IMG/VR virus record: IMGVR_UViG_3300031772_000221
Location: 1-27,773 of that record
Strand: one strand, 5' to 3'
Origin: a virus
DNA length: 27,773 nt
Shown here: piece after piece, positions 1 to 27,773 of the stretch
How the letters are laid out: every line of letters begins with the position of its first letter
Position numbering within the stretch: position 1 is the first letter of the stretch
The notes under the pieces: model-generated
The model's database searches: none
Seen by the model: the letters and a program-made list of their open reading frames with translations, nothing else
What the model was told of the DNA's origin: nothing
Program-made: the position numbers and the translations under genes

Positions 1-1
1 A

Positions 2-160
2 ATGACGTAAAATATGACCGCCGTGGGCGATTAACTCAGAGGTAACCTTTTTCGCCCTCCCCTGATATACCCGAGAACGGTAGGCTATATGGGGAGAACC
101 GACTTCCCGAAGGATAACGCGCCGTCCCGTTTTATCCTCTGTTTCCGCACGTTTGGTCAA
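2..160 (-). CDS. Partial hypothetical protein running off the left edge
   Basis: On the minus strand an open frame runs from a TTG at 160 to the window edge (53 codons, no stop). The product is a charged, globular-looking sequence containing KTGRRVILREVGSPHIAYR. The frame is closed upstream by TGA at 176-178, so TTG is the best visible start. It lies in the same direction as, and just downstream of, the papain-like gene, where another late gene would be expected. I do not recognise a family. Most of the first 258 bases are otherwise unassigned. An imperfect inverted repeat at 112-137 lies inside this frame and has no U tract. The amino acid composition looks coding, but the fragment is short and the start is non-ATG. 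Confidence 0.35.
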   Translation of the reverse strand, partial: MTKRAETEDKTGRRVILREVGSPHIAYRSRVYQGRAKKVTSELIAHGGHILRH

Positions 161-188
161 GATATGGTCAAGGTCTCAGGTGGCTGTG

Positions 189-257
189 CTACCTACACCG
201 CTTCGCCCCCCTGAACAAGCACTTCAGCCAACGCCGGATGTCCGGACGATTCTGCAT
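189..257 (-). CDS. Possible 22-residue basic peptide
   Basis: A short minus-strand frame starts at ATG 257 and ends at TAG 189. It encodes a basic peptide beginning MQNRPDIRRWLKCLF. A GGGAGG sequence sits 7 bases upstream of the ATG, which is good ribosome binding spacing. However, that sequence is also the coding end of the preceding gene (Gly-Gly-Arg). The ATG overlaps the end of that gene, as many starts in this window do. No family is recognised. It may be chance. Confidence 0.2.
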   Translation of the reverse strand: MQNRPDIRRWLKCLFRGAKRCR

Positions 258-258
258 C

Positions 259-855
259 TCATAACCTCCCACCGTCGGCAATCCATTCCCAATCATGAAC
301 GCAGGCACGGGCAGCTTGCAGTAAATTATCGGGAGGGGCATTGTGAGGCTCGTCGATGCCGGTGTCGACTCCCAGGTCCTTCAATATCTGGACAACCAGC
401 TCCGAGCATCCGAACCGCTTGGCCTCCTCCCGCTTCAGCCAGTTACGGATCGGCTGGAGAACCAGCCACACCAGGGGCTGAAGGACGAGCGATAGGCGCA
501 TAATCCACAGGACGTAGAGGAAATAATCATAGCCGCATCCGATATACGCCCTGGCCGTCCATTGGACATTTTCAGGCGGGAGTATTTTATTATTCCTAAG
601 GACAACCCACTTGCGGGCCTTAAACATATCGGCGGTTGGGCGTAACTTGACCCCACCGATGGAAGACGAGATGTTATTGACATCGTCATAGACCATCTCG
701 GCGTGCGTTGCCGGGTCGCGGATACCAAATACTGCGTTAATCATGAAAGCGATTAATCGACTGCTCCAGATAACGATAACATCGCCGGGGTGGAGGTCCA
801 GGTCCGGCACGAGCCGTCCGTAGCCGATCCCGATCTTGTCGTCTGAAATCATCAT
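259..855 (-). CDS. Permuted papain-like (NlpC/P60, YiiX-type) protein
   Basis: The 198-residue product has the order of motifs seen in permuted NlpC/P60 enzymes (YiiX/YebB/LRAT-like). An early HPGDVIVIW strand is followed by THAEMVYDD with the candidate catalytic His51, and then by FGCSELV with the candidate Cys150. Members of this fold cleave or transfer acyl and peptide bonds, often in cell walls or lipids. A hydrophobic stretch at about residues 111-137 lies between the two motifs, which is unusual for a soluble hydrolase and suggests membrane contact. The gene follows the fibre genes, so a role in wall penetration or lysis is plausible but inferred. The AGGAG sequence is only two bases from ATG 855, so the in-frame ATG at 852 may be the real start. 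Confidence 0.6.
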   Translation of the reverse strand: MMISDDKIGIGYGRLVPDLDLHPGDVIVIWSSRLIAFMINAVFGIRDPATHAEMVYDDVNNISSSIGGVKLRPTADMFKARKWVVLRNNKILPPENVQWTARAYIGCGYDYFLYVLWIMRLSLVLQPLVWLVLQPIRNWLKREEAKRFGCSELVVQILKDLGVDTGIDEPHNAPPDNLLQAARACVHDWEWIADGGRL

Positions 856-860
856 GTCTC

Positions 861-1520
861 CTATGCGATGGACAGAAGGTGCACGGAAAGATAAGTCAAG
901 GTTTCGGTTCCAGAAACGTCAACGGTATCAACATTTCCAGTATTGACATTCATTGCATAGAGTTCGACATAGCCGGAAGCGGCGAGATAAACGATATCGG
1001 CGACGGTTGCTCCCATTTGTCCGTAAGTATTGTTCACGGCCATGTTCAGGCCTGCGGCATATCTGGATCCGTTCACGTAAATCGCGGCAACGACGCCTAT
1101 CGCATCCGTGGTCGGGCAGTTGATAAAATAAACCGCACCCGTCACCGCATAATATCCGGACACGGGGGCCACAAAGCGGTAGTTAGTAACCGAATCAAAA
1201 TTATTACCGGAATCATAGGTCTCGGCATTAAGCAAAACCTTAGTATAAATGTTGTGAGTTAGGTTTAATTGGTCAGCACTGAGGTATGCCCTTGCCCGTG
1301 TTGTGGTATTGACTTGCTTCGCCCCGAGATGCAGGTGGTCGAATGTCGGCCCGTCTGCCGTCGTCAATCCCGCCACCGCCGCCTGATTCAACGTCGCCCA
1401 AAGCTTATCCCCGCGCCAGTACTGGGCCGTCGTCCCTGCCGCCACATTCAGTTTGCCGACCTGCTTTTGAAGCGCCGCGACCGTTCCGGCGAGGTAGCTT
1501 AGTTCGTTTTCATTCGGCAT
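861..1520 (-). CDS. Tail fibre/virion protein with C1q-like C-terminal domain
   Basis: The 219-residue product begins with a short coiled-coil-like segment (about residues 1-25). A phage fibre linker with YWRGDKLWATLNQA follows at about residues 34-47. From about residue 75 to the end the sequence resembles a C1q/TNF-type jelly roll: a hydrated strand start (RAYLSADQLNL), a central FVAPVSGYYAVTGAVYF motif, and a final TLTYLSVHLL strand. Such domains trimerise and bind surface ligands at the ends of phage fibres. It lies next to the collar-domain fibre gene, which supports a host-recognition or tail-decoration role. The family call rests on pattern recognition only. Confidence 0.6.
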   Translation of the reverse strand: MPNENELSYLAGTVAALQKQVGKLNVAAGTTAQYWRGDKLWATLNQAAVAGLTTADGPTFDHLHLGAKQVNTTTRARAYLSADQLNLTHNIYTKVLLNAETYDSGNNFDSVTNYRFVAPVSGYYAVTGAVYFINCPTTDAIGVVAAIYVNGSRYAAGLNMAVNNTYGQMGATVADIVYLAASGYVELYAMNVNTGNVDTVDVSGTETLTYLSVHLLSIA

Positions 1521-1790
1521 TTATTTCTTTTTCCTGTCGGCGATGGCGACCCCTTGGCCCGCAACCTTTGACATGTTCTCCCGGATGACATCCTCGCGCT
1601 CCTTCGAGAATTCGATGACGACGTTGAAGGGGATCTCGATCCGCCGTCCGTCCTCCAGAATCAAATATCGCGCCTGAATCGCCTGCTGATTCCGGTTCCT
1701 ATCCTCGAACCAGATAAGTCCGTCGCCCTTCACGTTCCGGAACGTCCTTGAGAAGATTGATCCCGGCTTCCTGATTTTCACGCTATACAT
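1521..1790 (-). CDS. Small hypothetical tail-region protein
   Basis: The 89-residue product has a beta-rich pattern (WFEDRNRNQQAIQARYLIL, then RRIEIPFNVVIEF) and a basic C-terminus (DRKKK). An AGGAG sequence lies a good distance before ATG 1790. It sits between two fibre genes, and its stop is directly followed by the next gene's ATG at 1520, so the two are probably translationally coupled. No family is recognised. Possible roles are a fibre chaperone or a small virion component, but nothing in the sequence decides between them. Confidence 0.55.
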   Translation of the reverse strand: MYSVKIRKPGSIFSRTFRNVKGDGLIWFEDRNRNQQAIQARYLILEDGRRIEIPFNVVIEFSKEREDVIRENMSKVAGQGVAIADRKKK

Positions 1791-1811
1791 TTCTTTGTCT
1801 CCTTCCTGAAA

Positions 1812-3116
1812 TTATGCCGCCAAAACATATTGCAAGAACATCACGGCCAAAAATGACGGTCTGTTTTCCGTCGCGCTTGCCGCGCCAGTACTGCCCGAAA
1901 TTGTGTGGTTGTGGGACGATCCGGCGCCTGTCGCCGCGCCCGAGGCGGTATGGGCATGGGACGATCCGGCGCCCGTCGCCGCGCCCGAGGCGGTATGGGC
2001 ATGGGACGATCCGGCGCCCGTCGCCGCGCCCGAAGCGGTATGGGCATGGGACGATCCGGCCGCCGTCGATCCTGATATCGCATGGTTGTGCGATGAGCCT
2101 GCCGCCGTCGATCCGCTCAGGGCGTGCCCGTGCGACGACCCCGCTCCGCTCGTGCCCGTATAAATATTATGATAGTGCACGCCAGCAGAACCCGAATCGA
2201 ACGCCGCGATATTGGTGTCGTGTGTATGCTCTCCTGGGTAGTTAGCACCTGTTCCGCTTTTAACGTAACTGCTCGATGTCGGTCCTGTAGATTCGGTGCT
2301 CGGCGGGTTGACCGTATGGACGTGCGCCCCCTCGTTATTTGTCGAAAACGACCCCGGGCCATGCGTATGCGCCGCCTCCGCCTCCGCCGCCAACGTCCCG
2401 CCCGCGTGCGCGTGGCTCGCCTCCGCCGCATTGGATAGCCCCGTAGCCCCGTGCGTGTGGCTCGCCTCCGCGTTGACCGTCACCGCTCCCGCCGCGTGCG
2501 TGTGGCTCGCCTCCGCGTTGACCGTCACCGCTCCCGCCGCGTGCGTGTGGCTCGCCTCCGCGTTGACCGTCACCGCTCCCGCCGCGTGCGTGTGGCTCGC
2601 CTCCGCCGCGTTTACTAATGACCCCACCACATGCGTATGCGCGCTTGAGCTCGATCCCCCTATTCCCCCGACGGTATTACCCCCCATTAAAAATCTATCA
2701 TCCGTCAGATTCGGCAAGTACCGGCCGGGCCCGTTGTATATCGTCGACCCCGGTATGTTGAGCGCCGCTCCATCACAGACATACCAACCCTTCCCATTCA
2801 ATAGCGCGTTGATCCCGGCGGCATCGTTTGACGCGCCGAGGACCCTGGTATATCCGGCGTTTGCGCCATTGGTAAAATATCCGCCGCTCCAGGGAATGAT
2901 CATCCCTTCGGGGAAAACAGAGATGGCAGGCACAAGATCGACTGGCCCGGCAAGTTTCTGAAGTATCATCTTCTGATTCGTCTTGTCGAACCAGATCATT
3001 CCCTCCTGGAGATCGCCCGGATTCGTCGTCTTTGCAAAATGATTCTTCAGCCGGTTATAAGCTTGATAAGCAAGTTTATCATTGAGGACGGCATCGCTAC
3101 CTTGCGCTAAGCTCAT
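1812..3116 (-). CDS. Tail fibre with collar domain and HxH metal-binding repeats
   Basis: The 434-residue product has an N-terminal segment ending near residue 60. A tail-collar domain follows, with PEGMIIPWSGGYF, a GWYVCDG motif, and PNLTDDRFLMGG. The C-terminal end, ENRPSFLAVMFLQYVLAA, is the usual last piece of collar domains. Between these parts lies a long Gly/Ala/Ser region with 16 HxH motifs (SHTH, SHAH, SHNH and others) spaced about 15-25 residues apart. In the T4 long tail fibre tip, HxH motifs of three chains coordinate iron and hold a thin needle together. I infer the same here. AAGGAG precedes ATG 3116. Nearly exact 45-bp repeats in the DNA suggest the shaft can lengthen or shorten. 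Confidence 0.8.
   Translation of the reverse strand: MSLAQGSDAVLNDKLAYQAYNRLKNHFAKTTNPGDLQEGMIWFDKTNQKMILQKLAGPVDLVPAISVFPEGMIIPWSGGYFTNGANAGYTRVLGASNDAAGINALLNGKGWYVCDGAALNIPGSTIYNGPGRYLPNLTDDRFLMGGNTVGGIGGSSSSAHTHVVGSLVNAAEASHTHAAGAVTVNAEASHTHAAGAVTVNAEASHTHAAGAVTVNAEASHTHGATGLSNAAEASHAHAGGTLAAEAEAAHTHGPGSFSTNNEGAHVHTVNPPSTESTGPTSSSYVKSGTGANYPGEHTHDTNIAAFDSGSAGVHYHNIYTGTSGAGSSHGHALSGSTAAGSSHNHAISGSTAAGSSHAHTASGAATGAGSSHAHTASGAATGAGSSHAHTASGAATGAGSSHNHTISGSTGAASATENRPSFLAVMFLQYVLAA
1913..2047 (-). repeat. Three 45-bp tandem repeats in the fibre gene
   Basis: Units at 1913-1957, 1958-2002 and 2003-2047 are nearly identical (isolated C/T and G/A differences). Each encodes the 15-residue unit GSSHAHTASGAATGA. 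A degenerate fourth unit continues beyond 2048 with altered sequence. The repeats sit in the C-terminal half of the HxH fibre shaft. Because each unit is a whole number of codons, slippage would change shaft length without breaking the frame. Confidence 0.9.
2464..2598 (-). repeat. Second set of three 45-bp tandem repeats
   Basis: Units at 2464-2508, 2509-2553 and 2554-2598 are essentially identical and encode the 15-residue unit EASHTHAAGAVTVNA. Flanking sequence on both sides holds decayed versions (for example EASHTHGATGLSNAA). This set has a different sequence from the 1913-2047 set but the same unit length and the same HxH spacing. Two independent local expansions of a 15-residue structural repeat are therefore likely. 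Confidence 0.9.
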
Positions 3117-3127
3117 GGTCCATCTCC

Positions 3128-4771
3128 TTATTCGTCATTCATCGACTTCCCGATATCGCCATTTGAGAACTTTCCCGTAATCTCATCGCATAGATATCCG
3201 TAAAAGTGATCCGCGCCAACGTCGGTCCAAGACTCATCCACGGATCCCTCGCCGCCCAAAATGAATTCATATCCGTAGAAATTGGAAACGCATTCAAACT
3301 GTCCATAGAGGACGAAATTATTGGGATCAAGTTCCATCCTCCTCAGCTGAAAAAATGCCCCCACATATCCGAGCGGCCCCGGCCCGTCATAGTGGGTCAT
3401 GCGAACGATTGTACCCAATGATAGAGAAAACATCTTGAGCGGCAGGACGAATGTTTCAAGGGCAATCGGTTGTCGTTGTCGGACGACTTTCCGGCTGGCA
3501 AGGTCATAGGCCGTGGCTGCGCTTCGCACGAAATAGAGCGTCGGATTTAATTTATAGACTCCATCGTAAAGCGTCTGACTCGCCTCGTCCTCATAAAAAT
3601 GATAATTCTTGAAATTCTGCACGGCGTAATCATAGTTATACCCCGGCCGGCACCAGTTCCCGATGAGGTCGACCCGCTGATTCGGCGCATATTTCAAGAT
3701 GTCTTTATAGTCATAATAATGCGGCGCCGCGGCAAGATCGAGCGTTCCGCCCAGGTATTGAAATTTTATCAATCCCGTCGCCGTGTCATACCAGATATCA
3801 AGCTCGAATTCGTTTGAAATTTCATCCTTCCAAGCGGCGAGCGTTTTTTCCTCCGCCATGATCCCATCAAGGGTGTAGCCGCGCTGAGCCTCCTCCGCGA
3901 TCGCGTCCGCGTAGCTCATCGGGTCAAAGTCTCCGGATACATAGCCGCAGAAATTCTCGGCGAAGGACTTGAACGCCGCAACCGGCCCCATCGGCTCAGA
4001 TCCTGTTATGAATGCCGCATCGCATGTCACGAGATCCGAGATCGTCGGGTTGACGCCGGGCTTCCAGGCGATGACACTATGGACTTTCCCGTCAATCGTT
4101 GTGCCAGCGATTGTATAGTGCGTATCGACGGCCTTGAGCGTTCCGTTGATCCTGACATTCGTCACGGTCAGGGCCGTCCCATGTTGCAAGCCGATCAAGT
4201 GCTTTTCCGCATCCACGGTTGCATCGACCATGAACGCCTTGAGCGGTCCCGTCGCCGATGAGACTGTTCCCCAAATGATCGGGATAATCAAGCCAGTCAT
4301 CCCGCCTGCCGCGTTGGGATAATCCGTCGCCGTGATTCTTTTATCGGGATATTTCTCAGAGAAGTTTTTGACGTATTGTTCGGCCCAGACCGCAAACCTC
4401 ATGTCATCAAGGGGTTGGTATTTATATATTCTTCCCGAAAAAATAACCAGAGCGTCGGCTAAATCTTCGTTTGGGAATGCCACTGAGACAATCAGATTCC
4501 GATTCTTCAATCCCTCCTCAAGCATCGCCGTTCGAAGATCCCGGTCCGGATCCGCAATGATGATCTCAATATCGGCGGCCTCATACGTTCGGCTTAAGTC
4601 TCCGATGGAAGTCGCAATATTCGGAAGCGATAAAATCCGTCCGGCGAAAGGCGCGCTATTTTCCGGGCGGATAAAATCGATTGCCAGCCTTTTCGTCCCG
4701 TTATCGAGGAAGATATCGACGAGGATGACCGGCTCGTTGACGAATTTATCGGCTTCTGTTTGCCAGCTCAT
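3128..4771 (-). CDS. Tail tip/hub-like structural protein
   Basis: The 547-residue product starts with a segment about cognate-ring proteins of siphovirus tail tips (early strands ending in AIDFIRPE and an IEIIIADPDRDLR motif). It then continues into a long region rich in aromatic and charged residues, without coiled coil or membrane segments. The position after the tape measure and distal tail genes, and before the fibre gene, is where siphoviruses place hub or tail-associated proteins. A clear ribosome binding sequence (GAGGCGGG) precedes ATG 4771. No catalytic motif is visible. The exact homologue (gp27-like hub or a receptor-proximal tail protein) cannot be decided by eye. Confidence 0.55.
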   Translation of the reverse strand: MSWQTEADKFVNEPVILVDIFLDNGTKRLAIDFIRPENSAPFAGRILSLPNIATSIGDLSRTYEAADIEIIIADPDRDLRTAMLEEGLKNRNLIVSVAFPNEDLADALVIFSGRIYKYQPLDDMRFAVWAEQYVKNFSEKYPDKRITATDYPNAAGGMTGLIIPIIWGTVSSATGPLKAFMVDATVDAEKHLIGLQHGTALTVTNVRINGTLKAVDTHYTIAGTTIDGKVHSVIAWKPGVNPTISDLVTCDAAFITGSEPMGPVAAFKSFAENFCGYVSGDFDPMSYADAIAEEAQRGYTLDGIMAEEKTLAAWKDEISNEFELDIWYDTATGLIKFQYLGGTLDLAAAPHYYDYKDILKYAPNQRVDLIGNWCRPGYNYDYAVQNFKNYHFYEDEASQTLYDGVYKLNPTLYFVRSAATAYDLASRKVVRQRQPIALETFVLPLKMFSLSLGTIVRMTHYDGPGPLGYVGAFFQLRRMELDPNNFVLYGQFECVSNFYGYEFILGGEGSVDESWTDVGADHFYGYLCDEITGKFSNGDIGKSMNDE

Positions 4772-4781
4772 GTCCCGCCTC

Positions 4782-5594
4782 TCATGTCTCGATCTGTATT
4801 CGACCCCGCGATAATTCCCTGAATTCGAGCATGAGCCCCGTCAAAAACGCCCTGGCATATTGTTCTGTCCACGAGGTTCTATCCGCCGACCGGACATAAT
4901 AGAGATCCACCGCGTCGTTGTTCGGAATCAAAACGAACGGATAGGCTCCGCCGCGCGTATACTCCAGAAGTTCCAGGATGTCCGGGATGGCATGGGCTAC
5001 CAAGGAAGCGTTCCATGAGAGCGAGAAACTCCTGCGCCTTTGCTCCAGCTTATGGGCATAACAGACGCCACCCTGCGTCTCGTTGTAAATATTCCGGTAA
5101 TCGACCCCGGTTTGAAAGTCCGAAAAATCATCAAGGAACGTGTGGACGCCCAGACCGGCAACGACCTTGCCGACCTCTAAAAATGAATCACCGATATTGC
5201 AGTAACATCCGTTGAAATCTATTTCCCAGTATCGCTGAGCACTCATGGGTATGGCAAAGTAGGATTTCATGTCCAATGCTCGCCACGGGATGACCCGTGA
5301 TTCTCCGCTGGGCGTTGGCCCGCCGGACGATAAGAAGTCCGTCGTGTACGTCCGAATCGTCACATCGCCGGCACGAAGGTTCGTATTCAAAAGCGCCCAG
5401 AATCTCGGACTGACTCCTGCTCCGAAAGTAATCTGGATTTTCCCCCCGATTGCACCCCTTGCCGTCTCCCCCATTTCGATCGTCCGGATATTTGAGGCCG
5501 GATAATCCGCGATCGCACCCGTGATTGTAATATCGGCCGCCGCGAGTGGCTCAATCAAATCATCGATCAGGGTGAAGTACGTTAGATTTTTCAT
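4782..5594 (-). CDS. Distal tail-like protein
   Basis: The 270-residue product is a beta-rich protein with an N-terminal section that describes a displaced scalar-type fold (ADYPASNIRTIEMG, then RFWALLNTNLRAGDV). A C-terminal half contains SFSLSWNASL and ends in LEFRELSRGRIQIE. Such proteins cap the tail tube at its distal end and carry the hub. The ATG overlaps the tape measure stop by an ATGA, which fits the usual tape measure, distal tail, hub order. The identification relies on context and general shape more than on a signature motif. Confidence 0.5.
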   Translation of the reverse strand: MKNLTYFTLIDDLIEPLAAADITITGAIADYPASNIRTIEMGETARGAIGGKIQITFGAGVSPRFWALLNTNLRAGDVTIRTYTTDFLSSGGPTPSGESRVIPWRALDMKSYFAIPMSAQRYWEIDFNGCYCNIGDSFLEVGKVVAGLGVHTFLDDFSDFQTGVDYRNIYNETQGGVCYAHKLEQRRRSFSLSWNASLVAHAIPDILELLEYTRGGAYPFVLIPNNDAVDLYYVRSADRTSWTEQYARAFLTGLMLEFRELSRGRIQIET

Positions 5595-8374
5595 GCGATC
5601 GCCTCAAGGTATCTATTGACGTTCCGCGTCAGGCCGCCCCTATTTTGCCGGAACATCTCATCAATTATTTCGCGTCCCTGCGTTTTAAATAGCCGTTCAA
5701 CGCTCGGACCGTCGATCGCTTGAATAGATATGTGGTAATTATTCACAACCGGCCCGCCTGCGCCCGGACCCCGCCCACCGCTAAGACCGGGTTGCGGGAT
5801 CCCCGCGAGCGGACGTCCGGCTAGGTAGTCATCGAGTCCCCCGATGATCTCGGGTTTGCGCTCGCCCAGGCTAGCCCATTGCGGGGTCCATGCGATACCG
5901 CCCGCGGCAAAGTTATCGCCCCTGGGTGTTCTAGGCTCCCTGGGTTCCCTGCCGCCCGGCCTCTCCCCTTCACCCCCTCTACCGCGACCGGGAGCCGGAT
6001 ATCCATTACCTATCGTCGGTGCGCCGGGTATGTAGGGAAAAGAGTCCCCCAGTAATCCAAATAAACCCAATAAGGCTGTTACCGCAATCGCAATAGCCGC
6101 GAGGGTTGTTAGGAACGCACCCGCAGCCGCGGCCATCGTAGCGAAGGATGCAGTCGCTACCGTCGCCGACGCTGCCGCCGTGGCTCCTATGCTCGCAATG
6201 GCGGGATTGATAATTCCAATAGAGACTAGAAGTGCCGTGATAAATTTTACCATCCATTCTGCGATCATCTGTCCGATCACGCGGAAGAAAGCATCTTTGA
6301 TATTGCCCCATATTTCCGCCATGAAATCCCTGAATGTAGTCAGGCCCTGACACCACTTAGATATAGCGTCGCCGAATCCCCGGGCAATATCATTCAGCAT
6401 CCCGGCGAAATAGTCCGTGGTATCCTGCAGGGGTTTTTTGGCCCCGTCGGGGATTTTTTTCCATCCCTTGGCGATCTCGTCCAGATCGGATGCCATCTGA
6501 TCAACGGTATAATCGCCAACCTCCTCAATTTCCCTCATCGCGGCGAGTGCCACTTCTTCCAACTTGGACAACGCGATATCCATGTGCTGGCTCACGGCAT
6601 CTGCCGCCGGAATAAGGGATAATTTCATGGAACTACTGAGCGATTCAATTTCCGAACGAATCTTTGCGATTTGCTCTTCGGTCATCAGCCCGCGATAGAG
6701 GAGCAAGGCGTCGTTGAGTTTCTTGATTCTGGCTTCGGCGTCAGCGCGGAATGTGATGCCGAGCTGTTCGGCGAGCGACTTGGTTTCGCTCTTCAACCCG
6801 CTCATCCCGTCCTTGAGCCCGATGATCTTATCCTGGAGCACCTTGACCTGGCCAGGCGTGGCTTCAGTCGTTCTCTTAAATTCTTCCAATGCTTTCTCGG
6901 CCGCATCGAGTTCTTTGGTGAGTTCCGTTTTTGTCTTAACGCCAAGTGCTTTAAGAACTTCTCCTAAATTGTACCCACCCGTTCCCATGTCTTTTGCAAG
7001 ACCCAGCCAGACTGCACCCTTATCGATCCACTTAATAATTGTTTCTTTGTTTGCGGCAAGGATGGCATCGGTCGCTTTAACCGAAGTGCTCCATTCCTTC
7101 CAGACCGCCGGACCCCGCTCCATTGTCTGCTGGATGGCATCCATCGATGGCTTGAGGACCTTGAGCGACGCGGCAAACTCTACGGCCTTTTTCTTGGCTT
7201 CCGCCATCTGCTGGGCTATTTCCATCTTGAACGACTTGGCAAACCAAGACCCACCTATGATTTCATTGGCTTCCCTAACGGCCTGAGTCCAAACCTTAAT
7301 CGTCTGGGTCACCGCTTCGAGAACGGCCCCGAACTTCTCGGCAATCGTCTTCCCTGGAGCGATGGCTATCAATAGGGCTATGACCCCCGCCGTCGCCAAG
7401 CCAACGGGTGAAATGAGCGCCGCGAACCCGCCCTGGAGTATCCCAAGGGCAATCTTTATGGCGGCCATGTTTTTTATGACCGCCACCATGCCCAACATGA
7501 GTGGCCCCAGAATGGATAGGAAAACGCCAATTCCGAGCGTGACCTCACTTAATCCCTTCACCAATCCGGGGTGCTCTTTCCCCCATGCTATCACTTTGAC
7601 GACGATCTCCGTGACCCCCTTGATAAGTCCCTGAAGCGACGGAATGAGGCTCATGCCGATCTGCATGAAAACGCCTTGTACCCCGCCCCCCAAATCCACC
7701 AGGGCGTCATTAAAATCGGAGCAAGCCTTCGCGGCCTCTGCCGTCAATACTTTTCCGAGCCTCGTCGCTTGATCCGCCTCTTTTTTCAGTCCATCGGCCC
7801 CAAGGTTCAGTGTCGGGATAAGCTTCATTCCACCTTTCCCGAGAAGATCAACCGAGAACGTCGTCTTTTTGGCCCCGTCTTCCATCCCCTTAAATTTTGT
7901 GGCAACGTCGAATAAGACATCGGTCATAGGCCGAAGTTCCCCGGTAGAAGTATCGTGAATGGAAATTCCCAGATCCTCGAATAACTTAATGGCATCTTTA
8001 TTTCCATTGTTCGCATCAACCATCTTCCCGGAAAGGAATTTCATCCCGACGGCTAAATCCTGGGCCGATGCCCCATTCTTTCTCAGCGCCCCATCCAGCC
8101 CGGTCAGGAGCTCCACGCTGGCCCCGGTCCGTTGGTGCATCTCATCCATCTCGTCGCCATAATCGGCCGTCTTCTTAATCATCATCCCCATGCTAGCGGT
8201 AATCGCCGCGCCGACTACGGTGAGCGTTTTGCCGAGAGCCTTGAAATCCTGTTCATGGCGCAGGACCAGCCCGGAAAGGCTGGTCTGGTCTTTCTTAACC
8301 GTCTCGACAGACTTCTGCCAGCCCGCGATGTTCAGTTCCAAGCGGCCGATTACAGCGCCCGCATCGAAGCTCAA
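5591..8374 (-). CDS. Tail tape measure protein
   Basis: At 927 residues it is one of the two longest products of the region. The N-terminus (AGAVIGRLELNIAGWQKSV) and the following hydrophobic helix (about residues 48-65) with KTADYGDEMDEM are typical of tape measure proteins. A lattice of long helices and several hydrophobic stretches follows, including one at about residues 690-770 that could insert into the host membrane during DNA entry. A Gly/Arg/Pro-rich linker lies near residues 780-815. Length should set tail length, giving a tail of roughly 140 nm by the usual scaling. The start is TTG at 8374, supported by GGAGGG 7-8 bases upstream. Confidence 0.9.
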   Translation of the reverse strand: MSFDAGAVIGRLELNIAGWQKSVETVKKDQTSLSGLVLRHEQDFKALGKTLTVVGAAITASMGMMIKKTADYGDEMDEMHQRTGASVELLTGLDGALRKNGASAQDLAVGMKFLSGKMVDANNGNKDAIKLFEDLGISIHDTSTGELRPMTDVLFDVATKFKGMEDGAKKTTFSVDLLGKGGMKLIPTLNLGADGLKKEADQATRLGKVLTAEAAKACSDFNDALVDLGGGVQGVFMQIGMSLIPSLQGLIKGVTEIVVKVIAWGKEHPGLVKGLSEVTLGIGVFLSILGPLMLGMVAVIKNMAAIKIALGILQGGFAALISPVGLATAGVIALLIAIAPGKTIAEKFGAVLEAVTQTIKVWTQAVREANEIIGGSWFAKSFKMEIAQQMAEAKKKAVEFAASLKVLKPSMDAIQQTMERGPAVWKEWSTSVKATDAILAANKETIIKWIDKGAVWLGLAKDMGTGGYNLGEVLKALGVKTKTELTKELDAAEKALEEFKRTTEATPGQVKVLQDKIIGLKDGMSGLKSETKSLAEQLGITFRADAEARIKKLNDALLLYRGLMTEEQIAKIRSEIESLSSSMKLSLIPAADAVSQHMDIALSKLEEVALAAMREIEEVGDYTVDQMASDLDEIAKGWKKIPDGAKKPLQDTTDYFAGMLNDIARGFGDAISKWCQGLTTFRDFMAEIWGNIKDAFFRVIGQMIAEWMVKFITALLVSIGIINPAIASIGATAAASATVATASFATMAAAAGAFLTTLAAIAIAVTALLGLFGLLGDSFPYIPGAPTIGNGYPAPGRGRGGEGERPGGREPREPRTPRGDNFAAGGIAWTPQWASLGERKPEIIGGLDDYLAGRPLAGIPQPGLSGGRGPGAGGPVVNNYHISIQAIDGPSVERLFKTQGREIIDEMFRQNRGGLTRNVNRYLEAIA

Positions 8375-8375
8375 G

Positions 8376-9049
8376 TTATGCCCTCCCCATTCGCTTTCCG
8401 CCCGTCATGTCAAGCCAACTCGTTATTTTCGGGAATGCCGATGCGCCCTTTCCGTCTGCGTCTATGTTCCGCAACGCGCTTTGATACACGGCCATTTCAG
8501 ACCTCACGTCATCCACCTCCGCCCACGCCATCCGGGACATCCGTAGATTATGCATCTTTTCATAGATATCCTGCCTTTGGGCCTCGCGTAGCAACGCCTC
8601 ACTGTCTCTCACGTCCAAGTTTACAAACTCCAGGAACGTGATGCCCGGGAACGCTCGCTGAATTACAGCGTAGACTCGGACCCGGGCATCGGCCCGTTTT
8701 TTTCGGCCTCCAATTTCGCCTCATCCGTTTTCGGCGTCTTCGGTTCTACCGCCGCCACGACCTTCACAGCCCTGCTGGCTATCATGACGGTCGCCACGTG
8801 CTCAAGGATCCGATTCAGAATCCGGAAATCAACCGTCTCGATATCCTTCGGTTCAAGTCCGAAAATGAGAGCGACTTGCCGAATGGTGGCGGTGATGGAG
8901 TCTAAGGTTCCGGCATTTTTCTGTTTTTCGAGCTCATCAATTTCCCTGAGCATAGAAGGTGAAAGCGGGGCGGACTGATAGGTCCGCCCGCCCTCAACCT
9001 CGATCGTCACCGGCTCGAATAGGCTGGTCTCGATTTTAAATCGCGGCAT
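8376..9049 (-). CDS. Tail assembly chaperone, -1 frameshift fusion (gpG-T type)
   Basis: Ribosomes that slip back one base on A AAA AAC (8702-8696) leave the first frame after Asn118 and enter a second frame. That frame is open from 8696 to the TAA at 8376 and adds 106 residues, beginning RADARVRVYAVIQRAFPG and ending TGGKRMGRA. The fusion would be 224 residues. In lambda and many siphoviruses the short form and the frameshifted long form, in a fixed ratio, both chaperone the tape measure, whose gene follows immediately here. The frame overlap, the in-frame heptamer and the gene position all agree. A start for the second part alone would need a TTG at 8618 with no good ribosome binding site. 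Confidence 0.85.
8663..9049 (-). CDS. Tail assembly chaperone, short form (gpG type)
   Basis: The 128-residue product has a beta-rich N-terminus (MPRFKIETSLFEPVTIEVEGG) and a helical middle (LSPSMLREIDELEKQK). It resembles the short tail assembly chaperone found between the tail tube and tape measure genes. The last eleven codons lie beyond the slippery heptamer and are replaced in the fusion product. ATG 9049 is close behind the tail tube stop at 9056, suggesting coupled translation. A stretch of charged residues (PKTPKTDEAKLEAEK) near the frameshift site fits a flexible linker. Confidence 0.8.
   Translation of the reverse strand: MPRFKIETSLFEPVTIEVEGGRTYQSAPLSPSMLREIDELEKQKNAGTLDSITATIRQVALIFGLEPKDIETVDFRILNRILEHVATVMIASRAVKVVAAVEPKTPKTDEAKLEAEKNGPMPGSESTL
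8696..8702 (-). promoter_or_regulatory. -1 ribosomal frameshift slippery heptamer
   Basis: On the minus strand the sequence is G AAA AAA A C in the zero-frame codons GAA AAA AAC (Glu116-Lys117-Asn118). This is the canonical X XXY YYZ heptamer A AAA AAC. The -1 frame is then open for 107 codons. A GC-rich stretch immediately downstream (GGGCCGATGCCCGGG) could form a stimulatory hairpin; GGGC and GCCC are complementary with a GAU-sized loop. Confidence 0.85.
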
Positions 9050-9055
9050 GGCACA

Positions 9056-9586
9056 TCACGCAGAAGGAAGGCCGACGCGCCACATTTCACCGAAGTTGGT
9101 CGATTCATCGCCCGGGAGTGCCGTGAATGTGACCAGGGTGATCCGTTGGCCGTCAGCGTCAAAGCCCCAGGCAATCTTCGAGGTCGGGTCGGCCCTGAAC
9201 ATGACCAACGTTGCATCGGCATCATCCGAGGGCGCGGCTCCGTCCATGATTGTCAGGATCAGCTCTTTGGCTCCGGTCCGGCCGACGTAGCCGACGGAAC
9301 TTTTCACGAGCATGCCGTCCGCGTCGATGGTTGCCCCGGCGATCAGGGCCTCAATCAGGGACAACTGCTGATTGGTCAGCGGGACATCGACGGAGGATTT
9401 GCGGCCCTTCGTGACGGTATTCATGACGGTCTCGCCGGTCTGATCGTAGGTGATCTCCGCCTTCAATACCTCGTCCGTGAATTTGACGCCGCCCTTGGAG
9501 TAACCAAGGTCAATGCCGTTGTACTTGACCTGACACGGGCCAACCTCGCCCAGCGGTGAGGGACCAAAAACACTTGGGTAACCCAT
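9056..9586 (-). CDS. Major tail tube protein
   Basis: The 176-residue product begins with VFGPSPLGEVGPCQVKYNG, followed by LGYSKGGVKFT and a strand with EITYDQTGETVMNTVTKG. This pattern of an N-terminal beta sheet, a threonine/aspartate-rich loop and a C-terminal strand (RITLVTFTALPGD) is typical of siphovirus tail tube proteins that stack as hexameric rings. AGGAGG precedes ATG 9586 at good spacing, as expected for a highly made protein. It lies between the tail terminator and the chaperones, the standard position. Confidence 0.8.
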   Translation of the reverse strand: MGYPSVFGPSPLGEVGPCQVKYNGIDLGYSKGGVKFTDEVLKAEITYDQTGETVMNTVTKGRKSSVDVPLTNQQLSLIEALIAGATIDADGMLVKSSVGYVGRTGAKELILTIMDGAAPSDDADATLVMFRADPTSKIAWGFDADGQRITLVTFTALPGDESTNFGEMWRVGLPSA

Positions 9587-9610
9587 GTTAACCTCCTATA
9601 AATTTATTCC

Positions 9611-9629
9611 GAAGGGCTTTCGCCCATTC
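9611..9629 (-). other. Small GNRA-loop hairpin in the tail tube leader
   Basis: On the minus strand GGGC-GAAA-GCCC forms a short stem with a GAAA tetraloop, extended by GAA/TTC with one bulged base. It sits about 25 bases before the ribosome binding site of the tail tube gene in the 47-base gap. There is no U tract, so it is not an intrinsic terminator. It could stabilise or process the leader of this abundant message; function is inferred. Confidence 0.35.
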
Positions 9630-9633
9630 GTTC

Positions 9634-10053
9634 TCATACTGGACTCGCCGCGATAATAAAATTCGTCGAGTACTCAAACCCGCCCTGCTCTCCGATTCCG
9701 ATGTACTGGGGTTTCGCAAGTGCACCTATCGACCAAATCTTGTACTGCTGGCCCCCGGAGACGAGCGGTCCGATTGTCCAGCCGGACGTGCCGTGAATGG
9801 CGCCGTAGATCACCCACGCATCCTCCCGGGCCTGAACTATATCCTCTCCGCGTGTTGCCACTTGGAGCATCATGTCGGTCCGGTAAGGAAGGTCAAAATC
9901 GGCCGGGCCCCCGGAGTCCAAGAGCGTATGGCATCTTACCGGGGCATCCAGGGCGCGAAAGCCTACCTGGACGTTCCCGCCGAGGACAAGGGCGGGCGTA
10001 GTCCTCAGGGCGTTAACACGATCACGAATCCAGACAGCGAGTTCTTGGATCAC
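9634..10053 (-). CDS. Tail terminator-like protein
   Basis: The 139-residue product starts with an amphipathic helix (IQELAVWIRDRVNALR), then a strand with GGNVQVGF and a YRTDMMLQVATRG motif. A short C-terminal part ends FEYSTNFIIAASPV. This helix-then-sheet order and size match tail terminator/completion proteins that stop tail tube growth and join tail to head. It lies between the HK97 gp10-like neck gene and the tail tube gene, the usual place. The call depends on size, order and context. Confidence 0.65.
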   Translation of the reverse strand: MIQELAVWIRDRVNALRTTPALVLGGNVQVGFRALDAPVRCHTLLDSGGPADFDLPYRTDMMLQVATRGEDIVQAREDAWVIYGAIHGTSGWTIGPLVSGGQQYKIWSIGALAKPQYIGIGEQGGFEYSTNFIIAASPV

Positions 10054-10054
10054 G

Positions 10055-10540
10055 TCATCCCCCTGTCGCGGCTCTGATCATCTCGGCAACCTTCTTCATG
10101 TATTTCCCGGCGAACATCATCATCTTCGATTCCAGGTATTTCGGGCCGACCCCGCCCTCCGACCAATTCACCTTCTTATTCACGGCCTCGTGCCACTTTG
10201 CCGCGTAGGGCTGGCGGAAGATGAGCTTGGCAATGATGCTCAACGCGCCATATCGTTCCGCCGTGCCGTCCCCGCCCTTCATGTGATCCCCACCCTTACC
10301 GCCGGACTTCTCCTCGGCCTTGCTCTGCGTTATGCCTTCGAGGATCAGCGTATAATCACCTCGAAGATTCCCTTCAAGATGAGGCGTCTTAGGAACCACT
10401 TCGTCGGCATCAATCTTCAACGCCTCTAGGGCCGAGAACATCCCATCCTCGGCTACCTTCGGGACAGTCCTCAATGCGTATTCCATGAATTTCCTGTCAA
10501 AGTCCTTCCAATCCAAGCTGAAGCTCGTGTTGTCGCTCAT
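10055..10540 (-). CDS. HK97 gp10-like neck/tail-completion protein
   Basis: The 161-residue product has the signatures of HK97 gp10-like proteins: a helical N-terminus, VVPKTPHLEGNLR, and a downstream QPYAAKWHEAVNKKVNW with GVGPKYLESKM near the end. Such proteins join the neck between head closure and tail terminator. I chose ATG 10540, which overlaps the previous stop by ATGA and has GAGG about ten bases upstream; the in-frame GTG at 10549 is too close to that site. A charged glycine-rich loop (about residues 78-95) is probably flexible. Confidence 0.75.
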   Translation of the reverse strand: MSDNTSFSLDWKDFDRKFMEYALRTVPKVAEDGMFSALEALKIDADEVVPKTPHLEGNLRGDYTLILEGITQSKAEEKSGGKGGDHMKGGDGTAERYGALSIIAKLIFRQPYAAKWHEAVNKKVNWSEGGVGPKYLESKMMMFAGKYMKKVAEMIRAATGG

Positions 10541-10836
10541 GCTATCCACACCTCAAAATGGGACGTGCTGAAATCCGTCTTCCTATCCGCCCGCATGATG
10601 GGATGATCCTTGCCATCAATAACGATTAGGTCGGCATTCGTCGGCGCCATGATATCCCCGACCAGGTAAACCAGAGCGGCAGAGACAACCTGCTCGCCCT
10701 GGGCGTTACGGATAAGTCGATCCTGCCATTCGATGCGAGCCTTGACGGCAACGGTCATATAGGTGGGCACGTTCCATTGGTCCAGGGCCGTCAAATACTT
10801 GATGGAAATATCGTCGATCAGATATGCCGAGATCAT
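10537..10836 (-). CDS. Head closure (head-tail joining)-like protein
   Basis: The 99-residue product is a small beta-barrel-like protein: YMTVAVKARIEWQDRLI, then AALVYLVGD and ADLIVIDGKDHPI, ending in HFEVWIA. That strand order (a long first pair, an IDG-containing turn and a final strand with a C-terminal Trp) fits SPP1 gp16/HK97 head closure proteins. ATG 10836 overlaps the stop of the MuF-like gene by ATGA. The next gene is a gp10-like neck protein, completing the neck gene set. Confidence 0.7.
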   Translation of the reverse strand: MISAYLIDDISIKYLTALDQWNVPTYMTVAVKARIEWQDRLIRNAQGEQVVSAALVYLVGDIMAPTNADLIVIDGKDHPIMRADRKTDFSTSHFEVWIA

Positions 10837-12563
10837 GCGTTCCTCCAGGCCAGAGCATTCTCGGAGGTCGGGTTAAGGTTATGCTCACAATTACTTGACA
10901 ATACCCCATTGCCAAGATATAATGACGATGGTGATTGGAGGTCGTAAACGTGACCCGTAAACTCAAACCTTCGGACATTGACGACTTGTGTCGTTTGTAT
11001 CAATCCGGGCTTCTCGAAAGTGATCTGGCGAAGCGGTTCAAAATCACTTATCAGAATGTCCATCGATGGCTCGTGAAGAGAGCCATTCCCCTTCGGACCA
11101 TCAGCGAATCCCACCACATCGCCGCCGCCCGCACGAGCAAGGAAGACCGGGCTCGACGTTCGGCCGCCGCTCACGATGCTGTCCGCGGAATGCGCCGCAC
11201 GGTGGAAGATCTCGGTAAGCGCGCCAAGGGGAAAGAGGTTAAACAAAGCCACGCGACGAGAATCGAAAGAATTCTTGCCTCGCTCCTGGAAAACAAGGGC
11301 TTGCCTTGCGTTCTCCAAAAGGCCGTCGGCCCATATAACATCGATGTCGCCATCACAAAACCGCCCATCGCCGTGGAGATATTCGGGGGCCACTGGCACG
11401 CTGGCGGACGACACGCTGGTCGCTTTCGCAAGCGCACGAACTACATTCTCAATCAAGGTTGGTCGGTTGTCTTCGTCTGGGTGGGTCGCGATTATCCTCT
11501 CGAAATCGGGGCAATAGAATACATCGTCTCCTTGGCAAATAAACTTGGCCGCGGCAAAGCCGAACGGAGTAAGGAGCATATGATTCGGGGTGACGGAAAG
11601 CCGAGTGCCATTGGAGAACGAAAGCTCAATGGCCTGTCCCCGATAAAAGGCCCGATGCCCCGCGATAATACCACCGGGCGCTATACATCGCGTCCCCGGA
11701 AGTAAGCAATTCGGATGAACGGGAGGCTCAGCCTCTTCCGGCAACTGATCGTATTCATTACTGTCACCGGAGATCGAATAAACCTCCCCTTCATATTTGG
11801 CGCACTCCTCGCACGGGTTGTCATGTTTCGAGAACTGAACTAGGTCGTTGGCGAACTCCTTGCAGAGCTCCTTCGTCGCCTCAGTCTGCGCCTCCCGCAT
11901 GCGCGTCCGGGCCACCAATTCCGAATAAGCCTTTAACGAATAATTTCGTCCCCGGATATTTATAAAATCGCCACCGCCTATCTTCTTGATAAGGTAATCC
12001 CTGATCTGCCTGCTCACCGTACCGCTCGCCGCCGTTGCCATGCTCACATCCGCCGGTCGCGCCTTTTTTAGGAGCCGCTTGATCCACGGTAGGGCATCCT
12101 CGGCTTCGAACATCTGCACCTGCGCGAGTTTCGTCACGCCCGCCGCCGCCTGGCCCACGACGGCCAGGTACTTCCGCGCCGTTCTCTCGATGGTCCGGTT
12201 GGCCTTCCAGTAATCCGTCATGACCGTCTTCGTCAGCATGGCGATCTTTTTGTCATGTCGCGCCGGGTTGTATTTATTCGCCGGAAGTGTCTTCGCGCCG
12301 ATCATCTCAAGCCGCGTCCGGGCCACGCCCGCGCTTTCCTCATAGGCCGCCCGAATCGCGCCGGGAGCCCACGCTTGCACAGCCGCGTCGAGTTCGCCGA
12401 TGATTTCCTTGACTTGTGATAGCACCGCGCCCGACTTCACGGCCGTATAGCTTTCCGGCTCCAACGAAGACAGGGCCGCGATGATGCGCTCCGCCGCCGA
12501 AGCGTAGACGGACCGGATCTCCGCGATCCGCGTCTTCATCGGAATCAAGGGTAGCTTTTTCAC
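10833..12563 (-). CDS. MuF/SPP1 gp7-like minor head protein interrupted by an intein
   Basis: The 576-residue precursor has a long helical N-terminal part (about residues 1-245) and then the conserved MuF end: NPCEECAKYEG (Cys251, Cys254) and PPVHPN, where the intein enters. After the intein come CEHNLNPTSENALAWRNA. Spliced, the exteins rejoin the HPNC motif typical of this head morphogenesis family, giving a product of 303 residues. Without splicing, the Cys/His cluster that may bind metal is broken. The protein enters the head and aids portal or DNA-ejection functions in relatives. The start is GTG 12563, overlapping the previous stop. Usually this gene lies next to the portal; here it is 11 kb downstream. 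Confidence 0.85.
   Translation of the reverse strand: MKKLPLIPMKTRIAEIRSVYASAAERIIAALSSLEPESYTAVKSGAVLSQVKEIIGELDAAVQAWAPGAIRAAYEESAGVARTRLEMIGAKTLPANKYNPARHDKKIAMLTKTVMTDYWKANRTIERTARKYLAVVGQAAAGVTKLAQVQMFEAEDALPWIKRLLKKARPADVSMATAASGTVSRQIRDYLIKKIGGGDFINIRGRNYSLKAYSELVARTRMREAQTEATKELCKEFANDLVQFSKHDNPCEECAKYEGEVYSISGDSNEYDQLPEEAEPPVHPNCLLPGTRCIAPGGIIAGHRAFYRGQAIELSFSNGTRLSVTPNHMLLTPFGFAAAKFICQGDDVFYCPDFERIIATHPDEDNRPTLIENVVRALAKATSVSSASVPVAPEYLHGDGRFCDGDIDVIWADGLLENARQALVFQERGKNSFDSRRVALFNLFPLGALTEIFHRAAHSADSIVSGGRTSSPVFLARAGGGDVVGFADGPKGNGSLHEPSMDILISDFEPLRQITFEKPGLIQTTQVVNVRRFEFTGHVYDLQSPSSLYLGNGVLSSNCEHNLNPTSENALAWRNA
10895..10923 (+). promoter_or_regulatory. Perfect consensus sigma70 promoter of the antisense endonuclease
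   Basis: TTGACA at 10895-10900 and TATAAT at 10918-10923 are separated by exactly 17 bases, matching the full bacterial consensus at all twelve positions. Transcription would start near 10930, about 20 bases before the GTG start. The promoter lies within the codons for intein blocks F-G (Ser547 to Ser557 on the other strand), two bases from the final Asn558 codon. It would also read antisense through the intein and into the head gene. Confidence 0.85.
10937..10941 (+). promoter_or_regulatory. Ribosome binding site deciding the endonuclease start
   Basis: GGAGG at 10937-10941 is 8 bases before GTG 10950, favouring that start over the TTG at 10935, which overlaps the site itself. The site is antisense to the codons for Asp541-Leu542-Gln543 of intein block F. 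Confidence 0.8.
10950..11705 (+). CDS. Vsr-like (EDxHD-type) homing endonuclease, antisense to the intein
   Basis: The 251-residue product (GTG start) has an N-terminal helix-turn-helix (LKPSDIDDLCRLYQSGLLE to VHRWLVKRAIPLR). A basic helical linker follows. The Vsr/EDxHD-like nuclease core runs from RIERILASLLENKGL through YNIDVAIT, PPIAVEIFGGHWH and RKRTNYILNQGWSVVFVWV. Candidate active residues are the Glu of RIERIL, the Asp of NIDVAI, the Glu of AVEIF and the His residues of GGHWH. A basic tail ends in TSRPRK. Vsr-like homing nucleases of phages are an established family. The gene has its own promoter and ribosome binding site. Its stop (11703-11705) ends two bases before the intein's first base codon is complete, so the gene fits exactly within the intein. 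Confidence 0.88.
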   Translation: MTRKLKPSDIDDLCRLYQSGLLESDLAKRFKITYQNVHRWLVKRAIPLRTISESHHIAAARTSKEDRARRSAAAHDAVRGMRRTVEDLGKRAKGKEVKQSHATRIERILASLLENKGLPCVLQKAVGPYNIDVAITKPPIAVEIFGGHWHAGGRHAGRFRKRTNYILNQGWSVVFVWVGRDYPLEIGAIEYIVSLANKLGRGKAERSKEHMIRGDGKPSAIGERKLNGLSPIKGPMPRDNTTGRYTSRPRK

Positions 12564-14305
12564 GGATAATTTCTCCTGGTGGTTTTCTTCCGGATCTCTG
12601 GTCTTTTCAAAGAACGAACCAGCTGGATTGATCGCGTCGGATTGATTGATCGTCCTGCCCCAATAGGTGATCTTCGCTTAATCGTTCTTTTGCTTTGGTC
12701 ATACCACCATGCAGTTCCCGACGCGGTCAAATGACAACCCCCGGATATAAAGGCGACACCGAAATAATTTTCGGGCTTGGTTTCTTCGCCGGTTGCGATA
12801 ATAGAACCGTTGCCCGAGATCACCGCTGAATCCCTGCCGTCTTTTATTCCCGCGGACGAAAGTGAGCCGCTGCCGGATATGGCCGCAATCCCGGAATGCT
12901 GTTCGATCCCGCCTGCTTCTCCGATTGCCGTGAGCGCTCCGCTGCCGGATATCACGGCTCCGACTTGAGCGGTTTTCCTCCCTTCTGCGACTTGAGCGCC
13001 ATTCGCGGATATCGGCCCTGCCGTTCCAGCGACAGCCTTGAGGCCAACGGCCACAAATGAGCCATTGCCCGAAATAGAAGCATCACCGAAGTGGAATTCA
13101 ACCGCTATCCCGGAAGCAGCGAGAGTGCCGTCGCCGGAAATAACTGCAATGCCGGAGTGAAATTCAACGGCCGTTCCCGTTGTAATGAGAGAGCCGTTGG
13201 CGTGTATGGCCCCCAGGCCCTCTCCCGCCTTGAGACCGCCTCCGATAAGAGATCCCGCGCCGGAGATCGACGCTGAGATAGAAATTGCCTTTGCGCCCGA
13301 CGCTACGAGGCTTCCGGCTCCCGAGACCGCCGCCACCCCGGAGTGTTCTTCAGGAGCAATGCCCGCCTCGCCTGTTGCGGTAAGCGAGCCACCCGCAGAA
13401 ATGGATGCGACATTCTGGGCGGCCTTCAGGCCCGCCGCTACCTGAGATCCTCCGCCGGAAAGGCTGGCAAGGCCCATCATCGCGGCAATGCCGATGGCGA
13501 CCAGCGCTCCCTTCCCGGAGGTTATAGCGAAACCTTTCCCGCCCTTTTGAGTTACGCCAATTAGAGATCCATTCTCAGAAACTGCAGAAGAACCTTTCCC
13601 GTTCTTTTGAACCATTCCGATAAGCAACCCCTTCCCAGAGACAGCGGCGGTTCCCGAGTGCTCTTCAGGTGGAGGTTGTGGATTCAACGCTATCGCGTGC
13701 CCGCTACTGACGGCAGACGTGAAGGTGCTTAGCGAGTGGGCGTCGATTGCATCCGTTCCCGCTTTTACCCCACTAAAGCAGGCCAGCGCACAGTATGTGC
13801 TGTAGGCGACGGCGTAACCGAGTGTTATGGTTGCCGTGGGGTCGGACCCGGAACAGGCGGTCGCCACACCACCCGAGGCGTTGCTGCCGACGATAAGGAC
13901 CAAGCATCCGGTCGTGACGGTTGGGCTGGGAACGGCGATGGAAGTCCCGGCTGAGTTAATCTGCTGATTCGCCACATTGATCGGCGTGGTCGTATTGACG
14001 CCGAGCCAGGCCCCCATCTCCCCCCGGTTGCGCCCCGTCGTGCCGAGAGTGAAAGTGAACGTGCTGGCGGCAACGTCGGCGGAGTCTGCAAACTTATAGA
14101 ACAGAGCCGAGCGGGAGCTGGCCGTGTTGGACTGCGCTCCGATTATCGTCCAATTAGCCGGGGGTGTGATGGTTCCAGACGTGGCCTTATTGACGACGTG
14201 CGCCAGCATGAAGTCGCCAAGGGCCAGACCTACGGGCTTCGTGATGATGCAGTTAGACGAGTTCGCGCCCGGACTGGCCCCGACGGACCGTAATGAAATA
14301 GCCAA
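12560..14305 (-). CDS. Virion protein with about 15 beta-repeats
   Basis: The 581-residue product has an N-terminal jelly-roll-like domain (about residues 1-205) with ANWTIIGAQS and ALFYKFADSAD, typical of phage surface proteins. Then about 15 imperfect repeats of roughly 20-22 residues run to about residue 533; the consensus is near xISGxGSLxAxGxKA, often starting HSG. These look like a beta-solenoid. The last 45 residues are strongly basic (RTIKRRSP, KKTTRRNYP), unlike the rest. The TTG start at 14305 is supported by AGGAG six bases upstream. It lies among neck genes, an odd place for a fibre, so a head or neck decoration/whisker is possible. Function is inferred. Confidence 0.6.
   Translation of the reverse strand: MAISLRSVGASPGANSSNCIITKPVGLALGDFMLAHVVNKATSGTITPPANWTIIGAQSNTASSRSALFYKFADSADVAASTFTFTLGTTGRNRGEMGAWLGVNTTTPINVANQQINSAGTSIAVPSPTVTTGCLVLIVGSNASGGVATACSGSDPTATITLGYAVAYSTYCALACFSGVKAGTDAIDAHSLSTFTSAVSSGHAIALNPQPPPEEHSGTAAVSGKGLLIGMVQKNGKGSSAVSENGSLIGVTQKGGKGFAITSGKGALVAIGIAAMMGLASLSGGGSQVAAGLKAAQNVASISAGGSLTATGEAGIAPEEHSGVAAVSGAGSLVASGAKAISISASISGAGSLIGGGLKAGEGLGAIHANGSLITTGTAVEFHSGIAVISGDGTLAASGIAVEFHFGDASISGNGSFVAVGLKAVAGTAGPISANGAQVAEGRKTAQVGAVISGSGALTAIGEAGGIEQHSGIAAISGSGSLSSAGIKDGRDSAVISGNGSIIATGEETKPENYFGVAFISGGCHLTASGTAWWYDQSKRTIKRRSPIGAGRSINPTRSIQLVRSLKRPEIRKKTTRRNYP
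12707..13666 (-). repeat. Coding array of about 15 degenerate 60-66 bp repeats
   Basis: This is the DNA for the repeat region of the virion protein. Units differ considerably at the DNA level but preserve the Ile-Ser-Gly-x-Gly-Ser-Leu core. Three units carry an HSG start with a preceding AxEF or EE segment, suggesting that higher-order blocks were duplicated. It is not a CRISPR array, since unit length varies and the frame is coding throughout. Confidence 0.75.
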
Positions 14306-14314
14306 GTAAACTCC

Positions 14315-14914
14315 TTATGTGACGGCGTTTAAGTCTAACTTTGAATCCGTATTCGTGTAGGTCCCCTGTGCTCCGAAAGTTTCCTCGGTCACCGGATCGA
14401 TGCCGAGCAACACGCCCGCCGATACGGCACTGAACCATCCTGTATAGTTCACTACTGCGCCAGCAGGGCAATTCAAGATCGCGCCGTTCGTGGAATCGTC
14501 CATCAAGCCCTCGACGGGTGCAGCGAAGGCGATGGCCACGCGAGCATAGGCGGGGCTACCCCCCGCAATCTCAACCAGCTTCACAACGCTAACGCTGGAT
14601 ACGTCGGTTGTAAAATCGTGCGCTGCCCCCCCGGAAAGTTCCGACAATTGGAAGTCGTTGCCGGAGACCCCGACCACGTAATAGGGGTACTCTTCCCGCA
14701 ATCCAACGCCGCCGGTGATTGCCCGAAGGACCACCAAGTCTCCGTTCACCAGGCCGTGTCCGACCTTGGTCAACAGGTCTGTGGTGGCAACTCCGGTAAC
14801 GCTGGTGATTGCCGCAGCCTCATCATACAATCCGACATGCGTGATCGGTGTCGTCGGATTCGTGCCCTTGAGGGCATTCAACATTAAATTTTTCCCAGCT
14901 GTAGTGTAAGGCAT
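14315..14914 (-). CDS. Phage virion-associated protein of unknown role
   Basis: The 199-residue product begins MPYTTAGKNLMLNALKG, followed by ITHVGLYDEA. Later GGSPAYARVAIAFAAPVEG and GAVVNYTGWFSA are seen. These segments match a group of small structural proteins common in phage neck/fibre regions, which pair with repeat or fibre proteins like the next gene. An insert at about residues 40-105 (VGHGLVNGDLVVLRA, YYVVGVSGNDFQLS) looks like a separate small beta domain known from phage surface proteins. AGGAGG precedes ATG 14914. Confidence 0.55.
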   Translation of the reverse strand: MPYTTAGKNLMLNALKGTNPTTPITHVGLYDEAAAITSVTGVATTDLLTKVGHGLVNGDLVVLRAITGGVGLREEYPYYVVGVSGNDFQLSELSGGAAHDFTTDVSSVSVVKLVEIAGGSPAYARVAIAFAAPVEGLMDDSTNGAILNCPAGAVVNYTGWFSAVSAGVLLGIDPVTEETFGAQGTYTNTDSKLDLNAVT

Positions 14915-14923
14915 TTTATCCTC

Positions 14924-15391
14924 CTAAAGTTTCATTGCGTCTTCGTCTTCATCTCGATCAATCTTAGAAATATAAAACGGCGCTACTGTGGCCGTTGAGA
15001 ATTCTTCTAGAAGTCCGGCCACAAAGGGCGGAATAGGAAGATAGTTCAAGTCCGTCTCCGCATATTGTTCCTTGACGATCCCGGCAGCCGTAACGCCTTG
15101 GGCCTGGAGCCCCTTCCGCCTGTCCTCGTCGGCCAAATGTAAAAGCATATACAGGCACATTTCGCACTGGGCCTTTTGCAGGACAACCAACTGATCAGCC
15201 GTCGCGTTCAAGAATAGCGGGAGATCGAAAAGGCCGGAGAAGTAAAGTCTGTTATAGGCCGTCGTCAGAGCAGCGGTCTTCTTCGGGTCTCCGGACGTCG
15301 GAAGGATGGAAGTCCAGGCATCGGCGGAAAGCCGGGTCGAAAAGTACGCGTCGGCCTCGACAATTGTTAGATATCCAATCTCACCGCTCAT
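14924..15391 (-). CDS. Head-tail connector-like (DnaT-like-domain) protein
   Basis: The 155-residue product begins MSGEIGYLTIVEADAYFSTR and contains AQCEMCLYMLLH and LQAQGVTAAGIVKEQYAE. This helical pattern is that of the phage connector family annotated as DnaT-like, which in neck gene clusters serves as a head-tail adaptor. An upstream in-frame ATG at 15541 would overlap the methyltransferase gene by about 150 bases. ATG 15391 has AGGAGG five bases before it and starts one base after the previous stop, so I choose it. Confidence 0.65.
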   Translation of the reverse strand: MSGEIGYLTIVEADAYFSTRLSADAWTSILPTSGDPKKTAALTTAYNRLYFSGLFDLPLFLNATADQLVVLQKAQCEMCLYMLLHLADEDRRKGLQAQGVTAAGIVKEQYAETDLNYLPIPPFVAGLLEEFSTATVAPFYISKIDRDEDEDAMKL

Positions 15392-15392
15392 G

Positions 15393-15911
15393 TCAGCCTC
15401 CTGCCTGCTTCCTGAAAATAACAAGATCGTCCACGGTTCCCAGTTCCTCATAGATGCCCCTGATGTATTTATCGATGACGCTCCTAACGCCCTGCCGGCT
15501 GACGCAGTCGTGGAATGCAATGACGCCTCCCGTTCTGACAAACCGAATCCAGCCGATGTCTTTCAGGACAAAGGGCTCCGAATGGTTGCCGTCTATGAAT
15601 ACGCCGTCGATTTCATCTTTCCACCACTTCAGCACGTCCTCGCTTTTTTCCTTATACCAGGTCACGTTCTTTCCCTTGATGGCCGCCAAAAATGCCGCCT
15701 CAATACCATCCATTTTGTTTATCGGATCGATGTTATAGGGCGCCTCTTGGTCATAGTTGGAAAGAAATGGGTCGATGGCGATGACTTCATTGGATTCCGC
15801 GAGGGCACGGGTCGTCCCTCCCATGTAGCAGCCGACCTCGACGATGGTCTTATTTTCGCCGATGGCTTTCTTAAGGAAGTCAAGCGCATTGCCGCTTATC
15901 AGGGATGACAT
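15393..15911 (-). CDS. SAM-dependent methyltransferase (class I, Methyltransf_24-like)
   Basis: The 172-residue product carries KTIVEVGCYMGGTTRAL (SAM-binding motif I, about residues 20-36), EVIAIDPFL (motif II) and DGVFIDGNHSEP. A GGVIAFHDC strand follows. This order fits the small class I family that also includes sugar O-methyltransferases. It overlaps the preceding GT9 gene by 13 bases. Its place at the end of a glycosyltransferase cassette suggests it methylates a sugar or sugar-modified virion component. The substrate is not visible. Confidence 0.75.
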   Translation of the reverse strand: MSSLISGNALDFLKKAIGENKTIVEVGCYMGGTTRALAESNEVIAIDPFLSNYDQEAPYNIDPINKMDGIEAAFLAAIKGKNVTWYKEKSEDVLKWWKDEIDGVFIDGNHSEPFVLKDIGWIRFVRTGGVIAFHDCVSRQGVRSVIDKYIRGIYEELGTVDDLVIFRKQAGG

Positions 15912-17257
15912 GTCTCGCCCTCTTTTTTCACCGTCAGTTCAAAGCTATAGTCGTTGACGAGCGGTGCCTGATGAATTACCTTAGTGCCGCCTATCTTTTG
16001 AAAGACGGCCTTGATGTATTCGAGCGAAAAATTCGGAATTTTATGAGCCGTGTTGTATAGTTGTCCGGTCTTATTACAATGCTCGTGGTAGATTTGCTCG
16101 TCCGGGCCGAAAAGGATCAGCAATCCGCCCGGCCTCAGCACTCTGAGCCATTCGCGCAGCACGGCCTCGGTATCGACAAAATCCTCAAGCAGATGCGACG
16201 AGTAAACAAAATCGAGTTCATTGTCGGCAAGCCAGTCAAGGCGCGTCGCGTCGCCCAGCACCCGGGGGCAGGCATCGACATTGAGGTCGACGGTTATGGC
16301 CCAGGGAACAATCGGAAGCTCGCCGCCGGCGCCAAGATCACAGCCTTGGCCCACGCAGTATTTAGCGAGCCGGGGTCGGCATTTGGCCGTCTCGGACGGC
16401 GCGACCAGACCGAGGGCTTGGTCGATGGCCTCCCTCATGTCGTCGTCCGTGATAGCGGACATGCAATGGGGGAGGGCTTTTCGGCATGGCACGGCCTCTC
16501 CGCTTTTATTTACGCCTTCATGATGACACCCGAGACAATTAATTTCCCGGAAAATAACAGACTTGACGAGCCGATCATCAATTACTCGGTAAGCCGGATC
16601 GATCATTCCGAAAGGCACCACCGCCGGCCGTCGGAATGCCTGGGCTACGTGAAAGGGCGCACCATCCTGGCCGACGAAGATGTCCGCGTATTCCATGTAT
16701 GCGCAGAGTTCGCTGAATGTCGTCGGCGAAATCATGATATCCGATTCCAGCAAACGTTGGCCTCCCACTTCCAACACGGCATAGCCTTTTTGTCGCAGAT
16801 ATTGGGCCGCGAATTTGTACCTGTCGAGCGGCAGGTTGCGGCCGGGCCAAGTCATTGCCGGTTCGGTATGAAATATGGCTACGCGCCGGCCGGATCGTCC
16901 GGCAGCGACCTTCTCCTCGTCTTCTGCTAAAGGATAAAGATAGAGTTCTCGCAAAGAATCCACGCCGCAAGCCTCAGCGTAAGCATCGATGATGTGCTTC
17001 CGTGGGAAGCGTTCATAGGCTAGGTCGAGGTCAAAGAATTTATCAACCTCGCTCAGCCTGACCGGCCCCTGCACAACGCGGCCGACATCCGGGTTGCGCT
17101 CGAACGCCTGCGGGAAAAAGGCCGATTCAACCGTGATGTGTGCCGACGGATAGCGTTGCTTCAAAGCTCGGATCGTCGCCGTTGCGAGAATACAATCGCC
17201 GAGTGCTGCGGAACGCTTAAGAACGATTCGGCACCTATTGAATCTTTGAGCGTTCAT
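15899..17257 (-). CDS. GT9 heptosyltransferase-like/methyltransferase fusion
   Basis: The 452-residue product fuses two domains. The N-terminal part (about residues 1-290) is GT9-like (ADP-heptose LPS heptosyltransferase type): RSAALGDCILATATIRALK near the start and GQDGAPFHVAQAF near the nucleotide site. The C-terminal part is a class I methyltransferase with CDLGAGGELPIV, DATRLDWLADNELDFVYSSH and LRVLRPGGLLILF. I start at ATG 17257, which overlaps the previous stop by ATGA; the first ATG at 17281 lacks a good ribosome binding site. Cys-rich CLGCHHEG lies near the join. It probably builds and caps a virion sugar, by context. Confidence 0.8.
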   Translation of the reverse strand: MNAQRFNRCRIVLKRSAALGDCILATATIRALKQRYPSAHITVESAFFPQAFERNPDVGRVVQGPVRLSEVDKFFDLDLAYERFPRKHIIDAYAEACGVDSLRELYLYPLAEDEEKVAAGRSGRRVAIFHTEPAMTWPGRNLPLDRYKFAAQYLRQKGYAVLEVGGQRLLESDIMISPTTFSELCAYMEYADIFVGQDGAPFHVAQAFRRPAVVPFGMIDPAYRVIDDRLVKSVIFREINCLGCHHEGVNKSGEAVPCRKALPHCMSAITDDDMREAIDQALGLVAPSETAKCRPRLAKYCVGQGCDLGAGGELPIVPWAITVDLNVDACPRVLGDATRLDWLADNELDFVYSSHLLEDFVDTEAVLREWLRVLRPGGLLILFGPDEQIYHEHCNKTGQLYNTAHKIPNFSLEYIKAVFQKIGGTKVIHQAPLVNDYSFELTVKKEGETCHP

Positions 17258-18909
17258 ACCAGCCCCGCATTCATGACCCACCCGCCTTCAATCCGGCGCG
17301 GAGCATCCCCCGTCCATTCCCGAACAGTGCTACCGGGATCATGCCGGATGTGTTCCCTGGGGATCCCTATCCAGTTCAGGCCCTTTCCGCTGGAATGGCC
17401 GAGGCCGGGAAATTGTTTCAGGATTTTTCCCGACAACCCCCTTTTATGAATATCGAGCATCGTCAGATAGCATGGTGCGCCGTGGTGGACGTAGGGATGG
17501 AATTTTCTGTAGTTCCTGATGTCTATGAGCTGGAACATAGGATGAAGGTACGGCATCCACTCACCGGGCGTGTTGTGCCCCGGCCAGCCCCACTCGAAGC
17601 CGTCGAATGCCGTCTTCTCCTCTATGTAGCCGACGCCGAACGTGTCCTCCTCCATCATCTCAAACATGGCCTGGACCGGGGACTTCAGCATTTCTATATC
17701 GGAATCGAAAATGAGGACATAGAGAGTTTTGGCTTGGTCGATGCCCATGCACATTCCGCGCCCATGACCGATGTTGTAGCCGAGCGAAACGACGGTCGTC
17801 ACGCCCGACGCCAGCCCGCGCACGTAGGCCGCGCATGGGTCGCTCTTGTCCGATCCATCGATGATGATGATCGGCATGTCGGGGTGGAATTTGCGGATTG
17901 AATTATAGGCCCGCTCAATCAAATCTTTCGTGTTTTGGCAGATCGTGATCCCGGTTATGGGAAGAGCGACGGGCGGGAAGTATGAGCCGTAGTTTTCGCT
18001 TGTCAGTTTCCCGCTCAATATATCCAGGTAAACCTGATAATCCCTCGGCACCCATTGCTTGAAGATTATTCTCTCCCCATTGTCGATTCTGTGATACAGA
18101 CCCGGATTATGACCCGCCCCTATGCCGACGCGACCGGGCAATCCCTTGATACCCAAGTATAGCGGTTTGTCGGTATCGTCAAAAAGGCGTCCTCGATGAC
18201 CGGCCTTCTGCCATATCCGCATATCTAAGGATGTATCGCCCGGCCAAAGCGTTTCAAGCTCGGGCAGGAATGACTTTCGAAAGGCGGTCTCGGCAAGCGA
18301 GGCATGGGTTCTGTTCGCGATTTGAAGATAGCCGCCGGTCGGTAGGTGATAGTATTTGGCCCTCATAATGCCGACGACCTCATACTGGTCGAGTCGACTT
18401 GCCATCTCCGCGACATAGCCGGGGGCATAGTATTCGTCGTCCTCCATGATGATGACCTTCTCCCCCTTGATAAGCGGGAGGACAGTTTTAAGATTGAGGA
18501 TCAACGTATGCCGTGGGTCATCCGTCCGTGGTTCCCGCCGGACATACTGCATGGCCGCTGTGGGCGTGAGTGGAATCTTACCATCGTCCACAACGATCCA
18601 TTGGCCCGGTTGTCTTGTCTGATGCCCCATCCATTGCCGACAAAGTGCAAATGCCAGCGGTCTATCTCCCGTGGGCGTAATCGCCGTAATCGTCGGATCC
18701 GTGATCTTTGGACCCACCGCGGCCGTCGGATACTGGGACCAGCCCCCCGCGATCACCGGATTCGGGGGGATAGGCGTTCTATATGTCCTATGACTTGTAA
18801 TCCGGATGTCCCCCGTAGTGATCGGCGGAGACGGAGCCACCCTATATGTTCTTTGTCGCTTTCGCTGAGCTATGATTTCCGCGACGTGGGCATCTCTCGT
18901 CGTTATCAT
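17254..18909 (-). CDS. Two-domain GT-A (GT2-like) glycosyltransferase
   Basis: The 551-residue product has two tandem GT-A-type domains. The first (about 70-290) has VVDDG (106-110) and the metal-binding-like MEDDEYY (155-161). The second (about 318-520) starts GITICQNTKDLIERAYNS, has IIIDGSDKSD, and a DxD motif in FDSDIEM (402-404). A proline-rich linker (about 24-70) follows an N-terminal tail MITTRDAHVAEIIAQR that closely resembles the start of the upstream gene. Both domains keep acidic metal motifs, so it may add two sugars in sequence. It overlaps the upstream gene by ATGA. Confidence 0.8.
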   Translation of the reverse strand: MITTRDAHVAEIIAQRKRQRTYRVAPSPPITTGDIRITSHRTYRTPIPPNPVIAGGWSQYPTAAVGPKITDPTITAITPTGDRPLAFALCRQWMGHQTRQPGQWIVVDDGKIPLTPTAAMQYVRREPRTDDPRHTLILNLKTVLPLIKGEKVIIMEDDEYYAPGYVAEMASRLDQYEVVGIMRAKYYHLPTGGYLQIANRTHASLAETAFRKSFLPELETLWPGDTSLDMRIWQKAGHRGRLFDDTDKPLYLGIKGLPGRVGIGAGHNPGLYHRIDNGERIIFKQWVPRDYQVYLDILSGKLTSENYGSYFPPVALPITGITICQNTKDLIERAYNSIRKFHPDMPIIIIDGSDKSDPCAAYVRGLASGVTTVVSLGYNIGHGRGMCMGIDQAKTLYVLIFDSDIEMLKSPVQAMFEMMEEDTFGVGYIEEKTAFDGFEWGWPGHNTPGEWMPYLHPMFQLIDIRNYRKFHPYVHHGAPCYLTMLDIHKRGLSGKILKQFPGLGHSSGKGLNWIGIPREHIRHDPGSTVREWTGDAPRRIEGGWVMNAGLV

Positions 18910-19694
18910 GGGTGTACGTCCAGTTCCGTCGGTAAGATCATCGGAAGTACCAAGTCAACATCGCCGAATCCGAAGCACCTGAGCGCCGAATTCGGGTTGA
19001 GGTTGATGATCCGGGGCTTGCCGTTGAGCAACGCCGCCCCGGCTTCAAAAGCCCGCCGAAATATATTCATTGCATCCGGCTTCGCCCCGGAGGGATAGCC
19101 GTCGTGATAATTCTTTTCCCCGGCAGGCCCTTTCGAGCAGTCATAGCCGAGTAAATAGATCGGGTCCGCACCCAGCACCATTGCCAGATTCAGGGCCCCG
19201 TAGCCCGAGTTCCGTCCGTTATAAAGTCCCTCGTAGAGGCTCTTCGTCCAGCCGATCTCCCCGGCCGAGGGAACGGAATAAACCCCCGGCGGGTATGAAT
19301 AATTAGAAAGGTCAAGCCACAGCTTCACGCCCCCGAAGGATTCAAATGCTTGGCGATAATTCTCGCCGAGCCTCCCCGTCATAATGAGGTCTAGGAATGA
19401 CCTGTCCATTCCGAACACAATGTCCGCAAACGGGACGTCCAGGAACGCCTTATTGACGGCGATGACCCGCTCGCCCCGGAGCCGTTCGAAGTCAAACCCC
19501 TTGAGGCTCGGTCCGCCGCCGACGATAAAGCACCGCCGGCCGGACCAGGAGCCATCGGAGAATCGTTCTATAAAAGCCTGGGATTCGCCTCTAGAGCGAA
19601 ACGTCCGGACGCGCGCCCGGTCACGTTGCTGTTGCTGTCTCATGGCCATGATCCGGCCCACTCGGGCATCCCTGGTCGTAATCATCGCGCTCAT
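18906..19694 (-). CDS. DUF115/GT42-like sugar-processing protein
   Basis: The 262-residue product has FIVGGGPSLKGFDFERL (about 56-72), RVIAVNKAFLDVP and DIVFGMDRSF. Later it has NSGYGALNLAMVLGADPIYLLGYD. The GGGPSL and S-G-x-x-A-x-x-L-A-x-x-L-G-x-x-x-I-x-L-x-G-x-D pattern is shared by DUF115 (MptE-like) proteins and GT42-type sialyltransferases. The N-terminus MITTRDARVGRIMAMR matches the next gene. It is the first gene after the capsid terminator. A transferase in virion glycosylation is likely; the exact family is uncertain. The in-frame ATG at 19685 is an alternative start that aligns the shared N-terminus exactly. Confidence 0.65.
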   Translation of the reverse strand: MSAMITTRDARVGRIMAMRQQQQRDRARVRTFRSRGESQAFIERFSDGSWSGRRCFIVGGGPSLKGFDFERLRGERVIAVNKAFLDVPFADIVFGMDRSFLDLIMTGRLGENYRQAFESFGGVKLWLDLSNYSYPPGVYSVPSAGEIGWTKSLYEGLYNGRNSGYGALNLAMVLGADPIYLLGYDCSKGPAGEKNYHDGYPSGAKPDAMNIFRRAFEAGAALLNGKPRIINLNPNSALRCFGFGDVDLVLPMILPTELDVHP

Positions 19695-19708
19695 GTCATT
19701 TCTCTGTT

Positions 19709-19744
19709 AAAAAGACGGGGGGCATTTATTTCGCCCCCCATCTT
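19709..19744 (-). terminator. Strong intrinsic terminator after the major capsid gene
   Basis: On the minus strand AAGATGGGGGGC (19744-19733) pairs with GCCCCCCGTCTT (19723-19712), a 12-pair stem with one G-U pair and a nine-base loop. It runs into a TTTTT tract (19713-19709). It lies 39 bases downstream of the capsid stop, within the only non-coding gap on this side, and points in the operon direction. Confidence 0.9.
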
Positions 19745-19782
19745 GCGTTGTCTCAGGATCGCGCCTCCCCTGGCCCTTGACC

Positions 19783-20790
19783 TTACGCCGAAGCGCACCT
19801 TACGAGCTGTTCGGTGTCCCCGATGGCTCCGCCGTAGCGCATCCAGCCGACCGCCGATTCCGTGTAGCTCAGCATGTCGAACGCGGTGAAGATCGCCAGG
19901 TCCATCCGGTACCCGGCGATGAGTTTGATTTTGGGCAGGATGACATAATAAACGGCGGGGTTTGCGAGCATGGTCGTGGAGATCAGCTGAAAATTGAAGT
20001 CGGCGAATTTCTCGGCGCCCGTGATAGCCAACTGCTGAAGTCCGAGTGCCTTCCGAAGCCGGCCGCGCAGTTGGAGCGGACAAAGGACAATAAAGTTCGC
20101 GTTTTGCGGGTTTACGCCATAACCCTTGTTTGCCACCGCAAGCAGGATTTGCACCGCCGCCAAGTTCATCGTCGCGATATCGCGACTTGCACAATAGGTT
20201 ACCGTTCCAACGGCGAGCGTGTCATCGCCCACCTGCCAGACCAGGTTTTGAGCCGCCGGCAACGCGTCGATCAGAGCATAGAAAACCTGTGCGCGGGTCA
20301 AGTACGCCTTGTTCCGGAACTCGATGGCGTTGTCCTCGATCTGCCAATACTCCTCGTCGTCGAAGAGCGACTTGTGCCAGTCCAGGCCCCCGCCGTAGAA
20401 GTCGAAGTAAACGTGGGCCTTGGGTCCGCCGAACGGCTTTACGACGATGATCTTGTCGCCGATGGCCTTTTTCTCAAACGTCAAGCCGCTCTGAACGTCC
20501 ATCATGTCGAATCCATTCCGCTTTGAGCCGGAATAATCCCGGACGTTGAAGACCTGCTCATAACCGTTATCGAACGCGGTCGTGAGATGGAACCTTTCCA
20601 AGACTTCCAGGACGGAGGTCGGAAAATCCTGGGGCGTTCCGAATTCTTGGATCTTTGCCAGAACCCCCCTGAGCTCCGGATGCCTGACGGGCTCCGCCAT
20701 AAACTTCCCGAGGTTCCGGCCGAGGAGGGCCGTATGGTCCTTGTTTAAAGGATCGAACTTCGTCCAATCTTTGATGAGTATGCCTTTCAT
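19783..20790 (-). CDS. Major capsid protein (HK97-like fold inferred)
   Basis: The 335-residue product follows the protease/scaffold and decoration genes, the standard place for the coat protein. It has an N-terminal arm (about 1-90) with ELRGVLAKIQEFG, a beta-rich middle with VKPFGGPKAHVYFDFYGGG (an E-loop/P-domain-like zone), and long P- and A-domain segments such as NLAAVQILLAVANKGYG and NFIVLCPLQLRGRLRKALG. AGGAGG lies just before ATG 20790, consistent with high expression, and a strong terminator follows. The fold is inferred from context and size. Confidence 0.8.
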   Translation of the reverse strand: MKGILIKDWTKFDPLNKDHTALLGRNLGKFMAEPVRHPELRGVLAKIQEFGTPQDFPTSVLEVLERFHLTTAFDNGYEQVFNVRDYSGSKRNGFDMMDVQSGLTFEKKAIGDKIIVVKPFGGPKAHVYFDFYGGGLDWHKSLFDDEEYWQIEDNAIEFRNKAYLTRAQVFYALIDALPAAQNLVWQVGDDTLAVGTVTYCASRDIATMNLAAVQILLAVANKGYGVNPQNANFIVLCPLQLRGRLRKALGLQQLAITGAEKFADFNFQLISTTMLANPAVYYVILPKIKLIAGYRMDLAIFTAFDMLSYTESAVGWMRYGGAIGDTEQLVRCASA

Positions 20791-20800
20791 GTTATCCTCC

Positions 20801-21214
20801 TCAGCTCGCCTTGTCGCCCTTGAGGTCGATCAAGACTTCGGTGTCGGTGATGGCGGCATCCTTGACGCAGATCCCGATCCAGAGATTGCCCCCTCCTGTG
20901 ATGTCGGCCTGTTTGTTTGTAGCATCGTAGAAAACCTTGTCGCCCTTACTGAAGGCGTGGCCAACGCTAGAGCCGTCCTTGGGAACCATGATCTTTTCCG
21001 CGTGGTAGATGAAGGCCACGTCATCGCCCACGTACTTGGTGATGCCGTAATCCGAAAGAGCGCCAACCGCCAGGACCGTTTCGACATAGACGCCGACCGT
21101 GTCATGGATCATGTCCATAGCCCCGGCCACAACGGCTGCGGTGGTCTTTACCGGAAAAGACCGCCAATCGCCCATCGGCGTGGCGGTTCTGAGTTTTAAC
21201 CCAGCTTCTGCCAT
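20801..21214 (-). CDS. Capsid decoration-like protein (DUF2190-type)
   Basis: The 137-residue product resembles DUF2190 proteins often encoded directly upstream of the coat protein. An all-beta core with VAFIYHAEKIMVPKD is followed by a FSKGDKVFYDATNKQ motif and GNLWIGICVKDAAITDTEVLIDL at the end. The KGDKVFYD and final IGxCxxAAxxxDxEVxIDL segments are characteristic. These proteins are thought to bind the capsid surface and stabilise it. AGGAG precedes ATG 21214. Confidence 0.75.
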   Translation of the reverse strand: MAEAGLKLRTATPMGDWRSFPVKTTAAVVAGAMDMIHDTVGVYVETVLAVGALSDYGITKYVGDDVAFIYHAEKIMVPKDGSSVGHAFSKGDKVFYDATNKQADITGGGNLWIGICVKDAAITDTEVLIDLKGDKAS

Positions 21215-21232
21215 GTGTTTTCTCCTTATGGC

Positions 21233-21778
21233 TTAAATTTTCTTGTCGTCCCTCAGTGCGGCCGGCGTGAGTTCGTCCTCAAGCGGATTCGGACTTTCCT
21301 TTCCGGCCCCGACTCCGGCGATCGCCTTGCCTTTGCCGTCGCCCTTTACCCCGAACAGTTCCGCCGCCTGGTCATACTCGGTGAGTTGATCATCGACGAA
21401 TTTGTTGAGGTCCTTAATCAGGGCGTCGCCGGTCGTGGGCGCGAATTTGGGAAAATCCTTTTGCACAAACTTGACCTGTTTCTCGTCAAGTTTGCGCTGG
21501 GAGATGACATCCTTGAGCCTTTCGACGGCCTCGGATTTCAGGCCCTTCTGGTCTGCCGTTTTCACTTGGTCTTCCAGGGCCTTTTTTTCCTTCTCCCATT
21601 TTACCCGCTCTTCGTCAAACTTCTTGTCCGTCCGCGTGCGGTGTTCAAATTCCGCCTGCGTTTCTCCCCTTACGAGCCGTAGGACTGACGGATCTTTGGA
21701 AATCTCATCGTCTCCGAACACGTCGGATAGACGATAGCGTCCCTCCTTGATGGCTGTTTTAATTTCATCAAGAGTCAT
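21233..21778 (-). CDS. Scaffold protein from an internal in-frame start
   Basis: An in-frame ATG at 21778 (Met203 of the long protein) has a GAGGAGG ribosome binding sequence at 21792-21786, 7 bases upstream, as strong as any in the window. It would give a 181-residue scaffold (Met-Thr-Leu-Asp-Glu-Ile onward) made in excess over the protease fusion. This is the same design as lambda Nu3 within gpC, where a separate start makes the scaffold. The start coincides with the boundary between the protease-like and helical parts. Confidence 0.75.
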   Translation of the reverse strand: MTLDEIKTAIKEGRYRLSDVFGDDEISKDPSVLRLVRGETQAEFEHRTRTDKKFDEERVKWEKEKKALEDQVKTADQKGLKSEAVERLKDVISQRKLDEKQVKFVQKDFPKFAPTTGDALIKDLNKFVDDQLTEYDQAAELFGVKGDGKGKAIAGVGAGKESPNPLEDELTPAALRDDKKI

Positions 21779-22384
21779 AATATCGCCTCCTCTGGAGCGT
21801 TTGTCGCGATCCGCATTGTCGGCAAACTCCTGGAGCTGGGCCAAGAGTGTCGCGCCTGCGAATCCGGGTTTTACGATCGCGGAATTGCCCAATGCAATCC
21901 CCGTTATTTCTCCTACATCGACATCCTCTGCCGAAATCTTGACGTTGGACCCGATCCTCTCCGGCAGACGGATGTCCGCCTCGATCGAGGCCACGTCAAG
22001 CGGGATGTCGCGATAGTCCGAATAAATGTAAGCGATGGCGATGGACGATAATTTATTCGCCGCATTCGAAAGAACCTTACCGACTATTTCGCCGATGGGT
22101 TTTCGATTCTCATTTTCATTCGCGGGGCCGTGCATGTGGAAAACCTTGGTGCCGATGGCAAGCTTTTCGGTGAGTTTCTCAATCGCAGACCGCGCCCATT
22201 TCTTAATGACCTTACCAACCCCGACTACCTTGCCCGTACTTTCACCCTCATGACCGATACAATATGCGCGGAATTCAGCCTTGGCGTCGCCAGCCTTGAT
22301 GCGCTTGTAGGCGGATGCTGAGACGTGGTCCAGGATTTCCTCGGCTGCCATTTCCTGAACTTGGCCCGCGATTTTGATCTTCAT
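21233..22384 (-). CDS. Prohead protease-scaffold fusion
   Basis: The 383-residue product has an N-terminal half (about 1-180) with a compact alpha/beta region: VFHMHGPANENENRKPIGEIVG (His83/His85) and NKLSSIAIAYIYSD (Ser113/114). The His-then-Ser order fits a prohead protease (HK97/herpes assemblin-like) but the triad cannot be confirmed by eye. The C-terminal half is highly charged and helical (RTDKKFDEERVKWEKEKKAL), typical of scaffold. Such proteins assemble the capsid shell and are then cut away. The ATG overlaps the previous stop by ATGA. A second ribosome binding site inside the gene would give the scaffold alone. Confidence 0.7.
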   Translation of the reverse strand: MKIKIAGQVQEMAAEEILDHVSASAYKRIKAGDAKAEFRAYCIGHEGESTGKVVGVGKVIKKWARSAIEKLTEKLAIGTKVFHMHGPANENENRKPIGEIVGKVLSNAANKLSSIAIAYIYSDYRDIPLDVASIEADIRLPERIGSNVKISAEDVDVGEITGIALGNSAIVKPGFAGATLLAQLQEFADNADRDKRSRGGDIMTLDEIKTAIKEGRYRLSDVFGDDEISKDPSVLRLVRGETQAEFEHRTRTDKKFDEERVKWEKEKKALEDQVKTADQKGLKSEAVERLKDVISQRKLDEKQVKFVQKDFPKFAPTTGDALIKDLNKFVDDQLTEYDQAAELFGVKGDGKGKAIAGVGAGKESPNPLEDELTPAALRDDKKI

Positions 22385-22572
22385 AATTTCGCCCCATTCA
22401 AAACGTTCAGCATTGCCTCGCGGCCATCCTTCCGCTTTATGAAGTCAGACCATATCTGCTTTCGCTTCCATCGCGGTGCGTTCATGGCGCAAAGGGCATC
22501 TTCGATTTTCAGGATTAAAGATTGAGCCCTCTTGATCCGGCGGCGAAGCAACCATTTGCGGAAAATCTTCAT
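22381..22572 (-). CDS. Small basic hypothetical protein
   Basis: A 63-residue product begins MKIFRKWLLRRRIKRAQSL and contains MNAPRWKRKQIWSDFIKRKDG, strongly basic and helical. I use ATG 22572 because it overlaps the previous stop as ATGA. A longer frame back to 22710 would overlap the neighbour by about 140 bases. The stop overlaps the next start by ATGA too. The basic helical nature suggests nucleic acid or scaffold binding, but no family is recognised. Confidence 0.6.
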   Translation of the reverse strand: MKIFRKWLLRRRIKRAQSLILKIEDALCAMNAPRWKRKQIWSDFIKRKDGREAMLNVLNGAKL

Positions 22573-22826
22573 AATCTTGATCTCCCGCCGGATGACCTCT
22601 CCTGCCCCCTTAACAGCCCCAGTTCCAATTCCTGCTGGGGGGTGATCGAGGGTAACGGACACCATTCGGCAATTCCGGGATCCCCCTCCATTAATCCAGT
22701 CATCCACCAATCGAATCCTCTATTGATCAGCCCGCAACCGAGATAGACACGCTTCCTATCAAAGTTGTGTATAAAAGAGGCCCAGGGACAGGCGGAGCAT
22801 TTTACGATGATGGATATTTTTGACAT
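22569..22826 (-). CDS. Small cysteine-containing protein (CxxCP...WCPLP type)
   Basis: The 85-residue product has CSACPWA near the N-terminus, YLGCGLINRGF in the middle and EWCPLPSI. That pattern of two early cysteines, a middle cysteine and a WCPLP end is seen in many small phage proteins and looks like a metal-binding knuckle. The Gln/Gly/Arg-rich tail (LRGQERSSGGRSRL) appears disordered. A GAGGAGAAA site precedes ATG 22826. Its function is unknown. Confidence 0.55.
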   Translation of the reverse strand: MSKISIIVKCSACPWASFIHNFDRKRVYLGCGLINRGFDWWMTGLMEGDPGIAEWCPLPSITPQQELELGLLRGQERSSGGRSRL

Positions 22827-22827
22827 T

Positions 22828-23163
22828 TTATTTCTCCTCCGCCTTCTTCGGTCGTCCGGGCTTTTTGGGTGAGGGGGCCGGGACGGGTTCCACGTCCTCA
22901 GTCCCGGATATCTCCGGGGTTTGGGCCTCGGCCCCCATGTTGCCCTTACTCATGTCCTCGACGTCGCGCTCGTCGTGCGTGGTGATCATCCGGCTCGGGT
23001 CCCAGCCTGCCGTTGCGGGTTGCGCCTTCGGCCCCGGGATTTTTTCGGTGGTTAAGACCGTTAGCTTTTCCGGCTCTCCGGCCTTCTTTATCCCGACCTC
23101 GTTCGTCGTAACGATGACGTTCCGGTAAGTCCGGCCACCGATCATGCGTGATCCTTCACTCAT
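22828..23163 (-). CDS. Hypothetical protein with AT-hook-like C-terminus
   Basis: The 111-residue product has a short beta-like N-terminus (RTYRNVIVTTNEVG, LTVLTTEKIPGP). A Pro/Glu-rich, probably disordered middle follows and it ends in KKPGRPKKAEEK. GRPKK resembles an AT-hook DNA minor groove binding motif, but is also common in basic tails. GGAG precedes ATG 23163. It sits between the portal and the protease gene. No family recognised. Confidence 0.5.
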   Translation of the reverse strand: MSEGSRMIGGRTYRNVIVTTNEVGIKKAGEPEKLTVLTTEKIPGPKAQPATAGWDPSRMITTHDERDVEDMSKGNMGAEAQTPEISGTEDVEPVPAPSPKKPGRPKKAEEK

Positions 23164-23169
23164 TTTTAA

Positions 23170-23403
23170 TTACTCCTTCGCCGCTGGCTCAAACCGCCCG
23201 TCGTTGTCCCGGCAATGCTTCCGCGCGGCGTCCTCCGTCCAGTCCGCCGTGGGGTAGCGATACGCCTGGGTCGTGGTTTTGGATTCGCCCTTCAACCTGC
23301 CGATGATGATTGAAAGGATCCCGGTCTTCATCCGGCGAAACGAGTCTGGCTGAAAATCCCCAGGCTCCCGAATTCTGCAACTTGCCTCGTGTGGATATGG
23401 CAT
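23170..23403 (-). CDS. Small hypothetical protein (WTxxxAxxH module)
   Basis: The 77-residue product contains MKTGILSIIIGRLKGESKTTTQ followed by AYRYPTADWTEDAARKHCRD and RFEPAAKE. The WTEDAARKHC pattern resembles a short module found at the start of, or near, some phage prohead proteases; here it stands alone. AGAGGTG precedes ATG 23403. It is the first minus-strand gene after the endonuclease insertion, and its start codon lies next to that gene's promoter. Function unknown. Confidence 0.5.
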   Translation of the reverse strand: MPYPHEASCRIREPGDFQPDSFRRMKTGILSIIIGRLKGESKTTTQAYRYPTADWTEDAARKHCRDNDGRFEPAAKE

Positions 23404-23416
23404 TCTACACCTCTTC

Positions 23417-23445
23417 TTGACTTATTCGTTTTAATATGGCATAAT
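23417..23445 (+). promoter_or_regulatory. Near-consensus sigma70 promoter of the HNH gene
   Basis: TTGACT (23417-23422) and CATAAT (23440-23445) are 17 bases apart, differing from consensus at one position in each box. The start of transcription would be near 23452. It reads the plus strand, against the operon. Confidence 0.7.
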
Positions 23446-23467
23446 TAATACTATGAGAGAAAAGAGA

Positions 23468-24010
23468 ATGAAAAAAAATGAACAAATCCTCGATTCTGGT
23501 TCGATCATTTCTTGGAATAAAGAGTTTCAAAAAACCGATCCTAATGGATCGAAGAGAGTTATGGTTAATATCACTTGTGGCAAATGTGGAAATATTCGTC
23601 CGTGGCGAAAAGATATGGTTTTGATGAAATTGAAAACAGGTATCTTTACAGGCGTTTGTTGGAAATGTTTTATTCATCTTACATGGCAAGAAAAACATAG
23701 AAATCGTCCTCTTAAGCGAAAACAAACTCCACATGGATATATGAAAATATTTCTTGGTATTCATCATCCAATGACAGATAAGCGTGGTGAAATTTATGAA
23801 CATCGTCTTGTAATGTCTGAACATCTTGGCCGTCCATTGGAAACCTGGGAAACGGTTCATCATAAAAACGGAAATCGAGCAGATAACCGAATTGACAATC
23901 TTGAACTTTTCCCTTCCTATGAACATAAATCTACGGATAGAATGAGCCAACGAATCAAACAATTGGAATCTATCCTTATTGAAAATCATATTTCCGTTCC
24001 TAAATCCTGA
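23468..24010 (+). CDS. HNH homing-type endonuclease
   Basis: The 180-residue product (from ATG 23468) has a zinc-knuckle pair, TCGKCG and CWKCF, then a typical phage HNH core: YEHRLVMSEHLGRPL, VHHKNGNRADNRIDNLELF and PSYEH. The composition is clearly AT-rich compared with all neighbours, a sign of recent transfer. I prefer ATG 23468 over 23453, because transcription probably begins at about 23452 and an AGAGA sequence precedes 23468. Its end overlaps the portal end by 25 bases, tail to tail. HNH genes beside terminases can aid packaging, but its own promoter and composition favour a homing element. Confidence 0.85.
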   Translation: MKKNEQILDSGSIISWNKEFQKTDPNGSKRVMVNITCGKCGNIRPWRKDMVLMKLKTGIFTGVCWKCFIHLTWQEKHRNRPLKRKQTPHGYMKIFLGIHHPMTDKRGEIYEHRLVMSEHLGRPLETWETVHHKNGNRADNRIDNLELFPSYEHKSTDRMSQRIKQLESILIENHISVPKS

Positions 24011-25335
24011 GTCTCCGGGGCCCCCTTTGTAAATTTCTCAAGCGCCTTTCCGTCTTCCTCGTCGCGCCGTTTTTTCTCGGCCTCCGCATCAAATCCGGGC
24101 ACCTGGGCAAGCAGTCCCGGAAGCGTGAGTGCGCCACCCAAGAACATCGGCAGATAAACCCACTGAACGCGATCCCATTGCGCCTGGGTAATCCTCACGA
24201 GTTCAACGCCAACCTTGGCAGGGTCGAGTCGCGTCCCAATTTTAACTTCGGCATTCCACATCAACATTGCCTTTGCTATCAGCTCCTGGTATCCGCCCCT
24301 CCAGATTTCGCGCTCCTTTGACGTCGAGGCCTCGATGAGTTCGAGCAGGCTTTCATTCGCCGCGCCGTACTTCGTCGTAAGCTCCGGCGCACCCAGGAAA
24401 TGGATCGGGACGCCCGTCGTCCCCGATATCATCTTCATCAGGGTTATAATTTCATTTTCAATGACCTGCTGGCCGGAGGCGTCCGGCTGGACATAGCTGA
24501 ATTTTCCGGTATGCGCGAATGCCTTGCCAATCTTCCAGTTCGTTTTGTCAAGGGCCTCATTTATTACCTTAGCTTGGGCCGCATCAGCACATTCGAAGTC
24601 CGGCGTTGGCGCCGCATAAAGCCGATTGATTTCACGCCAGTCCCGGAGCGCCTTATCAAGATTGTCGATCTGCGTCAGGCACTTTCCGACCCGCGGCATG
24701 GCGTCGTTCGGCATATTTAGACGCCCACCGAATTTCTTATAGACGAAGGCCGGCGGCTCAAGGGTCGCGGCCTCTTTTCCCTCCTCTTTCCACGTCGCCT
24801 TTTCAATCTTCGCGTAGTCGTTCGCGTCGGTTTTAATCTCGTACTTCGTCTGCGTCCAACTCACCCACCGAATCATGATCTTCGTCCACTTCTTGGCCTC
24901 ATCATTCGGATCGGCAACTGATTCGGCAAATAACTTAATCAGCATCTTGCCCTCGATCTCCGCCTCCTTTGCCAGGTCCTGGGCGAGTTCGTGGTCGAGG
25001 CCGTTGTCCTCGATGAATTTCTGGGCAAATGCCGTTTCGTTTTCGGCGTCTTCCGCCTTGGCCGTGAGTTTCAGGCCCTGGCCGATGGTAAACGCGGCCC
25101 GCAGGTCGATGACGTTCCCCGTCTGCAAGACGCCCCAGTCGGCGATGCCCTGGTACTTCCTTGAGATTTCCGTGACGGCCTTATCGTATGTCTGATAACT
25201 ATTGCCCTTATACTTCGCCCGCCGCTCCTCGTCGCCAGCGACAAGCATGTTCTCCTGAACGGATCGCAGCCGCTTAACCTCGGTTCTAAGCGCCACGACT
25301 TCCTTCACCCCGGGGATGAATTCAAGTATTCGCAT
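23986..25335 (-). CDS. Portal protein
   Basis: The 449-residue product follows the large terminase. It has a helical N-terminus (KEVVALRTEVKRLRSVQEN), DWGVLQTGNVIDLRAAFTIG, a long stem/wing region with EGKMLIKLFAE, and KFSYVQPDASGQQVIENE leading to MISGTTGVPIHFLG, typical of portal crown/stem parts. It forms the dodecameric DNA gate at one capsid vertex. I start at ATG 25335, which overlaps the terminase stop as TGATG and has GAGG seven bases before; a TTG at 25338 is the longer option. The C-terminal seven codons lie opposite the HNH gene's end, so the insertion may have altered the tail end. Confidence 0.85.
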   Translation of the reverse strand: MRILEFIPGVKEVVALRTEVKRLRSVQENMLVAGDEERRAKYKGNSYQTYDKAVTEISRKYQGIADWGVLQTGNVIDLRAAFTIGQGLKLTAKAEDAENETAFAQKFIEDNGLDHELAQDLAKEAEIEGKMLIKLFAESVADPNDEAKKWTKIMIRWVSWTQTKYEIKTDANDYAKIEKATWKEEGKEAATLEPPAFVYKKFGGRLNMPNDAMPRVGKCLTQIDNLDKALRDWREINRLYAAPTPDFECADAAQAKVINEALDKTNWKIGKAFAHTGKFSYVQPDASGQQVIENEIITLMKMISGTTGVPIHFLGAPELTTKYGAANESLLELIEASTSKEREIWRGGYQELIAKAMLMWNAEVKIGTRLDPAKVGVELVRITQAQWDRVQWVYLPMFLGGALTLPGLLAQVPGFDAEAEKKRRDEEDGKALEKFTKGAPETQDLGTEI

Positions 25336-26822
25336 CAATAGACCTCATGCTTGGTGAAGCCGAAATATGCGCCGAATTTTTCCTTCGGCTCATAGAATGC
25401 GAGCAGGAAACTGTCGGCGTCATCTGGGGACCGGAACCCTCGGGCCTTGTAGTCATCTTTGCTTTCGACGACCCGGCGGCCCTTTTTATCCAATCCCTTA
25501 CTTTTGCGATTCACGAGCTCCGTCATCAGCCGGTCGTTATTCGGGCATGCGATTTCCTGGATGATCTTCCCGACCTCGAACCACATCTCGGATGCGATGT
25601 TGGGATACTTGTCCGGTTCGCTGGCTTCACCGCCGAAGCAGACGGGGACGATGTTATATCCCCTTGCCTGAAGGATATCCGTGAGTCCGCCGCCGACTCC
25701 GGTGTCATCAATCTTGATTCGCATATTCTTGTTGTAGGCAAAGAACCGTTCGGCCTCGTCCGCGATATAAACGAGCTTGGCTTTTTCGGGAAGACCTGCG
25801 GTTGAAATCGTCTTAGAATCAATGAGCTTCATTCCCTTGCGATGCTTGAATACCGTATCATCCGCACCACCTCTAGCCACATCGATTCCGCCTTCGTCAG
25901 CTCCGTCGCCGTTGAAATCCGCCTTGTCCCAGTTGGTGAACATCTGATTGACCTGGCTGAGCTTTATGATCGAATCCGCCCCGGCATCAACGATCTCCCC
26001 GAGGACTTTCGTCTGGTAGAGGACTGAGTCTTCGCCCCAGTCTTTCTTGCTGTCTGCAATGTATTTCGGCGTAGCGATTTGAATCGATATGCCGGCCGAA
26101 TCCGTCCATGTCCGCTTGAACCTGTCGGGCCGCATGAGGTCCAGGATGTCGATCCCCCGGAACTTCTCTCCGGTTACGTATGGTGAATCGAAGGCCGAAA
26201 TATGGATTCTGTTCCAGTCGCTTTTATCGCCCTGAAAAATCTTCCAATACTGATCCCCCACCTGAATACCGTCCGTCGTGGAAATCGCTAACCATCGACA
26301 AAGTCCGCCCGTCATGGTCCCGCGGACCGCATCCCAGAGCCATTGAGGAATCCCCTTCGCCTCATCGAAGATAAACAGAATCGCTGGCGCGTGCCATCCC
26401 TCGGCCCGGGCTGGCTTGTCTGTCGAAAAGCCTATGGCGTAATGGTCCGCATCATCGGACTTTATCTCCGTCATGAGACATTCGCCTTCGAGCACGAAGC
26501 GGCTGCGGGCATAGATCGCGTTAATCTCGGACCACAAGAGCATTTTCATTTGGGTGAAGGTCGGGGCGGTCGTGACGACCTTTGAATTATCGAAACAGTT
26601 GAGAAACCATACGACGAGTTCGGCTGCACTGAACGTCTTGGAAACTCCATGACTGGACCTGACGGCGGTCTTCTCGTTATCGCGGACGGATTGAAGGATT
26701 TCGCGTTGCTTTGACCAAGTGAGATGACCTAGCGCATGCTCACAAAAAAACGAGGGGTCCTTTCGGTATTCAAGCATGAAATTGGTCATGACGGTGCGGG
26801 TCTCGACGTCAATCACCGGCAA
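25335..26822 (-). CDS. terL: Terminase large subunit
   Basis: The product (495 residues from TTG 26822) has the ATPase Walker A-like RSSHGVSKT (55-63) and Walker B ILFIFDE (148-154). The C-terminal nuclease has acidic residues in GGIDVARGGADD (about 314-322), KIDDTGVGGG (about 370-379) and PDDADSFLLAF near 466. It drives DNA into the capsid and cuts it. A GTG at 26816 is better spaced from the AAGGGGG site and may be the true start, giving two residues less. It overlaps the small subunit gene by 14 bases. Confidence 0.95.
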   Translation of the reverse strand: MPVIDVETRTVMTNFMLEYRKDPSFFCEHALGHLTWSKQREILQSVRDNEKTAVRSSHGVSKTFSAAELVVWFLNCFDNSKVVTTAPTFTQMKMLLWSEINAIYARSRFVLEGECLMTEIKSDDADHYAIGFSTDKPARAEGWHAPAILFIFDEAKGIPQWLWDAVRGTMTGGLCRWLAISTTDGIQVGDQYWKIFQGDKSDWNRIHISAFDSPYVTGEKFRGIDILDLMRPDRFKRTWTDSAGISIQIATPKYIADSKKDWGEDSVLYQTKVLGEIVDAGADSIIKLSQVNQMFTNWDKADFNGDGADEGGIDVARGGADDTVFKHRKGMKLIDSKTISTAGLPEKAKLVYIADEAERFFAYNKNMRIKIDDTGVGGGLTDILQARGYNIVPVCFGGEASEPDKYPNIASEMWFEVGKIIQEIACPNNDRLMTELVNRKSKGLDKKGRRVVESKDDYKARGFRSPDDADSFLLAFYEPKEKFGAYFGFTKHEVY

Positions 26823-27378
26823 CCCCCTTCATGGATTTTTTGAAGTCGGCGAGGGAGAGTTTGGCGTTAATGTTGACTTCGCCGAAGATCCCGACCTTGG
26901 TATCCTTAAAGAACCCGAGATGCTTTCCGATGAGTTCCAAGGCGGGAATTTTACAATGTGTCTTAAATTTGACCTTATCGTTGACGATATTCGATTCTTT
27001 TCCGTCCGCGGATTCGCGGATCGTCCGATTTTCCTCAATCGATTCCAAGGCCCTGGATGTTCCTTTAGGCATATCTTCGAAACCCTTGGCCCTGATCGCG
27101 CCGGTGTCTTTATCGATCGTGATATAGTCTCGAAGGTCCGAACGGCCAATGAGCCAAAGTTCTCGGAGCCATTCATCAGCAGAGATCTCAAGTCTTTTCG
27201 ATCGTTCCTTCATCAGGTCCCGAATGACTTTCTGGATGTTAACGTTTGACAACAGGCGAGCTCCCGCTTGTCTTGCCGTCCTTCGAGAATATCCGCACCG
27301 CTTCGCCGCTCTCGTCGCGCTCAAATCAACAAGGAACTCCTTAGGGAATAGGTCTCGGCGAGGAGAAGATTTTTTCAT
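26809..27378 (-). CDS. terS: Terminase small subunit (Terminase_2-like)
   Basis: The 189-residue product has an N-terminal helix-turn-helix (LSATRAAKRCGYSRRTARQAGARLLSN at about 18-45), then RDLMKERSKRLEISADEWL and a central strand region, ending in a helical KIPALELIGKHLGFF motif typical of Terminase_2 proteins. It recognises phage DNA for packaging. GGAAGGGG precedes ATG 27378. It sits directly upstream of the large subunit, as usual. Confidence 0.9.
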   Translation of the reverse strand: MKKSSPRRDLFPKEFLVDLSATRAAKRCGYSRRTARQAGARLLSNVNIQKVIRDLMKERSKRLEISADEWLRELWLIGRSDLRDYITIDKDTGAIRAKGFEDMPKGTSRALESIEENRTIRESADGKESNIVNDKVKFKTHCKIPALELIGKHLGFFKDTKVGIFGEVNINAKLSLADFKKSMKGVAGD

Positions 27379-27380
27379 TC

Positions 27381-27707
27381 TTACCCCTTCCGCCCCAGAA
27401 GCAGATCGACCTTGCCTTCAATGCGAACAAGCGCTTTTCCGGTATTGTCCTTGAACTCGACGAGGCCCGAGATCGCTTCTCCATGCTCCTGACACTTCTT
27501 GCCCGTTCCAGGCTTTTCCGCTGGGGTTAATTTCGTGGCGCAGTTCCCGCTCGCCTTCCACTTACGGTTGTTGAAGATGATCGAAAGCCAAGAGCCGACG
27601 GCGGCGACTCCGGCCAGCCCTACCGCGGGCCACGTGACGGGATCGCCATGCCGAATAGCCTCTGAGGCCGTTTGCGCCGCGAGCATGAAGATGGGTAGGA
27701 GTATCAT
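27381..27707 (-). CDS. Small membrane protein with cytoplasmic coiled tail
   Basis: The 108-residue product has a hydrophobic start (MILLPIFMLAAQTAS) and a second hydrophobic segment (about 27-46, VGLAGVAAVGSWLSIIF). A Cys/His-bearing tail follows and ends with an amphipathic helix (ISGLVEFKDNTGKALVRIEG). Such a layout recalls small phage membrane proteins (haemolysin/XhlA-like or lysis accessory), and lysis genes near the terminase are known in some phages. The ATG overlaps the previous stop by ATGA. The specific role is unknown. Confidence 0.5.
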   Translation of the reverse strand: MILLPIFMLAAQTASEAIRHGDPVTWPAVGLAGVAAVGSWLSIIFNNRKWKASGNCATKLTPAEKPGTGKKCQEHGEAISGLVEFKDNTGKALVRIEGKVDLLLGRKG

Positions 27708-27772
27708 TTCTTCCCCTTCTCACATTCCTTGAGTTTAACCTCAAGGAGCCGGACTTTCCCGAGAACTTGGAA
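27704..27772 (-). CDS. C-terminus of an upstream gene, cut by the window edge
   Basis: The frame ending FQVLGKVRLLEVKLKECEKG-KK at TGA 27704 is open to the right edge. It is basic and leucine-spaced (a likely coiled coil). Its stop overlaps the membrane protein start as ATGA, so it belongs to the same operon. Its pairing with a small membrane protein is suggestive of a lysis-type gene pair, but this is weak. Confidence 0.5.
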   Translation of the reverse strand, partial: FQVLGKVRLLEVKLKECEKGKK

Positions 27773-27773
27773 G

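Follow-up and report, generated by a model that had tools for sequence, protein, structure and literature searches.

The stretch of viral DNA analysed here, hereafter the window, comprises 27,773 nucleotides (IMG/VR record IMGVR_UViG_3300031772_000221) and contains on its minus strand the gene of a MuF-like minor head protein precursor (10833-12563; 576 aa, GTG start), which is matched by Pfam Phage_min_cap2 (7.9e-11) and by a PHROG minor head protein family (5.7e-28). Residues 286-558 of this protein constitute an intein of 273 aa (10890-11708, minus strand, read from 11708 to 10890) with the junctions HPN|C and SSN|C; its splicing residues are C1 and N273, both invariant across the aligned copies, followed by a cysteine at +1. 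AlphaFold2 models residues 1-70 and 235-273 with confidence (pLDDT >83) as a Hint domain, for which PDB inteins are the top structural matches; residues 81-127 are of intermediate confidence (pLDDT about 74-88), and residues 130-230 are mostly at a pLDDT of ~50 or lower. The splicing blocks A-B (11544-11708), F (10932-10961) and G (10890-10922) all lie on the minus strand. The Pfam profile Intein_splicing is matched by 37/38 relatives; the window intein itself stays under the cut-off (0.0025), and this was the only Pfam match within the excised intein, in which no nuclease domain was detected. The element is thus a complete Hint intein inserted at HPN|C of the head protein, at exactly the coordinates proposed earlier from the sequence alone, while splicing itself is inferred.

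Several other genes of the window deserve mention. A free-standing gene for an HNH_3 endonuclease (23453-24010, plus strand; 2e-11) is adjacent to the portal gene, oriented opposite to the genes around it, and is probably a second homing endonuclease gene. Of four genes in the structural region (15393-19694, minus strand), two have methyltransferase domains, one of these also with a weak match to family 9 glycosyltransferases, a third encodes a family 2 glycosyltransferase, and the fourth gives a weak MptE-like match. A long protein with tandem HTHAAGAVTVNAEAS-type repeats, for which no Pfam match was found, is encoded at 1812-3116 (minus strand) and is probably a tail fibre or collar protein.

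On the plus strand opposite the intein, a reading frame is open from 10935 to 11705, and the best start is a GTG at 10950. Profile matches, the predicted structure and the selection on it indicate that the resulting gene (10950-11705, plus strand) encodes a nuclease of 251 aa, a putative homing endonuclease, in which a helix-turn-helix (HTH) is joined to a domain of the Vsr/EDxHD fold, as found in both models and profiles. The HTH (10962-11090, plus strand) is recognized as resolvase-type (HTH_7) in 17/41 aligned relatives, and the N-terminus structurally matches the HTHs of resolvases and transposases (matches to Hin, IstA and Pax HTHs). The MTES_1575 endonuclease profile is matched in 38/41 of these relatives, with values down to 6.6e-11; the window nuclease reaches 1.8e-5 with this profile and 1.4e-5 with the NCBIfam profile vsr, both under the curated cut-offs. 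Since neither the window intein nor its nuclease passes the Pfam cut-offs by sequence, the family argument is carried by the relatives.

The catalytic core (11247-11564, plus strand) is defined by invariant residues and by structure matches. Y129, D132, E143, GG, W149, H150, R162 and G170 are invariant in the 41-sequence alignment and E106 is nearly so; Vsr residues align with D132 and W149-H150, and the residues were not matched one by one to the motif of I-Bth0305I. The AlphaFold2 model of the nuclease (mean pLDDT 89.6) has Escherichia coli Vsr as its best PDB match (1cw0; Z 11.3, rmsd 2.3 A over 115 residues), and it also superimposes on the homing endonuclease I-Bth0305I (3r3p; Z 9.7, rmsd 2.5 A over 94 residues); Foldseek E-values are moderate (best 1.8e-3). 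An HTH-bearing, Vsr-like nuclease, antisense to the intein and complete from start to stop, had been proposed in the sequence-only reading, and these results bear it out.

The expression signals of the nuclease gene are hidden in the splicing blocks. A sigma-70 promoter with 12/12 consensus matches (TTGACA-N17-TATAAT, 10895-10923, plus strand) lies for the most part opposite block G, and a Shine-Dalgarno (SD) motif GGAGGT (10937-10942, plus strand), 7 nt upstream of the GTG, lies with the start codon opposite block F. In block F, Leu542 is encoded by CTC in 71/86 copies, compared with 22% in the exteins, which provides the GAG of the SD motif, and His538 is encoded by CAT in 60/71 copies, compared with 41% in the exteins, which provides an ATG; the alternative codon CAC yields a GTG start. 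The significance of these signals was assessed with 200 synonymous resamplings of 103 copies in which the intein protein was kept unchanged. TATAAT is present in 56/103 copies (null mean 4.2, maximum 9), the complete promoter TTGACA-N16-18-TATAAT, enriched across relatives, in 24/103 (null 0.0, maximum 1), GGAGG in 53/103 (null 13.8, maximum 22), and the SD motif together with a start codon in 49/103 (null 11.5). Blocks F and G thus encode the start, SD motif and promoter of the nuclease through extreme synonymous codon choice. The proposals that the splicing blocks face the tail, start and promoter of the nuclease, and that the nuclease is a separate gene with its own expression, agree with these computed signals.

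The two genes are overlaid with their codons in register, so that plus-strand positions 1, 2 and 3 are opposite minus-strand positions 3, 2 and 1. A search with only the nuclease protein yielded 56 viral loci, and an intein in a MuF gene, in the same phase and with both frames open, is found opposite the nuclease in 57/57 of these first loci, the window included. The search was extended by a wider viral scan, from which the best 80 of 452 relatives were used, and by a scan of bacterial genomes, which yielded 20 loci from many phyla. Profiles were applied to 160 non-window loci, five of them phage records and nearly all retrieved with the nuclease alone, and in 154/160 a single open frame facing the nuclease contains both ends of the intein. 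Of the exceptions, five (L028, L101, L113, L151 and L157) are located at or near a contig end, beyond which the missing intein end may lie, and in L048 the two intein ends are in different frames. The recurrence of arrangement and phase in 154/160 loci, found mostly by a query that did not include the intein, puts the overlap beyond chance, and the one continuous frame rules out a split intein. The two-sided arrangement is kept in hundreds of phages and prophages.

Searches that did not start from the nuclease gave the same picture. The MuF protein as query retrieved seven phage inteins, and the intein profile alone retrieved new bacterial MuF inteins (L177, L178 and L188), all with an antisense nuclease; the inteins that this profile detected in other genes contain inserts in the intein's own frame and are not accompanied by an antisense nuclease. 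The intein profile, applied to 395 + 385 + 400 genomes, revealed no MuF intein of this type that lacks the nuclease, nor did any occur among seven further phage loci, and viral scans with the intein segment as query gave no matches. The Gordonia phage Angelicage was considered as a nuclease-free case and rejected, as a double-HTH copy is present in addition to a longer unrelated open frame. The suspicion that other MuF inteins might hide antisense genes was thus justified for every such intein opened, and antisense frames full of stops without Vsr conservation, which would have refuted the proposal, were seen in none of those examined.

Some of the loci have peculiarities of their own. The nucleases of L174, L176, L177, L178 and L188, and by eye that of L081, have two or more tandem HTH modules, and the middle of the intein is correspondingly longer. 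The head protein of L075 contains an apparent second, small intein upstream of the one with the antisense nuclease. L196 is a Candidatus Promineifilum breve record listed as a plasmid that contains phage head genes, and there the gene of a "phage minor head protein" has the nuclease on its other strand. In the Salmonella phages PK1 (L194) and PK2 (L195), a CDS in the antisense frame has been annotated (559-1368, plus strand) and labelled "hypothetical protein"; none of the other annotated copies opened has a CDS in this frame.

The subfamily Guernseyvirinae contains both alleles of the head gene, occupied in Snoke, phi135 and sam, and intein-free in XY2 and STP03. The search for an intein-free allele, which had been suggested as a check, was therefore successful; in XY2 and STP03 the extein is in frame at the same site, as a precise insertion demands. 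The inteins of Snoke (Kagunavirus) and sam (Jerseyvirus) are 95.7% identical, compared with 67.5-68.7% for the N-exteins, 78.7-80.0% for the C-exteins and 41% for the upstream DNA. Judged from these sequences, a sporadic element with near-identical inteins in divergent exteins is as expected for a mobile element, although transfer and empty sites would also be compatible with ordinary phage recombination. A further pair, TS6 and SaI_NFG_5577, is 92-100% identical over most of the N-extein and differs in the intein and its immediate flanks (about 100-200 bp to either side), a mosaic that is consistent with co-conversion in a single case.

It should be noted that the reality of both genes does not by itself make the nuclease a homing enzyme. 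It could instead be a Vsr-like protein serving in repair, exclusion or regulation and lodged in an intein by coincidence; in favour of this, Vsr is a repair enzyme, cleavage of the empty site has not been shown, and catalytic motifs are altered in some copies. The nucleases of the Guernseyvirinae have GGGWA instead of GGHWH and thus lack H150, and Pseudomonas copies also lack the GGHWH motif, so that catalysis in both groups is uncertain. Decay of the nuclease in the Guernseyvirinae through loss of this histidine is not supported, because selection in the nuclease frame persists there (changes in the middle at nuclease positions 3:2:1 of 17:3:8, 65:14:31 and 75:17:39). A role other than homing is nevertheless improbable, though it retains some standing: in this analysis the nuclease was never encountered outside the inteins of MuF-like genes, both intein-free alleles and inter-genus transfer are seen, and EDxHD domains are known from homing endonucleases (PMC3943268).

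The division of labour between the two strands was resolved by a substitution test on 42 disjoint pairs (30-90% identity) from 103 non-redundant copies, all chosen to have an open sense frame; a smaller set was also run. In the splicing blocks (residues 286-340 and 525-558), sense position 3 changes faster than position 1 in 39/39 differing pairs, and for blocks A-B the ratio of changes at sense positions 3 and 1 is 1.33, as expected of a segment constrained in the intein frame. In the middle (residues 345-520), it is sense position 1, which is nuclease position 3, that changes faster in 40/40 differing pairs. At 4-fold sites in the middle, change rates are 0.40-0.52 for the nuclease frame and 0.13-0.24 for the sense frame; in the region of the splicing blocks they are 0.12-0.19 and 0.42-0.49, respectively. 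The substitution pattern thus swaps strand inside the element, the splicing ends being governed by the intein frame and the middle by the nuclease frame. Codon substitution patterns on both strands had been named as a test, and they reveal each strand to be constrained in its own segment; that the nuclease core lies opposite the non-splicing insert is likewise confirmed. The codons TTA, CTA and TCA, which create stops on the opposite strand, are used for none of the 2,347 leucine and serine codons of the nuclease (1,232 Leu, 1,115 Ser; the 103 copies selected for an open sense frame), while about 377 would be expected from the codon usage of the exteins.

A short stretch in the middle is constrained on both strands. 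The sense motif HGDG (11364-11375, minus strand) is opposite nuclease residues P139-I140-A141-V142, and the nuclease codons there are far from background usage (V142 is GTG in 95/97 copies, A141 GCC in 94/98, P139 CCC in 58/58). A signal at the DNA level behind this conservation is unlikely because the adjoining sense residues 395 and 396 vary among the copies. The motif "HGDG/DVxWADG", by which the sequence-only reading had characterized the insert, is mostly a shadow of the catalytic core of the nuclease, and only HGD(G) stands as a motif with an extra sense-strand constraint. Two divergent copies, L080 and L165, have YGR in place of the sense HGD, and the intein start of L080 looks different.

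This double constraint, which exceeds the needs of the nuclease, together with the intermediate model confidence of intein residues 81-127, might suggest that the middle is a functional sense-strand domain and that both overlapping genes are fully constrained. Such a domain is very unlikely, since third bases are near background in most well-conserved nuclease codons of the middle; the codons that deviate most face sense residues 346, 351, 397, 398 and 400, several others deviate mildly, and outside 346, 351 and 397-400 most of the well-conserved 4-fold codons stay near background. In addition, most of intein residues 130-230 have a pLDDT near or below 50. Finally, a codon-on-codon register is easily kept open and the conservation of one strand always shadows the other, but the idea that the intein alone is real and the antisense frame its shadow has practically no support left, being already contradicted by the fast nuclease position 3 in 40/40 pairs, by the specific nuclease fold and family matches of the antisense product, and by a promoter and SD motif in excess of a synonymous null that keeps the intein protein, and the substitution test, the absent TTA, CTA and TCA codons and the excess of signals rule out a chance reading frame as well.

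The element is therefore very probably a mobile intein with its homing endonuclease gene on the opposite strand. Both open frames and their conservation, selection specific to each strand, the expression signals, the fold match, the empty sites and the inter-genus transfer have been established computationally, and splicing, cutting, the cut site and homing are inferred from the families. The minus strand would be translated together with the late head protein, and the Hint domain would excise itself and join the exteins, so that the invaded head gene stays functional. Transcription of the nuclease gene would begin at its own sigma-70 promoter, concealed in block G, and the SD motif and start codon for its translation would be supplied by block F. 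The nuclease is predicted to bind MuF genes without an intein in phages that infect the same cell and to cleave them near HPN|C; with the intein-bearing copy as repair template, intein and nuclease would then spread together. The codon-on-codon register would enable each strand to avoid the stops of the other through synonymous choice of leucine and serine codons, and most of the intein middle may be a passenger linker.

Bifunctional inteins with an in-frame LAGLIDADG or HNH nuclease resemble the present element in that a nuclease responsible for mobility interrupts the Hint domain after block B and before block F, and they are also mobile with existing empty alleles. Their nuclease is, however, in the splicing frame, a criterion not fulfilled by the window intein, whose nuclease is encoded by a separate antisense gene with its own promoter, SD motif and start. 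The nearest precedent may be the "fractured genes" that Dassa et al. reportedly described in 2009, split inteins with a free-standing Vsr-like nuclease gene between the halves. They share the same broad nuclease type and a separate gene between intein parts, whereas the window intein, whatever the orientation of the nuclease gene in fractured genes, is one continuous frame that reads through the antisense nuclease gene.

The EDxHD homing endonuclease I-Bth0305I is derived from a group I intron (PMC3943268). It and other EDxHD enzymes share with the window nuclease the Vsr-type fold, a separate DNA-binding part and the phage origin; the family described here differs in its resolvase-type HTH modules (one or more), its E143 and GGHWH, and its antisense position in an intein. 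The segD gene of T4 is a free-standing phage homing endonuclease gene in antisense orientation (PMC2988022), and it is thus also opposite to its surrounding genes, but it does not overlap a splicing element codon for codon. The Vsr mismatch endonuclease (1cw0, 1vsr) has the closest fold by Z-score and, unlike the window nuclease, is a repair enzyme that has no HTH and is not mobile.

Full-text searches of open-access literature, which misses most subscription papers, turned up no previous description of an intein with an endonuclease encoded antisense to it. We consider it likely that inteins of this kind form a widespread mobile class not recognised before, with splicing domain and nuclease encoded codon on codon on opposite strands, signals accommodated in blocks F and G by synonymous choice, and a stretch of four codons, HGDG over a catalytic strand of the nuclease, that serves both proteins.

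Annotation pipelines miss such antisense genes. As stops can be introduced into the nuclease without changing the intein protein, the arrangement can be tested directly with constructs in phage. As an instance of genes that overlap in antisense, it is natural, large and very clean: the constraint on each strand can be read position by position, and the bases of two protein motifs double as promoter, ribosome-binding site and start codon. For inteins, it would represent a third way to couple a homing nuclease to a splicing element, in addition to in-frame fusion and gene fracture, one that uncouples expression of the nuclease from the invaded late head gene, and the phage MuF inteins regarded as "HEN-less" are probably not HEN-less.
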